From the NCBI RefSeq assembly GCF_029255285.1, contig NZ_JAPUVI010000112.1, positions 32,963 to 96,962 of the forward strand: 64,000 nt of DNA. The letters are read 5' to 3'. The notes under the pieces are model-generated. The model did not search any database. It worked only from the letters and a program-made list of their open reading frames with translations, and was not told the origin of the DNA. Shown here piece after piece: positions 1 through 64,000 of the stretch. Both the position numbers and the translations under genes were made by a program. Numbering within the stretch: the stretch's first letter is position 1; every line of letters begins with the position of its first letter. The stretch comes from Accumulibacter sp. GTDB lineage: Bacteria > Pseudomonadota > Gammaproteobacteria > Burkholderiales > Rhodocyclaceae.

Positions 1-1071
1 GAGACGCTCGGCCAGCGGAAGGTTGGCGGCGATGACCTGTTGCTCGGCGAAGATGTCGAGCGTCGCCAGCGCGGCGCGGCAGGCCAAGGCATTGCCAGTA
101 TAGGAGTGCGAGTGCAGAAAGCCGCGGCTGGTGCGATCGTCGTAAAAGGCATCGTAAACCCCGTCGGTAGTGAGGACGATCGACAAGGGCAGGTAGCCGC
201 CGGAGATGCCTTTCGACAGGCACAGAAAGTCGGGTCGGATGCCGGCCTGCTCATGCGCGAAGAAGGTTCCGGTACGACCGCAGCCGACGGCGATCTCGTC
301 GCAGATCAGGTGCACTTCGTAGCGGTCGCAGAGTTCGCGTGCCAGACGCAGGTATTCCGGATCGTACATCGCCATGCCGCTGGCGCACTGGACGAGTGGC
401 TCGACGATCAGCGCCGCGATCTCTTCATGGTGCCGTTCGAGATGAGTCGCCAGCGCCGCGGCAGCGCGGCGCGCCACGTCGACCGGGGTTTCGCCGTCGC
501 TTGCCAGTCGGGCGTCTGGCGTGGCCACCGTGCTGGCCGGGCGGATCAATGGCGCGTAAGCATCCTTGAACAGCGGCACGTCGGTCACGGCCAGTGCGCC
601 GACCGTTTCGCCGTGATAACTGCCGCTCAGGCAAAGAAACTCCTGCTTGTCCCGACGACCCCGGTTGTGCCAGGCGTGGAAAGACATCTTGAGAGCGATT
701 TCGGTCGCCGAAGCGCCGTCGGAGGCATAAAAACAATGGCCGAGGGAGCCATCGGTCAGGCCAATCAGCCGTTCGGAGAGCTCGACTACCGGGCGATGCG
801 TGAAACCGGCGAGAAGCACATGCTCGAGCTCGTCGAGCTGTGCGCGCAATGCGGCGTTGATTTGTGGATGGCAGTGGCCGAACAGGTTGACCCACCACGA
901 GCTGATGCCGTCCAGGTAGCGCCGGCCGTCGAAGTCGAACAGCCAGACCCCTTGGCCGCGCGCGATCGGAACCAGTGGCAGGGCTTCGCCGGCCGTTGCG
1001 TGCTGCTTCATCTGCGTGCATGGGTGCCAGACGGCCGCCAGGCTGCGCTGCAGCAGATCGCTGTTGCTCAT
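1..1071 (-). CDS. bioA: Adenosylmethionine-8-amino-7-oxononanoate aminotransferase, 3' part outside window
   Basis: Transfers the amino group of S-adenosylmethionine to KAPA to give DAPA in biotin synthesis; a cytosolic PLP enzyme. Reading the minus strand from ATG at 1071 gives an open frame of at least 357 residues starting MSNSDLLQRSLAAVWHPCTQ, with the family hallmarks DGISSWWVNLFGH near residue 54, SGSYHGET near 149, the PLP-proximal aspartate in ICDEIAVGCGRTG near 256, and the Schiff-base lysine in LSKGISGGYLPLS near 287. The frame has no stop before the window edge, so the C-terminus is missing here. A GGAACGACG ribosome-binding stretch precedes the ATG. It follows the DUF2863 gene on the same strand with a 20-base gap, so they may be co-transcribed. 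Confidence 0.95.
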   Translation of the reverse strand, partial: MSNSDLLQRSLAAVWHPCTQMKQHATAGEALPLVPIARGQGVWLFDFDGRRYLDGISSWWVNLFGHCHPQINAALRAQLDELEHVLLAGFTHRPVVELSERLIGLTDGSLGHCFYASDGASATEIALKMSFHAWHNRGRRDKQEFLCLSGSYHGETVGALAVTDVPLFKDAYAPLIRPASTVATPDARLASDGETPVDVARRAAAALATHLERHHEEIAALIVEPLVQCASGMAMYDPEYLRLARELCDRYEVHLICDEIAVGCGRTGTFFAHEQAGIRPDFLCLSKGISGGYLPLSIVLTTDGVYDAFYDDRTSRGFLHSHSYTGNALACRAALATLDIFAEQQVIAANLPLAERL

Positions 1072-1091
1072 CGTCGTTCCTTGACCGGAGT

Positions 1092-2270
1092 TCAGTGGAG
1101 CGTTTGCGATGGCGCGTCGTCCTGTTCCGGCATCTCGGCATGCACCGTGTCGCCTTCGCTGTTGGGATAGAGCGGCGCGCCGCAGTCGTCGCAGAACTCG
1201 TAAGGAAACTGCTGATCGAGGATCAGAACGTCCTTCAGGCCCGCCTTGCGCAGGACGCTCTCGATCTCGCCAGTGACGTCGGTGCTTTCATCTTCGATGC
1301 CCAATAGTGGCCAGACCACACCGTGGTAGATGGTGTCGCCGTCGAGCGGGCCGAAACCGATCCGGTATTCCTCGAGACGTTTGTCGTGGAAGCCTCCCAC
1401 CACCGCACGCAGGCTCTCGCCGGCGGCCTGGCCGAGCGCGCCTTGCAGGAAGGCGACCGAAGCGTTCAGCGAGTAGGGGCGTGACGCGCTATCGGCCGCC
1501 CGGCAGGCGGCATGATAGGCGTCGGCCAGCAGCGGTTGATACGCGCAGCCGGTAAGCAAGGGCTCGAGGCAGGGACCACCTTGCTTGACCCATTCCTTGA
1601 CCGCCGACTCGCGGGTGATCCTGTCGGCCTCGTTCCAGCGGAAGAGCGGCATGCCGTGCGGAACGATGAGCGCGCCTACCAGATAGCGCGTGTCGGAAAG
1701 GAAGCGGTTGGTCTCGGGCATCGCGGCGGCGTCGACATTGAGATCGCTTCCCGCCAGCGCCGCGGCGCCTAGCTGGCGCGTCATCTGCCAGGTGTCTACG
1801 AAGCTGTGCGGGAGTTGGTCGGGGCTGTACAGGTAGTCGGCGAGTGCCAGCCGGGCACCGGCCGCGAAGACGTGTGCCCCGAGATGGACCTTGAGCGTTT
1901 GCAGCGTACTCTTGGCGATGGTCGCCGCAGGAATCGAGAAGCGCGACCAGGCGAGCACCGGTGCCGCGAAGAGCAGCAGGTCGAGTTCTTTCCCATGTTC
2001 CCGCAGAACGCACGATTCGGCGTGCGATTCGATGATGTCGGCGAGGTCGTCGTGCGCCATCGGATGGGTGTCGAACAGGCGGTCGAGGGCGGCCGTCAAG
2101 TCATCCTCGGCACCATCCTGGAACAGCCGATCCAGTAGTTCGACGAGACGGGCCTGCCAGAAGGTGTCTTCGAGCTTGCTGCCGGATTCGGCAAGGCCGA
2201 TGGAGAGGCGGCCGAGTTCGGTGGCGTCAGCCGAAATGCGCTTGCGGGACGAGAAGCGGTTGCGTTTCAT
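1092..2270 (-). CDS. DUF2863 family conserved protein
   Basis: Conserved betaproteobacterial protein of unknown function, recognised from the N-terminal signature MKRNRFSSRKRISADATELG and overall length (392 residues from this start). The frame is open 8 codons further upstream (to 2294), but the family begins at MKRNRF, so ATG 2270 is preferred. It has no signal peptide or membrane helix. The C-terminal part carries a CDDCGAPLYPNSEG segment resembling half of a small zinc site. It lies upstream of bioA on the same strand. Function is not known and no role is proposed. Confidence 0.85.
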   Translation of the reverse strand: MKRNRFSSRKRISADATELGRLSIGLAESGSKLEDTFWQARLVELLDRLFQDGAEDDLTAALDRLFDTHPMAHDDLADIIESHAESCVLREHGKELDLLLFAAPVLAWSRFSIPAATIAKSTLQTLKVHLGAHVFAAGARLALADYLYSPDQLPHSFVDTWQMTRQLGAAALAGSDLNVDAAAMPETNRFLSDTRYLVGALIVPHGMPLFRWNEADRITRESAVKEWVKQGGPCLEPLLTGCAYQPLLADAYHAACRAADSASRPYSLNASVAFLQGALGQAAGESLRAVVGGFHDKRLEEYRIGFGPLDGDTIYHGVVWPLLGIEDESTDVTGEIESVLRKAGLKDVLILDQQFPYEFCDDCGAPLYPNSEGDTVHAEMPEQDDAPSQTLH

Positions 2271-2398
2271 GGTCGGGAGCCCGGGGACGGTCAATCCGCC
2301 ATTGTACCAAGCTGACGAGGCCGAAGTTCGCGCGCCGCCATCTTCTTGCCGATACGCGGCGCGTCACGCCGTCGTCGATGCGGGATCGCCAGCGTGCA

Positions 2399-2469
2399 GA
2401 AAGTCGCTGGCCGCCATGCCAAGCGCGCTACGCGGCAGGCGCCGCGGCCGCAGCGGGCCAGCGACTTTC
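2399..2469 (-). terminator. Large hairpin with perfect 14-bp inverted repeat
   Basis: GAAAGTCGCTGGCC at 2399-2412 is the exact reverse complement of 2456-2469. The 43-base loop is itself very GC-rich. The right arm overlaps the stop codon of the discoidin-like gene that ends at 2468, so its mRNA would fold at its 3' end. There is no T-tract, so this is not a classical intrinsic terminator; it may act in Rho-dependent termination or protect the 3' end. Confidence 0.5.
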
Positions 2470-2944
2470 AGGCCAGGCGTAGTTGCGCCAGAGAAGCTAC
2501 GCCCAGCCCGTGGGCGATATCCGGGTCGATGAGCAGTTCGAGGACGGTGACCTGCGGCAGATCGACCCGATGCTCTTCGGTTTCGCGAGCCGCCGCCTGC
2601 GGGTCAAAGTTCCATTGCTGCCGGACGATGTCCTGAAAAGTTCGTCCACCGTCGGCCGACCAGCGCAGCAGATACTCCTGCGTCCGCGCCGTGGTGGTCT
2701 CGACAAACACCAGACGTATCCGGTGCAGGTGCTGTGGCGGCGCAAAGTTCAGCCGGATCGTCTGTCGGCCCGGTCCTGCGGCACGCCAGCCACCGCCTCG
2801 GTCGGCCAGCAGCGCGGCTTCGATCGGATGCGCGGCGTCTTCGGAGCTGATCTCGGCTTCGGCGATGGCCTCGATGTCAAGCCAGGCGGCATCGGCAGGC
2901 GAGGGTTCGCCCACCAACTCGGCGCGGATCAAGCGCTTGCGCAT
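2468..2944 (-). CDS. Discoidin-like (F5/8 type C-like) conserved hypothetical protein
   Basis: A 158-residue cytosolic protein with no signal peptide. The middle and end (about residues 50-155) have the pattern of a galactose-binding/discoidin jelly roll: IRLNFAPPQHLHRIRLVFVE, then EYLLRWSADGGRTFQDIVRQQWNF, then VTVLELLIDPD. Similar stand-alone domains occur as hypothetical proteins in betaproteobacteria. The ligand is unknown. Its stop codon lies in the arm of a 14-bp inverted repeat. Assignment to the fold is by pattern and is moderately sure; function is unassigned. Confidence 0.65.
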   Translation of the reverse strand: MRKRLIRAELVGEPSPADAAWLDIEAIAEAEISSEDAAHPIEAALLADRGGGWRAAGPGRQTIRLNFAPPQHLHRIRLVFVETTTARTQEYLLRWSADGGRTFQDIVRQQWNFDPQAAARETEEHRVDLPQVTVLELLIDPDIAHGLGVASLAQLRLA

Positions 2945-3000
2945 GGGCTGCTCCTCACCACCGTCGCGCAGTGATTTCTCGCCCGTCGAATCGTCCGTCG

Positions 3001-3444
3001 CTAAGCCGCCACTTCGCCGAGCCGGGTGGCCACCTCCTGCTCGGCAAGCGCCCAGTAGTGCGTCGAACAGCCCTGGAAGCCGTTCTTTTCCGCAATGAAA
3101 TAGGCCGTCGACTCGACCATCCGGTAGCGTTCTTCGGCGCTTGGCTTCACCGATACGTCGTTCGTGGCAGGCGCGGCGCTGACTGCCGCGGCGGCTTCGG
3201 CTGCCGCAGCGCTGGTCGCCGACGTAGCGGCTTCGGCTGCTGCAGCGCTGGTCGCCGACGTGGCGGCGGCAGGTGGCGTCTTGGCGACCGCCGCCTGGGC
3301 AGACTTGCTGGCCGGTGCCTTTCGGCTGGCCGTCGTTGCGGCAGGGGTTTTCTTCACCGCTGGCGCCTTGGCCGTTGCGGTCTCGTCAGTCGCCGCTTTC
3401 TTGGTGGCGGGCGATCTCTTGGTCGTGCTCTTTTCTTCGGTCAT
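3001..3444 (-). CDS. DUF2934 protein with histone-H1-like Lys/Ala/Thr-rich N-terminus
   Basis: A 147-residue protein in two parts. Residues 1-95 are low-complexity, rich in Ala, Lys, Thr and Ser, with KKAA, VKKTPAA and RKAP motifs like bacterial histone-H1-like proteins. Residues 100-147 form a DUF2934-type module (EERYRMVESTAYFIAEKNGF then HYWALAEQEV). Two exact 12-residue repeats (ATSATSAAAAEA) lie at the junction. The basic tail suggests nucleic-acid binding, but that is inference. ATG 3444 is the only sensible start. Confidence 0.75.
   Translation of the reverse strand: MTEEKSTTKRSPATKKAATDETATAKAPAVKKTPAATTASRKAPASKSAQAAVAKTPPAAATSATSAAAAEAATSATSAAAAEAAAAVSAAPATNDVSVKPSAEERYRMVESTAYFIAEKNGFQGCSTHYWALAEQEVATRLGEVAA
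3191..3262. repeat. Two tandem copies of a 36-bp coding repeat
   Basis: Units 3191-3226 and 3227-3262 differ at two positions and encode 12 residues each in the DUF2934 protein's low-complexity linker. An in-frame multiple of three means copy number could vary without breaking the gene. Confidence 0.85.
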
Positions 3445-3752
3445 GATGATTCCTTATTCGGAGGATGTCGGTGTCGCTTGCTGAGTGATTGGTCAAAAAA
3501 AAACGGATCGGCGAACGCCTGTCTAGCTTTGCAGGATAGGAAAATCAGGCGCATCGGTCAAGGCGGGCGGCGAAATGCACGGTCTTGCGAGCGGCCTCCA
3601 GTCGTTCGTCGGAAAGATCGAAAGCGGCGGGCGGAGAGGTACACGCTCACACGCTCGCTTTCCCGTCGCGCAGGACGGTTCCAGTGGCGGCGACCGCCTG
3701 ATCTGGCACGAGGGGCCAACCGGAAAGCCGCGGGGTGCCGCAGCAGCGTAGC
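3445..3752. other. Intergenic region without a supported gene
   Basis: This 308-base stretch lies between two minus-strand genes. It has a run of nine A at about 3496-3504. A 33-codon open stretch without a start codon reads on the minus strand (about 3543-3641, containing FDLSDERLEAARKTVHFAAR). It looks protein-like and may be a remnant, but cannot be supported as a gene. Confidence 0.4.
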
Positions 3753-4613
3753 TCAAGGCGCCGGTGGCGCCGGCGCCGGGCTGGCGCGCGAGAAGCGAGT
3801 GGCCGCCAGTCCTGACAGGACGATCAGCCCGATGGCCAGCCAGGTCGACCGATCGGGCGTTTCGTGCCACAGGATGATGCCGAACAGGCTGGCGAAGACG
3901 ACCGTACTATAGGCCAGCGCGGCGGCCAGCAGCGTTTGCGAGCCGGTGTAGGCGCGCGTCATCGCCAGTTGCGCGGCGGTGGCGAAGGCCGCTACGCCGA
4001 CCAGCAGCGAGCCGCTGCGCAGGTCCACCGGATGTCTGTCCGACAGCGACAGCCAGGCGCTGGCGCAGATCGATGAGACGAGCGAAAAATAGAACACGGT
4101 GCGCGTTTCCGGCTCGCCGCGCGACCCGAGTTCGCGCACGCTGAAGTAGGCCATGCCGGCGAGTACGCCGGAGAGCAGGCCGATCAGTCCGGCAGCCCAT
4201 TGCTCGGCGTGCAGCGTCGGCTTGAGCAACAGGCCGACCCCGGCCAGTCCGAGGATCAGGGCGCCGACGATCCCCGTGCTCAGGCGCAGGCCGGATATCG
4301 CCAGGTAAATGGCCAGGAAGATCGCCGACGTGTAGTTGAGCGTCACCGCCGTCGCCAGTGGCAACAGGGTGATCGCCCAGAAGTACGTGCCGAGCGCCGC
4401 GAAACCGAGCGCTCCCCGGCTGACCTGCCATCGCCAGTGCGGTGTTCCAAGCGATATCCCGCGCAGTCTGACTAGGGCAAGCATCAGGATCAGCGACAGG
4501 AAGCTGCGGTAGAAAACGATCTCCACCGCCGAGTGCGTGGCCGCCGCCAGCTTCACGCATACGCCCATGCAGGCGAACAGCAGGCTGGCCAGGAGCATCC
4601 ACAGGGATTGCAT
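3753..4613 (-). CDS. EamA/DMT-superfamily transporter
   Basis: Inner-membrane protein of 286 residues with about ten hydrophobic helices in two EamA halves; the first begins MQSLWMLLASLLFACMGVCV and contains the FYRSFLSLILML helix, the second contains AAQLAMTRAYTGSQTLLAAA. Members export or import small metabolites; the substrate cannot be read from the sequence. The frame continues upstream to 4766, but those 51 residues are not membrane-like and family members start at MQSLW-type sequences, so ATG 4613 is chosen. The C-terminus ends in an Ala/Pro-rich tail. Confidence 0.85.
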   Translation of the reverse strand: MQSLWMLLASLLFACMGVCVKLAAATHSAVEIVFYRSFLSLILMLALVRLRGISLGTPHWRWQVSRGALGFAALGTYFWAITLLPLATAVTLNYTSAIFLAIYLAISGLRLSTGIVGALILGLAGVGLLLKPTLHAEQWAAGLIGLLSGVLAGMAYFSVRELGSRGEPETRTVFYFSLVSSICASAWLSLSDRHPVDLRSGSLLVGVAAFATAAQLAMTRAYTGSQTLLAAALAYSTVVFASLFGIILWHETPDRSTWLAIGLIVLSGLAATRFSRASPAPAPPAP

Positions 4614-4693
4614 CGAAGTGCGTCGCCGGAAAGGGAAGGCAGATCTTACCCTCAAGCCCGTCAGGCCGGGGGATGAGATCCGAGATCGAAACG

Positions 4694-4710
4694 TGTCGGG
4701 AATTTTGACA
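4694..4710 (+). promoter_or_regulatory. Probable PrsR-type enhancer element upstream of PEP-CTERM gene
   Basis: TGTCGGGAATTTTGACA. The same 17-bp pattern occurs upstream of the two other secreted-protein genes (10598-10614 and 63597-63613). It ends 98 bases before the -24 GG, whereas the other two end 65 bases before it; the 33-base difference is about three helical turns. Confidence 0.65.
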
Positions 4711-4806
4711 GTCGGCTCGGCAAGCCGGCTGGGCGACTTGTCGCCCTCCATCGAACAACGCCCCAAAGCGCTGTATTAATGATTGATCGTGGGCTTCGTC
4801 GCTGTA

Positions 4807-4822
4807 TGGCACGGAACATGCT
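4807..4822 (+). promoter_or_regulatory. Sigma-54 (-24/-12) promoter
   Basis: TGGCACGGAACATGCT matches the sigma-54 consensus TGGCACG-N4-TTGCW with one mismatch; the GG (4808) and GC (4820) are exactly 12 apart. Transcription should start near 4832, giving a leader of about 70 bases before the ATG at 4903. Confidence 0.8.
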
Positions 4823-4902
4823 TAAAGGTTCATGCCGCGAGCCGCCGCGATCCTTTCAGGCTCGCAAATCATTACCTAGCTACATCACCGGAGAAGAACC
4901 CC

Positions 4903-5484
4903 ATGAAAAAACTTGTCCCGCTTCTTGTTGCCGCACTTGGCTCCCTTCCGCTGGTGGCAAACGCCTTTCCGATCGCCGCGCCGGGCAGCGAAGGCCTCAA
5001 GGTCATCGTCAGCAGCACTGATCCAATCGTTGCGACTTATCAGGGTAACTCCGCTTCGTACAGCAACGATCTTTACCTGATGCTCGATGGTCTAGGCAAT
5101 CCGGGCGACGACGGAAATTTCAGCAACGACCGGTTCATTTTCAACAATCATGCCTCGTCGGTGGGCAGCACCGTCAACCTCGGTTCGTTCACCGTAGGCA
5201 CCGAGCTGATTTTCCGACTGCACGTCAACAACACAGGCTACGACTTCTTCACGGGGCCGGCGGCACGTAACGCTGACGGTAGTTCCCATGCGCGCGTCCA
5301 GGGAGAGTGGCTGCCTGGCGAAGCGCTGGTCAGTTTCGAAGATCTCAACGGTGGTCCGTTCGACTACAACGATCTGAGCTTTTCGTTCACCAATACGCGT
5401 TCCTCGGTCCCTGAGCCTGGAGCGCTGGCTCTGCTGGCCTTGGGTCTGGTGGGTCTGGGGATGGGGCGCCGCGGTACGCGGTAA
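4903..5484 (+). CDS. PEP-CTERM sorted protein with DUF4114-like domain
   Basis: A secreted 193-residue protein. Residues 1-22 are a signal peptide (MKKLVPLLVAALGSLPLVANA). The middle shows a DUF4114-like calcium-binding pattern: GTELIFRLHVNNTGYDFF, then LVSFEDLNGGPFDYNDLSFSF near 148-168. The C-terminus is a canonical PEP-CTERM anchor: VPEPG, a hydrophobic helix LALLALGLVGLGMG and a basic end RRGTR, recognised by exosortase. ATG 4903 is chosen over upstream starts because it begins the signal peptide and follows a GGAGAAG site. It is a single-gene unit with a strong -24/-12 promoter. Likely role, by family, is in the extracellular matrix. Confidence 0.93.
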   Translation: MKKLVPLLVAALGSLPLVANAFPIAAPGSEGLKVIVSSTDPIVATYQGNSASYSNDLYLMLDGLGNPGDDGNFSNDRFIFNNHASSVGSTVNLGSFTVGTELIFRLHVNNTGYDFFTGPAARNADGSSHARVQGEWLPGEALVSFEDLNGGPFDYNDLSFSFTNTRSSVPEPGALALLALGLVGLGMGRRGTR

Positions 5485-5679
5485 GCTTTGATTCCGGCGC
5501 AGGTGTCGAGGAGTCGCCCTGGCGGGAGTGACGCGAGTCCTCGATCGTATCTGGTTGGCCGGTTTTCTCATGCGGTAGAGAGATAGCGGGGCGCTTTTGC
5601 GTTTCCTGGCCCGCTTGCGGGGTAGACTGCGCCCTTCGCCATCTTTGGTCCGGCTGCCAGCCGGGCCCGCCTGCCGGCC

Positions 5680-6312
5680 ATGGACTTCCCCCTCAAACCG
5701 CTGATCACACTGTTGGCGATCGTCAACCCGATCGGAGTGATCCCCTTTTTCATCCATTTCACACGCAATCTGAGTGGCGCGCAGCGGGCCAAAACGGCGC
5801 GCGTGGCCGCGTTTACCGCTTTCGTCGTGATCGCCACGAGCGCCCTGGCGGGCCTCAAGGTACTCGAGTTTTTCGGCATTTCACTGGCCTCGTTCCAGGT
5901 CGGCGGCGGCATGCTGCTGTTGATCAGTTCGATGCACATGCTTAACGCGCAACCGGCCGAGTCGCGTTCGCAGGACGTGGACGAGGGCGCCAGCCGCGCC
6001 GACTCCGGAGCCAGCATCGCCGTCGTGCCCTTGACGATTCCTTTGCTCACCGGCCCGGCGTCTATCTCGACCGTGGTGATTTATGCCGACAAGGCCAAGC
6101 ACGTCTGGGAACTCGGTGTACTCGTGGTCTATGGCTTGGTGATCGGTCTCGCGACCTGGCTGGCTTTGTCGGCCGCCGGTCGGATCGGCAAGTTCATGGG
6201 CCAGACGGGGATCAACGTGATGACCCGGCTGATGGGTCTGATCCTCGCCGCGATCGCGGTCGAGGTCATGGCTGACGGCTTGATCAAACTCTTTCCGGTG
6301 CTTGGCCGTTGA
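5680..6312 (+). CDS. MarC family (UPF0056) integral membrane protein
   Basis: A 210-residue inner-membrane protein with six predicted helices; the family signature VNPIGVIPFF is at about residues 15-24 and GGGMLLLISSMHML near 76, then PLTIPLLTGPASIST near 117. MarC proteins were once linked to multiple antibiotic resistance, but that role was withdrawn; transport substrate is unknown. The 195 bases before it contain no gene. ATG 5680 begins the first helix almost at once, as in the family. Confidence 0.9.
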   Translation: MDFPLKPLITLLAIVNPIGVIPFFIHFTRNLSGAQRAKTARVAAFTAFVVIATSALAGLKVLEFFGISLASFQVGGGMLLLISSMHMLNAQPAESRSQDVDEGASRADSGASIAVVPLTIPLLTGPASISTVVIYADKAKHVWELGVLVVYGLVIGLATWLALSAAGRIGKFMGQTGINVMTRLMGLILAAIAVEVMADGLIKLFPVLGR

Positions 6313-6366
6313 GCGGCAGCACCTCGCTGCTGGAACGGCTTGCTCCTCTGAGTTGAGTCGGCGCCG

Positions 6367-6636
6367 GTGACGCTGGCCGACGTCTTCGGTCGGCACGGGC
6401 CGGCGTATCTCGCCAGCCACGTCCTGTCGTCGGCTAGGGCGAAGGTCTGGCGGGAGATCGTCGCCTGTCGCACGGCCGTGCTCGGCGGCCACGTCGAGAC
6501 CTGCGACGGCTGCGGCGTGACGCGACACGTCCTTCACTCGTGCCGCAACCGCCACGGCCCGCAGTGCCAGACCCGAGCCAAGGAGAACTGGCTGGCGAAA
6601 CGGCGCCAGGATCTGTTGCGGCGGTCACGTTTTTTC
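6367..6636 (+). pseudogene. IS91-type transposase, N-terminal fragment
   Basis: From GTG 6367 the frame encodes about 90 residues of an IS91-family transposase zinc-binding N-terminus: LADVFGRHGPAYLASH, then CDGCGVTRHVLHSCRNRHGPQCQ with the CxxC and CxxxHxxxC metal ligands, then WLAKRRQDLL. It stops matching at about 6636, where the left end of an IS3-family element begins; the catalytic domain is not found on the far side of the insertion. It is a dead remnant. Confidence 0.85.
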
Positions 6637-6683
6637 GGACAGTCGGATAAGCTAAGGCCGACCGGTTGAAAGGGACGTGAAAA

Positions 6684-7037
6684 ATGGGAGCAAAGCGCAA
6701 GCAGCACAGCGCGGAATTCAAAGCGCGGGTCGCGATGGCGGCCTTGTCGGGAGACAAGACGTTGGCGGAACTCGCCTCGGAATACGGCGTGCACCCGACG
6801 ATGATCAGCACCTGGAAACAGGAGTTGGTCAAGAACGCCAAGGACCTGTTCGAGCGGGGCACCAAGAAAGCCGCCGATCCACAGGCCGTGATCGACAACC
6901 GGCATCGCAAGATTGGCCAGTTGCAGGTTGAACGGGATTTCTTGGCCGGACAGCCCGCCATTGCCCGACTGTTGAAAGGCGGGCAAGGATCAAGACGGGA
7001 AGCGCGCTGTCCGTCACCCGACAAGCCGAGTTGCTGA
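6684..7037 (+). CDS. IS3-family transposase OrfA (helix-turn-helix)
   Basis: A 117-residue protein whose first 50 residues form the helix-turn-helix that binds the element ends (HSAEFKARVAMAALSGDKTL, then LASEYGVHPTMISTWKQELV). A short leucine-zipper-like stretch follows (RKIGQLQVERDFL). The C-terminal 25 residues after DFLAG do not resemble the family and are probably a read-on before the programmed frameshift into orfB, which lies in the -1 frame. Confidence 0.88.
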   Translation: MGAKRKQHSAEFKARVAMAALSGDKTLAELASEYGVHPTMISTWKQELVKNAKDLFERGTKKAADPQAVIDNRHRKIGQLQVERDFLAGQPAIARLLKGGQGSRREARCPSPDKPSC

Positions 7038-7819
7038 GCGTCTCGCGCAGCAGCGTCTACTATCGGCCGCCGCCGGACTCGCAGGAAGAACTCGACCTGC
7101 TCAAGCGGCTCGACGAGAGCTTCACCGAGAACCCGATGTACGGGAGCCGGCGTTTGCCGCAGATGCTCAAGCGCGAAGGCACACTGGTCGGTCGTCGCCG
7201 GATCAGGCGTCTGATGAAGAAGCTCGGCCGGTGGGCGATTGGCCCGAAGCCAAACACCAGCAAACCCCACCCCGAGCACAAGATTTACCCGTATCTGCTG
7301 CGCGGCGTGGTCATCGACTACCCGAACCCGGTCTGGGCCACCGACATCACCTACATCCGCATGCGGCACGGCTTCCTGTACCTGTGCGCCATCATGGATT
7401 GGGCGACGCGCAGAGTGCTGAGCTGGCGCCTGTCGAATACGCTGACCAGCGATTTCTACACGGCAGCACTCAAGGAGGCGCTGGCGCGTTACGGAACGCC
7501 GGAAATCTTCAACACCGACCAGGGTAGCCAATTCACCCGCGCCGAATTCACCGGTGTGCTGATCGAGCACAAGATCAAGATCAGCATGGACGGTCGGGGG
7601 CGTTGCCACGACAACATCTTCGTCGAACGCCTGTGGTCGACGGTAAAGCACGAGTGGGTCTATCAGCGCCCGTGTGACAACGGAATCGAGCAGCGAAAGA
7701 GTCTCGCCGAGTGCTTCGACTGGTACAACCGTCGGCGTCCGCCTCAGTCGCTCGGCTGGAAGACTCCGGACGAAACCTACTTCGACGCCTTGGCGCAAGC
7801 GCAATCCCCGGCGGCGTAA
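7031..7819 (+). CDS. IS3-family transposase OrfB (DDE integrase core)
   Basis: Integrase-like transposase, 262 residues from the TTG at 7031; the same frame is open upstream and includes the expected SALSVTRQAELLSVSRSSVYY, consistent with translation as an OrfAB fusion by -1 frameshifting. Catalytic acids are visible as WATDITY (first Asp), NTDQGSQFT (second Asp) and NIFVERLWS (Glu, 35 residues on). The N-terminal HTH_21 module (ENPMYGSRRL) is present. The frame is intact, so the element may be active. Confidence 0.93.
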   Translation: MLSVSRSSVYYRPPPDSQEELDLLKRLDESFTENPMYGSRRLPQMLKREGTLVGRRRIRRLMKKLGRWAIGPKPNTSKPHPEHKIYPYLLRGVVIDYPNPVWATDITYIRMRHGFLYLCAIMDWATRRVLSWRLSNTLTSDFYTAALKEALARYGTPEIFNTDQGSQFTRAEFTGVLIEHKIKISMDGRGRCHDNIFVERLWSTVKHEWVYQRPCDNGIEQRKSLAECFDWYNRRRPPQSLGWKTPDETYFDALAQAQSPAA

Positions 7820-7849
7820 CATGCGAAAAAGACGATGCCCTGTGGATTT

Positions 7850-7935
7850 GTGGACAGCCGGCTGCGCCGGTTCCCGCCTGATCGCGCCAGCGCGATCCCC
7901 TATGGACAAGCCCTGGACAACGCTACGCGTTGCCC
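7850..7935. repeat. Three consecutive short perfect hairpins in the IS3 tail
   Basis: Between the orfB stop and the right end are CCGGctgcgCCGG (7858-7870), GATCGCGC-CA-GCGCGATC (7880-7897) and AACGCtacGCGTT (7919-7931). They are interleaved with repeated GTGGACA, TGGACAA and GCCCACA words. The 245-base non-coding tail is unusually long for this family. Confidence 0.6.
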
Positions 7936-8146
7936 ACCGCTTGCCCACAGGTCGGCGGCTGCCCACAAGCCCCACAGCGCTCGATCTGATCGGGATAGAA
8001 TCCGGGAAAGTCAAAACCATCTCTCCGGTTCTGGCCTTAGCTTATTCCACCCCGGTGGCTGTCCAAGCGACCGGGAGCACCGCAGACTGCAGTTGACCCG
8101 ACGTCGCCCGCGGCGCGCCGGGTCCGCTGCCGGCTACACTTTACAA

Positions 8147-9532
8147 CTAATGGAGGCTCTTCAGAAAAGCGCGGCGTTCCGGCTCGGAGTCGATATGCTC
8201 GGCGAGCCTTCGGTAGAGTTCGTTGACGTCGCCCGTATCGCTTGCCGCGCGCTTGATCAGCACTTTGGCGAGCGGGCCGACGTAGTCGGCGAGGCGCTTT
8301 TCGGCCTCGGCGAGGGTTGCCGGAGTGAAAGCTCGAGCGGGTTTCGCGGCGCCCATTGGCGAGGGCGATGGCGACGCGGTCGCCGGAATCGCGCTGGTGC
8401 TTGTCGCTTTGTTCAGCCGTTCGACGTGCTGCAGGAAATCCGAACGCTCGGCGCCTTCGGGAATGCTCTCGGCGAGTGTCGAGCAGAACTCGTCTAGGCT
8501 TTTCGCCTGTGTCGCCACTTTGCGCACCAGATGCTTGGCAAGCGGGCCGATCGACCGGATGAGGGACGACTCGATCTCGGCCAGCGTTTCCGCCGGCAGT
8601 GGCAGGGGTAGGCTGATGGCCTTGTCGTCGGTGGCGTGTGCCGCGTCGCAACCTGGCAAAGGCGGCGAACCGGCCGCGTCACGGCCGGCCGGCCTGACAG
8701 TCGGCTTGCTCTTGACGAACGCGGCCAGCAGAGCGTTGGTGAAGTCGCGCGCGCTTTGGAAACGGTCGTCCGGTTTCTTTGCCAGGGCGCGCGCCAGCAA
8801 TTCGTCGAAGATTGATGGTACGTCGGCAACCAAGGTCGAAGGTGGGGCGGGGTCGACGTGCAGGACGTGGTGCATGACCGTCGCTGGAGTCTCGGCGACG
8901 AAAGGTCCGCGGCCGGTGAGCAACTCGTAAAGAATTACCCCGGCCGACCACAGGTCGGCCCGGCCATCCGCGGCCAGGCCGAGCAGTTGTTCGGGCGCGA
9001 TATGTGTCGGCGTTCCCATGACCGTACCTACTTGCGTCAGCGACGAAGTCTCCAGCCGGGCGACGCCGAAGTCCATTACCTTGATCTTCATCCCGCGCAA
9101 CACCATCACGTTGGCCGGCTTGATGTCGCGGTGCACGACGCCATGTCGATGCGAGTAGTCGAGCGCGGCGAGCAATTGTTTCATCACCTCGAAAACGTCG
9201 ATCAGTTCGAAGCGGCCGCGGTCGCGCATCAGCCTGCGCAACTGCCGCCCCTCGACATACTCCATGACGATGAACGCCATCCGTTCGTCTTCGCCATATT
9301 CATAGACCCCGACGATGGCCGGGTGCTGCAGTCTCCCGCCGGCCTGAGCCTCGCGTTTGAAGCGGGCGATTGCCGCCGCCGATTCGACGCTCTCCAGATA
9401 TTCGGCAAGAATCGTCTTGATCGCCACCGGTCTTTCGATGACCGGATCGAAGCCCTCGTACACGGTACCCATCGCGCCCTTGCCAATCTCGCGACGGATT
9501 TCGTATTTGCCGATGTGGTGAGGCAGGGTCAT
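8147..9532 (-). CDS. Eukaryotic-like Ser/Thr protein kinase with tandem C-terminal helical repeats
   Basis: A 461-residue cytoplasmic kinase. Kinase domain about 9-270: glycine loop GKGAMGTVY, ATP lysine in VAIKT, catalytic HRDIKPANV, DFGVAR, and APEQLLG with DLWSAGV. Residues 270-330 are a linker. The C-terminus holds two copies of a 55-residue helical module, about 318-375 (EIESSLIRSIGPLAKHLVRK) and 405-461 (EAEKRLADYVGPLAKVLIKR), each ending with an ER-x-x-FL motif. There is no membrane helix. It begins 18 bases after the heme-sensor gene, so the two probably form an operon. The kinase end is intact 82 bases from the IS3 element. Confidence 0.92.
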   Translation of the reverse strand: MTLPHHIGKYEIRREIGKGAMGTVYEGFDPVIERPVAIKTILAEYLESVESAAAIARFKREAQAGGRLQHPAIVGVYEYGEDERMAFIVMEYVEGRQLRRLMRDRGRFELIDVFEVMKQLLAALDYSHRHGVVHRDIKPANVMVLRGMKIKVMDFGVARLETSSLTQVGTVMGTPTHIAPEQLLGLAADGRADLWSAGVILYELLTGRGPFVAETPATVMHHVLHVDPAPPSTLVADVPSIFDELLARALAKKPDDRFQSARDFTNALLAAFVKSKPTVRPAGRDAAGSPPLPGCDAAHATDDKAISLPLPLPAETLAEIESSLIRSIGPLAKHLVRKVATQAKSLDEFCSTLAESIPEGAERSDFLQHVERLNKATSTSAIPATASPSPSPMGAAKPARAFTPATLAEAEKRLADYVGPLAKVLIKRAASDTGDVNELYRRLAEHIDSEPERRAFLKSLH

Positions 9533-9550
9533 GGCGTCGGGTCTCCGCGC

Positions 9551-10423
9551 TCAACCTTCGATCAGCTTGATCGCTTTTTCCAGGCTGCGGCGCATGCGGT
9601 TGAAGGAATTACCCAGGATACCGATCTCGTCGCCGCCGTGCGCCGGGAACTCGGGCAAGTCGAAGTCGCCGGTGGATATCCGGTCCGCCGCGGCCGACAT
9701 GTTCGAAATGGGCCGGATGATCAACAGCGACAGCATGACGTTGAGGACCGCGAAGGTGGCCAGGAAAATCCCGCCCAGCGAGAGCATGAAGGTGTTGAAG
9801 GTGCGCTGCGCGTTGGCCAGCGGCACCGACATTGGCACCGAGACCACCTGTGCGCCTATCGTTTCCATGTGTTGCCAGCCGAAGCCGTTGTTCTCGCCAT
9901 AAATCCGAATCATCGACGGTGGCGCGGCCGAGGGGACGCTGTGGCAGGCTAGGCACGCCGGGTCGCTGATCGTGATCGGTCGTGCCAGATAGAGCATGCG
10001 TCCGGTCGGTGTCTCGCGTTCGCCGGCCAGTTCCCGGGCTCCGGCATCGGCCCGGAACTTCTGCACGATGTCGCTCTCCCATTCGACCGCACGGTCGCGC
10101 GGGTTGGTCGGGTTGAGCGCCGCTTCCTTGTAGGCGAAGTCCGGGTACTTCACACGCAGGTTGTTGAATACCTCGGTCGCTGCGTAGGCCGGGACCGTTT
10201 GCGGCAGGAAGGTGTCAGCCAACTGCGCGTCGAGCAGCGGCTTCACCTGTTTGACGGTGTAGCCGCGTACCGACAGTGCGGATTCCATCATCAACCCGGC
10301 ATTGCGCAAGGTCTCCTGTTTGGCGTTTTCGTCGAGCAGCCGGTGCGACACGTAGGCGGAGACGCTCATTCCAGCGCCAAAGACGACCAGCAACACCAGA
10401 TTGAATTTCAGTCGCAGACCCAT
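9551..10423 (-). CDS. Membrane sensor: DUF3365 (Tll0287-like) heme domain plus HAMP, no output domain
   Basis: A 290-residue inner-membrane protein. Helix 1 at about 5-25 (FNLVLLVVFGAGMSVSAYVS), a periplasmic DUF3365-type domain at 30-200 with a single c-type heme site DPACLACHS near 149, helix 2 at about 205-235 and a HAMP domain to residue 290 (RPISNMSAAADRISTGDFD, then GDEIGILGNSFNRM). Nothing follows HAMP: no kinase, cyclase or chemotaxis module. ATG 10423 is preferred over the frame opening at 10507 because a CAGGAG site precedes it and it starts at helix 1. The kinase gene downstream is the obvious partner. Confidence 0.88.
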   Translation of the reverse strand: MGLRLKFNLVLLVVFGAGMSVSAYVSHRLLDENAKQETLRNAGLMMESALSVRGYTVKQVKPLLDAQLADTFLPQTVPAYAATEVFNNLRVKYPDFAYKEAALNPTNPRDRAVEWESDIVQKFRADAGARELAGERETPTGRMLYLARPITISDPACLACHSVPSAAPPSMIRIYGENNGFGWQHMETIGAQVVSVPMSVPLANAQRTFNTFMLSLGGIFLATFAVLNVMLSLLIIRPISNMSAAADRISTGDFDLPEFPAHGGDEIGILGNSFNRMRRSLEKAIKLIEG

Positions 10424-10597
10424 CAGCACTACTCCTGGCAATAGGATGCGGATCGAAGATCCCGCGGCAGCGCGCAGAGTATATGTGGCGCGGTCAACGG
10501 CGGTCAATCTCGATCCGGCGCGCGGCCATACCCGATGGCGCCGGTTTGATGGCGATGTCGCCGCCAGCGACGCGAAGCGAGCGGTGTCGGCCGCTAT

Positions 10598-10614
10598 TGA
10601 CGGAAAATCTTACA
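10598..10614 (+). promoter_or_regulatory. Probable PrsR-type enhancer element
   Basis: TGACGGAAAATCTTACA, 15 of 17 matches to the pattern TGTCGGRAAWWTTKACA shared with the other two promoters. It ends 65 bases before the -24 GG, the same distance as at the 63.6-kb promoter. Confidence 0.6.
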
Positions 10615-10677
10615 GGCGCCGGTCGCCGCGACTTCGGTAAGCTGCCAAGCTACTGTTTAATAATCGATATATGGTTA

Positions 10678-10693
10678 AGGCGCGAATCTTGCT
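10678..10693 (+). promoter_or_regulatory. Sigma-54 (-24/-12) promoter
   Basis: AGGCGCGAATCTTGCT, with GG at 10679 and GC at 10691, 12 apart. It matches TTGCW fully and TGGCACG at five of seven positions. The start site would be near 10703, leaving a leader of about 148 bases. Confidence 0.65.
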
Positions 10694-10850
10694 TATAGCA
10701 TTCTGGTGGCGGTGTGCTCTTCGCTAGCGGTACGCGGCCTGTGCGGCAGCGCCACCTCGTGCGTGCCGCGTCGAGCCTGGGCAAGTCTGTAGCAGATTGG
10801 CTTCTATTTTCGGCGTGCGCAGTTTGACCACACCAACCGGAGAACGACAA

Positions 10851-11858
10851 GTGATATCAAGAACCTTCCTTCGTGCCTCTTGCCTTGCCCTCGGGCTGTC
10901 GTCGATCGGCCTGACATCGGCCGTACAGGCGCAGACTGTCAGTGCTCCCTTCGCCGCCGACTATACGCTCGTCGATCTGGCCGCCGTGCCGTCACTGCCG
11001 CTTCCTTACGGCGGGCTTAGCTTCAAGGCGGGAGATCCCAACACCATTCTGATCGGCGGGACGGCCAACGCAGCCAGTGGTCTGCTCTACCAGATCGGTG
11101 TGGTGCGTGGCGTCGATAATCACATTACCGGCTTCAGCGGCAGCGCGACGGCTTTCGGCACGGTCGGTGCCTTCAACGATGGTGGGGTGGTGTATGGTCC
11201 GGGTGGCGTACTGTTCACATCCCAGTGGCCGGAAAACAAGCTGGTGCAAACCAAGCCCGGTAGTAGCGCAGCGGACAAGGTGATCGACCTGCTTCCGTTC
11301 GGCGTCGCGCCATCGCATGCCGCGTTGAACTTCGTTCCGGCCGGCTTTGCCGGTGCTTCACAGATGAAGCTGGTGTCGTGGTCTGGCGGCCAGTTCTATA
11401 CTGCGGCCTATGCACCCGACGGAACGGGGACCTTCGACATCAGCAGCGTCACCCAGGTCGACCTCGATTCGACCACACTGGCCATGGACACTTTGCCTGG
11501 CGGGCCCGAGGGCTTCGTCTATATTACCGCGGGTAACCCGGGCTTCGTCGCCAACGCCATGCTGGTTTCGGAGTTCAGTGCCGGCAACGTGGTGGCTTAC
11601 GATCTGGATGGCGACGGCAACCCACTGGTCACGACTCGACGTGAGTTGATCACCGGACTCGAGGGTGCGGAAGGTGCGGCTATCGATCCGCTGACCGGCG
11701 ACTTCCTGTTCTCCACTTTTGGCACCACTGCGGACCGCATCGTCGCCTTGCGCGGCTTTACCAAATTGCCGCCCCCGCTTCCGGAGCCGGCGAGCGTGCT
11801 GCTGTTCGGCATCGCGCTTGCTGGATTGGCGCTCCAACGACGCAAGGAGAATGGCTGA
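10851..11858 (+). CDS. PEP-CTERM sorted protein, beta-propeller-like
   Basis: A 335-residue secreted protein. It starts at GTG 10851 (VISRTFLRASCLALGLSSIG), giving a signal peptide cut near AVQAQ, with GGAGAACG just upstream; the in-frame ATG at 10797 would put 18 non-signal residues first. The body has repeated blade-like segments (GDPNTILIGGTANAASGLLY, GPEGFVYITAG, GAEGAAIDPLTGDFLFSTFG) as in SMP-30/NHL-like propellers. The end is PLPEPASVLLFGIALAGLAL followed by QRRKENG, a PEP-CTERM anchor. A lone transcription unit with a -24/-12 promoter. Confidence 0.92.
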   Translation: MISRTFLRASCLALGLSSIGLTSAVQAQTVSAPFAADYTLVDLAAVPSLPLPYGGLSFKAGDPNTILIGGTANAASGLLYQIGVVRGVDNHITGFSGSATAFGTVGAFNDGGVVYGPGGVLFTSQWPENKLVQTKPGSSAADKVIDLLPFGVAPSHAALNFVPAGFAGASQMKLVSWSGGQFYTAAYAPDGTGTFDISSVTQVDLDSTTLAMDTLPGGPEGFVYITAGNPGFVANAMLVSEFSAGNVVAYDLDGDGNPLVTTRRELITGLEGAEGAAIDPLTGDFLFSTFGTTADRIVALRGFTKLPPPLPEPASVLLFGIALAGLALQRRKENG

Positions 11859-11879
11859 CAAGGTACTTCCGGCGCTGGC

Positions 11880-11912
11880 CGGCTCTGTCACTGGCTCAAC
11901 CTGATAGAGCCG
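11880..11912. terminator. Hairpin between convergent genes
   Basis: CGGCTCT (11880-11886) pairs with AGAGCCG (11906-11912) across a 19-base loop, 22 bases after the PEP-CTERM stop. There is no T-tract on either strand. Confidence 0.35.
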
Positions 11913-12011
11913 ATAGCGCTCCCGGTTGCCGGTCGCTGGCGGCGAAATCCGCCTCCGGATTGTCGATCGTACTTCCCGGCGCGCCGCGACGCCTGGTGCC
12001 GGACACGACGC

Positions 12012-12911
12012 TCATGGCGCGGGTGGCGCTGGCGTATTGGGGGCGTCCGCCGGCAGCATCGTCAGATGTTCGATCCACGGTTCGAGGCGCTGGCCGATAG
12101 CAATCTGCACCAGGTAGCGTGGCGTCCGTTCGGCCGCCGCGGGTCGGCCGGGATCGCGCAACGGTTCGAGCGGCGGACGCAGCGCGAAGGGAACGTTGAT
12201 GCGGTCGATGGCGATCTCGCCGAGAAAGCCCGCGAGACGGTACTGCCGGTCTTCGCCGCCGCGCACGCTCGGCCTAACCGTGCCACGCAGGATCAGAAAG
12301 CGACCACGGTCCGGGTAGCGCGCGCGCAAGGCGCTGGCGTCGAGGCCGGCGTCGATGGCGAACAGGCGGCTGGCATGCCCTTCTTCGAGTGCCAGTCCTT
12401 CGCGTCCGGCCTGGGCCTGCCTGGCGAACTCCTGGCTGTCCGGGTTGGCCGCCGCGGCGGCTGTGCGACGCGCGGCATTCGTTCGCGCACGTTCGACGGC
12501 CTGTCGCCATGCCGGCCCTTCGAATTCGAGAACTACCAGCACCTGGCGCGGCAACTGGCGCGTGAAGCGCTCGCGCGCCGCCTCGGTGGCGGCACCGCCC
12601 GAGGTGTCGAAGCCGAGGGCCGCCAGTCGTTCCGCGTCCAGCCATGCCGGACGTGTGCCGTAGGGCGCATAACGGTAGTCGAGACGCTCGCTGTCGGCGT
12701 CGAGGAGGCGCCAGTTGAGCGTCAGCGCCAGGCCGCTGTTCTCGATCTGCCGGACGCCATAGGGTAGCGCCAGTTCACGTTCGCTGAGGGTGGCGCGGCT
12801 TTCGGGTTCGGCCACCCGGTTATGGGCGATACCGGACAGGATAATGGCATTGGTCAGCACGATCAGCGCTCCTCCGGCGGTGAGCGTGTGCCAGTATGTC
12901 CAGGCTTTCAG
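12012..12911 (-). CDS. DUF4824-like membrane-anchored protein
   Basis: A 299-residue protein with one N-terminal helix (YWHTLTAGGALIVLTNAIIL), then a long extracytoplasmic domain rich in paired arginines, ending in a Pro/Ala tail. The gene directly follows the DUF2157 protein. In this frame no ATG, GTG or TTG lies between the neighbour's stop and the helix; the best start is CTG 12911, which overlaps that stop as CTGA and has GGAG 8 bases upstream. A GTG at 12860 would cut the helix. The resemblance to DUF4824 is by pattern and by its DUF2157 neighbour; function is unknown. Confidence 0.7.
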   Translation of the reverse strand: MKAWTYWHTLTAGGALIVLTNAIILSGIAHNRVAEPESRATLSERELALPYGVRQIENSGLALTLNWRLLDADSERLDYRYAPYGTRPAWLDAERLAALGFDTSGGAATEAARERFTRQLPRQVLVVLEFEGPAWRQAVERARTNAARRTAAAAANPDSQEFARQAQAGREGLALEEGHASRLFAIDAGLDASALRARYPDRGRFLILRGTVRPSVRGGEDRQYRLAGFLGEIAIDRINVPFALRPPLEPLRDPGRPAAAERTPRYLVQIAIGQRLEPWIEHLTMLPADAPNTPAPPAP

Positions 12912-14005
12912 GGTGTGTCTCCGCGCTCGGTGCGACCGATGACACCGCGCAGCCGTTTGAGGATCAACAGGATCAGCAATGCGCTGAGGCCGAGGACAAG
13001 GAAGAACAGATACTTGGGCATCACTGCCCACCACCAGTCGTAGAGCTTGGCGTACAGGAACAGGACGAAGAAGGCGATGCCCGTGTTGGCCGTTTCGGGC
13101 CAGTCGCGGCGTGTGCCGATCCAGATCGCCAGCGCGCTGGCGGCAAAACCGAGCAGTTGGTAAGCGCCTTCGACCAGCTTTGGCGGCAGATCGAGGTAGC
13201 TGAAGTAGCCCCACTGACCGAGAAAGAGCATCGGGATGAGCGCCGTGAGCAGTCCGAAGACACGGTAGATCGCGGCAAAACCGGAATGGCGGTGATTGAC
13301 CGTGAGGCGAGAAATGGCCAGCAACAGCAACGCTGCGACGAAGAAGTTCTCCGGACGTTCGCCGACGTTCGGCCAGTAGATGCCGTACCAGCTGCCGACG
13401 CGCGCCGAGACGAAAGCGACGAGGCAGAGGATGCCGACGCCGAGAAGCAGGCGCAGGTCGCAGGCGTAGGCGAGGAGGAGGGCCATCGCCGCCCACGGCA
13501 GGAGTGCCCGGTCGGACGGCATGACGTTGTAGATCTGGCCGAGCATGCTGACGTTCAGCACGAAGCAGGCCAAGGCGACCAAGGCCGCGAGCTTGGTGAA
13601 ATAGCCTGTGGTGTCGCGCTTCTGCAAGTAGGCGGTCAGACCAAGTCCGGCCACGGCGCTGACGATCAGGATGGCAACCTGGGCGGTTTCCGGGAAGAGC
13701 CCCCAGAACTGGTAGAACAGGAAGAAGACGCTCGCCGCCAGCGCCAGGGCACCGAGCAAGGAAGCCGCGCGCATGCCCAGAGAGAGCTGCCTGGCGCGCT
13801 GGCTGCGGTCGATGTCGTGATCCGCCGCATAACGGGCGAGAAGTACCCGGTGATGCGCGGCGATCGCTTGTCGTGTCGTTGTGTCGAGCGAGAGGACGCC
13901 TTCCGCTTCCAGGCGCGCGAGTTCTCTGCGAAAGGTTTCGATGTCGTCGGCCCGTTGCTGCGCCTGGTGGCGAGCCGCTATGTCAGGTGCTTGCTCGGTC
14001 ATCAT
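12908..14005 (-). CDS. DUF2157 multi-pass membrane protein
   Basis: A 365-residue inner-membrane protein. Residues 20-60 form the soluble DUF2157 head (FRRELARLEAEGVLSLD), followed by about ten transmembrane helices to the C-terminus (for example SLLGALALAASVFFLFYQFW and YLFFLVLGLSALLILLILKR). Function is unknown. It heads a two-gene unit with the DUF4824-like gene through a 4-base overlap. The start may be the second ATG (14002). Confidence 0.85.
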   Translation of the reverse strand: MMTEQAPDIAARHQAQQRADDIETFRRELARLEAEGVLSLDTTTRQAIAAHHRVLLARYAADHDIDRSQRARQLSLGMRAASLLGALALAASVFFLFYQFWGLFPETAQVAILIVSAVAGLGLTAYLQKRDTTGYFTKLAALVALACFVLNVSMLGQIYNVMPSDRALLPWAAMALLLAYACDLRLLLGVGILCLVAFVSARVGSWYGIYWPNVGERPENFFVAALLLLAISRLTVNHRHSGFAAIYRVFGLLTALIPMLFLGQWGYFSYLDLPPKLVEGAYQLLGFAASALAIWIGTRRDWPETANTGIAFFVLFLYAKLYDWWWAVMPKYLFFLVLGLSALLILLILKRLRGVIGRTERGDTP

Positions 14006-14288
14006 TGTCGTCCATTATGGCGATTTTGCCGCTCCGCCGCCATGCTTGTCGCGGGCCATGCCGCGCTGTTCGCCGGCGCTGCTTCGGAGTGCGGCGGTGA
14101 TCGGGTGGACGCGCCTGGACGCGGCGCGGCGGCGAGTTGACCGCCCTCGATTGGCCGCCCTATACTCAGCCGATGCCCATGAGCTTGCGACCGTTTGCCC
14201 CCCTGGTGGCCATGCCCGGCAGGTTCCGGCTGGCGCTCCGCCGGGCATGGCACGGTGTTGAAGAAGGCAGACCGGCGGCTCAATTCCT

Positions 14289-16862
14289 GTGCACGAAGAG
14301 CGCCGCCTGCTTCCGCGACGGCGGGTCGAGCCGGGTGCCGCGGGTAGGCGCTGCGGAGTGATCTTCCGTCAGTTCCTCGACTGGTTCGTTCCGTCGTCCG
14401 CGCGGGCCGACGAGCGACTCGCTGATCGCGCGCGAACGGTGGCGGGATCGCTGCTCACGATCTCGAGCGCCTTGGCCCTGGTGCTCGTGCCCTTTCTCCT
14501 GGTGCGGAGCCGGCCCAGTCCGATCGAACTCGCGACTTTCGCTGTGGCGTTGCTGACTCCCGTGCTGGCCGCGCTTGCCATTCGCTGCGCGGTCAACACC
14601 ACCAGCGCGCTCTTGCTGACCAACCTTGCTGGAATCGCTTGCGTCGCGATTTGGGCAGCCGTCACCGGCGGCGTTCTGTCGGTGGCGGTGCCTTGGTTGA
14701 TCGCCTTGCTCGCCACGCTCGGAACGTTCGGCAAGGCGCGTATGCTGCTCGTCGTTTTTGCCGTCGACGCCGCGGTCATCGTCGGCCTCTATCTGGCTTC
14801 GGTGAACGGCTTGCTGCCACCCAGCATCGTGCCGGTCGAGGAGAGTCCGACCTTGGCGCTGATCGCTCAGCTCTCGTCGCTCGGGGTGGTCGCCATAGCG
14901 GCGAGGATCGTCGTGCGGGCTCGAGCCACCGCCAGGGAAAGCCTTCGGCAGAACGAGAGGCGATTGCAGCGTATCGTCGATGGCTTGCCGGCGTCGATCG
15001 CCTATGCCGACCACAGCGGCAGCGTGCCGCGCTATTCGTTCGCCAACCGGCGTTTCGCCGAGCGCTACGGCAGGACAGTCGAGCAAATCGCCGGCGCGCC
15101 GGTAGTCGAGGTGCTTGGCGAAGAACGCTACCATCAGGTCGAGCCCTATGTGCAACAGGTGCTGCGCGGGGAAGCCAGCGAATACGACTGGGCCTTGTCT
15201 CTGCCTGACGGGACGACGCGCTACGACCGCATGTATCTGGTTCCCGATTGGGCCGAGGACGGGTCGGTGCGGGGTGCCTACATCTTCGGAATCGACGACA
15301 GCGAACGCAAGCGGGTGCTGATGGCGCTGCAGGAGAGCCAGGTCAGACTGGCCGAAGCGCAGGCCATGGCGCATGTCGGCAACTGGGAATACGATCTGCC
15401 GAGCGACCGCCTGGAGTGGAGCGACGAGGTATACCGCATCTACGGGCATCGGCCGGGAAGCTTCACGCCGTCTTTCCGTACCGACTATGTCTCTGCCACG
15501 CGGGCCGAAGACCGGCCAAAGCTCTTCGACGCCCTCGCCCAGGTGCTCGCAACCCGTGCGACGTATACGTTGGAACTCCGCATCGTACGGCCGGACGGTG
15601 TCGAACGGACGGTCGAGGTACGCGCTCAAGTCCTGCATGCCGATTCCGCCGGCCGCATCGTCAAGCTGAGCGGTGTCGTGCAGGATGTCAGCGAGCGCAA
15701 GCAGATCGAGCATGAACTGATCGCTGCCAGGGATGCCGCCGAAGCGGCAAGCCGCGCCAAGTCAGCGTTTTTGGCGAACATGAGTCACGAAATCCGGACC
15801 CCGATGAACGGTGTGATCGGGGTGGCGGAACTGCTGTTGCGCGAGCCTCTGGGCGATCGCGCCAGGCACTACGCGGAAACCATTCAGCGTTCGGGGCGGA
15901 CCCTGCTTGGCGTGCTGGACGATGTGCTGGATCTCTCGAAGATCGAGGCCGGGCGCTTGGAGCTGGAATCGGCCGGTTTCGACCTGCCGGAAATGGTGCG
16001 CGAGATGGACGATCTGTTCGCTCAAGCGGCGCGTGCCAAAGGCGTGCGGATCGCCGTGACGGTGGCGCCCGAGGTGCCGCGCTGGGTCAGAGGGGATCTG
16101 ATACGGTTGCGGCAGGTCTTGCTGAATCTGGTATCGAATGCCGTCAAATTTTCCTCGCACGGGACGATCGGCGTCGATGCGAGTTGCGAAGAGGACGGCA
16201 GCTTGCGTTTTTCGGTGAGCGACATGGGCATTGGTATCGCGCCGGAAAAGCAAGCACAAATCTTCGACGCGTTTGCGCAGGCCGATCAGGGAACAACGCG
16301 GCGTTTCGGTGGCACTGGGCTCGGCTTGTCGATCGCCCGTCACCTGGTCCGTCTGATGGGTGGCGACATTGGCTTGCAGAGCGCGCCGGGGGAGGGCTCG
16401 TGTTTCTGGTTCCGGGTCAGACTGCCTGTGGCGCCAGTCCCAGAGGAGTCGCGTGGCGGCGTACCGACGACATCTTTTGTCAACCGTCGGGTGCTGGTGG
16501 TCGAGGACGAGCCGGTCAACGCCGAGGTGACGCGCGCCATGTTGATTCATTACGGAATCGACGTCGTGCTGGCTGGCAACGGCGAGAAGGCGGTCGCCGA
16601 GCATGCGCGGCAACGCTTCGACCTGATTCTGATGGACTGCCAGATGCCGGGGATGGATGGCTTCGAAGCGACACAGCGAATTCGCGAAGTGGAGAAGGCG
16701 AACGGGTCGGCGCGCACGCCCGTGGTCGCGCTCACAGCGCATGCGATGGCGGGCTATCGCGCGCAGTGCCTGCAGGCCGGAATGGACGATTACCTGAGTA
16801 AGCCTTTCCCGGCTGCTGCCCTGCAGGAGGTTCTGGGTCGCTGGATCGCCGTCGCTCCCTGA
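14289..16862 (+). CDS. Hybrid sensor histidine kinase with two PAS domains and a receiver
   Basis: An inner-membrane hybrid kinase of up to 857 residues. In order: six hydrophobic helices at about 50-215; PAS 1 at about 223-340 (QRIVDGLPASIAYADHSG); PAS 2 with PAC at 350-475 (VGNWEYDLPSDRLEWSDEVY, then VQDVSERKQIE); HisKA with the phospho-accepting His in MSHEIRTPMNG near 499; HATPase_c (N box NLVSNAVKFS, G1 DMGIGI, G2 GTGLGL); and a receiver with phospho-Asp in LILMDCQMPGMDG near 783. No HPt or DNA-binding partner is adjacent, so its output is unknown. GTG 14358 is an equally likely start, since the first 23 residues are Arg-rich and unlike protein. Confidence 0.9.
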   Translation: MHEERRLLPRRRVEPGAAGRRCGVIFRQFLDWFVPSSARADERLADRARTVAGSLLTISSALALVLVPFLLVRSRPSPIELATFAVALLTPVLAALAIRCAVNTTSALLLTNLAGIACVAIWAAVTGGVLSVAVPWLIALLATLGTFGKARMLLVVFAVDAAVIVGLYLASVNGLLPPSIVPVEESPTLALIAQLSSLGVVAIAARIVVRARATARESLRQNERRLQRIVDGLPASIAYADHSGSVPRYSFANRRFAERYGRTVEQIAGAPVVEVLGEERYHQVEPYVQQVLRGEASEYDWALSLPDGTTRYDRMYLVPDWAEDGSVRGAYIFGIDDSERKRVLMALQESQVRLAEAQAMAHVGNWEYDLPSDRLEWSDEVYRIYGHRPGSFTPSFRTDYVSATRAEDRPKLFDALAQVLATRATYTLELRIVRPDGVERTVEVRAQVLHADSAGRIVKLSGVVQDVSERKQIEHELIAARDAAEAASRAKSAFLANMSHEIRTPMNGVIGVAELLLREPLGDRARHYAETIQRSGRTLLGVLDDVLDLSKIEAGRLELESAGFDLPEMVREMDDLFAQAARAKGVRIAVTVAPEVPRWVRGDLIRLRQVLLNLVSNAVKFSSHGTIGVDASCEEDGSLRFSVSDMGIGIAPEKQAQIFDAFAQADQGTTRRFGGTGLGLSIARHLVRLMGGDIGLQSAPGEGSCFWFRVRLPVAPVPEESRGGVPTTSFVNRRVLVVEDEPVNAEVTRAMLIHYGIDVVLAGNGEKAVAEHARQRFDLILMDCQMPGMDGFEATQRIREVEKANGSARTPVVALTAHAMAGYRAQCLQAGMDDYLSKPFPAAALQEVLGRWIAVAP

Positions 16863-16934
16863 CCCCGCGCGACCCGACGCGGCGGCGGACGCGCCCCTGG
16901 CGGTCGCACCGGCAGGATCGAGCCGCGCGGGGTC
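16861..16934. terminator. GC-rich 11-bp inverted repeat between convergent genes
   Basis: GACCCCGCGCG (16861-16871) is the exact reverse complement of 16924-16934, starting inside the stop codon of the hybrid kinase. More GC-rich self-complementary sequence follows up to the leuA stop. There is no T-tract. Confidence 0.4.
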
Positions 16935-16974
16935 GGCCGCCGGCGCCGGGCGCGGCCGGCCGCCGGCCCGCCGC

Positions 16975-18672
16975 CTACGCGGCGGCTTGCCGTTCGCCTT
17001 GGCGCAGGCTGGCAGGCAGCCGATTGACGCTGCTCAGCAAAGCCTTGATCGACGCCGTGACGATGTTGGCATCCACGCCGGCGCCATAGACCTCGCCGCC
17101 GCCGCTGCCCGAAGTGATCTCGATGAAGGCGCAGGCTTTGGCGTTGCCCCCTTCGCCACTGGCGCTCATCGAGCGTTCCTCGTAGCTGCGCACCTGAACG
17201 CTGATGCCGGCGCTGCGCAGCGCGTTGACCGCCGCGTCGATCGGGCCGTTGCCTTCGCCGGTGAGAACGCGCGCACTGCCGTCGATGTCGACGGTGAGCC
17301 GGATACCTTGTGCGTGACCGTTTTCGAACAAGCGGTGTTCGCGATAGCAAATGGGTGCGCAGGTGTCGAGATAAGTCGTTGCAAAAAGCTGCCAGATTTG
17401 CGCTGCGCTGATCTCGCCGCCGTGCCTTTCGGTGTACTGCTGAACGACGCCCGAGAACTCGACCTGCAGCCGACGCGGCATCACCACGCCGTACTCGTTT
17501 TCCAGGAGATAGGCGATGCCGCCTTTACCGGACTGGCTGTTGATGCGAATCACCGACTCGTAGCTGCGGCCGAGATCGGCCGGATCGATCGGCAGATACG
17601 GAACGTTCCAGAGCGGGCCGGCTGGATTGACCGCGAAGCCTTTCTTGATCGCGTCCTGATGCGAGCCCGAGAAGGCGGTGAATACGAGATCGCCGACATA
17701 GGGATGGCGAGGGTGGATCGGCAACTGGTTACAGTGTTCGACCGTGCGCGCGACGGCGTTGATGTCGGAAAAATCGAGACCCGGCGCGACACCCTGGGTG
17801 TAAAGGTTGAGCGCCAGCGTGACGAGATCGACGTTGCCGGTACGTTCGCCATTGCCGAACAGGCAACCCTCGACGCGGTCGGCGCCGGCCATCAGTGCGA
17901 GCTCGGCGGCCGCCACCGCGGTTCCGCGGTCGTTGTGCGGGTGCAGGCTGAGGATGATACTGTCGCGCCGATCGAGGTGGCGGTGCATCCACTCGATCTG
18001 GTCGGCGTAGACGTTGGGCGTTGCCAGCTCGACCGTGGTCGGCAGATTGAGGATCACCTTGCGCTCGGGACTCGCCCCCCAGGCCGCGGTAACCGCGTTG
18101 CACACTTCGAGAGCAAAGTCGAGTTCGGTGGCCGTAAAGGTCTCGGGACTGTATTCGAGTACCCAGTCGGTTGCCGGTTGCTCGGCGGCGAGCTGGCGGA
18201 TCAGCTCGACGGCGGAGACGGCCAGGTTGACGACTTCCGCTCGGGTCATGCCGAAGACGAAGTCGCGGAATGGTCGCGAAGTCGCGTTATAGACGTGTAC
18301 GATCGCCTTCCGGGCACCGCGGAGCGAGTCCATCGTCCGGCGGATCAGGTGCTCGCGTGCCGGTGTGAGGACTTCGATGCAGACGTCAGCCGGAATGTGA
18401 TCGCCTTCGACGAGGCGGCGGACGAAGTCGAACTCGGTTTGCGAGGCGGACGGAAAGGCGACTTCGATCTCCTTGAAGCCGATCTCGCAGAGGAGGCGGA
18501 ACAAGCGCATCTTGCGTTCGACGTTCATCGGTTCGAAAAGCGACTGGTTGCCGTCGCGCAGATCGGTGCTCATCCAGATCGGCGGCTTGGTAATGCTGCG
18601 GTGCGGCCATTGGCGATCGGCGAGATCGACGCTCGGGAAGGGTCGGTACTTGGTGGCGGGGTTCTGCAGCAT
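16975..18672 (-). CDS. leuA: 2-isopropylmalate synthase, long (type 2) form
   Basis: Condenses acetyl-CoA with 2-oxoisovalerate, the first committed step of leucine synthesis. The 565-residue length and start [20 protein letters not shown] are typical of the long-form enzyme. Visible motifs are [15 protein letters not shown] (metal Asp of the HMGL barrel, near 50), [20 protein letters not shown] (metal histidines), [11 protein letters not shown], and a C-terminal LeuA allosteric domain ([20 protein letters not shown]). ATG 18672 follows a GAGGAG site; the frame upstream to 18726 is not conserved. It stands apart from other leucine genes and is divergent from an Lrp-type regulator. Confidence 0.96.
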
Positions 18673-18720
18673 GATGACGACTCCTCGGGAAGGGGGTGAA
18701 AAAACGACAGGCGTCATCTT

Positions 18721-18745
18721 AAGCACATGTGGCCCGCAGGTGCTT
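18721..18745. promoter_or_regulatory. Hairpin in the leuA leader region
   Basis: AAGCAC (18721-18726) and GTGCTT (18740-18745) are complementary around GC-rich sequence, about 50 bases upstream of leuA. No leucine-rich leader peptide or T-run accompanies it, so attenuation is not supported; it might be a repressor site. Confidence 0.3.
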
Positions 18746-18777
18746 GCTATTTGTGGGGATAAAACAAGAGTTTGAGC

Positions 18778-18817
18778 AATATTCTGGCGTATTATAACCT
18801 TTTAGAAACAGAATATT
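18778..18817. promoter_or_regulatory. 9-bp inverted repeat in AT-rich leuA/lrp divergent promoter region
   Basis: AATATTCTG (18778-18786) is the exact reverse complement of CAGAATATT (18809-18817), with a 22-base AT-rich spacer. It lies 28 bases before the regulator's start codon and about 106 bases before leuA. Placement and AT-richness fit an Lrp/AsnC-family operator for autoregulation; the role is inferred. Confidence 0.5.
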
Positions 18818-18844
18818 TCATTTTGATCCGCCGAAAGGAATGTC

Positions 18845-19321
18845 GTGCCACTCGACCGCCACGATTGGAAGATATTGCAGGTTCTGCAGCAGGATGGCCG
18901 GATCAGCAATCAGGATCTGGCCGACCGCATCGGTTTGTCGCCCTCGCCGTGTCTGCGCCGTTTGCGTGCGCTCGAAGAATCGGGGTTGATCACCGGCTAT
19001 CGTGCGCTTCTCGACGCCCGCAAGCTCGGCTTGTCGCTCATGGCCTTGATCCATATTTCGATGGATCAACACACGCCGGAACGCTTCAGCACCTTCGACG
19101 CGCGGATTGCCGAGATCCCGGAATTGCTCGAATGCCTGCTGATCACCGGTCAGGATGCCGACTACCAGCTCAAGGTGGTGGTTCGCGACATGGATGCCTA
19201 TCAGGAACTTCTGCTCGACCGCATCACGCGTATTCCGGGAGTGACGGGCGTACATTCCAGCTTTGTGCTGCGCCAGGTGGTGGACAAGACGGCGCTGCCG
19301 TTGCCGATCCCTGCGCTTTGA
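18845..19321 (+). CDS. Lrp/AsnC family transcriptional regulator
   Basis: A 158-residue regulator. An N-terminal helix-turn-helix at about 5-60 (DWKILQVLQQDGRISNQDLA, then IGLSPSPCLRRLRALEESG) precedes a RAM/AsnC ligand-binding domain at about 70-150 (ECLLITGQDADYQLKVVVRD, then RITRIPGVTGVHSSFVLR). Start GTG 18845 follows GAAAGGA. Divergent from leuA and sharing a 172-base region with it. The amino acid sensed is unknown; leucine is plausible from context. Confidence 0.93.
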   Translation: MPLDRHDWKILQVLQQDGRISNQDLADRIGLSPSPCLRRLRALEESGLITGYRALLDARKLGLSLMALIHISMDQHTPERFSTFDARIAEIPELLECLLITGQDADYQLKVVVRDMDAYQELLLDRITRIPGVTGVHSSFVLRQVVDKTALPLPIPAL

Positions 19322-19393
19322 GGCGAGCGGTACGCGCGCACAGGTGTTCGCCGGCGCGTGCCGTATACTTGGAGTCTCCTGTGGAGGAGGACG

Positions 19394-20599
19394 ATGAGTC
19401 TCGCGACAGTCATTCATGCCGGCATGCGCCAGTACGATCGGCCGACCATCGCACTGGTCCTGATGGGCGGCGGCGCGCGTACGGCCTATCAGGTCGGCGT
19501 GCTGCGCGCGCTGGCGACGATGCTGCAAGCTCACGCCAGCGGTGCGCGGGCTTTTCCATTCCGGATTCTGGTCGGCACGTCGGCCGGCGCGATCAACGCC
19601 GCTTTTCTGGCCGGGCGGGCGCGCGAGGGTTTGCAGGCTTTCGAGGAACTGGCGATGTTCTGGGGGCGGCTGCGGTCGACCGATGTCTATCGCCTCAGCT
19701 CGCCGCGCTGGTTGCGCTTCAGCCGTCTCACGCTGGCCCTCAGCCTGTCGCGCCATGTTCAGGCCAGGGGCGCCCTGCTCGACAACACACCGCTGGCGGA
19801 AATGCTGGGTCAGGGAATCGCTTTCGACGACATCGAGCAGGCGCTGCAGTCGAAAGCCATCGACGCGCTGGCGGTCACCGGATCGAGCTACACGAGCGGG
19901 GTGCACTGGACTTTTTGCCAGACCGCCAGTCGCGAAGCTTTTCAGCCGTGGACGCGTCCGGGGCGTCGTGCCGAGTTTCAGCGACTGAGCACGGCGCATC
20001 TGCTGGCATCGAGCGCCATTCCCTTCCTCTTTCCGGCCACTGCTCTCGAAGTCGAGGGTCAGCGCGAACACTTCGGCGACGGTTCGATGCGGCAGATCAC
20101 GCCGCTATCGCCGGCGATGCACCTCGGCGCCCAGCGAATTCTGGTCATCGGCGTCGGGCAACCGGAGCGTCCGGGTCTGGCGTCGCCGACGCCAGGTGCG
20201 GCTGGACATCGCCCGAGTCTGGGCAGCATGACCGGCCACGTCATGGCGAGCGTCTTCCACGATACGCTGCAGGCGGATGTCGAGCAGGCACGGCGAGTCG
20301 CCGAAACGATCAACGGATTGCCGCAGGAGGCGCTGTCGGCGATGCGCTTCAAAGCGGTCGACGTATTGGCGATGGCGCCGACGCAGTCGCTGGACGCGCT
20401 GGCACAACAGTACACAGGCGAATTGCCGGCGACGATTCGCGACGCCTTGGGCGCGCTCGGGATGCTCAGCCGAGGTGGCGGTGCGCTGGCGAGTTATCTC
20501 CTGTTCGAGCCGGGTTTCGTGCAGTCGCTGATGGCGATGGGTGAAGGGGATGCCCTGGCGCGCGCCGACCAGTTGCTGGATCTGGTCGTCGGCAACTGA
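19394..20599 (+). CDS. Patatin-like phospholipase
   Basis: A 401-residue cytosolic lipid acyl hydrolase. The patatin oxyanion loop GGGARTAYQVGVL is near residue 25, the nucleophile elbow GTSAGAINA near 58, and the catalytic Asp in FGDGSMRQ near 227. The C-terminal third is mostly helical and includes a probable DUF3336/patatin extension. ATG 19394 follows GGAGGAGG; the frame extends to 19358 without a better site. No signal peptide or autotransporter domain is present, so it is not an obvious secreted toxin. Confidence 0.9.
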   Translation: MSLATVIHAGMRQYDRPTIALVLMGGGARTAYQVGVLRALATMLQAHASGARAFPFRILVGTSAGAINAAFLAGRAREGLQAFEELAMFWGRLRSTDVYRLSSPRWLRFSRLTLALSLSRHVQARGALLDNTPLAEMLGQGIAFDDIEQALQSKAIDALAVTGSSYTSGVHWTFCQTASREAFQPWTRPGRRAEFQRLSTAHLLASSAIPFLFPATALEVEGQREHFGDGSMRQITPLSPAMHLGAQRILVIGVGQPERPGLASPTPGAAGHRPSLGSMTGHVMASVFHDTLQADVEQARRVAETINGLPQEALSAMRFKAVDVLAMAPTQSLDALAQQYTGELPATIRDALGALGMLSRGGGALASYLLFEPGFVQSLMAMGEGDALARADQLLDLVVGN

Positions 20600-20607
20600 G
20601 CGACCCC

Positions 20608-20637
20608 GCTGGCGCCGCGTACTCTGGCGGCGTCAGC
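20608..20637. terminator. Terminator-like hairpin between convergent genes
   Basis: GCTGGCGCCGC (20608-20618) pairs with GCGGCGTCAGC (20627-20637) with a single mismatch and an 8-base loop, between the patatin stop and the miaA stop. No T-tract. Confidence 0.4.
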
Positions 20638-21586
20638 CGAGCACGCGGCCGACGCTGTCGAGGATTTCGGAGAGCAGCGTCGGCGACAGGCAGTCGAAGG
20701 TCTGCGGTCGCAACGTGTTGCCGATCCAGGTGATTTGTCGTTTGGCCAACTGGCGGGTGGCGCAGATGCCGCGTTCGCGCAACTCGCGGCGGGGCACGAT
20801 TCCCTGCTGCACCTCCCACACCTGGCGGTAGCCGACGCAGCGCATCGACGGCAGCTCGGCGTGCAAGACGTATTTCCGGCGCAGCTTCTCGACTTCGGCC
20901 TCCAGCCCGGCGGCGAGCATGGCGTCGAAGCGTTCGGCGATGCGCTGGTGCAAGACGCCGCGTTGCGAGGGCAACAGGCCGATCGACAGGAAGAGATGGT
21001 CCGGCGGCACGGGCTGGCCGGCGGCAAGCAGGGTGGACAGCGGTTGGCCGGTAAGGCGGAAAACCTCCAGTGCACGTTGGATGCGCTGTGCATCACCGCG
21101 TTGCAGACGGTCGGCGGTCACCGGGTCGACGGCTGCCAGCTCGGCGTGCAAGGCAGGCCAGCCGACGACGGCGGCCTGCCGATCGATGGCGGCGCGCGTT
21201 GGCGGATCGGCCGGCGGCAGGTCGACCAGCCCATCGACGAGCGCCTTGAAATAGAGCATGGACCCGCCGACCAGCAGAGGTACTTTGCCCTGTGCGGTGA
21301 TCGCCGCCATGGCGGCCAAGGCATCGGAGCGGAACTTGGCTGCCGAGTAGGCTTCCGGCGGGTCGATCAGGTTGATCAGGCGGTGCGGGAACTCGGCCAG
21401 CGTGGCGGCGTCGGGCTTCGCGGTTCCGATGTCCATGTCGCGAAAAACCTGTGCCGAATCAACGCTCACGATCTCGACCGGGAAACGCCGCGCCAGTTCG
21501 ATGGCGATCGCGGTCTTGCCGCTCGCCGTCGGTCCCATGAGCAGGATGGCTGGCGGCGGCGAGTGGCGCGCCGTGCCGTTCCTCAT
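20633..21586 (-). CDS. miaA: tRNA dimethylallyltransferase
   Basis: Adds a dimethylallyl group to A37 of tRNAs reading U-starting codons. The 317-residue protein has the P-loop GPTASGKTAIA near residue 18, the SVDSAQVFRDMDIGTAK substrate motif, LVGGSMLYFKAL, and RCVGYRQVWE. ATG 21586 overlaps the mutL stop by four bases (ATGA), so it is translationally coupled to mutL, the usual order. The reading frame upstream of 21586 lies inside mutL and is not used. Confidence 0.96.
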   Translation of the reverse strand: MRNGTARHSPPPAILLMGPTASGKTAIAIELARRFPVEIVSVDSAQVFRDMDIGTAKPDAATLAEFPHRLINLIDPPEAYSAAKFRSDALAAMAAITAQGKVPLLVGGSMLYFKALVDGLVDLPPADPPTRAAIDRQAAVVGWPALHAELAAVDPVTADRLQRGDAQRIQRALEVFRLTGQPLSTLLAAGQPVPPDHLFLSIGLLPSQRGVLHQRIAERFDAMLAAGLEAEVEKLRRKYVLHAELPSMRCVGYRQVWEVQQGIVPRRELRERGICATRQLAKRQITWIGNTLRPQTFDCLSPTLLSEILDSVGRVLG

Positions 21587-23415
21587 CGGCCGCGCTGAAA
21601 GTGCCGGTCGAGGTCGGCCAGCGAGAGCTGCATCCACGTCGGGCGTCCGTGATTGCAGTGGTCGGCGCGCTCGGTCTCTTCCATCTGGCGCAGCAGCGCG
21701 TTCATTTCGCTGACCGCCAGCAGGCGTCGGGCGCGCACGGCGCCGTGGCAGGCGAGGCTGGCCAGAAGTTCGTTGCGGCGGGTGGTCACGAGTTGCGTCA
21801 GACCGTGCTCGCGCAGTTCGCCGAGCAGCGAGCGCGCCAGCGCGGTCGGGTCGCCGGCCAGCAGCAGGGCGGGAACGCTGCGTACCGCCAGTTGCCGCGG
21901 GCCCAGCGCCGCAAGCTCGAAACCGAGCCGCTGCAGCGCTTCGGCGTGCTCCTCGGCGGTTGCCACGTCGAGTACGTCGGCGTTGAACACGGCCGGAATC
22001 AGCAGCGGTTGCGTGGCGACGCGCTCACCGTCGAGTGCCTGCTTGAGCTTCTCGTACAGGATGCGCTCGTGCGCCGCGTGCATGTCCACGACGATCAGAC
22101 CGCGTGCGTTCTGTGCCAGGATATAGATGCCGTGCAATTGCGCCAGTGCGTAACCGAGTGGCGGCATCTGGGCTTCTTCGGCAAGCCTTTCCGGCTCTTC
22201 GCCGGAGCTCGGTGAAGTTGGCTGCGCGGCATCGACGAAAGCCAGGTAGCTGCCGGCGCTACCGGGTTCGGCGACGCGCAACGACGCCTGGAAAGCTGTC
22301 CGCCGACCAAACATGGGCGCCGCGCTGGGCGCGGCGAGTGGTTCCGGCGTCGGCGATGGCGGGTTTTCGGATGCCAACCCGGCGCTCACGGACGCGCTGT
22401 TGCGGCTCGCCGACGGATTGGCCAGCAAGCCCTGCACGGCGTGAAAGACGAACTGGTGTACTGCGCGTGCGTCGCGGAAGCGGACTTCGGTCTTCTGCGG
22501 ATGGACATTGACGTCGACGGTGGCCGGGTCGATTTCCAGGAACAGGCAGTAGGCCGGGTAGCGGCTGCCATGCAACAGGTTTTGGTAGGCCTCGCGCAGG
22601 GCATGCGAGAGCAGCTTGTCGCGCACGAAACGTCCATTGACGTAGCAATATTGGGCGTCGCCGCGTGTCCGCGAATAGGCCGGCAGGGCACAGCAACCGG
22701 CGACGCGCAGCGGGCCTGCGCGGACGTCGAGCTGGCGCGACTGGGCGAGGAAGTCGTCGCCGAGGATCGCTCCGGCACGCGTCTGGCCATCGCTGGCTTG
22801 CAAATGCAGGGCGAGCCGGCCATTGTGCGAGAGACTGAAAGCGACGTCGGGGTGAGCCAGTGCGATGCGCCTCACCGCTTCTGTGCAGTGGGCGTATTCG
22901 GTGCCGTCCGACTTCAGGAATTTGCGGCGGGCCGGCGTGTTGTAGTAAAGATCGCGCATTTCGATCACCGTTCCGGCGAGCAGGGCGGCCGGTTCCGGAG
23001 TTGCTCCGGGTTCGCCGGTAAGCCGCCAGGCGTGTCGTCCGGCGGTGTTTTCGCCACTTGCCTGGCGGCTGGTCAGCGTCAGCCTTGCCACGGCGGCGAT
23101 CGATGCCAGAGCTTCGCCACGAAAGCCCAGCGTCCCGACACGTTCGAGGTCGTCCAGCGAAGCAATTTTCGATGTCGCGTGGCGGGTGAAGGCGAGCGCC
23201 AGCTCGTCGCGCGCCATGCCGCAGCCGTCGTCGATCACGCGCAGCAGCTTGACACCGCCGTCCTCGAGCTGGATCTGGATCGTCGACGCGCCAGCATCGA
23301 GAGCGTTTTCGAGGAGTTCCTTGACCACCGAGGCTGGGCGATCGACGACTTCGCCGGCCGCGATCTGGCTGATCAGCAGATCGGGCAGCAGACGGATACG
23401 GGGGAGTTCGAGCAT
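21583..23415 (-). CDS. mutL: DNA mismatch repair protein MutL
   Basis: A 610-residue GHKL ATPase that links MutS to downstream repair. Motifs: KELLENALDAGA near 38, DDGCGM, TRHATSKI, GTLGFRGEALASI near 93, and YCYVNGRFV. The C-terminal dimerisation domain contains DMHAAHERILYE, which fits the metal-endonuclease motif DQHA-x2-E-x4-E with Met for Gln, plus ACHGAVRA and CNHGRPTW near the end. This suggests the nicking type of MutL. ATG 23415 is the family start; the frame upstream to 23538 is not conserved. Confidence 0.96.
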   Translation of the reverse strand: MLELPRIRLLPDLLISQIAAGEVVDRPASVVKELLENALDAGASTIQIQLEDGGVKLLRVIDDGCGMARDELALAFTRHATSKIASLDDLERVGTLGFRGEALASIAAVARLTLTSRQASGENTAGRHAWRLTGEPGATPEPAALLAGTVIEMRDLYYNTPARRKFLKSDGTEYAHCTEAVRRIALAHPDVAFSLSHNGRLALHLQASDGQTRAGAILGDDFLAQSRQLDVRAGPLRVAGCCALPAYSRTRGDAQYCYVNGRFVRDKLLSHALREAYQNLLHGSRYPAYCLFLEIDPATVDVNVHPQKTEVRFRDARAVHQFVFHAVQGLLANPSASRNSASVSAGLASENPPSPTPEPLAAPSAAPMFGRRTAFQASLRVAEPGSAGSYLAFVDAAQPTSPSSGEEPERLAEEAQMPPLGYALAQLHGIYILAQNARGLIVVDMHAAHERILYEKLKQALDGERVATQPLLIPAVFNADVLDVATAEEHAEALQRLGFELAALGPRQLAVRSVPALLLAGDPTALARSLLGELREHGLTQLVTTRRNELLASLACHGAVRARRLLAVSEMNALLRQMEETERADHCNHGRPTWMQLSLADLDRHFQRGR

Positions 23416-23491
23416 CGGCGGATTATACCGGTCCGCCTTCCGGTAGAATCGCGGCTTCCCGCTTTCGCTATCCCGTGCCCGCCCTCCGACC

Positions 23492-24127
23492 ATGGAATAC
23501 CTGACCAGCTTCATCGACATCATCCTGCACCTCGACAAACATCTGGCGGTACTCGTGCAGCAGTACGGGTCGTGGATCTATGCCATTCTGTTCGTCATCA
23601 TCTTCAGCGAGACCGGTTTCGTGGTGACGCCCTTTCTGCCCGGCGACTCCCTGCTCTTCGTCGCCGGTGCGTTGGCGGCTCTCGGCGGCATGGAGATCGG
23701 CATGCTGCTCGCCGTGCTGACCGCCGCGGCGGTGCTCGGCAACATGGTGAACTACCAGATCGGTCGCTTTCTCGGGCCGAAGGTCTTTTCCTGGGAACAG
23801 TCGCGCTTCTTCAACAAGGCGGCACTCGAGAAAACCCACGCCTTCTACGAGAAGCACGGCGGTAAGACGCTGGTCCTGTCGCGTTTCTTGCCGCTATTCC
23901 GCACTTTTGCCCCGTTCGTCGCCGGCATCGCCGCGATGACCTATGCCCGCTTCACGTTCTTCAATCTGATCGGCGGCGTCGCTTGGGTCGCCTCGCTCAC
24001 GCTGGCCGGCTACTGGTTCGGCAATCTGCCTTGGATTCAGAAGAACCTGACGCTGGTCATCCTGGCGATCATCGTCCTGTCGCTGGTGCCGGTGTTCGTC
24101 GGCTGGTGGCAGCATCGCCGGGCCTGA
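23492..24127 (+). CDS. DedA/VTT family membrane protein
   Basis: A 211-residue inner-membrane protein with re-entrant loops and four to five helices. Family motifs are visible: FSETGFVVTPFLPGDSLLF near 40, GNMVNYQIGRFLG near 90, and LSRFLPLFRTFAPFVAGIAA near 130 with the essential arginines. DedA proteins support membrane lipid (undecaprenyl phosphate or phospholipid) flipping; the exact substrate is not read here. Divergent from mutL, 76 bases apart. Confidence 0.92.
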   Translation: MEYLTSFIDIILHLDKHLAVLVQQYGSWIYAILFVIIFSETGFVVTPFLPGDSLLFVAGALAALGGMEIGMLLAVLTAAAVLGNMVNYQIGRFLGPKVFSWEQSRFFNKAALEKTHAFYEKHGGKTLVLSRFLPLFRTFAPFVAGIAAMTYARFTFFNLIGGVAWVASLTLAGYWFGNLPWIQKNLTLVILAIIVLSLVPVFVGWWQHRRA

Positions 24128-24130
24128 GCG

Positions 24131-24784
24131 ATGATGCGGCTCGTCGTCCTCATCTCCGGCCGCGGCAGCAACCTGGCGGCGCTGCTCAGTGCCGCTGCCG
24201 CCGGTACGCTGCCGGCGCGCGTCGTCGGCGTACTCGCCAATTGCGCTGACGCGCCCGGCCTCGAGACGGCGAGCGCGGCCGGAGTTCCGACGCGCGCCCT
24301 GGATCATCGCCTGTTCGCCGATCGTGAAGCCTTCGATACGGCGCTTGCCGAAGCGATCGATGGCTTCGCGCCCGACCTCGTCGTGCTGGCGGGCTTCATG
24401 CGGATCCTCGGCGATCGTTTCGTACGCCGTTACGCGGGACGGCTGATCAATATTCATCCCTCTCTGTTGCCGGCCTTTCCCGGTTTGCACACGCACCGGC
24501 GGGCGCTCGCCGAGGGAGTGCGGGTGCATGGGTGCACGGTGCACTTCGTAACGCCTGAGCTGGACCACGGCCCGATCATCGTGCAGGCCGCCGTACCGGT
24601 GCTCGACACCGACGACGAGGCGGCGCTGGCGGCGCGTGTGCTGGCCCAGGAACACCGGATCTATCCGCTGGCGATACGCTGGTTCGCCGATGGCCGTCTG
24701 CGCTTGTGCGACGGACGTGTCCTGCTCGCGTCGGTACAGAGCGACGGCGGCGTGCTGATCGCGCCCCAGCTCGTCGCGGTGTGA
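24131..24784 (+). CDS. purN: Phosphoribosylglycinamide formyltransferase
   Basis: Transfers a formyl group from 10-formyl-tetrahydrofolate to GAR in purine synthesis. The 217-residue protein has LISGRGSNL near 8 (phosphate loop), the catalytic Asn-His in NIHPSLLPAFPGLHTHRRAL near 110, and the Asp in TPELDHGPIIVQ near 145. It starts 3 bases after the DedA stop and is the second gene of a run reaching to the MscS gene. The second codon is also ATG. Confidence 0.95.
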   Translation: MMRLVVLISGRGSNLAALLSAAAAGTLPARVVGVLANCADAPGLETASAAGVPTRALDHRLFADREAFDTALAEAIDGFAPDLVVLAGFMRILGDRFVRRYAGRLINIHPSLLPAFPGLHTHRRALAEGVRVHGCTVHFVTPELDHGPIIVQAAVPVLDTDDEAALAARVLAQEHRIYPLAIRWFADGRLRLCDGRVLLASVQSDGGVLIAPQLVAV

Positions 24785-24797
24785 GCCAGTCGGCGCC

Positions 24798-25829
24798 ATG
24801 CCTTTCGTCCTGATCATTGCGTTCGCCGCGTCGCTCGGCGTGCATGGCCTGGTGCTTTTCGGTCCGGATCTCGACCTGTCGCTGGCCAGTGACCCCCCGC
24901 CGCTGGTCGTCGAACTGCCGCCATCGGTGAAGGCTTTACCGCCCGTCGAGTTGCCGGCCAAGCCGGTCGCCCAGGCCGTGGCCACCAAACGGCGGCCGTT
25001 GGCGCGCAAAGCCTCACCGTCGGGCAGGCGCCCGCCAGCGCTCAGCGCGCCAGATTCCTCGTCGGCGACCGCCGAGCCTCCTCCCGGATCGGAGGGCGTG
25101 CGGCCAGCCGATGGCGAGCCGGTGGCGGAATCGGACGGCGAGAGTGCGGCTCCACCAACAGAGACGACGCCGCCGGCGCCACCGACAGCGTCGCCGCGTC
25201 TCCCGGCAAAGGGGGAGATACGTTACCGTATCGATCGTGGTGACCAGGGTTTTCAGATCGGCTATTCGATACACGAGTGGGAGGTCGTAGACGGGTCCTA
25301 CCGCATCACGGCGGTCACCGAAACGAGCGGTCTGGTGTGGTTGTTCAAGCCGCTGCGTCTCGAAGTCGAGAGCCGTGGCCGGATGACCGCCAGCGGACTG
25401 GTTCCCGAACGATTCGTGACTCGCCAAAAGGGTCGCGAGACCAGCGAGCAGACCGACTTCGACTGGGCGGAGGGCCTGTTGCGGATGCCTAACCGACCAG
25501 AACAGGCCTTGATGCCCGGTACGCAGGATCTGTTGTCCTTCAACTACCAACTTGGCCTGATCACTGACCTCGTATCGGGCAGCAGCCTGTCGATCGTCAC
25601 CGGCAAGAAGTACTCGGTTTATCGCATCGAAGTGCTCGGCGACGAGCAGGTGGAGACGCCGGCCGGGACCTTCCGCTGTCTCCACCTGCGCGTTCCGGGC
25701 GTGCCGATGACCGAGATCTGGCTGGCCTACGATCGCTCGCTGTTACCGGTGAAGATTCAGCATACCGACCGCAAGGGCGATCTTTTCGTGCAGGTCGCAA
25801 CGGCCATCGACTTGACTCAGGAGCCTTGA
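24798..25829 (+). CDS. DUF3108 domain protein with proline-rich linker
   Basis: A 343-residue probable membrane-anchored periplasmic protein. Residues 1-20 form an uncleaved helix (PFVLIIAFAASLGVHGLVLF), 35-135 are a Pro/Ala/Glu-rich linker resembling that of TonB, and 140-343 form a DUF3108 domain (EIRYRIDRGDQGFQIGYSIH, VESRGRMTASGLVPERF, VETPAGTFRCLHLRV). The domain is beta-rich; its ligand is unknown. Its stop overlaps the start of the next gene. Confidence 0.82.
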   Translation: MPFVLIIAFAASLGVHGLVLFGPDLDLSLASDPPPLVVELPPSVKALPPVELPAKPVAQAVATKRRPLARKASPSGRRPPALSAPDSSSATAEPPPGSEGVRPADGEPVAESDGESAAPPTETTPPAPPTASPRLPAKGEIRYRIDRGDQGFQIGYSIHEWEVVDGSYRITAVTETSGLVWLFKPLRLEVESRGRMTASGLVPERFVTRQKGRETSEQTDFDWAEGLLRMPNRPEQALMPGTQDLLSFNYQLGLITDLVSGSSLSIVTGKKYSVYRIEVLGDEQVETPAGTFRCLHLRVPGVPMTEIWLAYDRSLLPVKIQHTDRKGDLFVQVATAIDLTQEP

Positions 25830-27088
25830 AGTTGCGCTTCTCAACCGCTCTTTTTCGGCATGCGGAAAAACTGTTGTCTGATCTGCTCGGCTCGGGTTTT
25901 CCGGCCGACCTGGTGGTTGCCAACTATTTTCGGCAGCACCGCGAACTCGGTCACGCTGACCGTGGTTTCGTCGCGGAAACCGTTTTCACCGTGTTGCGCC
26001 GCAAACGTTCGCTGGCAGCGCGCTGTGCCGAAGAGGTGAGCTCGCGGCGGCTGTTGCTGGCAGCGCTGGCTTGTCTGCAGGGAATGAACCGGCGACAGCT
26101 GGCGGAGGTGATGACCGAATCCGAGAGCAAGTGGTTGGCGCACGCCAAGGGGGTAAAGGTCAACGATCTGCCGGCCGCCGTGCGGCTCGATCTGCCGGAC
26201 TGGCTCTACGCCTTGTTGAACGAGCAGTACGCCAGCGAAGAAGTCGAACGTCTGGCGGCCGGGTTCAATCGGCCGGCACCGCTCGATCTGCGCGTCAATT
26301 CGCTCAAGACCGGGCGCCAGGAGGTGTTGACGCGTCTGCGCTCCGACGGCCTGGCCGCCGAGCCCTGCCCGTATTCGCCGCTCGGCATTCGCCTGGCGGG
26401 CAAGCCGGCACTGTCGAAGTACCCCTTGTTCCTAGACGGCAGCATCGAAGTGCAGGACGAAGGCAGCCAGTTGCTCGGCTTCCTGCTGCAGCCCAGACGT
26501 GGCGAGATGGTGGCCGATTTCTGCGCCGGTGCCGGCGGCAAGACCTTGCTGCTGGGCGCCCTGATGCGCTCGCAGGGCCGCCTCTACGCCTTCGATGTCG
26601 CCGAACGGCGGCTGGCCAAGCTGAAGCCGCGGCTGGCGCGCTCCGGCCTGTCGAATGTCCATCCGCTGCGCATCGATTCGGAGCGCGACATCAAGATCCG
26701 GCGACTGGCTGGCAAGCTGGACCGCGTGCTGGTCGATGCGCCGTGTTCCGGTCTTGGAACGCTGCGCCGCAATCCGGATCTCAAGTGGCGGCAGACGGCG
26801 GCCAGCGTTGCCGATCTGAGCGCCAAGCAGACGGCGATTCTGGCTGCCGCCGCAACGCTCGTCAAACCGGGCGGGCGGCTCGTCTACGCGACCTGCAGTC
26901 TGCTCGAGGCGGAAAACGAAGCGGTGGTCGGGGCTTTCCTGGCGCAACACTCCGAGTTCGTTGATTGCCGCGCGCAGGAAATTCTCGGTCAGCAGGAAAT
27001 CACGATCGATTGCGGCAAACGCCTGCGCCTGTCGCCGCACCGGCACGGGACCGATGCCTTCTATGCCGCGGTGATGGAGAGAAAATGA
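25826..27088 (+). CDS. RsmB/NOP2/Sun-family RNA m5C methyltransferase
   Basis: A 420-residue SAM-dependent methyltransferase acting on RNA cytosine C5. An N-terminal NusB-like/adaptor part (1-140) is followed by the Rossmann catalytic domain: DFCAGAGGKTLLLGAL near 234, VDAPCSGLGTLRRNPDLKW with the motif IV Cys near 310, and VYATCSLLEAENEAVV with the motif VI nucleophile Cys near 357. The start is TTG 25826, overlapping the previous stop as TTGA, preceded by CAGGAG. Which rRNA or tRNA site it modifies is uncertain, so no symbol is given. Confidence 0.9.
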   Translation: MKLRFSTALFRHAEKLLSDLLGSGFPADLVVANYFRQHRELGHADRGFVAETVFTVLRRKRSLAARCAEEVSSRRLLLAALACLQGMNRRQLAEVMTESESKWLAHAKGVKVNDLPAAVRLDLPDWLYALLNEQYASEEVERLAAGFNRPAPLDLRVNSLKTGRQEVLTRLRSDGLAAEPCPYSPLGIRLAGKPALSKYPLFLDGSIEVQDEGSQLLGFLLQPRRGEMVADFCAGAGGKTLLLGALMRSQGRLYAFDVAERRLAKLKPRLARSGLSNVHPLRIDSERDIKIRRLAGKLDRVLVDAPCSGLGTLRRNPDLKWRQTAASVADLSAKQTAILAAAATLVKPGGRLVYATCSLLEAENEAVVGAFLAQHSEFVDCRAQEILGQQEITIDCGKRLRLSPHRHGTDAFYAAVMERK

Positions 27089-28446
27089 ACGAAAAAGAGA
27101 TGTTTGCCTTGTTGGTCGGACTCTGGCGTGATCTGCGCGATCCCGGTTTTCTCTGGCAGGTGGTGGCACTCGCGGCCTGTCTGCTGCTTGCCTGGGGCTT
27201 GTCGCGCTATGGGCAGCGGCGCGAATTTGCGCGCTCGCGGACCGATCACGGCGTGTTGCGCAGCTTCGGCACCGGCAGTCTGAAGCGCGTTGCTTTTCCC
27301 CTGCTTGCCCTGGTGTTCGTTCTCGTCGTACGCAAGGCATTCAGATACTGGCACTGGGGACCGATCAGCCTGCTCGATCTGGCGCTGCCGCTGCTGCTCT
27401 CGCTGGCGCTGGTGCGGGCGGCGATCTACATCTTGCGCCACGCTTTCCAGGCCGGCAGCTTGCTGGCGAGTTCCGAGCGCTTCATCGGCATGGGCATATG
27501 GTTCTGCCTGGCGCTCTACATTACCGGACTGGCGGAACCGATCGTCGAGTTGCTCGAGCAGGTGACTTTCACGGCCGGCAAACAGAAGCTGGATCTCTGG
27601 ACCTTGCTCACCGGCCTGGTGACGGTGTGCGTCACGGTTCTGGTGGCTCTCTGGCTCTCGGGCGAGATCGAGAATCGTGTGCTGGCGAACGACAAGCTCG
27701 ATGCCAATACGCGTGTCGTCCTGGGCCGCCTGGTCAAGGCCGTGCTGTCGGTCATCGCACTGTTGCTCAGCCTGTCCATCGTCGGTATCGACATGACTGC
27801 CTTGTCGGTGTTCAGTGGTGCGCTGGCTGTGGGTCTCGGACTCGGTTTGCAGAAGATCGCCAGCAACTACGTCAGTGGCTTCATTCTCCTGCTCGACCGT
27901 TCGGTATGCATCGGCCACCTGGTCGCCATCGACGCCACGACTTCCGGTGTGGTGACGCAGATTACCGCACGCTATACCGTCGTGCGCACGCTCACCGGTA
28001 CCGAGGTCATCATTCCGAACGAATACCTGGTATCGAACATCGTGCGCAACGAGTCGTTTACCGATTCGCGCCTGCGTGTCACCATCTCGATTCAGGTAGC
28101 CTACGGGACCGACCTTGAGCAGGCGATGCGGCTCATGCGCGAGGCCGCACAGGCACAGCCCAGGGTGCTCACCGATCCGCCACCGCAAGCTTTACTGAGC
28201 GCTTTCGCCGATAGCGGCATCAACCTTGAACTCGGCTTCTGGATTGGCGATCCGCAGGAGGGAACCGGCGGCGTTCGCTCGGCGATCAACCTGGCGATCT
28301 GGCGTAGCTTTCGCGACGAAGGTATCGAGATTCCGTTCCCGCAGCGCGAAGTTCGTGTCGTCGGCAGTGTGCCCACGGTCACTTCGCCAAGAACGCGCCC
28401 TGATCTCGCCGGCCAAGAAAACTCGCCGGCAGTGGGCGGGGGCTAA
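27085..28446 (+). CDS. Mechanosensitive channel, MscS family (large)
   Basis: A 453-residue inner-membrane protein with extra N-terminal helices before the channel. Helices lie at about 16-35, 60-80, 95-115, 130-150 and 175-195. The MscS pore helix and beta domain follow: SVFSGALAVGLGLGLQKIAS near 245, NYVSGFILLLDRSVCIGHLV, and TEVIIPNEYLVSNIVRN near 310. Likely a turgor or ion channel. ATG 27085 overlaps the methylase stop (ATGA); the frame upstream lies in the methylase and is not used. Confidence 0.92.
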   Translation: MNEKEMFALLVGLWRDLRDPGFLWQVVALAACLLLAWGLSRYGQRREFARSRTDHGVLRSFGTGSLKRVAFPLLALVFVLVVRKAFRYWHWGPISLLDLALPLLLSLALVRAAIYILRHAFQAGSLLASSERFIGMGIWFCLALYITGLAEPIVELLEQVTFTAGKQKLDLWTLLTGLVTVCVTVLVALWLSGEIENRVLANDKLDANTRVVLGRLVKAVLSVIALLLSLSIVGIDMTALSVFSGALAVGLGLGLQKIASNYVSGFILLLDRSVCIGHLVAIDATTSGVVTQITARYTVVRTLTGTEVIIPNEYLVSNIVRNESFTDSRLRVTISIQVAYGTDLEQAMRLMREAAQAQPRVLTDPPPQALLSAFADSGINLELGFWIGDPQEGTGGVRSAINLAIWRSFRDEGIEIPFPQREVRVVGSVPTVTSPRTRPDLAGQENSPAVGGG

Positions 28447-28460
28447 TGTTGCCCGGAGCT

Positions 28461-28661
28461 TCAGTGCAAGTGGCGACGTCGGTTGGCAAGCAGCCGGCGT
28501 CGTGCCAAGTACAGCACGATTGCCGCGCCGGCCGCAATCAGCGAAGCCTTGAACAGATTTACCTCGCCCGCGATGAGTACGTCAGCCGCGGCAATCGCGA
28601 CAAAGATGCCGAAACCTTCGGCGATCGGGAAACGGACAGGCGACCCGGCCACCGCGCTCAC
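28461..28661 (-). CDS. Small membrane protein, unknown
   Basis: A 66-residue protein with two hydrophobic helices at about 15-32 (AEGFGIFVAIAAADVLIAG) and 36-52 (LFKASLIAAGAAIVLYLA) and an Arg/His-rich tail (RRRLLANRRRHLH). Start GTG 28661 overlaps the stop of a 52-residue frame upstream as GTGA, which supports both. No family recognised; the positive tail suggests a cytoplasmic C-terminus. Confidence 0.55.
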   Translation of the reverse strand: MSAVAGSPVRFPIAEGFGIFVAIAAADVLIAGEVNLFKASLIAAGAAIVLYLARRRLLANRRRHLH

Positions 28662-28816
28662 TTGTCGGTGCGGGCTCGATGTGGCGGATCACCGAAACAA
28701 CGGCCCGCACAGCCGTCGTCTTCAGCCTGCTCGATGGGCGTCGCCAGGTCGTCGGCGAAGAAGTGCTGGCGTGTGGTGGCGAGCAAGCGCTCGCTGATGA
28801 GTAGGAATTCGTTCAC
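28658..28816 (-). CDS. Small protein of 52 residues, unknown
   Basis: Begins at GTG 28816 with GAGGG seven bases upstream: MNEFLLISERLLATTRQHFF, then ADDLATPIEQAEDDGCAGRC, ending in DPPHRARTDK. It is mostly soluble, acidic in the middle, with two cysteines four apart. Its stop overlaps the start of the small membrane protein. It sits directly downstream of the RstB-like kinase gene on the same strand. No family recognised. Confidence 0.5.
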   Translation of the reverse strand: MNEFLLISERLLATTRQHFFADDLATPIEQAEDDGCAGRCFGDPPHRARTDK

Positions 28817-28897
28817 TTCGTGCCCTCGATCGCTCTTTACTGCCAGCGGAAAGCGTGATCATAGCGGCCCTTCGCTGGCGAGTCTGCAGCGATTGCG

Positions 28898-30301
28898 TCA
28901 GCTTTCGGTGACGCTTTGTGACAGTGGCCAACGTAGCGTGAAGCGGGCGCCGCCGAGCGGCGAGGCGCCAGCGCTGGCCGTGCCACCGTGTTGTTCGAGC
29001 ACCAGCCGGGCGATCGCCAGACCCAGGCCATAGCCACCGGTCGCTCGGTCGCGCGAGCGGTCGAGTCGGGTAAAGGCCGAGAAGACGCGCTCTCGCTCTT
29101 CCGGCGGGATGCCGATACCGTCGTCGTCGACGTGCAAGGCGATGTGCTGGCCGACCATCTCGGCACTTACCCGGATGCGCGTTCTGGCGTACTTGATGGC
29201 GTTGCGCAGCAGGTTGGTGACCGCGTAAGGCATGCTCCGCGAGTCGAGTTCGACATGCTGCGCGGGCGGTAGGGCCGATGTGTCTACCATGAGCTCGAGA
29301 TGGCGTCCGAGCAACCGATTGGCCGCCACCTGTTGCGCGAGCCATGGACCGAACTCGACGGCGCTCAACTGAAGTTCCGGCTGCTCGCGTTCGAAGCGGG
29401 CGTAGGTCAGACTGGAGTCGATCAAGCTGTCGAGTTCGTCGAGGTCGGCTTCCATCAGTCGCCAGAGCCGCTCGCGTTCGCCCGGTTCTTCGGTCTCGGC
29501 CAGCATCTCGAGTGCGAAACGCAGGCGTGCGATCGGCGTTCGCAATTCGTGCGAAATGGCGCTGGAAAGCTCCTTCTGGGTGGCGATCAGACGCTGAATT
29601 CGCTCCGCCATGCCGTTAAGGGTTTCCGCGAGAGGTCCGAAAGCGCTGCTGCGCATCGTCGGCGCACGCGCTTCGAAGAGTCCCTCTCCGAGTGCCCGCG
29701 TCGTCTGACGCATCGCTTCCAAATCGCGCCAGACCGGGTGTACCCACAGCCAGACGACGATCGCCAGGCACAGACCGATCAGGCTCCAGGTGAGCAGGCG
29801 GATGCGCAAATCGAGCGGGATACCCTTCCGGTAGTCCGGGTCGCGCTCGGGCGAGATCGGGCCGACCATCAGAATCTGCGGCGTCTGTTTGAGGCGGTGA
29901 TAGAGAATCTCGCCCTGTGCGTCGATGGCCAGTTCGCCGTCGTCGAGTTTGGCGGCCTGTGGCGGTGGCAGGTTCAGGGTCCAGCGGTCGACGATGTCCA
30001 GTTTGTAAGAGAACTTCCTGTCCAGCGCCTCTATCGTTTTTGGCCACTCCGAGCGTGGCTTGCGGAACAGTTCGTCCTCGATGAGGACGATCGTGCCACG
30101 CATGAAACGGCGGGTGTAGTCGTCGGTAATGCCCTTGACGGCAGTCGAAATGACGAAGTCGGCGAAGATCGCAATGGCCACGAACGAGCCCATGACCAGC
30201 AGGTAAAAGTTGAAGAACAGCCGCGATAGGCTGTAGCGTCCGCGCCACGGCGCCGGCGTAGTGTTGCCGAGCAGGGCGAGCAGCCGGCTACTGCCAGTCA
30301 T
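28898..30301 (-). CDS. Sensor histidine kinase, RstB-like
   Basis: A 467-residue inner-membrane kinase. Helix 1 at about 27-52 (RLFFNFYLLVMGSFVAIAIF), a periplasmic domain of about 120 residues, helix 2 near 175-195, HAMP, HisKA with phospho-His in SSAISHELRTPIARLRFALE near 253, and HATPase_c with NLLRNAIKYA, DDDGIGIPPEER and GGYGLGLAIARLV. It overlaps the response regulator gene by 14 bases, so they form one operon, regulator first. The signal is unknown. Confidence 0.92.
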   Translation of the reverse strand: MTGSSRLLALLGNTTPAPWRGRYSLSRLFFNFYLLVMGSFVAIAIFADFVISTAVKGITDDYTRRFMRGTIVLIEDELFRKPRSEWPKTIEALDRKFSYKLDIVDRWTLNLPPPQAAKLDDGELAIDAQGEILYHRLKQTPQILMVGPISPERDPDYRKGIPLDLRIRLLTWSLIGLCLAIVVWLWVHPVWRDLEAMRQTTRALGEGLFEARAPTMRSSAFGPLAETLNGMAERIQRLIATQKELSSAISHELRTPIARLRFALEMLAETEEPGERERLWRLMEADLDELDSLIDSSLTYARFEREQPELQLSAVEFGPWLAQQVAANRLLGRHLELMVDTSALPPAQHVELDSRSMPYAVTNLLRNAIKYARTRIRVSAEMVGQHIALHVDDDGIGIPPEERERVFSAFTRLDRSRDRATGGYGLGLAIARLVLEQHGGTASAGASPLGGARFTLRWPLSQSVTES

Positions 30302-31010
30302 GTTTGCTGAACAGGTAGCCTTTGCCGCGCACCGTCTTGATTCGCGTCGGGTTTTCCGGATCGTCGCCGAGCTTGCGACGCAGCCGGGAAATGCGGGCGT
30401 CGATCGAGCGGTCCAGCCCGTCGAAACCGATGCCGCGCAATTCCTGCAGAAGATCGTCGCGCGACAGGATGCTGCCGGCGTGGCGGGCGAGCAGCCAGAG
30501 CAGGTCGAACTCGGCCGTCGTCAGGTCGATACTGTCGTCGCCCAAAAAGCTGCTGCGCGTCGCCTGGCTGATCCGGAAGCGGCCGAACGCCAGTTCGGCC
30601 GGTTCACCCGGGTCGGCGCCTTCGACGGGTGCCCCCCCCGGCGCGGCTGGCGCCCGGCGCAGCAAGGCCTTGATGCGCGCCAGCAGGAGGCGTGGTTGAA
30701 CGGGCTTGGCGATGTAGTCATCGGCACCCAGTTCGAGGCCGAAGATCTGGTCGAATTCCTCGTCACGCGCCGTGAACATCAGAATCACGCCGCTGTACTG
30801 ACTGCGAACGGCACGGCAGACCGCGAAACCGTCCTTGCCCGGCAGCATGACGTCGAGAATGACCAGGTCAGGACGTTCGCTGAGAATGCGCGTCTCGGCG
30901 GTGTCACCTCGACCTTCCACCATGACTTCGAAGTTGTTCTTGCGCAGGTATTCAGCAGTCAGTTCAGCGAGGCGTTCGTCGTCCTCGACCAGCAGGATTC
31001 GTGTTTTCAT
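30288..31010 (-). CDS. Response regulator, OmpR/PhoB type, RstA-like
   Basis: A 240-residue regulator. Receiver domain 1-118 with acidic pair EDDE near 9-12, phospho-Asp in VILDVMLPGKDG near 53, the Thr in FTARD, and the Lys in YIAKPVQP. A C-terminal winged helix at about 145-236 (LTTAEFDLLWLLARHAGSIL, then RSIDARISRLRRKLG, KTVRGKGYLF) follows. Pairs with the adjacent kinase. The PVQP after the lysine is typical of the RstA branch. Confidence 0.93.
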   Translation of the reverse strand: MKTRILLVEDDERLAELTAEYLRKNNFEVMVEGRGDTAETRILSERPDLVILDVMLPGKDGFAVCRAVRSQYSGVILMFTARDEEFDQIFGLELGADDYIAKPVQPRLLLARIKALLRRAPAAPGGAPVEGADPGEPAELAFGRFRISQATRSSFLGDDSIDLTTAEFDLLWLLARHAGSILSRDDLLQELRGIGFDGLDRSIDARISRLRRKLGDDPENPTRIKTVRGKGYLFSKHDWQ

Positions 31011-31623
31011 CGTTCTATGATAGCCGGTTGTCGGCGCGCGATAAACGGTTCTGCCGTTTTCTGCCGGTGACCAGCGACCAGCCGGGCGACCAGCAGAGAG
31101 GAATGGTCAACGTCGGCCAATGCGGCGGGTCGCCTGGCTTAGCCAACGATCTGATGATCGTCGATCCGACCCCAGGGCGGTGGAGCCTCGCGACGGGGCG
31201 TCGTCCTTGCCAGAAGCGCGGCGCGCATTCCCCCTGCCGCGGGTCGGGTCAGTGAGCGCGGCAGGAGGTCCGGCATCCACGCGGCGAAACAACCCGCAGG
31301 GCCGTCGGACAAAATTCGATTGGGCTGCTATCATCGCCTCCCGCACAGTTGCTGCTGGCCTTGGCGTGGCGCAGTTGTTGCCTCCAGCTTTGCCCATTCA
31401 ACCGATCTATTCCGGCCGGTGGTTTACCCAGTGCCTCGGCTTTCATTCTGGTCTCCAGGTTTGCACTCAGGATTGCCACAACGCTTTTCTTCGACGAGTC
31501 ACACGTGCCCATGACTGCCTGCCTGGTCGTCCCGGCAGTGTTTCCGGGACGTCGTCCAAGCGCATCGGGCCGCGCGCGGCCGGTCGTTGCCATGACAAGC
31601 ACGAGAGTTCGAAAGCGGCGCGC
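31011..31623. other. Long intergenic region between divergent signalling and sugar-nucleotide genes
   Basis: 613 bases without a supported gene. Frames crossing it are Arg/Ser/Pro-rich shadows. A weak promoter-like TATCAT occurs at 31329-31334 with CGGACA 17 bases upstream. The only clear structure is the hairpin at 31528-31551. The length suggests a long leader or regulatory region for the epimerase operon. Confidence 0.5.
31528..31551 (+). promoter_or_regulatory. Perfect 8-bp hairpin in the leader of the uronic-acid operon
   Basis: CGTCCCGG (31528-31535) and CCGGGACG (31544-31551) flank an 8-base loop, 72 bases before the epimerase ATG. No T-run follows. A possible attenuator or RNA-stability element. 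Confidence 0.35.
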
Positions 31624-32652
31624 ATGAAACTCCTCGTCACCGGTGTCGCCGGTTTCATCGGCATGCACGTCGCCCAAAGGTTTCTTAGGCGCGGCGACAG
31701 CGTGGTCGGCATCGACAACCTCAACGATTACTACGATGTCCATCTCAAGCGTTCCCGCCTGGCCTGCCTGACCGGGCAGGGCGATTTCCGCTTCATCGCG
31801 CTGGATGTCGCCGACCGGCCGGCGATGGCCGGATTGTTCGCCAGCGAAGGCTTCGAGCGGGTCACCCATCTGGCGGCGCAAGCCGGTGTGCGTTACTCGC
31901 TGCTCAATCCGCATGCCTACGTACACAGCAACCTGCTCGGCTTCGTGAACGTGCTCGAAGGTTGCCGCCAGCAACGGGTTCAACACCTGGTGTATGCCTC
32001 GAGTTCCAGCGTCTATGGCGGCAACACACGGCTGCCCTTCGCCGAGCGCGACAACGTCGACCATCCGGTCAGCCTCTACGCGGCAACCAAGAAGGCCAAC
32101 GAGTTGCTGGCGCACACCTATAGCCACCTCTATCGCCTGCCGACGACCGGCCTGCGCTTCTTTACCGTCTACGGTCCCTGGGGCCGTCCCGACATGGCTC
32201 CTTTTCTGTTCACCCGGGCGATCCTTGAAGGTCGGCCGATCGACGTATTCAACCACGGCCGCATGCGGCGCGACTTCACCTACGTCGACGACGTCGTCGA
32301 AGCCGTACTGAGAGTCCATGACCGGGTGGCCGAGCCGGATCCGGGGTATTCGGCGTCGGCGCCCGATCCGGCGACCAGCGATGCGCCATACCGGGTGTTC
32401 AACGTGGGCAATCGTCAACCGGTGGCGCTGATGGACTTCATCGGCTGCCTCGAGCAGTGCCTTGGGCGGGTGGCCGAGAAACGGCTGCTCGCTGCGCAAC
32501 CCGGGGACGTGCCGGCGACCTGTGCCGACACCTCTGCCCTGGATAGATGGATCGGCTTTGCGCCGGACACACCGCTGGCCGACGGCATAGGGCGTTTCGT
32601 CGATTGGTATCGGCGTTATTACAAAATCCGAATGGAAGCGAGCTGCGGATGA
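31624..32652 (+). CDS. UDP-glucuronate 4-epimerase-like NAD-dependent epimerase
   Basis: A 342-residue short-chain dehydrogenase/epimerase. NAD-binding [14 protein letters not shown] near 7, the family-specific [16 protein letters not shown] near 36, [19 protein letters not shown] near 83, catalytic Ser in [10 protein letters not shown] and the YAATK catalytic Tyr-Lys near 148, and [14 protein letters not shown] near 180. These match the UDP-GlcA/UDP-GalA epimerase branch. Its stop overlaps the UDP-glucose dehydrogenase start, so the pair makes UDP-GlcA and UDP-GalA for acidic exopolysaccharide. ATG 31624 is the clear start. Confidence 0.93.
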
Positions 32653-34067
32653 AAGTGACTGTCATTGGTACCGGCTACGTTGGCCTCGTGACCGGCGTCT
32701 GCCTGTCGGAAATGGGCAACCACGTCGTCTGTCTGGATGTGGACGAAGGCAAGATCGCGGTCCTCAATGCTGGGGGGCTCCCGATTCACGAGCCGGGCCT
32801 GGGCGAGATGATGCGCCGCAACGTCGCGGCTGGACGGCTGCAGTTCACCAACGACATCGTCGCCGCCGTGCACCACGGAACGCTGCAGTTCATCAGCGTC
32901 GGTACGCCGCCCGACGAGGACGGTTCGGCCGATCTCCAGTACGTGCTCGCTGCCGCGTCCGGCATCGGCCGGCACATGACCGACTACAAGGTGATCGTCG
33001 ACAAGAGCACGGTGCCGGTGGGTACCGCCGATCGCGTTCGGGCGGCAGTACAGGAGGTGCTCGCCGAACGCGGGGTGAGCATCGACTTCGCGGTCGTCAG
33101 CAATCCCGAGTTTTTGAAGGAGGGTGCCGCAGTCGAGGACTTCATGCGCCCCGACCGCATCATCATCGGTGCCGACGATGAACGCGCGCGGCTGCTGATG
33201 CGGGCGATCTACGCGCCTTTTTCGCGTAACCGCGAGAAACTGCTGCTGATGGATACGCGTAGCGCCGAGCTTACCAAGTACGCGGCCAATGCCATGCTGG
33301 CGACGCGAATCAGCTTCATGAACGAACTGGCACGGCTCGCCGAGCGCGTCGGTGCCGATATCGAACGGGTGCGCCTCGGCATCGGCAGCGATCCGCGCAT
33401 CGGTTCACACTTCCTCTACGCCGGAACCGGCTACGGCGGCTCGTGCTTCCCAAAGGATCTGAAGGCGCTGGTGCGTACCGGCCATGCTTTCGGCATCGAC
33501 CTGCGCGTGCTGGCGGCCGTCGAAGCGGTCAACGAGACTCAGAAGCGCGTCTTGGTGGAAAAGGTCGTCTTCCGTTTTGGCGAAGAACTGCAGAGCCGCC
33601 GCTTTGCCGTCTGGGGGCTGGCATTCAAGCCGGACACGGACGACATGCGCGAAGCGCCGAGCCGGGTCATCGTAAACGAGCTGTTGCGCCGCGGCGCCAC
33701 GGTCTGCGCCTACGACCCGGTGGCGATGGACGAGGCGCGACGGGTGTTTGGCGATCGGCCGGGACTGAGTTTTGCGACCCATCAGGCGGAGGCCCTGCGC
33801 GACGCCGATGCGTTGCTGATCGTCACAGAATGGCGCGAGTTCAAGAGCCCGGATTTCGAGCAGATGCGGGCGCTGCTCAAACAGCCGCTGATTTTCGACG
33901 GTCGCAACCTGTTCGACCCGGCATTGGTGCGCAGCCTGGGGATCGAGTATTGCGCGATCGGGCATGGCGTGTCGCTACCGGCGCTCGGCACCGCTACGGA
34001 TGACGTCAAGGGCAACGGCTGCGGGTGGGCTTCCGGGAGCGGGCCATCGCTCGCGCGCCTGCCCTGA
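32649..34067 (+). CDS. UDP-glucose 6-dehydrogenase
   Basis: Oxidises UDP-glucose to UDP-glucuronate with two NAD+. The 472-residue protein begins with the NAD fold [20 protein letters not shown], has [11 protein letters not shown] near 118, [19 protein letters not shown] near 152, the Lys in [19 protein letters not shown] near 208, and the catalytic cysteine in [16 protein letters not shown] near 264. ATG 32649 overlaps the epimerase stop (ATGA). The final 25 residues are Gly/Ser-rich. Ugd/TuaD/Ugdh names are all used for this family. Confidence 0.96.
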
Positions 34068-34172
34068 AACCCGCTGGCCGGCGGGCCGGCAGGCAGCCGC
34101 GCTGTGTTGGAGTCCCGGCGAGCCTCAGGTGGCCGGAGTGATGACGCGGCGGCATGCTAGAATCGGCCTCCC

Positions 34173-34373
34173 ATGAACCTGTTGATCAACGGCGAAAGCC
34201 GCGAATTTCCCTCGTCACTGACCGTCGCCGAACTGCTGACGGTACTCGACCACGCCGGCAAGCGGATCGCCGTTGAGCGTAACGGTGAAATCGTCGCCCG
34301 CGGTCGCCATGCCGAAACGCACTTGGCCGACGGCGACCGGATAGAGATCGTCGTCGCCGTCGGCGGCGGCTGA
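34173..34373 (+). CDS. thiS: Thiamine biosynthesis sulfur carrier protein ThiS
   Basis: A 66-residue ubiquitin-like sulfur carrier. It ends in VAVGGG, so the C-terminal di-glycine that becomes a thiocarboxylate is present. The fold signature INGESREFP, then [20 protein letters not shown] and GDRIEIV is intact. First gene of the thiS-thiG-trmB group; no TPP riboswitch was seen in the 105 bases upstream. Confidence 0.95.
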
Positions 34374-34396
34374 ACATACTGCGAATCGAAAGACTC

Positions 34397-35191
34397 ATGA
34401 CTTCCTCTCCTCACAGTCTGACGGTAGCCGGTCGGACCTACCGCTCGCGCCTGCTGGTTGGCACCGGCAAATACAAGGATTTCGCCGAGACACGAGCGGC
34501 GATCGATGCCTCCGGCGCGGAAATCATCACCGTTGCCATTCGCCGTACCAACATCGGGCAGACGGCGGGCGAAGCAAATCTGCTCGACGTCCTGCCACCA
34601 TCGCAGTTCACTATCCTGCCGAACACGGCAGGCTGCTATACGGCGACCGACGCCGTACGCACGTTGCGCCTGGGGCGCGAATTGCTCGACGGGCATGCCT
34701 TGTGCAAGCTCGAGGTGTTGGGCGATCCAAACAGCCTCTTTCCGAACATGCCGGAAACGCTGAAGGCGGCGGAAATCCTGGTCAAAGAGGGTTTCGCGGT
34801 GATGGTCTACTGCGCCGACGATCCGATCCAGGCGAGAATGCTGGAGGAGATCGGTTGCGTCGCGATCATGCCGCTGGCTTCGCTGATCGGCTCCGGCATG
34901 GGCATCGTCAACCCGTGGAGTCTGCGCCTGATCATTGATCAGGCGAAGGTGCCGGTGCTCGTCGACGCCGGTGTCGGCACGGCGTCCGACGCGGCGATCG
35001 CCATGGAGCTGGGTTGCGACGGCGTGCTGATGAACACCGCCATCGCGCACGCCCGCGATCCGCGGTTGATGGCCAGCGCCATGAAGAAGGCCGTCGAGGC
35101 TGGGCGCGAAGCTTTCCTTGCCGGCCGCATGCCGCGCAAGTACTACTCGGCGGATCCTTCGTCGCCGACCACCGGACTGATCGGCTCCTAG
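34397..35191 (+). CDS. thiG: Thiazole synthase
   Basis: Forms the thiazole phosphate ring from deoxyxylulose phosphate, dehydroglycine and ThiS-thiocarboxylate. The 264-residue TIM barrel has [13 protein letters not shown] near 16, [13 protein letters not shown] near 72, the active-site lysine region LCKLEVLGD near 100, and [20 protein letters not shown] near 190, ending in a typical [12 protein letters not shown]. Directly follows thiS. Confidence 0.97.
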
Positions 35192-35193
35192 CC

Positions 35194-35940
35194 ATGGCAG
35201 GTGGCGGGAACGTTGGCGCCGGCGTTCGGGAACGCGCCTCCATCCGTAGTTTCGTCCTTCGCCAGGGACGGCTGTCGAATGCCCAGCAACGCTATCGCGA
35301 CGCGATGATGGCAAAGATCGGCGTGCCCTACAGCGCAGCGCCTGTCGATCTCGACGCGCTGTTCGGACGGAGCGCGCCGCAGATTCTCGAAATCGGTTTC
35401 GGCATGGGCGAGACATCGGCGGCGATCGCCGCCAGTCATCCCGAAAATGATTATCTCGGCATCGAAGTTCACACGCCGGGAGTCGGCAGCCTGTGCAAGC
35501 TGGTCGCCGAACTGGGGCTAAGGAATCAGCGCATCATCCAGCACGACGCGGTCGAGGTACTGCGCGACATGATCACCCCTGCTTCGCTGGCCGGGATACA
35601 TGTCTTCTTCCCCGACCCCTGGCCGAAAAAGCGTCATCACAAGCGGCGCCTGTTGCAGCCGCCCTTCGTCGCGCTGCTCGCCAGCCGCTTGCAAGCCGGT
35701 GGCTATCTGCACTGCGCGACCGATTGGGAAGACTACGCGCGGCAGATGCTCGCCGTGCTGTCGGCTGAAGCACGACTCGCGAACACGGCGCCGGACTACG
35801 CGCCGCGTTCCGACCATCGTCCGCAAACGAAATTCGAGCAGCGCGGCCTGCGCCTCGGGCACGGCGTGTGGGATCTGGTCTTTGTCAGGAAGCCAGAGTC
35901 AGTCGAGACGAAAAATGACCGGCAGGATGAACTCGCGTGA
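35194..35940 (+). CDS. trmB: tRNA (guanine-N7)-methyltransferase
   Basis: Makes m7G46 in tRNA. The 248-residue protein has [14 protein letters not shown] near 20, the SAM motif [15 protein letters not shown] near 68, [12 protein letters not shown], the family signature [20 protein letters not shown] near 145, and TDWEDYA near 180. ATG 35194 is 2 bases after the thiG stop. Its last 14 codons overlap the end of the convergent tonB gene. Confidence 0.95.
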
Positions 35941-36426
35941 CTGAGCCCAGTTCACGCGACTCATCGCCCAGGCCGCCCGCACCGCGGCCTTATCGAGAAT
36001 CGGTTGGCCACTGCTGCTGGCCACCCCAACGTCGAGAATGCTGCCGTCTTCGCCTAGCGTCAGCATCAGGCGGACTTCGCCTTCGAGGCCGCGAGCGATC
36101 GCTTCCGGCGGATAGTACAAGTGTTGCGAAAGTTTGCGCTGCGCGGCGTCGACGCTACGCTTGGCCGTCGTCTTGTCAGCTGGCGAGGCGGTGCGTGCGG
36201 CCGGCGCGGGGGGGGGTGGCTTGACATGCGGAGGAATCTTGTCGGTCGCCAGGGTGTTCTTCAGCAAGGCGTCGTCGGTGGCCGGTAGCCGCTTGGCCGG
36301 CAGGCGCAGTGACGCTTCGAGCGACGGGCGCACCGGCGCGGCGCCGAGTTTGAGGGCGTCCGGCAGCAGAAGGCTGGCGTGCAAGGCAAGCGAAACCGCG
36401 AAAGCGGGAATCAGGCGGGACCACAT
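35899..36426 (-). CDS. TonB C-terminal-domain protein
   Basis: A 175-residue energy-transducer-like protein. An N-terminal helix ([20 protein letters not shown]), a short Pro/Ala/Thr linker containing [11 protein letters not shown], and a C-terminal TonB domain ([20 protein letters not shown], then [20 protein letters not shown]). It is shorter than classical TonB and has no exbB/exbD beside it. ATG 36426 is preferred; the frame upstream to 36519 is the shadow of the divergent gene. Overlaps trmB tail to tail. Confidence 0.85.
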
Positions 36427-36438
36427 TGATCCGCCATT

Positions 36439-37659
36439 GTGAGGCAAAACGACAACGTGCAACACGCTAAAGCGAGCCGTGCGGCGGGTGTGGCCCATTT
36501 CGCCTGGCGCGCGCTGCACCAGGTCTTGGTCGCCGGTTCCCGCTGGCTAGGACTGTGGCTGCTTGTCGGTACCGTCTGGGCACAGGCGCCGGCGCCCGAT
36601 CCGATCACTTTCGAGTATGCCATCGAGCGCGGCGATCTGCGCAAGGTCAAGCGCTGGCTCGACGAGGGACTGGACCCGGAGTACCAGGCGGCGCATATCG
36701 GCAGCGGCCTGATGGTGGCCGCCTGGCATGGCAACATCGAAATGATGGCGCTGTTCGTCGAGCGAGGCGCCGACCTGCGGCGCAACAACCGGAACGGCGA
36801 GCAGGCGTTGCAACTCGCTGCCTGGGGTGGGCATCTCGAGGCCGTCAAGTGGCTTCTCGAGCGCGGAGCGCCGCTCGACCGTCAGGGCAACCAGTGGGGC
36901 GCGTTGCACTACGCGGTTTTCAACGGCCACGGCAAGGTGGTGAGCGATCTTCTGGCGCGCGGCGCCAACGTCAATGCCCGCTCGCCGAACGGCTCGACAC
37001 CGCTGATGATGGCCGCCCGCGAGGGACACCAGGAACTCGCCAGGAGCCTGCTCGAAGCCGGGGCCAACACCGGACTGCAGAGTGATTGGGGCGATACGGC
37101 GGTGACCATGGCGATGCGCTACAACCATCTGCGCCTGGCGAAGATGATCTCTTCGCCGGAGGAGTTCGCGATCGCCGTCAAGGCGCCGCCGGCGAGCGTC
37201 GGCGAAGCGGTCCGCTCGGCGTCGGTGCCGCGCGAGATCGACGAACTCATGAAGCAGATCCGTGCTGCCGAGGCCGAAGGTCGGCCGAGTGAAGACTTGC
37301 ATCGCAAGCTGCTGGCCGCGGTCAACGCCATGAAGGAGGCCGGGGTGGCAGCCGCTGCCCCGCGGCCGGTGCCGCGCCCGTATCAACCGCGATCTATGGT
37401 GATCACCGCCCGACGGGGTCAGCCGGGTGCCGAACGCGCCCAGTTGGTCGTCGACGGCAAGCCTGTCGTCCCGCCAGTCGCGGCGCCCAACGCCGCGCCG
37501 CAGACGCCACCGACGGCGGGATCGGCGAAAGCACGTCGCTTGGCTGCCGCGCGAGTATCCGATCTGCTGCGCCAGATTCGTCTCGCTGAAGCGCAGGAGC
37601 AGCCGGCCGACGAACTCCGGCGGCAGCTTGACCTGGCGGTCGAAGCGATGAAGCGCTAG
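36439..37659 (+). CDS. Ankyrin-repeat protein with duplicated C-terminal helical motif
   Basis: A probable secreted or membrane-tethered protein of up to 406 residues. A hydrophobic segment at about 31-48 (GSRWLGLWLLVGTVWAQA) resembles a signal peptide. Five to six ankyrin repeats follow at about 56-235 (GLMVAAWHGNIEMMALFVER, NGEQALQLAAWGGHLEAVKW, STPLMMAAREGHQELARSLL). After them a 33-residue motif occurs twice: DELMKQIRAAEAEGRPSEDL near 271 and SDLLRQIRLAEAQEQPADEL near 375, each ending in AMK, with a Pro-rich linker between. GTG 36439 is only 12 bases from divergent tonB, so a later start such as GTG 36490 is possible. Partner unknown. Confidence 0.85.
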   Translation: MRQNDNVQHAKASRAAGVAHFAWRALHQVLVAGSRWLGLWLLVGTVWAQAPAPDPITFEYAIERGDLRKVKRWLDEGLDPEYQAAHIGSGLMVAAWHGNIEMMALFVERGADLRRNNRNGEQALQLAAWGGHLEAVKWLLERGAPLDRQGNQWGALHYAVFNGHGKVVSDLLARGANVNARSPNGSTPLMMAAREGHQELARSLLEAGANTGLQSDWGDTAVTMAMRYNHLRLAKMISSPEEFAIAVKAPPASVGEAVRSASVPREIDELMKQIRAAEAEGRPSEDLHRKLLAAVNAMKEAGVAAAAPRPVPRPYQPRSMVITARRGQPGAERAQLVVDGKPVVPPVAAPNAAPQTPPTAGSAKARRLAAARVSDLLRQIRLAEAQEQPADELRRQLDLAVEAMKR

Positions 37660-37705
37660 CCGCTGGGGCCTCGGCGACCTTGTTGTCGACGACCGGCGCG
37701 CGCCG

Positions 37706-38953
37706 TCAGGCCCGCTCGGCGAGAAAACCCTGCAGCAGTCGATTGAGAAAGCGTCGGCCGCGATCGGTCGGTGCAATGTGTTCGCCCCGGCGCTCGAGCA
37801 GTCCCTCTTTTTCCGCCTGCTGCAGTTGCTTCTCGATACTCCGCAACGACCAGGCTGTACGCGTCGCGAAGAGCGGCGCGGCAAAGCCGTCGATCAGGCG
37901 TAGCGCGTTCATCATGAATTCGCCAGGCAAATCCGCCGGGTCGACGGCGAATTCCTCCTGCAACGGTGTTCCGGCGGCGACCTTGACCAGGTATTGCTCC
38001 GGCCGCTTCCAGCGCATCTGGCGCAGCACGCGATCGCGCAGCGTGAGCTTGCTGTGCGCGCCGGCACCGATTCCCAGGTAATCGCCGAAATGCCAGTAGT
38101 TGAGGTTGTGCCGGCACTCGCGGCCGGGTTGGGCAAAGGCCGACGTTTCGTAGTGTCGATAGCCCGCGGCAGCGAGCTTGGCCTCGATGGCATCCTGCAT
38201 GTCGGCACAGTCGTCGGCATCAGGAAGCGCCGGCGGCCGGGCCGCGAAAGCGGTGTTCGCCTCGATCGTGAGTTGATAGCAGGAGAGATGCGGTGGCGCA
38301 AACGAGAGCGCGAGGTCGATGTCCTCGACCGCCTCGGTCAGCGCCTGGCCGGGCAGACCATACATCAGATCGAGATTGAAGTTGTCGAAGTAGCGGATGG
38401 CCTCGACGATGGCCGTTTTCGCCTGGTGGCCGTCGTGGATCCGGCCGAGCGACTCGAGGTGATGCGGGTTGAAGCTTTGAATTCCCAGCGACAGGCGGTT
38501 GACGCCAGCGGCGCGGAAAGCCGCGAACTTCTCGCGCTCGATGGTCCCCGGGTTGGCTTCCAGAGTGATCTCGGCGTTTGGCAGCAGGGGCAGGCGGCTG
38601 CGCACGGCGGCCAGCAGTTCGTCGACGGCGGCGCCCGACAGCAGGCTGGGCGTTCCGCCGCCGAGAAAGACGCTGTCGACACGGCGGCCCCAAACCAGGG
38701 GCAAGGCAGACTCGAGGTCGCCAAGCAAAGCGGCGAGGTACTCGCGCTCAGGAATCGCCGCCGGCTCGCGAGGCATTTTGCTGTCGGCCGACAGGGCATG
38801 CGAATTGAAGTCGCAATAGGGACACTTGCGCACGCACCACGGAACATGAACGTACAGCGCCAATGGGGGCGGGCGGCGGAAGCCGATCTCGTCGGTCGAC
38901 GCTGGCGGCTGCCGGCGCAGCGGGATGATCGTCCGGCCGCTGCCGCCGGGCAT
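37706..38953 (-). CDS. hemW: Radical SAM heme chaperone HemW
   Basis: A 415-residue protein that binds heme for insertion into target proteins; not a coproporphyrinogen dehydrogenase. The radical SAM cluster motif is CVRKCPYCDF near 45 (CxxxCxxC), followed by FLGGGTPSLLS and LEANPGTIE, RLSLGIQSFNPHHL, DLMYGLPGQ and the HemW-type NYWHFGDYLGIGAGAHS; HemN's extra N-terminal cysteine part is missing. ATG 38953 shares a base with the rdgB stop. Last gene of the five-gene minus-strand operon. Confidence 0.94.
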   Translation of the reverse strand: MPGGSGRTIIPLRRQPPASTDEIGFRRPPPLALYVHVPWCVRKCPYCDFNSHALSADSKMPREPAAIPEREYLAALLGDLESALPLVWGRRVDSVFLGGGTPSLLSGAAVDELLAAVRSRLPLLPNAEITLEANPGTIEREKFAAFRAAGVNRLSLGIQSFNPHHLESLGRIHDGHQAKTAIVEAIRYFDNFNLDLMYGLPGQALTEAVEDIDLALSFAPPHLSCYQLTIEANTAFAARPPALPDADDCADMQDAIEAKLAAAGYRHYETSAFAQPGRECRHNLNYWHFGDYLGIGAGAHSKLTLRDRVLRQMRWKRPEQYLVKVAAGTPLQEEFAVDPADLPGEFMMNALRLIDGFAAPLFATRTAWSLRSIEKQLQQAEKEGLLERRGEHIAPTDRGRRFLNRLLQGFLAERA

Positions 38954-39540
38954 CAGCGACGTGCCTGCAGACGCTCGACGAGACGGGCCAAGGCCTGGCC
39001 GCGGTGCGAGCGGCGATTCTTCTCCGCGGCATCGAGTTCGGCGGCGCTCTTGTCCAATTCGCGGATGTAGAACAGGGGATCGTAGCCGAAACCGTCGTCG
39101 CCGCGTGCCGCCGAAAGGATCTCGCCGTGCCACTCGCCTTCGGCAATGATGGGCTGCGGATCGTCGGGGTGACGGACGAAAACGATGACCGAAACGAAGT
39201 GCGCCGTGCGCTGGCGATTGCCGCCGAGTTCGCGCAACAACTTCTCGTTGTTGCGGGCATCGGATTTCGGCTCGCCAGCGTAGCGCGCCGACCAGACGCC
39301 CGGCGCACCGCCAAAGGCATCGACGCACAAGCCGGAGTCATCGGCCAGCGCCGGCAAGCCGGCGATCTGCGAGGCGTGGCGGGCTTTCGCCAGCGCGTTT
39401 TCGACGAAGGTGCCGTGCGGCTCCTCGACCTCGGGAATCCCCAAGTCACCCTGTGCGATGAGTTGCCAGCCGAGCGGGGCGAGAATCGCGTCGAGTTCCG
39501 CGAGTTTCTTGACGTTGTTCGAAGCCAGTACGAGTTTCAT
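38953..39540 (-). CDS. rdgB: XTP/dITP (non-canonical purine NTP) pyrophosphatase
   Basis: Removes ITP and XTP from the nucleotide pool. The 195-residue Ham1 protein has [16 protein letters not shown] near 4, [14 protein letters not shown] near 44, the catalytic [20 protein letters not shown] near 67, and [10 protein letters not shown] near 150. ATG 39540 overlaps the rph stop by four bases. Confidence 0.95.
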
Positions 39541-40253
39541 GAGGCCAACGCCGACTTTTGTTGGGCGATCAACTGACCGATGCCAGCCTCGGCCAAGTCG
39601 AGCAGATCGTTCATCTGGGAACGCGTGAACGGATCGCCTTCGGCCGTCCCCTGAAGCTCGACAATCCCTCCCTGGCCGGTCATCACGACATTCATGTCGG
39701 TATCGCAGCTCGCATCCTCGGAGTAATCGAGATCGAGCACGGCGAGCCCACGATAGATGCCGACCGAAACTGCCGCAACATGATCGAGCAACGGGCTCGT
39801 GGCGACCCGGCCGACCCTGACGAGATGCGCGCAAGCGTCGTGCAACGCCAGCCAGGCACCCGTGATGGCGGCACAGCGCGTACCGCCGTCGGCTTGCAGA
39901 ACGTCGCAGTCGAGGGTGATCTGACGTTCGCCGAGCGCCTTGAGATTGGTCACCGCGCGCAGCGCACGACCGATCAGCCGCTGGATTTCCAGACTTCGGC
40001 CGCTTTGCTTGCCTTTTGCCGCTTCACGATGCGTACGCGTGTGCGTCGACCGAGGCAGCATGCCGTATTCGGCCGTCACCCAGCCCTGTCCGGCACCACG
40101 CAGGAAATGCGGCACGGACTCATCGACGCTGGCCGTGCACAAGACACGCGTGTCGCCGACCTCGATCAGCACCGAGCCCTCGGCGTGCCGAGTGAAGCGG
40201 CGCGTCAGGCGAACCGCGCGCAGTTGCGAGGGTTGACGTTGGCTGGGACGCAT
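39537..40253 (-). CDS. rph: Ribonuclease PH
   Basis: Phosphorolytic 3'-5' exoribonuclease that trims tRNA 3' ends. The 238-residue protein has [20 protein letters not shown] near 15, [20 protein letters not shown] near 57, the phosphate-binding GRALRAV, and [19 protein letters not shown] near 114, with [20 protein letters not shown] near 170. It is full length, unlike the frameshifted copy in some E. coli K-12 strains. Between the PP2C and rdgB genes. Confidence 0.96.
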
Positions 40254-40261
40254 GCGGACTC

Positions 40262-41179
40262 CTATTTGTACTTCTGTATGGTCGAACGTATCTCTTCGAT
40301 GGCGAGTTCGATTTCGTCCTCTGTCAGCTCGGTCTTGGCGTCCGGGTTGCGCCCGAACTCATCGAGTCGCGTCGTCACCGTATCGCGTGGCATCGTTTTG
40401 GTCGATATCACGCTGTTGCCTCCCGTGCTACCGTCATTGTAGGTGTCCTGCCAGCGCACGGTGATGATCGACAAGTTGTCGGCCGTCGGACCGCCACGGG
40501 CTTCCGCCTGGCCCATCAACGACGGCACCGCGCGCATCAGATCGGCAGTCTTCAGCGCCAGCGCCAGCACATCGCCCGGCAGCCCGCTCCAGACACCGTC
40601 GGTGCACAGGACCAAGACGTCACCCGCCTCCAGAGTCATCTTGTGGGAAAAGGTGATTTCCGGCGTCTGTTGCCCGCCCAGGCAGCCATAGATCTTGTTG
40701 CGATCGGGGTGAGCGTGCACCTGATCTTCGCTGATTACTCCCTGGTCAACCAGCAAGCGAACGCGCGAGTGATCCTTGGTCTGCGCCAGCACCCTGCCGT
40801 CCCGCAACAGGTAGAGGCGCGAGTCGCCCGAGTGCGCCCAGTACGCGACATTGTTCTGGACGATGCAGGCGACGCAGGTTGTGCGCGGGGAATCCTGCAG
40901 GTGATGCGTGCCGGCAAAGTCGAGAATCCCGCGGTGGGCGTTGAGCATCCCCTTCTGCAAGAACATGAAGGGGTCACGAATACGCGGCCTGAACTCGCGC
41001 TTGAAAGCCTCGGTCAAAGTCTGTACGGCGATCTGTGCCGCTACCTCGCCATAATAGTGGCCACCCATGCCGTCGGCGACGACCATGAGCAGCGCGTCAC
41101 GCGAATAGCAATGGGCCAGCCGGTCCTCGTTGTTGGCCCGCTTGCCGACCCGGGTTTCCTGATAGATCGTGAACTTCAT
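40262..41179 (-). CDS. PP2C-family Ser/Thr protein phosphatase
   Basis: A 305-residue cytosolic metal-dependent phosphatase, counterpart of the adjacent kinase. The PP2C motifs are [11 protein letters not shown] near 14, [16 protein letters not shown] near 35 with the metal Asp-Gly, [31 protein letters not shown] near 195 and [12 protein letters not shown] near 240. The last 55 residues are an acidic extension. ATG 41179 overlaps the kinase stop. Confidence 0.93.
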
Positions 41180-42144
41180 GCGTCCCTGGGCTTTCTGATT
41201 TTGCCGACCATCTGCTCCAGCCAGCTTCCTTTCGCTGGCGGAGCCGGTGCGACGACCGGTTCGGTGAGCGCCTTCTGCAATGCGAAAACGCTTTGCGGAC
41301 GATAGCGATGATTGAGGCACAGGCACCAGTCTATTGTTTCCAGCAACTGGTCCGAGTACTTGCCGTCCCAGCGCACCATCGCCGGTTTGAGTTCGTCTTT
41401 TTGCAGGCGGCTGTCTGCCGGTTGCGGCGTACTGGCCGCGATGCAGGCGTACATCGAGGCGCCGACGCTGTAGATGTCGCTCCACGGACCGAGCAGTTCG
41501 CGCTGGCTGTAGTGCTCGGGCGAGGCGAAGCCCGGCGTGTACATCGGTTTGAGCATCGGCGTGTCGCAGGCCAGCGTCTGGCGCGCCGCGCCAAAGTCGA
41601 TCAGCACCGGCACATGGTCGTTGCGCATATAGATGTTCGACGGTTTGAGGTCGAGGTGGAGCAGCCTGTGCGAGTGCACTTCACGCAGGCCGTTGAGCAT
41701 CTTGGTGAAAACATTGCGAATGAAGTTTTCGGTCACACCGGCGCGGTTCTTCTGGATAAGCTCCTGCAAGGTACGCCCCTGCTCGTACTCCATCACCATG
41801 TACACCGTCTCGTTGGCACGAAAGAAGTTCAGCACGCGGATCACGTTGGGATGGGAAAGCCCAGCCAGTGCCCGTCCTTCCTCGAAGAAGCACTTCATGC
41901 CGTAGCGAAACGCGGGCAAGTGCTCTTCCGAAATGACCGGGGTCGTCCTGCCTTCGGCCCGCAAGGCCAGGGTGTTCGGCAAATATTCCTTGATCGCGAC
42001 GCGCTGCCCCTGACTGTCGGTGGCAACATAAACGATCGAAAAACCACCCAGCGATAATTGATGTTCGATGCAATACTCATCGAGCAGAAAACCGGCGGGA
42101 AGGGGGTGGTTCGCTTGTTGCGCCATCCGTATCGAGGCTATCAT
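41176..42144 (-). CDS. Eukaryotic-like Ser/Thr protein kinase (single domain)
   Basis: A 322-residue cytosolic kinase. Glycine loop LSLGGFSIVYVATD, ATP Lys in VAIKEYLP, catalytic loop HLDLKPSNIYM (Leu for the usual Arg of HRD), DFGAARQT, and SPEHYSQRELLGPWSDIYSV. There is no membrane helix or sensor domain. ATG 42144, preceded by GGAAA, is preferred to TTG 42156. It heads the operon kinase, PP2C, rph, rdgB, hemW and is divergent from yicC. Homologous clusters are known across betaproteobacteria. Confidence 0.9.
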   Translation of the reverse strand: MIASIRMAQQANHPLPAGFLLDEYCIEHQLSLGGFSIVYVATDSQGQRVAIKEYLPNTLALRAEGRTTPVISEEHLPAFRYGMKCFFEEGRALAGLSHPNVIRVLNFFRANETVYMVMEYEQGRTLQELIQKNRAGVTENFIRNVFTKMLNGLREVHSHRLLHLDLKPSNIYMRNDHVPVLIDFGAARQTLACDTPMLKPMYTPGFASPEHYSQRELLGPWSDIYSVGASMYACIAASTPQPADSRLQKDELKPAMVRWDGKYSDQLLETIDWCLCLNHRYRPQSVFALQKALTEPVVAPAPPAKGSWLEQMVGKIRKPRDA

Positions 42145-42229
42145 GGAAGTTTCCAATCATTGTCGGCGTTTTTGGGGGCGGCTGTAAAGCCGCCTGCCCA
42201 CGGCGCATCGTCAACCCGCCAGGAATTCA

Positions 42230-43096
42230 ATGATCTACAGCATGACCGGCTATGCCACCAGGACGCGTGCCGTCAAAGGTGGCGCACTGCACATCGAGCT
42301 GAAAAGCGTCAACTCGCGCTACCTGGACTGCCATTTCCGCGTCGCTGACGAGTTGCGTCTCGTCGAACCGGCGCTGCGTGAACTGATCAATGCTCGCGTT
42401 CGCCGCGGCAAGCTCGAGTGCCGTGTCAGCTTTCTTTCGGCACTTGCCACGGGGCAGCAAGCCAATTTGAATGCCGACCTGCTCGAACGCCTCAGATCGT
42501 ACGACGCGCAGGTGCGCGGCGTTCTGCCGTCGGCGGTTCCGCTGGCGGTCAACGACGTGCTGCACTGGCCGGGCATCTTTGGTGACGACGCGCTGGACCT
42601 CGACATCCTGACGCCGGCCTGTCTGGCGTTGGCCGGTGAAACGCTGGACGATTTCGCCGCCAGCCGGGCCCGCGAAGGCGCCAAGCTGGCCATGGTGATT
42701 CTCGAACGTCTCGCCTGCATGCGCGCGCTGGTGAAGCAGGTCGCGCCACGCATTCCGGCCGCCCAGGCGGCGTTCAATGACAAGCTGCGGCAACGCCTGC
42801 TGGAAGCGGTCGATACGGTAGGCGACGAGCGTATCCGGCAGGAAGTGGCGCTCTTCGCTGCACGAATCGATGTCGCCGAGGAACTGGCGCGCCTGTCCAC
42901 CCATCTCGACGAAGTCGAGCGTGTGCTCGAAACCGGCGGCGAAAGCGGCAAACGCCTGGATTTTCTGATGCAGGAGCTCAATCGCGAAGCGAATACGCTG
43001 GCTTCCAAGTCGCTCGTCGCGGAAGTCTCGCAAGCCGCGATCGAGTTCAAGCTGCTCATCGAGCAGATGCGCGAGCAGGTGCAAAACTTGGAATAG
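42230..43096 (+). CDS. yicC: YicC family endoribonuclease
   Basis: A 288-residue protein of the YicC family, members of which act as RNA endonucleases in sRNA turnover. Signature starts MIYSMTGYATRTRAVKGGAL, then LKSVNSRYLDCHFR near 24, RVRRGKLECRVSF near 58, and the highly conserved end SGKRLDFLMQELNREANTLA, then EFKLLIEQMREQVQNLE. ATG 42230. Divergent from the kinase operon. Confidence 0.94.
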   Translation: MIYSMTGYATRTRAVKGGALHIELKSVNSRYLDCHFRVADELRLVEPALRELINARVRRGKLECRVSFLSALATGQQANLNADLLERLRSYDAQVRGVLPSAVPLAVNDVLHWPGIFGDDALDLDILTPACLALAGETLDDFAASRAREGAKLAMVILERLACMRALVKQVAPRIPAAQAAFNDKLRQRLLEAVDTVGDERIRQEVALFAARIDVAEELARLSTHLDEVERVLETGGESGKRLDFLMQELNREANTLASKSLVAEVSQAAIEFKLLIEQMREQVQNLE

Positions 43097-43146
43097 GGGA
43101 TCACCTCGCGGCCGGCCAGCGTCCGTTCAGAGCGCCGCGGCGGTTT

Positions 43147-43503
43147 CTACTTGGTGATCGCCGCGTTGCGGCCCGAAAACTGGTCGCTGAGACGAAGCGC
43201 GGCATCGCTGAACTGCCCGAGCGGCTTTTCGGTGCAGTAGCGTTGTACGTGCTGTTCGACGGTGCCACTCGATATCGTGGACACTTGTTGACTCTGGTTG
43301 GCATAGTTGTGTCCGGTGAGAACGCCACGCACCCAGGCGACATAGAGCGCCCGCTGTTCCGCGTCGTCTTTCGATGCGGTCCACGCACGGCACGACATGT
43401 CGTCAAAGCCGAGAATCTTGATCGGAACGGCCGCGCTGGCATCGCCGGCCGACAGCGCGGCAAGCAAACCGGCAGCGGGCGGTATCCACTTCCATCGGGA
43501 CAT
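43147..43503 (-). CDS. Small secreted protein, Rap1a/Tai- or HdeA-like, uncertain
   Basis: A 118-residue exported protein with signal peptide MSRWKWIPPAAGLLAALSAG cut near DASA. The mature part has two spaced cysteines (MSCRAWTASKDD and VQRYCTEKPL) and the pattern ALYVAWVRGVLTGHN, like small helical periplasmic proteins of the Rap1a/Tai or HdeA type. ATG 43503 is chosen because it starts the signal peptide. It is convergent with yicC and divergent from gmk. Function uncertain. Confidence 0.65.
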   Translation of the reverse strand: MSRWKWIPPAAGLLAALSAGDASAAVPIKILGFDDMSCRAWTASKDDAEQRALYVAWVRGVLTGHNYANQSQQVSTISSGTVEQHVQRYCTEKPLGQFSDAALRLSDQFSGRNAAITK

Positions 43504-43651
43504 CAGCTTGCTCCTCCTCGAGTATGAATGCTTCCAAGGCGCGATTTTCGTCCTTAAGCCCGCCGGAGTCCATGCCGAAGCAAGCGTCCCTTTGGCGAAG
43601 GGCGTCGCGCCACGGGTACAATGGCGATCTTGCGTTCGCAGGTCAAAGAGC

Positions 43652-44260
43652 ATGACTGGACACCTTTACATAGTCACGGCCCCGTCGGGTGCCGGCAAGA
43701 CGACGCTGGTGCGGCGGCTGCTCGAGAACGATCCGAGAATTCGTCTGTCAATTTCTCACACCACCCGTTCGCCGCGTGCTGGCGAACTGGAGGGTATCGC
43801 GTACCACTTCATCGGCGTGTCGGATTTTCTGGACAAGATCGGCCGAGGTGAGTTTCTCGAGTGGGCGAGGGTACATGGCAACTACTACGGCACATCAGGA
43901 AATGGTATCGCAGTCGCCCTGCAATCCGGGCAGGACGTTCTGCTGGAGATCGACTGGCAGGGCGCCGAACAGGTACGCCGCTTGTTCCCGGCGGCGATCG
44001 GCGTTTTCATCTTGCCGCCTTCGCTCGACGAGCTCGAACGTCGCCTGCGCGACCGCGGTACCGACACGGCCGAGACGATCGCGCGCCGCATGGCTGCCGC
44101 GCGCGAGGAGATGCGGCATGTCGGCGAATTCGACTATGTTATTATCAACGATGACTTGCAGCGTGCGTTAGACGACTTGTCGGCAGTGGTCGTCGCTTCG
44201 CGCCTACGCTACGCAGCGCAGCGCCAGCGCCATTCCATCCTGTTTTCGACGCTGCTCTGA
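43652..44260 (+). CDS. gmk: Guanylate kinase
   Basis: Phosphorylates GMP to GDP. The 202-residue protein has P-loop IVTAPSGAGKTTLVRRLL near 8, the GMP-binding SISHTTRSPRAGELEG near 34, GNYYGTS near 78, DVLLEIDWQGA and the lid RGTDTAETIARRM. ATG 43652 matches the family start. It heads gmk-rpoZ-spoT, the usual grouping of nucleotide and stringent-response genes. Confidence 0.96.
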   Translation: MTGHLYIVTAPSGAGKTTLVRRLLENDPRIRLSISHTTRSPRAGELEGIAYHFIGVSDFLDKIGRGEFLEWARVHGNYYGTSGNGIAVALQSGQDVLLEIDWQGAEQVRRLFPAAIGVFILPPSLDELERRLRDRGTDTAETIARRMAAAREEMRHVGEFDYVIINDDLQRALDDLSAVVVASRLRYAAQRQRHSILFSTLL

Positions 44261-44278
44261 TTCCTCCAGGAGATTCGC

Positions 44279-44485
44279 ATGGCAAGAGTGACCGTAGACG
44301 ACTGTCTGCACCGTATTCCAAACCGTTTCCAGATGACCTTGGCGGCGACCTACCGTGCCCGTCAGATCACCTCAGGCGCCACGCCGCTGATCGATCCGGG
44401 TCGTGACAAGCCCACAGTCATCGCCCTGCGTGAAATTGGCGCCGGCAAGGTCGGTCTGGAAGTCCTCAACCGCGGCCAGGCCTGA
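44279..44485 (+). CDS. rpoZ: RNA polymerase omega subunit
   Basis: A 68-residue subunit that helps assemble RNA polymerase and forms part of a ppGpp site. [20 protein letters not shown] and YRARQITSG match the family; it is at the short end of the usual length. A CAGGAG site lies 8 bases before the ATG. Between gmk and spoT. Confidence 0.96.
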
Positions 44486-44517
44486 CGTCGTTCCAGCTTG
44501 GGGAGCGGGGCGTCAGC

Positions 44518-46719
44518 GTGCACACCACCGTTGCCGAAACGAAACCGGCGGCTGAACGGCAAGTCGTCGAGGGTGCGCTTACCCATCCCGAAGACGAACC
44601 AGCTTATCAGGTTTTCATCGACAGCCTGAACTACCTGCTGCCGGAAGAAATCGAGCGCGTTCGCGAGGCCTACCTGTTCAGCGAGCAGGCGCATCGCGGC
44701 CAGACGCGCTTGTCCGGCGAAGCCTACATCACTCACCCGCTGGCCGTGGCCGGTGCCATCGCCGAATGGCAGATGGACGTGGAAGGCGTCGTCGCGGCGC
44801 TGCTGCACGACGTGATGGAGGATACGTCGGTCGGCAAGAACGAGATCGCCGAGCGCTTCGGCAAACCGGTCGCCGATCTGGTCGACGGTTTGTCGAAGCT
44901 CGACAGGATAGAGTTTCAGTCGCACGAAGAAGCGCAGGCGGAAAACTTTCGCAAGATGTTGATGGCTATGGCGCGCGACTTGCGTGTCGTTTTGATCAAA
45001 CTGGCCGATCGCCATCACAACCTGCAGACCATGTCTGCCGTGCGCGCCGACAAGCGTCGCCGCATCGCTCGCGAAACGCTGGAGATCTACGCGCCGATTG
45101 CCGGCCGACTGGGTCTCAACAAGCTTTTCCGGGAGTTGCAGGATCTTTCCTTCGAGCTGATTTATCCGATGCGCGCCCGCGTCCTCGCACGCGCGCTGAA
45201 GTCGGCGCGCGGCAACCGGCGTGAGCTGCTGTCGCGTATCCTGGAGGGTATCAAGGGCAAGCTGCGTGACACGGGAATCGAGGCGCAGGTCTTCGGCCGG
45301 GAGAAGAGCCTCTACTCGATCTATCGCAAGATGCTCGACAAGCGGCTGTCGTTCTCGCAGGTGCTCGATGTTTATGGCTTCCGCGTCGTGGTCAACGATG
45401 TCGCTACGGCCTATCTGGCTCTGGGTGCCCTGCACGCGCTGTACAAGCCGGTACCGGGCAAGTTCAAGGACTACATCGCCATTCCCAAGCCCAACGGCTA
45501 CCAGTCCCTGCATACCACGCTGATCGGTCCGCATGGCACTCCATTCGAACTGCAGATTCGTACCGAGGCGATGGACAACGTAGCGCAGGAAGGTGTCGCT
45601 TCGCACTGGCTGTACAAGGATAGCGAGTCCTTCGGTGCCGAACTGCAACAGAAGACCACCAAGTGGTTCCACTCGCTGCTTGACCTGCAGAGTAGCGCCG
45701 GCAACTCCTCCGAGTTCTTCGAGCACGTCAAGGTCGACCTCTTTCCGCACGAGATCTACGTTTTCACGCCGAAGGGCAAGATCATCCCCTTGCCGCGCGG
45801 CGCGACGCCGGTCGACCTGGCTTACGCCGTGCACACCGATATCGGCAATCACTCGGTCGCCGCCCAGATCAACTTCAACCTGATGTCGCTGGCGACGGAA
45901 CTGACCAATGGTGACCGAGTGGAGATCGTCACCGCCGCCGACGCTCACCCGAGCGCCGCCTGGCTGGCCCACGTCAAGACCGGGCGCGCACGCAGCAAGA
46001 TCCGCCACTACCTGAAGACCGCGCACCACGACGAGTCGACGGCGCTCGGCGAAAAGATGCTCGACCAAGAGTTGCGCGCCCTCGGCGTGGTCGCTTCCGA
46101 GGTGCCCGTGTCCAGTTGGAAGAACGTCCTGCGCGATTCCGGCAACAAACTGATCAAGGAAGTGTATACCGACATCGGTCTCGGCTTTCGGATGGCGGGT
46201 GTCGTCGCGCGCCGTCTGCTGGCTCGTGAGGAAGCGCCACAGGGTACCGAGAAGCGCCCGGCTTCGCTGAGCATTCGCGGTACGGAAGGTATGGCCGTCC
46301 AGTTCGCGCCGTGTTGTCAGCCGATCCCCGGCGACCCGATCATCGGTTCGATCTGGAAGGGCAAGGGACTGGTGATTCATACCCATGACTGCCCGGCAAT
46401 CCGCCGGGCGCGCAGTGCCAAACCCGCCAAGTGGATCGACGTCGAGTGGGAGCCTGAACCTGGCAAGCTGTTCAGCGTGCGTTTGCGGATCATGGTACAG
46501 AACACCCTTGGCGTACTCGGCCGAATCGCCACTGAGATATCGAATTCCGGAACGAATATCGAACACGTCAACATGGACGAGAAACACCCGGGGCTTTACA
46601 CGACGTTGTACTTCACGGTTCAGGTCGCCAGCCGCACTTCCCTGGCGCGCCTCATGCGCAGCCTGCGCCGCATCCCCGAAGTCGCGCGCATTTCCCGGGA
46701 TCAGGGGTTGACTGCTTGA
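44518..46719 (+). CDS. spoT: Bifunctional (p)ppGpp synthetase/hydrolase
   Basis: A 733-residue RelA/SpoT enzyme that makes and degrades ppGpp. HD hydrolase domain with HPLAVAGAIAEW and LLHDVMEDT near 90-101; synthetase domain with REKSLYSIYRKM and DVYGFRVVVNDV near 285; TGS domain (IYVFTPKGKIIPLPRGATP) near 415; zinc-finger/helical part with CCQPIPGDPIIG; C-terminal ACT domain (LGRIATEISNSGTNIEHVNM). Both catalytic sites look intact. Start GTG 44518 with GGGGAG upstream. Follows rpoZ as in many Proteobacteria. Confidence 0.96.
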   Translation: MHTTVAETKPAAERQVVEGALTHPEDEPAYQVFIDSLNYLLPEEIERVREAYLFSEQAHRGQTRLSGEAYITHPLAVAGAIAEWQMDVEGVVAALLHDVMEDTSVGKNEIAERFGKPVADLVDGLSKLDRIEFQSHEEAQAENFRKMLMAMARDLRVVLIKLADRHHNLQTMSAVRADKRRRIARETLEIYAPIAGRLGLNKLFRELQDLSFELIYPMRARVLARALKSARGNRRELLSRILEGIKGKLRDTGIEAQVFGREKSLYSIYRKMLDKRLSFSQVLDVYGFRVVVNDVATAYLALGALHALYKPVPGKFKDYIAIPKPNGYQSLHTTLIGPHGTPFELQIRTEAMDNVAQEGVASHWLYKDSESFGAELQQKTTKWFHSLLDLQSSAGNSSEFFEHVKVDLFPHEIYVFTPKGKIIPLPRGATPVDLAYAVHTDIGNHSVAAQINFNLMSLATELTNGDRVEIVTAADAHPSAAWLAHVKTGRARSKIRHYLKTAHHDESTALGEKMLDQELRALGVVASEVPVSSWKNVLRDSGNKLIKEVYTDIGLGFRMAGVVARRLLAREEAPQGTEKRPASLSIRGTEGMAVQFAPCCQPIPGDPIIGSIWKGKGLVIHTHDCPAIRRARSAKPAKWIDVEWEPEPGKLFSVRLRIMVQNTLGVLGRIATEISNSGTNIEHVNMDEKHPGLYTTLYFTVQVASRTSLARLMRSLRRIPEVARISRDQGLTA

Positions 46720-47954
46720 AGGTTCTGGTGCTCGGGGCCGGCGTCATTGGCGTCACCACCGCCTGGTATCTTGCCAGGGCCGGGCATCGGGTGACGGTGA
46801 TCGATCGCCAGGCGGCCGCTGCCATGGAGACCAGCTTTGCCAACGGCGGCCAGATTTCCGTCTCGCATGCCGAGCCCTGGGCTAACCCGCAGGCGCCGCG
46901 CCGTGCCCTGAGCTGGATGCTGCGCGAAGACGCTCCGTTGCTTTTTCGGCCGCGCCCGGACGCGGCCCTGCTCGACTGGAGCCTGCGCTTCCTGCGTGAG
47001 TGCTCCGCGCAGCGAACGCGTGACAATATTCGCCAGATCGTCAGGCTCGCGCTCTACAGCCGCGAGCAGCTGCAGGCCCTGCGCGCCGCCGAGAACTCGC
47101 TGACCTACGACCATCTCGAACGCGGCATCCTGCATGTCTACACCGATCGCCATGAGTTTGCCGCGGCCGGTGACGCGGCCGCGGCAATGCGTGATTTCGG
47201 CTGTGAACGACGAACCGTCGGGGTTGACGAGTGCATCGCCATCGAACCAGCGCTTGCCGCCGCCAGATCGTTGCTGGTCGGCGGCGACTATACGGCGGCT
47301 GATGAATCCGGCGACGCGCATCGTTTCACGCAACAGCTGGCCGCGCTCTGTGCGGCGCGCGGCGTCGTTTTCCGCTATGGCGTCACGATCGACCGGTTGA
47401 CCGTCGTCGGCGGACGAGTCGCCGGCTTGCTGGCCGGTGGTGAGTTGCTGCAGGCCGACGCCTATGTCGCCGCGCTCGGCAGTTACACTCCTTTATTACT
47501 CCGCCCAGTCGGGATCCGTCTGCCGATCTATCCGGCGAAAGGTTACTCGGCGACCATTCCGCTGACCGAGAACAGCGTCGCGCCAACCGTCAGCCTGATC
47601 GACGACAGCCGCAAGATTGTCTTTTCGCGCCTCGGCCAACGCTTGAGGATCGCCGGAACGGCCGAGTTCAACGGTTACAATACCGAGCTCAACGCCGTGC
47701 GTTGCCAAGCCTTGATGACGCGTGCGATGGAGTTCTTCCCAGACCTGCGGCCGGCCGGCGAGGCGCTGTTCTGGTGCGGCCTGCGACCGGCTACACCGTC
47801 GAACGTACCACTGATCGGACGTTCGGCCATCAGCAACCTGTACATCAACAGCGGCCACGGAACGCTCGGCTGGACGATGGCCTGTGGTTCGGGCGCCGCG
47901 CTGGCCGCCATCATCGGCGGCCAGTCGCCCGAACCAGACTTTCGCTTCCTTTGA
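46716..47954 (+). CDS. dadA: D-amino acid dehydrogenase small subunit-like FAD oxidoreductase
   Basis: A 412-residue FAD enzyme that oxidises D-amino acids to keto acids and feeds electrons to quinones. The dinucleotide motif GAGVIGVTTAWYLARAGHRV lies near 6, the FAD segment ETSFANGGQISVSHAEPWAN near 41 is typical of DadA, and the C-terminal GWTMACGSGAALAAIIGGQ is intact. Start is TTG 46716 overlapping the spoT stop as TTGA. Coupling to spoT is unusual and may be local. Confidence 0.92.
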   Translation: MKVLVLGAGVIGVTTAWYLARAGHRVTVIDRQAAAAMETSFANGGQISVSHAEPWANPQAPRRALSWMLREDAPLLFRPRPDAALLDWSLRFLRECSAQRTRDNIRQIVRLALYSREQLQALRAAENSLTYDHLERGILHVYTDRHEFAAAGDAAAAMRDFGCERRTVGVDECIAIEPALAAARSLLVGGDYTAADESGDAHRFTQQLAALCAARGVVFRYGVTIDRLTVVGGRVAGLLAGGELLQADAYVAALGSYTPLLLRPVGIRLPIYPAKGYSATIPLTENSVAPTVSLIDDSRKIVFSRLGQRLRIAGTAEFNGYNTELNAVRCQALMTRAMEFFPDLRPAGEALFWCGLRPATPSNVPLIGRSAISNLYINSGHGTLGWTMACGSGAALAAIIGGQSPEPDFRFL

Positions 47955-47963
47955 CGTCGCACC

Positions 47964-48752
47964 ATGCTGATCGATACCCATTGTCATCTGGCGGCTGACG
48001 AGTTTGCTGGCGACCGGAAGGCTGTGGCAGCGGAAGCACGGGCGGCGGGCGTATCGGCGATCGTGGTGCCGGCGATCGACGTCGCCAGTTTCGACGCCGT
48101 GAACGACTGTTGCTCAAGCCATGTCGCTTGCTTTCCAGCCTACGGTATCCATCCGCTGAGTGTTCGGCAGGCCAGCCCGGCGGATCTGGACGCCTTGCGC
48201 CAATGGCTTGCGGCAACCCCTGGCAAGCGGCGACCGGCGCTTGCGGTAGGCGAGATCGGCCTCGACCTGTTCGTTGCCGGCGCCGATTTCGCACGGCAGG
48301 AACACTTTTTCGTCGAACAGCTGAAGATCGCCCGCGAGCTTGACCTCCCGGTGCTCCTGCACATCCGCCGTGCCATCGATCAGGTTCTCGCGCAACTGCG
48401 CCGCATCCGGGTTAGAGGCGGTATCGCGCATGCTTTCAATGGCAGCAGTCAGCAAGCCGCGGAGTTCGTAAAACTGGGCTTCAAGCTCGGTTTCGGCGGC
48501 GCCCTGACGCATTCCGGGGCAACGCGCCTTCGCCGCCTCGCCGCAACCCTGCCACTGACCTCGATCGTTCTCGAAACGGATGCTCCCGACATGCCGCCAG
48601 CCTGGCTGGCGGGTGGTCGCAACACGCCGGCGCAGTTGCCACGAATCAATGCTGTGCTGGCGGAACTGCGCGCCACGGCGGCCGATGATCTGGCGGAAGC
48701 CACATCGGCCAACGCGCGGGCGGTGCTGCCCGAGTTGCTTTCGCCGGTTTGA
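47964..48752 (+). CDS. TatD family metal-dependent hydrolase
   Basis: A 262-residue amidohydrolase-fold DNase-like protein. The metal motif DTHCHLAADEF is at residue 4, AYGIHPLSVRQ near 60, AVGEIGLDLF near 92, LHIRRA near 132, AHAFNGSSQQA near 154 and the metal Asp in ETDAPDMPP near 207. The variant ARQEHFF replaces the more usual QxxxF. It may act as a 3'-5' DNase; TatD is not needed for Tat export. Confidence 0.9.
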   Translation: MLIDTHCHLAADEFAGDRKAVAAEARAAGVSAIVVPAIDVASFDAVNDCCSSHVACFPAYGIHPLSVRQASPADLDALRQWLAATPGKRRPALAVGEIGLDLFVAGADFARQEHFFVEQLKIARELDLPVLLHIRRAIDQVLAQLRRIRVRGGIAHAFNGSSQQAAEFVKLGFKLGFGGALTHSGATRLRRLAATLPLTSIVLETDAPDMPPAWLAGGRNTPAQLPRINAVLAELRATAADDLAEATSANARAVLPELLSPV

Positions 48753-48933
48753 TCGGGTAGGGTACGGCCTGTCGGCTTGGAACTTCCCATTTTCCGACAG
48801 GGCGGGCAGCACGCGAGGGGGGCGGCAAGACCTTGCAAAGACCATTCTCGGGTGATCGGAAGATCAATCAGGAGCTTCCGGCTGGCCAGTCGCAGGCGGT
48901 TTCTCGCTGATCGTAAACCTTAAGATCTTTCCA

Positions 48934-49692
48934 ATGAAAACTCGCGTCGATCGACCAGGTGCCACATGCGTGGCTGTCAAGAAGAGCCTCCCCGCCGTTC
49001 CGCAATACCTGCAGGCCCACTACTGGTGGGCCTATGTCCATCCACGGGCGGTGCACGTTTTCGAACGGCAGTGGCTGGTCAACCTCATCCTCTGGGGCAA
49101 CTACAAGCGCCTGTGCAACGCGGTGCTCCATGGCTACGGCCATCATCTGCCAGGCCGTACGCTTCAGATCGCCTGTGCCTACGGCGATCTGACGCCGCGC
49201 CTGGCGCGATGTGTGACTCCCGATGGTTCGCTGGAGATCGTCGATATCCTGCCTATCCAGCTCGAGAATCTGGCCGGCAAGCTGCCCCGGGAAACGCCGA
49301 TCAAACTGCATTGCATGGATTCGGCAGCGCTCGGGTTTGCCGACGGGAGTTTCGACCGGGCCCTGCTGTTTTTCCTGCTGCACGAGCAGCCCCAAGCGGT
49401 ACGGGAACAAACCCTGGCCGAAGCCTTGCGAGTCGTCCGCCCCGGCGGCACCTTGACCATCGTGGACTACGCCCCTCCGAACCGCTTCAACCCATTGCGG
49501 TATTTCTGGAAGCCGGTTCTGGACCGCCTCGAACCGTTCGCTCATGATCTGTTCAGCGAGGAAGTCGCCGCCTGGTTGCCGCGGGATGGGAGTTTCGTAA
49601 CGGTCAGCAAACAACGTTTTTTCGGCGGCATGTATCAGATGTTGACCCTCAGGATCGCCGAGCCCGACGCGGGCCGGTCAGCGAGGGCGTAA
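48934..49692 (+). CDS. rquA: Rhodoquinone biosynthesis methyltransferase-like RquA
   Basis: A 252-residue protein of the RquA family, which converts ubiquinone to rhodoquinone. Typical segments are YLQAHYWWAYVHPRAVHVFE near 25, RQWLVNLILWGNYKRL near 46, and the SAM-fold QIACAYGDLTPRLARCV near 80, with an atypical motif I (no GxGxG) as known for RquA. The C-terminal half (FDRALLFFLLHEQP, RVVRPGGTLTIVDY) is methyltransferase-like. It sits 88 bases upstream of frdA on the same strand, which fits rhodoquinol serving the fumarate reductase. GTG 48967 is a possible shorter start. Confidence 0.88.
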   Translation: MKTRVDRPGATCVAVKKSLPAVPQYLQAHYWWAYVHPRAVHVFERQWLVNLILWGNYKRLCNAVLHGYGHHLPGRTLQIACAYGDLTPRLARCVTPDGSLEIVDILPIQLENLAGKLPRETPIKLHCMDSAALGFADGSFDRALLFFLLHEQPQAVREQTLAEALRVVRPGGTLTIVDYAPPNRFNPLRYFWKPVLDRLEPFAHDLFSEEVAAWLPRDGSFVTVSKQRFFGGMYQMLTLRIAEPDAGRSARA

Positions 49693-49744
49693 GCAGTTCA
49701 GTACAGTAGGCCCTGGCCGTGCCGGGGCTTGTCGGAAGTTGGCC

Positions 49745-49768
49745 ACGCCAGGCGCAACCTGGTGGGAG
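49745..49768 (+). promoter_or_regulatory. Small hairpin before the frdA ribosome-binding site
   Basis: CCAGG and CCTGG flank a CGCAA loop, with partial outer pairing, a few bases ahead of the GAAAGGA site of frdA. It could set translation or processing between rquA and frdA. Not a terminator: no T-run. Confidence 0.3.
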
Positions 49769-49780
49769 AAAGGATAAAGC

Positions 49781-51571
49781 GTGGAGACATATAAGGCGGA
49801 CGTGGTGATCGTGGGCGGCGGTGGCGCCGGCCTGCGGGCGGCGATCGCGGTGGCGGAGTCTGATCCCGCGCTGCGCATTGCCCTGGTGTCGAAGGTCTAT
49901 CCGATGCGCAGCCATACCGTCGCCGCCGAAGGCGGCTCGGCCGGCGTGAAACAGGCAACGGACAGCCTCGAGTATCACTTCAACGATACGGTTCATGGTG
50001 GCGACTGGCTCTGCGAGCAGGATGTCGTCGAGTACTTCGTCGCCCACTGCACTGAAGAGCTTACCCAGCTCGAACACTGGGGTTGCCCGTGGAGCCGTAC
50101 GCCGGACGGCCACGTCAACGTGCGCGCTTTCGGTGGTATGAAGATCGAACGGACTTGGTTCGCGGCTGACAAGACCGGTTTCCACATGTTGCACACGCTC
50201 TTCCAGACGTCGATCAAGTATCCCTCGATCAAGCGCTTCGACGAGCATTTCTGTGTCGATCTGGTGGTCGAGGACGGCCGTGTCCAGGGCGTTGTGGCCA
50301 TCGAAATCGCTTCCGGCGAGCTGACTCTGGTCGAAGCCAGATCGGTGGTCATCGCTACCGGCGGTGCCGGCCGGGTGTTCCGCGAGAACACCAACGGCGG
50401 CGTCGTCACCGGTGACGGCATGGCGCTCGCCTACCGGCACGGCGTGCCCTTGCGCGACATGGAGTTCGTGCAGTATCACCCGACCTGCATGCCTGGTACC
50501 GGTCTCCTATTCACCGAAGCGTGTCGCGGCGAAGGCGGCTTTCTGGTGAACAAGGACGGTTACCGCTATCTGCAGGATTACGGTCTCGGCCCGGCCGAGC
50601 CGACGCCGCGCAACAAGGCGATGGAACTCGGGCCGCGCGACCGTCTCAGCCAGGCTTTCTGGTACGAGCAGCAAAAAGGCCGGACGATCGAAGGACTGCA
50701 CGGTTCGGTGGTGCACCTCGACCTCCGCCATCTCGGTGAGGCCAAGCTGCGTGAGCGCCTGCCGCAGATCTACGAGCTGGCAGAACAGTTCATGGGCGTC
50801 GATCCGGCACACGCACCGATACCGGTTCGTCCGGCGGTGCATTACACGATGGGCGGAATCCTCGTCGACGGTCGTTGCGCCGCGCCGCTGGCCGGGCTGT
50901 ACGCGGCGGGCGAATGCTCGAGCGTCGGCATCCATGGCGCCAACCGACTGGGTTCCAATTCCCTGTCCGAACTTCTGGTCTTCGGCAAGGTGGCGGGCGT
51001 CGAAGCCGCCCGCTTCGCCAAATCAGTGGCGCCGGGGAATTCGGCCAGCTTGCTCAAGCAGGCGCAGGCCGTCGAACAGCGGGTTCTCGGACTGAAGACG
51101 AAAACCGGTGGCAGCGAACGTATCGCTACGCTGCGTAAGGAGATGGCGCAGACCATGGAAGATGGCTGCGGTATCTATCGTCTGGCCAAAACGATGCAGC
51201 AGACCTGTGACAAGCTCGACGAACTCAAGGCACGTTTCCGCAACGTCAATCTGGAGGACAAGTCGAGCGTCTGGAACACCGAGTGGCTACTGGCGATCGA
51301 ACTCGAATACCAGCTCGACGTCGCTCAGGCGATGGCCTATTCGGCGATCAACCGGCGCGAATCGCGTGGCGCACACCAGCGCCTCGACGGTTTCGAAGCA
51401 CGCGACGACGTCAACTTCCTGCAGCATTCACAGGCACACTATGTCGCTGGCGGCCCACCGCGTATCGACTACGGCCCTGTCAAGATCACCAAATCGCAGC
51501 CGGGCACGCGTGCCTACGGTGCCGCTGGCGAAAAGGCCGAGCAGGAAGAAAGGAAGGCATCGAATGTCTGA
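49781..51571 (+). CDS. frdA: Fumarate reductase/succinate dehydrogenase flavoprotein subunit
   Basis: A 596-residue FAD subunit interconverting fumarate and succinate. FAD motif [20 protein letters not shown] near 8; the covalent FAD-histidine segment [17 protein letters not shown] near 43; catalytic [21 protein letters not shown] near 233 and [11 protein letters not shown] near 350; [16 protein letters not shown] near 385. The four-subunit frdABCD layout downstream favours a quinol:fumarate reductase of the E. coli type. Start GTG 49781 follows GAAAGGA. Direction in vivo is not decided by sequence. Confidence 0.94.
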
Positions 51572-52319
51572 GAAACAGAAAATCATCGAAATCGAGGTTC
51601 TGCGCTACCATCCGGAAAAGGACAAGGAACCTCACAAGCAGGTCTTCGAGGTGCCGTTTACCGATGACATGTCGGTGCTGCAGGGCGTGCAGTACATCAA
51701 GGACTACCTCGACGGGTCGTTGAGCTTTCGCTGGTCGTGCCGGATGGCGATCTGCGGCAGTTGCGGAATGATGATCAACGGCGAACCGAGTCTGTCGTGC
51801 CAGACTTTTCTGCGCGACTACTACCCGGCTCGGGTGCGGGTCGAAGCACTGTCGCATTTCCCCATCGAGCGCGACCTGGTGATCAACATGGAGGGCTTCA
51901 TCGAGAAACTGGAGAGCATCCAGCCCTACATCATTCCGCGGGAAACGCGCACGCTGGCCCAGGGCGAGTACCTGCAGACGCCTGAACAGCTCGACGCCTA
52001 CGAGCAGTTCAGCTCCTGCATCAACTGCCTGCTGTGCTACGCTGCCTGCCCGCAGTTCGGACTGAATTCCAACTTCATCGGGCCCGCCGCGACCGCGCTG
52101 TTGCATCGCTACAATGTCGACTCCCGTGACGGTGGCAAGTCCCAGCGTATGGAGTTGATCAATTCCGAAGAAGGCGTTTTCAACTGCACGGCGGTCGGCT
52201 ATTGCTCCGAGGTGTGCCCGAAACATGTCGACCCGGCGAACGCCGTCAATCAGAACAAGACGAACAGCGCGGCCGACTATTTTCTTCGTTTCCTCACCCC
52301 GAAGGGAGGTGCCAAGTGA
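51564..52319 (+). CDS. frdB: Fumarate reductase/succinate dehydrogenase iron-sulfur subunit
   Basis: A 251-residue electron-transfer subunit. The [2Fe-2S] cysteines are in [20 protein letters not shown] near 58-74, the [4Fe-4S] motif is [13 protein letters not shown] near 150, and the [3Fe-4S] cluster cysteine region is [14 protein letters not shown] near 212. The ATG overlaps the frdA end by 8 bases. Second gene of the frd operon. Confidence 0.95.
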
Positions 52320-52714
52320 ACAAGCGTCGTCCCTACGTCCGTCCGATGGACGGTTGGTGGCGGAAGAACCCGTTCTTCGTCGAGTACATGGTACATGAGG
52401 GCACCGCACTCTTCGTCGCTGCCTACGCAGCGATTCTGCTCACCGGGCTGGTCCGCCTGTCGCAGGGAGAGGCGGCCTGGAACGCCTGGTTGTCGGCGCT
52501 CAAGAACCCGTGGTACGTCGGCTTCCACCTGCTCGCGCTGGCGGCTATTGCCTACCACACCTACACTTGGTTCAAGATCATGCCGCGCACCATGCCGCCG
52601 GTCGTCGTCGGTGGTCAGAGGCTCCCGGCTTGGGCAATCACCGGCAGCGGGCTGGCCGTCGCGGCGGCGGCGAGCGCCGCCCTACTGGGTCTGGTTTGGG
52701 GGTTGGTACGATGA
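52316..52714 (+). CDS. frdC: Fumarate reductase membrane subunit C
   Basis: A 132-residue membrane anchor with three helices (about 30-50, 66-88, 105-128). Features [20 protein letters not shown] and [20 protein letters not shown] match the FrdC family. Start GTG 52316 overlaps the frdB stop (GTGA). Such subunits carry no heme in the E. coli type and hold the quinone site with FrdD. Confidence 0.9.
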
Positions 52715-53082
52715 AACAGAGAACACTGAAACGATCCAATGCGCCAATCTTCTGGGCCCTGTTTGGCGCCGGCGGCATGCTCTCGGCCTTGTTCGGTCCG
52801 ATGCTGGTATTCATTACCGGAATCGCCGTTCCGCTTGCCGTTGTGCTGCCGGCGGACACCATGAGCTACCCGCACATGCTGGCCTTCGCGCAGAACATCA
52901 TCGGCAAGGGTTTCATCTTCGCCATCATCGCGCTCTTCCTGTGGCATGCCGCGCACCGCATCTTCCATAGTCTGCACGACATCGGCATCCACGCCGGAAC
53001 AGGGGCAAAGCTGCTGTGCTACGGGCTCGCGATGCTGGGAACGCTGATTGCTGCCTACGCGTTGCTGGCGATCGGTTTTTAG
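52711..53082 (+). CDS. frdD: Fumarate reductase membrane subunit D
   Basis: A 123-residue membrane anchor with three helices (about 13-35, 55-80, 98-120). KRSNAPIFWALFGAGGMLSA and the AAHRIFHSLHDIGI segment match FrdD. Overlaps frdC by four bases (ATGA). Last gene of the operon; the GC hairpin after it may end transcription. Confidence 0.9.
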   Translation: MKQRTLKRSNAPIFWALFGAGGMLSALFGPMLVFITGIAVPLAVVLPADTMSYPHMLAFAQNIIGKGFIFAIIALFLWHAAHRIFHSLHDIGIHAGTGAKLLCYGLAMLGTLIAAYALLAIGF

Positions 53083-53115
53083 GCTGGCGCCCGGCAAAGC
53101 AGGCGGAGGACGGCT

Positions 53116-53153
53116 GCGGTCGGGTGGACGCAAAGCAGCGCCACCCCGACCGC
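53116..53153. terminator. GC-rich hairpin between convergent frdD and ycgR-like genes
   Basis: GCGGTCGGGTGG (53116-53127) pairs with CCACCCCGACCGC (53141-53153) with a single bulged base and a 13-base loop. There is no T-tract, but its place between convergent genes fits a transcription end. Confidence 0.45.
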
Positions 53154-53251
53154 ACGCAGCGACTCGCCAAAGCGCGCGCTGCGGCCGCGATCTGCCGGCT
53201 ACCAGTCCGGCGAGTCCGCGGCCAAACCGCGACGGGCGGCCGCGGCGCCGG

Positions 53252-54049
53252 CTAGGCGATACCGCTCAGCCGCGCCTTTCGCTCCCGTTCCACGCGCGTG
53301 ATGTAGCGTTGCACCATGCTCACCTTGGCGCCAGGCAAGCCGATGAATTCGCAGCCCACACGGACGTAGCGTGAACCGCCGCGAGCTGTGACGTCGAACT
53401 TGTTACGCACACAAAGATCGGCGACCAGCAAGCCCTCGTCGGGAAGCGCCATCTTGCAGTCGTGCAGCAGGGCGCCGCGCGGCAAGAGCAAGGCCAAGCC
53501 GGGTGTGGCCATCAGACCCACGCCGCCGCCGCTGATGTCGAGCAACGAGGCTTCGACAACCAGCGCGCTGTCATCGCGGCGCCGGATCGTGGTGATGAAC
53601 TTCACCGGTTTGGCGATCGGCGTCGCCAGCCGGAAATACTCTCGGCGCTGCAGACGCAAGACCCTGTCGGGCAGTGCCGCCGTAAAAGCGGCGCGACCCG
53701 CGCTCTGTGTCTCGGTAAGCCCGCGCAGCGTAAACTGGACCTTGACTTTGTCGACCATCGCCGTCAGAACCAGCCGCTCGGCGAGTAGCGCCTGGCGATT
53801 GACCGTTTCCTCGCGACCACGGTCGAGAATCAGTTCTCCGGACTCTGGGACGACCTGCAGCACCGATGTGAGCATGAACGAGCGCCCGTCGTCGAAATAG
53901 GCACTGACGAGCGCCCTCTTTTGGATAAGCGACCGCAACACCGCCACGATCTCCGCCTTGGAATGCAGGAAGTACTGGTCGTAGTCTTCGGGCTGCTCTA
54001 TTTCGAAGCGCGGTGGCGTCTCGTGCGGCTGGACGTCCGATTCTTCCAT
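53252..54049 (-). CDS. YcgR-type c-di-GMP-binding flagellar brake protein
   Basis: A 265-residue protein. YcgR N-terminal domain at about 20-125 (SKAEIVAVLRSLIQKRALVS) and PilZ domain at 130-255, with the c-di-GMP signature RREYFRL near 140 and DISGGGVG near 175. ATG 54049 follows GGGAAA; the frame upstream is not conserved. It probably tunes motility or matrix production in response to c-di-GMP. Neighbour to a FlhB-like protein. Confidence 0.88.
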   Translation of the reverse strand: MEESDVQPHETPPRFEIEQPEDYDQYFLHSKAEIVAVLRSLIQKRALVSAYFDDGRSFMLTSVLQVVPESGELILDRGREETVNRQALLAERLVLTAMVDKVKVQFTLRGLTETQSAGRAAFTAALPDRVLRLQRREYFRLATPIAKPVKFITTIRRRDDSALVVEASLLDISGGGVGLMATPGLALLLPRGALLHDCKMALPDEGLLVADLCVRNKFDVTARGGSRYVRVGCEFIGLPGAKVSMVQRYITRVERERKARLSGIA

Positions 54050-54122
54050 TGACTTTCCCGGCATCGGCTGAAAGCGGTAGTTTAGAGCAAAAGCTTGGCA
54101 GACATCATGAACGACAACTCGC

Positions 54123-54449
54123 TCAGGTTTTCGCAGCGTCTGCCGGTGGGGCGACAAAGGCCGGCGGCGGTGACGTCGCCTGACCATTCTCGAGTCGATA
54201 AAGCCAAGCCAAAAGTTCGGCCACGGCAAGATACAGTTGTGGCGGAATATGCTGATCCAGATCGACCTGCATCAGCAACGAAACCAGTTCCGCCGACTCA
54301 TGAACGTAAACGCCGTGTTCGTGGGCCCGTGCAATGATTTGCTCGGCCATCAGGCCACGTCCCCTGGCAACCACCCGTGGCGCGGCGTCGGTCTGACTGT
54401 AAGCCAGCGCGACAGCGTTTCTTAACGGGTTGTTCGGTGCTTTGGACAT
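54123..54449 (-). CDS. FlhB-like protein (C-terminal cytoplasmic domain only)
   Basis: A 108-residue soluble protein resembling the FlhB/EscU C-terminal domain: NPLRNAVALAYSQTDAAPRV, then ARGRGLMAEQIIARAHEHGV, then LVSLLMQVDLDQHIPPQLYL. The full exporter has four transmembrane helices and an NPTH autocleavage loop; both are missing, and the loop position reads ARG. Such stand-alone FlhB-like proteins occur near flagellar genes. ATG 54449 is the likely start; upstream frame is not conserved. No other flagellar structural genes are here. Confidence 0.82.
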   Translation of the reverse strand: MSKAPNNPLRNAVALAYSQTDAAPRVVARGRGLMAEQIIARAHEHGVYVHESAELVSLLMQVDLDQHIPPQLYLAVAELLAWLYRLENGQATSPPPAFVAPPADAAKT

Positions 54450-54886
54450 GCGGATCGCTTGTCTGTAGGCGCTCGCTCGCCAAGCGGTGCGGCGGCGAAC
54501 GGCAGCTTTTTCGGAGTCACGGCTTATCATATTAACTCCGACCAAGGCGACGCGATAGACTGAGCTTCCCCCGAAATCTCGTCTGCCAAGGGGTGGCGTG
54601 AAATCACCGTCGCTTTTGAGGGGGAAATGAAGATGCCGACAAAAGACCTGCACGGCCGAGTTCAGGGAACTGACGGCCAGGCGCGTCAAGGGCGGGCGAA
54701 GCACAGCGGCGGCGCGCGGCGCTTGATCGAGCCCTTCTTGGCGAGGCAGATGTTGACCTGTCTTCTCTCCTCCGGTCGTCTACGCAAGACCCGGTTCTGA
54801 CATCCTGACACCGCTAACCCGCGCGAAATCGCCACCTTGCCACCGAAAAAACACCTCTACCTGTGTCGACGGCAAGCTCGACAGCG
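54450..54886. other. Intergenic region without a firmly supported gene
   Basis: 437 bases. TTCCCCC at 54566-54572 is complementary to GGGGGAA at 54620-54626, and a GGTG/CACC pair lies between, so the plus strand could fold ahead of an ATG at 54627. The frame after it (57 codons, basic) resembles no known protein. Confidence 0.4.
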
Positions 54887-56134
54887 TCATCCGCTGCCGC
54901 TGTTCAGCCAGCGGAGCGCGCTGCCGAGGCACAGGTTCAGCGTGTGGCGGTCGAAGCGGCCCGGCAACTCGGACAATAGCGCGTCGCAGCCGGCCGCATC
55001 GTCGCCGTCGAAGCGCTCGAGCAGGGCCAGGAGTTTGCCCAGCAAGCCGTCGTGCTGGCAGAGCGCGCCACGCACTTCGCGCTCGACCGTAATCTGCTCG
55101 AGGATTTCCTCGATCGGCAGGCCCAGTGCCAGCGGAACGATCGACAGGATGCCGGTGAGGAAAGCCAGGTCGGCCAGCTTGTGGTCGCGCGGCTGACCGA
55201 CTTCGACTAGCAGCTCCATCATTCGCCCCCGCAAGGCGGCGACCTGCAGCAGGGGCGAGCGGGTAGGGTCGGCCGTGCTGCTGCCGGGCGCCATCATCAA
55301 CAACGACAACCAGCGTTGCAACTGGCGTCGCCCGAGCAGGGTGATGGCGTGGCGCAGCGAGGTGACGGGTTGTGCGAGACGGTTGCCACGATGACCGACC
55401 GCGTTGACGACGCGCAGCAGATTGAGGGTCAGCGCCGGTTCGTGCTTGAACGCGTCTTCGATCACTCCCGTGTCCACGTCACGGCCGACGAGTTCAATCA
55501 GGCGAATCAGCGCCGCTTGCGAGGCCGACAGACGGCGGCCACTGACGATTTCGGCTTGCGCGAGGTGGCGGCCCTGGAAGAGTTCAAACCCGAGATACCG
55601 GCAACGTTCCATCTGTTCGCGGCTCTCGACATGCTGCGCCAGCAGCCTGATCGGCAGGTGGCGCAGCGAGCCCGCGAGGTCACGCAATTGGCCGGCGCCG
55701 GCACCGTGCAGGTCGATCTTGATCACCTCGACCATCGGTAGCAGCAGGCGGCTGCGTTCGTCGATTCCGCGGTAATCGGTCAGCGCCAGCGAGTAGCCCC
55801 GCGCGCGCAGGTTCTGGCAACGCGTCAGCGTCGCCCGGTCAGGAACACCCTCGATCAGCAGCTCGAGGACTACGCCATCCGATGGCAACAGGTCGATCGC
55901 GTCCTGTTGCAGGAAGTCGCTGCCGATGCCGATGAACGCACATACGTTGCCCAGCGCGCTGCGCATGCCGAGTTCGGAATAAGCCGCGCACAGGGGGGCG
56001 CCGCTAGCGCCGCCGCTGTTGCCGGCGAGCTCGGCGCTGCCGCGCAGGGACAACTGGTAACCGGCGAGTTCCTCCTTGCGGTCCAGGATCGGCTGGCGGA
56101 AAAGGAAGGCGTTCTCGAGGGGTCGATCGGTCAT
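54887..56134 (-). CDS. EAL plus HDOD domain protein (YuxH-like)
   Basis: A 415-residue signalling protein. The first half (about 5-205) is a degenerate EAL domain: FRQPILDRKEELAGYQLSLR, VVLELLIEGVPD in place of the EAL motif, KIDLHGAGAG, LLAQHVESREQMERCRYLGF. The second half (about 210-400) is an HDOD domain (LLRVVNAVGHRGNRLAQPVT). Lost EAL catalytic residues suggest a regulatory rather than c-di-GMP-degrading role. Last gene of the long minus-strand run from ilvE. Confidence 0.88.
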   Translation of the reverse strand: MTDRPLENAFLFRQPILDRKEELAGYQLSLRGSAELAGNSGGASGAPLCAAYSELGMRSALGNVCAFIGIGSDFLQQDAIDLLPSDGVVLELLIEGVPDRATLTRCQNLRARGYSLALTDYRGIDERSRLLLPMVEVIKIDLHGAGAGQLRDLAGSLRHLPIRLLAQHVESREQMERCRYLGFELFQGRHLAQAEIVSGRRLSASQAALIRLIELVGRDVDTGVIEDAFKHEPALTLNLLRVVNAVGHRGNRLAQPVTSLRHAITLLGRRQLQRWLSLLMMAPGSSTADPTRSPLLQVAALRGRMMELLVEVGQPRDHKLADLAFLTGILSIVPLALGLPIEEILEQITVEREVRGALCQHDGLLGKLLALLERFDGDDAAGCDALLSELPGRFDRHTLNLCLGSALRWLNSGSG

Positions 56135-56179
56135 CGTTGTCGCCCAAGTGTTCCGGCCGTCGCGGCGGGGGTCGGAGTT

Positions 56180-57559
56180 TCAGAACGGCAAACGCAGACC
56201 AGGCCGCGCGGCCAGGAGGAGACGCCGGAAATCGGCCTGAATCCGCTCGAGTGCGGCGTCACTGTCGGCCTCGAATCTGAGCACCACCACCGGTGTCGTG
56301 TTCGACGGCCTCGCCAGTCCAAAGCCGTCGGCGTATTCGACACGCAGGCCGTCAATGGTGATGATCTCGCGTGCGCCGTCAAAACCCGCATTACGTTGCA
56401 GTTCTTCGATCAGCGCGGCAGGCTCGCCTTCGTTCATCGCGATGTTCAGCTCGGGTGTCGAACTGCTGTTGGGAAGTCCTTTGAGGACGGCGTTCGGATC
56501 AGTCGATCGCGAGAGGATCTCGAGCAGGCGGACGCCCGCGTAGAGACCATCGTCGAAGCCGAACCAGCGCTCGCGGAAGAAGACATGGCCGCTCATTTCT
56601 CCGGCCAGCGGCGCGCCGGTTTCTCTTAGCTTGGCTTTGACCAGCGCATGGCCAGTCTTCCACATCAGTGGCTCGCCGCCGTGCTCGCGGATCCATGGCG
56701 CCAGCCGGCGCGTGCATTTGACGTCGTAGATGATCGGCTGGCCCGGGCAGCGGCTGAGCACGTCGGCGGCAAAAAGCATCAACTGCCGGTCCGGGTAGAT
56801 GATTTCGCCGTCTCGGGTAACGACGCCGAGGCGATCGCCATCGCCGTCGAAGGCCAGTCCGAGTTCGGCATCGCCGTTACGCAGCGCGTAAATCACGTCT
56901 TGCAGGTTTTCCGGCTTCGACGGGTCGGGATGGTGGTTCGGGAAGTTGCCGTCGACCTCACAGAACAATTCGCTGACCTCGCAGCCCAGCGAGCGGAAGA
57001 GGGTCGGGGCGATGCCGCCGGCCACCCCGTTGCCGCAGTCGACGACGATCTTCAGTGGACGCGCCAGACGGACGTCGCCGGTAATGCGCGTCACGTAAGC
57101 CCGCCGGACGTCGGCGCAAGTTGCCTGCCCCTCGCCATGGCGCAATTCGCCGGCGTCGACCCGCCGCCGGATTCCCTGGATGGTTTCGCCGGCCAGCGTC
57201 TCGCCGGCGACGACCATCTTCAGGCCGTTGTAGTCGGGCGGATTGTGGCTGCCAGTGACCGCGACGCAACTGCCGCAGCCCAGCTCGTGCGCGGCGAAGT
57301 AGACGACCGGCGTCGGTACACAACCGACGTCGATGGTGTCGATTCCGGCCAGCCGGATGCCTTCCATCAGCGCCGCCGCCAGTTCGGGTCCGGACAGGCG
57401 GCCGTCGCGGCCGACGGCGATCGCGTTCTGGCCGCGCTCGACCGCCAGCGAACCGAGTCCGTGGCCGATGCGGCGGACGACGTCGGCGGTCAGCGTCCGG
57501 CCGACGATGCCGCGAATGTCGTAGGCCTTGAAGATCTCGGTGGGCAGGGAAGCGGGCAT
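56180..57559 (-). CDS. Phosphomannomutase/phosphoglucomutase
   Basis: A 459-residue enzyme interconverting mannose or glucose 6- and 1-phosphates for polysaccharide precursors. Active-site serine loop VTGSHNPPDYNGLK near 98, metal loop AFDGDGDRLGVV near 234, sugar-binding GEMSGHVFF near 318, and C-terminal phosphate loop RPSNTTPVVVLRFE near 415. Similar to AlgC/ManB. ATG 57559 is 1 base past the upstream gene's stop. Confidence 0.95.
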   Translation of the reverse strand: MPASLPTEIFKAYDIRGIVGRTLTADVVRRIGHGLGSLAVERGQNAIAVGRDGRLSGPELAAALMEGIRLAGIDTIDVGCVPTPVVYFAAHELGCGSCVAVTGSHNPPDYNGLKMVVAGETLAGETIQGIRRRVDAGELRHGEGQATCADVRRAYVTRITGDVRLARPLKIVVDCGNGVAGGIAPTLFRSLGCEVSELFCEVDGNFPNHHPDPSKPENLQDVIYALRNGDAELGLAFDGDGDRLGVVTRDGEIIYPDRQLMLFAADVLSRCPGQPIIYDVKCTRRLAPWIREHGGEPLMWKTGHALVKAKLRETGAPLAGEMSGHVFFRERWFGFDDGLYAGVRLLEILSRSTDPNAVLKGLPNSSSTPELNIAMNEGEPAALIEELQRNAGFDGAREIITIDGLRVEYADGFGLARPSNTTPVVVLRFEADSDAALERIQADFRRLLLAARPGLRLPF

Positions 57560-57560
57560 G

Positions 57561-58532
57561 TCAGACCTCGTTCTGAAAAAAATGGAGAATGCGCAGCGGC
57601 AACCAGTCGAGTTGCCCTGGCGGACGGCCGGTGACGAAACCGACATGTCCGCCCTGGCGCGGATAGTCGAGCTGCACTTGTGCCGCCACCTGCGCCGCGA
57701 CAGGCAGCGCGGCGGTCGGCAGGAAAGGGTCGTTCTGCGCGTTGAGCAGCAGTGTCGGCAGCCGGATGGCGGCCAGCCAGGGCTTGCTCGAGGCGCGGCG
57801 CCAGTAGTCCTCGGCACTGGCGAAGCCGTGCAGCGGTGCGGTCACGACATCGTCGAACTCATACAGATTGCTTGCCGCACGCATGCGCCCCTCGTCCAGA
57901 AGACCGGGATAGAGGCGCAACTTCTGGTTGGCCTTCTTTTTCAGCGTGTGCAGGAAAGCTTTCGTATAGACGCGGTTGAAGCCGTGTGCCAAGTGGTGAC
58001 AGCAGGCCGCCAGGTCGACCGGGGCGCTGATCGCCGCCGCGGCGGAAAGGTAATCTCCGGCCTTCGTTTCCCTTTCGCCCAGCCATTTGAGAAGGGCGTT
58101 GCCGCCCAGCGAGACGCCGACGGCGTAACGTGGGCGGCGTGGAAAACGCTGCCGCAGAGCGTGCAGGACCCACTCGATCTCGTCGCTGTCGCCCGCGTGG
58201 TAGGTGCGCGGCAGACGATTGATCTCTCCCGAACAGCCGCGGAAATTGACCACGATGCCGGACCAGCCGATGGCTGCCGCGCTGCGCATCAGCGTCGTCG
58301 CATAGTGGCTGTTGGAGCTGCCTTCCAGGCCGTGGAAAAGAACCAGCAGCGGACCGACCTGGTCGGCGGCCAAAGCGGGAGGCGGCTCGTAGCAGTCGAC
58401 ATCGACGAAGTCGTCGTCGGGTGTCTGCCAGCGCTGGCGGTGCCAGGGCAGAGGATCCGGCCGGATCAGCAGGGGGTAGATGGTTTGCGCGTGGCCACCG
58501 GGTAGCCAGCGTGGCGCGCGATAGGCGATCAA
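57561..58532 (-). CDS. YheT-like alpha/beta hydrolase
   Basis: A 323-residue hydrolase of the ABHD/YheT group. PRWLPGGHAQTIYPLLIR is near residue 7, the oxyanion region LFHGLEGSSNSHYA near 66, the nucleophile elbow VGVSLGGNALLKW near 138, and the Asp and His positions NAQNDPFLP near 264 and GGHVGF near 293. Start TTG 58532 overlaps the previous stop (TTGA). Substrate unknown, possibly an ester. Confidence 0.9.
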   Translation of the reverse strand: MIAYRAPRWLPGGHAQTIYPLLIRPDPLPWHRQRWQTPDDDFVDVDCYEPPPALAADQVGPLLVLFHGLEGSSNSHYATTLMRSAAAIGWSGIVVNFRGCSGEINRLPRTYHAGDSDEIEWVLHALRQRFPRRPRYAVGVSLGGNALLKWLGERETKAGDYLSAAAAISAPVDLAACCHHLAHGFNRVYTKAFLHTLKKKANQKLRLYPGLLDEGRMRAASNLYEFDDVVTAPLHGFASAEDYWRRASSKPWLAAIRLPTLLLNAQNDPFLPTAALPVAAQVAAQVQLDYPRQGGHVGFVTGRPPGQLDWLPLRILHFFQNEV

Positions 58533-58978
58533 TGCAGCGTCCGCGGCGCTCTTCCATCACTGCCGCCAGCGTTCGAGGTCTCGCCAACGTCGCGGTCGGC
58601 CGCCGTCGATGAGTGGTGGGCGAGCAGCCGCCAGCCGCCGGCGCCGCGCTGGAAAACGTTGGTCGCTAGCATCGGGCCATGCGGTTTACGCTCGTCGCCG
58701 ATGTATAGCGTTTCGACGACGTTATGCACGGCGAGCAACATGCCGCTCCAGCGCACGGCGCGCGACAGGCGAACCGTCAGGCGCGGGTTGTTGGCGAAGA
58801 TGCCGCGCCAACTGTCGCGGATCGCCGTCGCACCGGTCAGGCGTTGTCCGGTCGGGTGGATGCAGACGATCTCTTCGTCGTCGGCCCAGACGCTCATCAG
58901 AGCGGCCAGGTCGGCGCGCGCAATGGCTTCGTAGAAGCTGGCCTCGACATCCTCCGGGGTGGCGAAGACGACGATCAT
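58529..58978 (-). CDS. SnoaL/NTF2-like fold protein
   Basis: A 149-residue cone-fold protein: TPEDVEASFYEAIARADLAA, MSVWADDEEIVCIHPTGQRL, and a LLAHHSSTA end. Members act as small-molecule binders or isomerases; role unknown. ATG 58978 overlaps the waaF stop by four bases. The frame upstream lies inside waaF. Confidence 0.85.
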   Translation of the reverse strand: MIVVFATPEDVEASFYEAIARADLAALMSVWADDEEIVCIHPTGQRLTGATAIRDSWRGIFANNPRLTVRLSRAVRWSGMLLAVHNVVETLYIGDERKPHGPMLATNVFQRGAGGWRLLAHHSSTAADRDVGETSNAGGSDGRAPRTLH

Positions 58979-59991
58979 GCCGGCCAGGCTCCGAGGCAGG
59001 CGTCGAGAACCCGCTGCGGTTCGAGCTTCTCCAGACAGTCGAGATGGCCCAGCGGACATTCGCGTTTGAAGCACGGGCTGCACTCGAGCTGCAGGCTGAC
59101 GATTTGCGCTCGTTTCGAGAGCGGCGGCGTGAAGCCCGGCGAAGAGGAGCCGTAGAGGGCGAGCAGCGGCCGGTCCAGAGCGGCGGCGACATGCATCAGG
59201 CCGGAGTCGTTGCAGACGACGAAAGACGCGGCGGCTAGCAGGTCGATCGCCTGGCCGAGCGAGGTGGAGCCGCACAGGTTGAGCGGCAGAGCGGTCGAAC
59301 TGGCTCGGCTGACGATGTCGTCGCCGATCGCGCGATCCTTGGCCGAGCCGAGCAGCCAGACCGCATAGCCGCGGGCGGCCAAGGCGTTGGCCAGGGTCGC
59401 GAAATGACGGGCTGGCCACCGCTTGGCCGGGCCATACTCGGCGCCGGGACAGAAGACCGCCAGTTTGCCAGGCAGTTCGAGGCCGAGCGCGGTCAAGGTC
59501 GCCGCTCGCGCCGGTTTGCCGGTGCTCAGCCGCGGCTGCGGCAGGGGTCTGGGCAGCGGCGCTCCCGGCGGCTCGGCGAGTTGCGCGAAACGTTCGGCCA
59601 TTTGCGGCAACCGCGCCTTGTCCAGAACGTGGCGGCGGTTGATCAGTCCGTAGCGGGTCTCGCCGATGAAGCCGATGCGCTCCGGGATGTCGGCAAAAAA
59701 GGGAATCAGGGCCGACTTGAGCGAATTCGGCAGAACGTAGGCTCGCTGGTAGCCTCGCTGGGCGACCTGGCGCGCCAGTCTATGCCGCGCTTTCAGCGAC
59801 AACTCGCCGTGCGCAAACGGACTGTCGATCACTTCCGCGATCTGCGGCATGCGCTCGAGGACCGGCGCCACCCAGCCGGCGGCCAGCGCGTCGAGTTGCA
59901 GGCCTGGCGTTCGCTCGTGCAGTCGGACGAACAGCGGCTGCGCCAGTACTGTGTCGCCGATCCAGGACGGGGCGACGATCAGCGCTTTCAT
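58975..59991 (-). CDS. waaF: ADP-heptose:LPS heptosyltransferase II
   Basis: A 338-residue GT9 glycosyltransferase that adds the second heptose to the LPS inner core. MKALIVAPSWIGDTVLAQPL at the N-terminus, VLPNSLKSALIPFFADIPER near 87, and the C-terminal VCNDSGLMHVAAALDRPLLA and YGSSSPGFTPPLS match WaaF. Within the run ilvE, zinc-finger, waaF as in other betaproteobacteria. Confidence 0.94.
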   Translation of the reverse strand: MKALIVAPSWIGDTVLAQPLFVRLHERTPGLQLDALAAGWVAPVLERMPQIAEVIDSPFAHGELSLKARHRLARQVAQRGYQRAYVLPNSLKSALIPFFADIPERIGFIGETRYGLINRRHVLDKARLPQMAERFAQLAEPPGAPLPRPLPQPRLSTGKPARAATLTALGLELPGKLAVFCPGAEYGPAKRWPARHFATLANALAARGYAVWLLGSAKDRAIGDDIVSRASSTALPLNLCGSTSLGQAIDLLAAASFVVCNDSGLMHVAAALDRPLLALYGSSSPGFTPPLSKRAQIVSLQLECSPCFKRECPLGHLDCLEKLEPQRVLDACLGAWPA

Positions 59992-60032
59992 GCTCGACCG
60001 TTCAGTCGGCTAGCCGACCCGCTGGCCGACGA

Positions 60033-60230
60033 TCAGTGTTGCCCCTTCGGCAAGTCACCCTTGAGGACGTAACGCGCGCTACAGTAGGGACAGACGACTT
60101 CCCCGGTGTGTGTGATGTCGAGAAAGACCCTCGGATGTCTCGCCCAGAGCGGTGCATCCTTGGTCGGGCAATGCAGCGGCAGGTCATGCGCGGTGATCTC
60201 GACGAGTCTCTGTTGGGGGTTCTGAGGCAT
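60033..60230 (-). CDS. zf-CHCC (NDUFS6-like) zinc-finger protein
   Basis: A 65-residue protein with the zinc motif LHCPTKDAPLWARHPRVFLD, then VVCPYCSARYVL, the Cys-His-Cys-Cys pattern of the family. Often found beside ilvE and waaF in betaproteobacteria. Related to a mitochondrial complex I subunit, but its bacterial role is unknown. Confidence 0.92.
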   Translation of the reverse strand: MPQNPQQRLVEITAHDLPLHCPTKDAPLWARHPRVFLDITHTGEVVCPYCSARYVLKGDLPKGQH

Positions 60231-60255
60231 GATGGCAACCTTGCAAACGGAGAGC

Positions 60256-61176
60256 TTAGACGTAGGCGAGCCAGTCGGCGTGCGCCGCTACGCGGCCATT
60301 TACGCAGTCGAAGAACAGGCTCTGGATTCGGGTCGTGAGCGGGCCACGGCGACCGGCCCCGATTTGGCGGTTGTCGAGTTCGCGAATTGGCGTCACTTCG
60401 GCGGCGGTACCCGTGAAAAAGGCTTCGTCGGCGCAATACACCTCGTCGCGCGTGATCCGTTTTTCGATGACCTGGATTCCCAGATCGTCGGCGAGTTGTA
60501 GCACCGAGGCGCGTGTGATTCCCTCGAGGCAGGACGTCAGGTCCGGCGTGAAGAGCTTGCCGTTCTTGACGATGAAGATGTTCTCGCCGGCTCCCTCGGC
60601 GATGTAGCCGTCCACGTCGAGCAGCAACGCCTCGTCGTAGCCGTCGTGCGCCACTTCCTGGTGGGCGAGGATCGAGTTGGTGTAGGTGCCGACGGACTTG
60701 GCGCGGCACATGTTGATATTGACGTGGTGCCGGGTAAACGACGAGGTTTTGACGCGAATGCCTTTTTCCATTCCCTCTGCGCCGAGATAGGCTCCCCAGG
60801 GCCAAGCCGCGACGGCGATGTGCGTGCTGATCGAGGTGGCGGCGATACCCATCGCCTCCGATCCGTAGAAGACGATCGGCCGGATGTAACACGATTCGAG
60901 CTGGTTGGCGCGGACGACCTCCTTCTGCGCTTCGAGCAGCGTCTCCTTGTCGTAAGGCATCTTCATCTGGAAGATGTAGGCCGAGTTGAACAGGCGGTCG
61001 GTGTGTTCCTTGAGGCGGAAAATGGCGGTTCCTTTTTCCGCCCGATAGGCGCGGATTCCTTCGAACACTCCCATCCCGTAGTGCAGGGTATGGGTCAGCA
61101 CGTGCGTCGTCGCTTCACGCCATGGCACCAGCTTGCCGTCGTACCAGATGAATCCGTCGCGATCCGCCATGGACAT
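60256..61176 (-). CDS. ilvE: Branched-chain amino acid aminotransferase
   Basis: A 306-residue class IV PLP aminotransferase for leucine, isoleucine and valine. HTLHYGMGVFEGIRAYRAEK near 35, RPIVFYGSEAMGI, the PLP-lysine in CRAKSVGTYTNSILAHQEV near 160, EGAGENIFIV near 194 and FFTGTAAEVTPIREL near 255. ATG 61176 follows GGGAGAGG; the longer frame to 61722 is a shadow of the Nudix gene. Divergent from the Nudix gene. Confidence 0.96.
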   Translation of the reverse strand: MSMADRDGFIWYDGKLVPWREATTHVLTHTLHYGMGVFEGIRAYRAEKGTAIFRLKEHTDRLFNSAYIFQMKMPYDKETLLEAQKEVVRANQLESCYIRPIVFYGSEAMGIAATSISTHIAVAAWPWGAYLGAEGMEKGIRVKTSSFTRHHVNINMCRAKSVGTYTNSILAHQEVAHDGYDEALLLDVDGYIAEGAGENIFIVKNGKLFTPDLTSCLEGITRASVLQLADDLGIQVIEKRITRDEVYCADEAFFTGTAAEVTPIRELDNRQIGAGRRGPLTTRIQSLFFDCVNGRVAAHADWLAYV

Positions 61177-61284
61177 GTCAACCTCTCCCTTCGCCGGAAA
61201 TCCTGAAGCGGAAATTCTAGCCGATTTTGCCGGCCGGTTGGCGGTAAAATGGCGCCTGTGCTTGATCCGTGCAAGGCTTCTGCC

Positions 61285-61737
61285 ATGGTCTGGAGACCCA
61301 ACGTGACCGTCGCTTCGGTGCTCGAAAGCGATGGTCGCTTCCTGCTCGTCGAAGAGGAAACCGAATACGGTATTTGCTACAACCAGCCGGCCGGGCACCT
61401 CGAGTGCGGCGAGTCGCTGATCGAAGCCGTCATTCGCGAGACGCTCGAGGAGACCGCTTTCGCCTTCGATCCGCACTACCTGGTCGGTGTTTACCTCTAT
61501 CGCAACGAGGCCCGGGATCTGACCTACCTGCGCTTTGCCTTCGGTGGTCAGGTCGGCGCGCACGATCCCGAGCGAGCGCTGGACGACGGAATCGTCGCGG
61601 CGCACTGGCTGACGCCCGACGAAATCCTTGCGCGGCAGGCGCAACACCGCAGCCCGCTGGTCCTGCGCTGCATCGACGATTGGCGGGCCGGTCGGCGCTA
61701 TCCACTCGCCCTGTTGAGTCATTGCTCTTGCCCATGA
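61285..61737 (+). CDS. Nudix hydrolase, NudJ-like phosphatase
   Basis: A 150-residue Nudix protein. The Nudix box is GHLECGESLIEAVIRETLEE followed by TAF, with Ala in place of the last Gly. MVWRPNVTVASVLESDGRFL is the family-type start, so ATG 61285 is preferred over 61249, which adds 12 unrelated residues. NudJ homologues act on thiamine pyrophosphate precursors and nucleoside diphosphates; substrate not settled. Its stop overlaps the next gene. Confidence 0.9.
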   Translation: MVWRPNVTVASVLESDGRFLLVEEETEYGICYNQPAGHLECGESLIEAVIRETLEETAFAFDPHYLVGVYLYRNEARDLTYLRFAFGGQVGAHDPERALDDGIVAAHWLTPDEILARQAQHRSPLVLRCIDDWRAGRRYPLALLSHCSCP

Positions 61738-62345
61738 AATGGTTGCCGTGGCTCGTGTTGGCCTGCCTGGCGACCGCGGCGAGCGGCGAGACGGTCAGCG
61801 TCTGTTACAACTACGGCTGTCTCGCCGAGGCCCAGGCCTATTTCGACGAGTCGCAGTTGGCCCGTGTGCGGGCCTTGCTCGGCAGCGCGCAGAGCGCCGA
61901 GGACGAACGCGTCCGGCTGTCGGTGGCGATTGGCTGGCTGCTCGGCTGGGCGGGCCGCCAGACGCCGATCGCCGCCGATCGTGGAGGTAACATCGCCGAT
62001 GATGGCGTTTTCGGGCGGATGGACTGCATCGATCACTCGACCACGACGACGCGCTTGTTGCGCCTGCTCGAAGGGCGTGGCTGGTTGCGTTTCCATCGCG
62101 CTCTCGAACCGGTGCTGCGCGTTCGCTTCGTGTTCGATGCCCATTACTCGGCGCAGATCGAGGAACTGGCGCCAGCGTCCGAGGAAGCGGCGCGCCATGT
62201 CGTCGATAGCTGGTTTCGCGACAACGGTCAGTCGGCGGTGGTATTGCCGCTGTCTCGCTGGCTGGCCGGCGAAGGCGAAGACGAAGCCGGCGGATCGAGC
62301 GTCATGCTGGTCGGGCCGGGCGAAGGATCGACGATCGAACGTTAG
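61734..62345 (+). CDS. Secreted conserved hypothetical protein
   Basis: A 203-residue exported protein with signal peptide [20 protein letters not shown]. The mature part has [10 protein letters not shown] near 24 (two cysteines four apart), [40 protein letters not shown] near 98 and [20 protein letters not shown] near 165. Homologues occur in betaproteobacteria without assigned function. ATG 61734 overlaps the Nudix stop. A cysteine pair plus an isolated Cys near 100 suggests disulfides. Confidence 0.78.
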
Positions 62346-62358
62346 CGAGGACGGGAAG

Positions 62359-63459
62359 ATGAGCAAGGGAAGTACGGTGGTCGTCGGCCTGTCGGGCGGC
62401 GTCGATTCGTCGGTGGCGGCGCTGCTGCTCAAGCAGCAGGGCTGGCATGTCGTCGGGCTGTTCATGCAGAACTGGGAAGACGACGACACCGACGAATACT
62501 GCTCGTCGCGCCAGGATCTGGTCGATGTGCTGAGCGTCGCCGATGTGATCGGTATCGAGGTCGAAGTCGTGAACTTCGCCAGCCGTTACCGGGAGCGCGT
62601 ATTCGCCCATTTTCTGGCCGAATACGAGGCGGGACGGACGCCCAACCCCGACGTGCTGTGCAACTCCGAGATTAAGTTCAACGCCTTTCTCGAGCATGCG
62701 CTGAAGATCGGTGCCGATCGCATCGCCACCGGCCATTACGCCGGCGTGCGCGAGTTCGACGGCACCTGGCAGTTGCTCAAGGCCGAGGACGGAACCAAGG
62801 ATCAGAGCTATTTTCTCCATCGCCTCAATCAGGAGCAGTTGTCGAAGACCCTGTTTCCGCTGGCCGGACTGTACAAGCGCGAGGTTCGGCAGATGGCGGC
62901 GGCTGCCGGCCTGCACCTGGCCCTGAAAAAGGATTCGACGGGCATCTGCTTCATCGGCGAGCGGCCGTTCAAGGAATTCCTGATGCGTTATCTGCCGCCG
63001 AGGAAGGGCGAGATTCGCTGCCTCGACGACGATCGGGTGCTCGGCGAACATGACGGCGTTGCCTACCACACCATCGGTCAGCGCAAGGGGCTGCATATCG
63101 GCGGCGTGAAGGGCGGCCGGAGCGGCGCGAGCGGCGACCACGACGCGTGGTTCGTGGTCAGGAAGGACGTCGCGACGAATGTCCTCTACGTCGTCCAGGG
63201 CCATTCGCATCCGGCGCTGCTGGCCGATCAACTGGTCGCTGGGGATCTTTCCTGGGTAGCCGGTGTGCCGCCGCATACGCACTGGGTCTATACGGCCAAG
63301 ACTCGTTACCGGCAGGTCGATGCGCCCTGCGAAGTCGAGCGCGTCGACCCGCACGCCTGCCTGATCCACTTTGCCGAGCCGCAATGGGCCATCACGCCGG
63401 GGCAATCGGTGGTGCTCTACGAAAGTCGGGTCTGCCTCGGCGGCGGAGTCATCGTTTGA
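62359..63459 (+). CDS. mnmA: tRNA-specific 2-thiouridylase
   Basis: Makes the 2-thio group of U34 in Lys, Glu and Gln tRNAs. The 366-residue protein has the PP-loop [20 protein letters not shown] near 9, [14 protein letters not shown] near 97 with the first catalytic Cys, [20 protein letters not shown] near 148, and the second Cys in [18 protein letters not shown] near 196. ATG 62359 follows GGGAAG. Confidence 0.97.
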
Positions 63460-63596
63460 GGCGCGCGCGGGTTCCGAAGACCAGCCGGCACGCGGGCGCT
63501 TGGCGGCCAGCCGCCCACGAGGCAGCGAAATCTCCGAGGGCGGAGACGAGTCCGGTCGTCTGGCTGCAGGCGGGATTGGGTGCGTGCCCGCTTGGC

Positions 63597-63613
63597 TGTC
63601 GGAAAAATTTACA
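63597..63613 (+). promoter_or_regulatory. Probable PrsR-type enhancer element
   Basis: TGTCGGAAAAATTTACA; 17 of 17 fit to the pattern TGTCGGRAAWWTTKACA. It ends 65 bases before the -24 GG, identical to the 10.6-kb promoter. Confidence 0.65.
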
Positions 63614-63643
63614 CATGCCAAGGGGGGTACTGACAGCATCCTC

Positions 63644-63701
63644 CTAAGGTATTGGTATTACAGTGAATTGCGTTGCTGGAACAGATTCTGCTAAGGTATT
63701 G
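63644..63701. repeat. 11-bp direct repeat in the promoter region
   Basis: CTAAGGTATTG occurs at 63644-63654 and 63691-63701, the second copy overlapping the -12 element and lying just before the expected start site. Function unknown. Confidence 0.7.
63677..63692 (+). promoter_or_regulatory. Sigma-54 (-24/-12) promoter
   Basis: TGGAACAGATTCTGCT; GG at 63678 and GC at 63690, 12 apart. It departs from consensus at three positions. The start site would be about 63702, 40 bases before the ATG. Confidence 0.65.
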
Positions 63702-63741
63702 CCTGCGGTATCCCCTAACTAAAGTTGAACTGGAGTTGACC

Positions 63742-64000
63742 ATGAACACGAAACTTACCCAGATTGCCCTGGCGGCCGCGCTGGCCGTCGGCGCCGGCAG
63801 CGCGAGCGCCGCGCTGGCCATCGCTGGCGCCATCCCGGCCGGCACGTCCCTGTTTTCGGACAACAGCGCCGAGCAGCACATCGACGCCAACGGGAATGGC
63901 ATTCTCGATGTCGGCGATTCGCTGAGAGGCATCTTCTCGATCGACAACATCGCTGGCGCGGGTCCGGCGACGGCGATCGGTGCCGGCTCGGCCTACAACG
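63742..64000 (+). CDS. Secreted protein, probable PEP-CTERM type, 3' end outside window
   Basis: From ATG 63742 the frame encodes a clear signal peptide (MNTKLTQIALAAALAVGAGS, cut near ASAA), then an acidic Asn/Asp-rich stretch (EQHIDANGNGILDVGDSLRG) that looks like a calcium-binding loop. A GGAG site precedes the start. The C-terminal sorting signal lies beyond the window, so PEP-CTERM membership is inferred from the signal peptide and from a promoter module matching the other two such genes. Confidence 0.7.
   Translation, partial: MNTKLTQIALAAALAVGAGSASAALAIAGAIPAGTSLFSDNSAEQHIDANGNGILDVGDSLRGIFSIDNIAGAGPATAIGAGSAYN

Follow-up and report, generated by a model that had tools for sequence, protein, structure and literature searches.

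Candidate PrsR boxes at whole-turn spacings and a promoter-anchored IHF-like element at sigma-54 promoters of PEP-CTERM genes in Accumulibacter

Three promoters in a stretch of Accumulibacter DNA very probably belong to the PrsK-PrsR/sigma-54 regulon of PEP-CTERM genes, with PrsR acting through an IHF-assisted, helically phased loop. PEP-CTERM proteins are sorted by exosortase and are associated with matrix and flocs. The stretch analysed, hereafter the window, comprises 64,000 nucleotides (positions 32963-96962 of contig C112) and its end is the end of the contig. On a broader scale, and with less assurance, we lean towards a three-part, phase-locked switch: a PrsR box, a sigma-54 promoter, and an IHF bend whose place is fixed relative to that promoter in either of two mirror orientations about one centre, with the box moved in whole turns of the helix. 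If so, 279 listed promoters from dozens of families would measure the helical repeat of DNA inside the cell, at approximately 11.05 bp.

Three modules in the window

An initial annotation of this DNA placed 17-bp elements and GG-N10-GC promoters before three genes, and all of these are indeed present, each on the + strand. At site 1, the predicted PrsR box (motif 1), TGTCGGGAATTTTGACA, occupies positions 4694-4710. It is followed by an IHF-like element at 4776-4788, which starts 32 bases 5' of the promoter GG and has two mismatches to YAANNNNTTGATW, which we take to be the IHF consensus, and by the sigma-54 -24/-12 promoter, TGGCACGGAACATGCT, at 4807-4822 (GG 4808-4809, GC 4820-4821). Site 2 has a predicted box, TGACGGAAAATCTTACA, at 10598-10614, an IHF-like element at 10646-10658 (-33 from GG, two mismatches) and the promoter AGGCGCGAATCTTGCT at 10678-10693 (GG 10679-10680, GC 10691-10692). 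At site 3 the corresponding features are the predicted box TGTCGGAAAAATTTACA at 63597-63613, an IHF-like element at 63645-63657 (-33 from GG, one mismatch) and the promoter TGGAACAGATTCTGCT at 63677-63692 (GG 63678-63679, GC 63690-63691). The GG-N10-GC core of a sigma-54 promoter is thus found at all three sites, in a genome that encodes rpoN. The boxes end in TTGACA, CTTACA and TTTACA, respectively, and spacers of 97, 64 and 64 bases separate the boxes from the GG. The longer spacer equals the shorter one plus exactly three 11-bp steps.

The first two modules precede PEP-CTERM protein genes on the + strand. Gene 1 (4903-5484) encodes 193 amino acids, with an N-terminus that by eye resembles a signal peptide, and gene 2 (10851-11858, GTG start assumed) encodes 335. 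Both products match PF07589 at their C-termini, with 23.5 and 24.2 bits against a cut-off of 20.7, and the gene 1 product scores 33.5 bits against PepA (NF033554), under the cut-off of 80. Of gene 3, which encodes a secreted protein, the contig end leaves only the 5' part (63742-64000, + strand), and profile scans of families returned no informative family for its product. A copy of gene 3, 97% identical and preceded by its own module with a spacer of 64, breaks off where contig C94 ends, and the ends of contigs C37 and C73 hold identical orphan PEP-CTERM C-termini. We infer that these orphans complete gene 3 and its C94 copy; together, the four pieces are probably a single duplicated gene split by the assembler.

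The module across the genome

Neither half of the module is distinctive by itself. The motif 1 pattern TGWCGGNNNNNYTKACA, derived from the three sites themselves, has three exact matches in the window. One mismatch raises this to four; shuffled sequences average 1.33 and 5 of 100 reach at least four, so that by itself motif 1 exceeds chance only weakly over 64 kb. Matches to the sigma-54 motif are frequent in the window, with 37 on the + strand and 28 on the - strand at 8 or more of 11 positions. A module score built from the three window sites combines the two motifs and their spacing, with a line at 22 or above drawn post hoc. None of 45 tiles of 1600 bp on the minus strand of the window reaches this line; on the + strand, where the tiling excluded the last 800 bp that hold the third module, it is reached only in tiles holding the first two.

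Genome-wide, the simple motif 1 pattern TGWCGGN6TNACA has 19 matches, against four for the reversed pattern. Eight of these precede PEP-CTERM matches, one precedes gene 3 and ten lie elsewhere, including one at C89:83406 with the full composite. The strict composite TGTCGN6TTTACA-N30..90-GGN9TGCT, which catches only the third of the three window sites, occurs 14 times in the genome and its control 0 times. PEP-CTERM matches number 27 at E<=1, with 25 above the cut-off; two of the 27 are contig-end stubs without upstream DNA, leaving 25 readable. The full module stands before 16 of these 25, and before 14 of 23 independent matches once the two training sites are removed. The lowest-scoring module reaches 22.2 and the highest other score is 18.3. 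All 16 modules have spacers within one base of 53, 64 or 97. Among the nine readable matches without a full module, two carry motif 1 with a degenerate -24 element, and three look like false matches.

Elsewhere in the genome 96 tiles were scored, and only two overlapping ones, at a single place, reach 22 or above; that place is the module of C112:4888, whose gene falls just below the PEP-CTERM cut-off. Of 14 control genomes, seven have PEP-CTERM matches, above the cut-off in two. Three further modules in the Accumulibacter genome (C86:19574, C89:83306 and C95:1100) precede genes without a PEP-CTERM match, and the reading frames there are uncertain.

PrsR and its co-occurrence with the module

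The genome encodes the regulators that such a regulon calls for. PrsR (TIGR02915) scores 739 bits against a cut-off of 502.6, PrsK and PrsT, also above their cut-offs, score 870 and 942 bits, and the three genes lie in tandem as prsT-prsR-prsK at C24:85264-91561. A gene for an EpsB_2 glycosyltransferase (TIGR03013) adjoins them, extending the cluster to C24:85264-93095. RpoN is present as a single copy (465 bits), and the gene for IHF-alpha, the only IHF subunit sought, is above its cut-off. Among the best 80 loci, the closest named PrsR proteins include three from Candidatus Accumulibacter (84-87% identical) and one from Propionivibrio (82%). Within C24:60000-116000, a relaxed motif 1 pattern has no match before prsK, prsR, prsT or the neighbouring glycosyltransferase gene. 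A Sel1-SLT gene (L089:3951-4913) lies close 3' of prsT, with no module found. Taken together, the genome scan and the presence of prsK, prsR, prsT and rpoN support the view of the initial annotation that the window shows part of the PEP-CTERM regulon described by Haft et al.

Module and PrsR also occur together well beyond this genome. In a sample of 369 genomes of the class, some of them incomplete assemblies, the strict module is found in 77, at 167 sites, and the reversed-pattern control at 0. PrsR is present at E<=1e-150 in 106. Both occur in 67 genomes, the module only in 10, PrsR only in 39 and neither in 253 (Fisher p ~1e-34), and 155 of the 167 sites are in genomes with PrsR. The 39 genomes with PrsR and without the module are weak evidence, because the pattern is strict and caught only one-third of the window sites.

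Spacers fall at whole turns of the helix

The distance between box and promoter is quantised. Among the matches listed from the class sample (150 of the 167 sites, in 70 genomes), spacers peak at 53, 64, 75, 86 and 97 bases with few between, and the best period is 11.05. An initial null for this comb had a 99.9% point of 10.0, against 25.4 observed (n=76), a comparison that was too easy since the main peak was kept in. A more stringent one collapsed the class sample to 124 distinct family-spacer pairs from 48 families, with family labels entered by hand, and excluded the main peak; the Rayleigh value of the remaining 72 pairs is 24.2, and the 99.9% point of the null is 15.1. Of the 48 families, 8, 30, 21, 11 and 8 have a site at teeth 53, 64, 75, 86 and 97 (+-2), respectively, and 0, 2, 1, 1 and 0 have one at the two midway positions after each tooth.

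A second sample from the same order reproduced both the comb and its phase. The scan was positive in 104 of 399 genomes, with six control matches. Among the matches listed, and leaving out 21 from genomes already counted, 129 sites in 53 other genomes have a phase of 8.94, against 8.93 in the first sample (period 11.0), and a V-test value of 6.9, against a null maximum of 4.2. Pooling the listed sites (279 in 123 genomes) gives tooth means of 42.8, 52.9, 63.7, 74.9, 85.7 and 97.0 and a fitted tooth step of 11.05 bp; a genome bootstrap of the best single period gives 11.0-11.3. The strong comb ends near 100 bp and sites thin out beyond: spacers of 101-161 occur in 28 of the 369 genomes, at 32 sites or more, several of them apparently by chance, with four control matches. 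Spacers cluster at whole helical turns, as those of a helically phased enhancer would. Base composition within the spacers has no matching rhythm, AT content at 61 sites of the 62-66 class having a best period of 14.2 and no clean peak at 10.5-11 bp.

The helical repeat of relaxed DNA is 10.5 bp. The comb step matches that of lac loops in vivo rather than this value. In such loops, according to the available text of one study, the repeat is 11 bp per turn (PMC8501960).

An IHF-like element at a fixed place

A third element lies between box and promoter. There is a preference for A at -32/-31 from the GG in the 64 and 75 spacer classes alike, so this preference is tied to the promoter and not to motif 1. 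With up to two mismatches, YAANNNNTTGATW is found at -33+-1 in 42 of 94 sites, against a mean of 4.2 at other offsets, and in 30 of 60 further sites (elsewhere mean 2.7, maximum 7). The opposite orientation is found at -20+-1 in 25 of the 94 (elsewhere mean 6.3, maximum 18) and 13 of the 60 (elsewhere mean 5.3, maximum 15). One or other orientation is at its fixed place in 63 of 94 and then 41 of 60 sites, and the element is missing from both places in 50 of the 154. The first 94 sites include some from the Accumulibacter genome itself. The further 60 were hand-picked from the 129, one or two per genome, with their first 80 bases visible during picking, so that this second test was not blind. 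The order of letters in the consensus matters: among 500 permuted versions placed identically, those doing at least as well as the real one numbered 1, 0, 0 and 1 across the four tests.

The main placements, at -33 to -21 and at -20 to -8, mirror each other about -20.5, an arrangement to be expected were IHF to bend the DNA at a single point whichever way it is oriented. In the further 60 sites, matches to the opposite orientation are not unique to -20, numbering 13 there and 15 at -36/-35. Two of the 15 with a match at -35+-1 also match at -20, one has a match at neither place, and the other 12 are forward sites, which appear here because both orientations share AAN4TT. A candidate IHF site thus stands at a fixed place between box and promoter, as a loop assisted by IHF would require.

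A proposed mechanism and its rivals

These elements probably work together as follows. PrsR, an NtrC-type AAA+ activator, would bind the 17-bp box, mostly 53-97 bp 5' of the -24 GG. IHF would bend the DNA at a fixed point just 5' of RNA polymerase, and this bend would let bound PrsR reach sigma-54 and so open the promoter. Such a loop would be short and stiff to torsion, strongly favouring whole turns from box to promoter, and we propose that the 11-bp comb of spacers is the outcome. Binding by PrsR and IHF, looping and activation are all predicted here from the arrangement of sequence elements. Against the mechanism stand the 39 genomes with PrsR only and the 10 with the module only, the nine readable PEP-CTERM matches that have no full module, the PEP-CTERM matches in control genomes, the 50 sites with an IHF-like element at neither place, and the absence of a clean helical period in AT content. 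In addition, NtrC-type activators usually use two boxes, and most sites here have a single one. A second PrsR box nearby is a minority feature, with 14 matches around 93 sites against five in control stretches of similar length. Where a second box-like sequence does occur, it is often ~88-114 bases 5' of the first (L110, L122, L133, L138, L162, L176 and others).

Several other explanations would account for part of this pattern. That the modules are chance matches in a GC-rich window is next to impossible. It could draw on the weak excess of motif 1 over shuffles in 64 kb and on the 10 of 19 simple genome matches that do not precede PEP-CTERM genes, but it is already contradicted by the strict composite, whose 14 genome matches and 167 class-sample matches both face a control count of 0. 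We also find it highly improbable that the comb stems from shared ancestry of a few promoters and not from a physical constraint. Related copies within one genome are clear, for example two each in G338 and G711, yet the comb survives the collapse to family-spacer pairs in 48 families, and teeth 53, 64 and 97 all appear inside the Accumulibacter genome. It is very improbable, too, that the box is bound by some NtrC-type activator other than PrsR. Six further regions of the genome match the PrsR model near full length and three more match it centrally, all below the cut-off, and 10 of the 77 module genomes lack PrsR; however, the box co-occurs strongly with the curated PrsR family, and the available text of Haft et al. 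reports the same profile match in 13 species.

More weight attaches to the nature of the third element, which might be intrinsic curvature or an upstream contact of RNA polymerase, the comb still arising from looping. We regard this as possible, though rather unlikely. In its favour, A/T-rich steps at -32/-31, -22/-21 and ~-11 from the GG lie about one helical turn apart, an IHF-like match is missing from both places in 31 of 94 and 19 of 60 sites, and opposite-orientation matches peak at -36 too. However, at most one of the 500 consensus permutations equals the real one in any test, the mirror placements about -20.5 are those that a single bend centre would predict, the -36 peak consists almost wholly of forward sites, and IHF-alpha is encoded in the genome. 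A bend made by IHF remains our preferred reading of this element.

Reach and meaning

The module is not confined to PEP-CTERM genes. A PxP...RR tail was found in 41 of 84 downstream genes, with three running off, by a crude pattern applied to the longest reading frame that undercounts such tails; nine of the 43 without it were chosen by eye for a Pfam scan. Among sites retrieved from outside the Accumulibacter genome, some genes following modules encode Sel1-SLT transglycosylases in three genomes (lytic transglycosylases, at L119, L175 and L183) and DUF3135 proteins in two. In two genomes (L139 and L161) the module precedes genes for GGDEF diguanylate cyclases, which may connect PrsR with cyclic di-GMP, and in one genome (L135) it is followed by a gene for a sigma-54 activator with a VpsR domain, a possible regulatory cascade.

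If PrsR, probably IHF, and whole-turn spacing are all needed, their combination would provide a rule for scanning genomes for the regulon, including members that are not PEP-CTERM genes. The promoters of the comb would also represent a natural data set on enhancer phasing. In activated sludge bacteria, PEP-CTERM proteins have been linked to floc formation, according to the available text of one report (PMC9850573).

Comparison with known systems

The module itself corresponds closely to a published element. The available text of Haft et al. 2006 (PMC1569441) describes a motif 1 of 17 nt, with TTTACA at its end, that precedes a sigma-54 motif 2 across a spacer that averages 62.8 and ranges from 32 to 92, with a standard deviation also given; the element goes with PrsK, PrsR and PrsT, and PrsR is the predicted activator. 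The sites described here share with that account the 17-nt motif (two of the three window sites being one letter off TTTACA), the spacer followed by a sigma-54 motif, the PEP-CTERM genes after sites 1 and 2, and a genome encoding PrsK, PrsR and PrsT. The consensus proposed in the initial annotation is not a novelty, such a motif having already been given in that paper. From the sites retrieved, a better motif 1 consensus is TGTCG-R-AWWT-TTTACA, its fixed letters coming from the pattern used in the search. The site 1 spacer of 97 is at or just beyond the published maximum of 92, the exact boundary of motif 2 there being uncertain. The 11-bp comb and the IHF-like third element distinguish our account from what is available of the Haft text, and the initial annotation was likewise silent on quantised spacing and on an IHF-like element.

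A similar comb is known from the sigma-54 enhancers of Vibrio qrr genes, which are activated by LuxO. There, in the portions of the study available, 61 enhancers have loop lengths ~11 bp apart, read as helical phasing (Levy et al. 2016, PMC4740811). The qrr case concerns one genus, tandem LuxO sites, loops of ~80-120 bp and an AT period of 10.6 bp, whereas the modules described here have mostly single PrsR boxes, spacers of 42-100 bp, an IHF-like element and no clean AT period, and extend over 48 families in the class sample. Another known system is the pepA promoter of Aquincola tertiaricarbonis, where the available text describes an RpoN1-dependent PEP-CTERM gene whose mapped start lies 3' of a -24/-12 promoter, together with an enhancer predicted upstream (PMC9850573). 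It resembles our sites in the type of gene, the promoter and the enhancer predicted upstream. It differs in that RpoN1 dependence was tested experimentally, and neither spacing nor IHF is mentioned in the text available.

Our literature search, which took in few subscription papers, found no work that connects the regulation of PEP-CTERM genes to IHF or to helical phasing. Three papers do mention both PEP-CTERM and integration host factor; judging by title, two concern Geobacter and one an insect symbiont. At IHF-assisted sigma-54 promoters such as that of nifH, IHF sits between the activator site and the promoter. The present modules may resemble promoters of this type, an IHF-like site again standing between candidate activator site and promoter. 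The module is already published; what looks new is the phased comb and the IHF-like element, a further instance of an established form of control.
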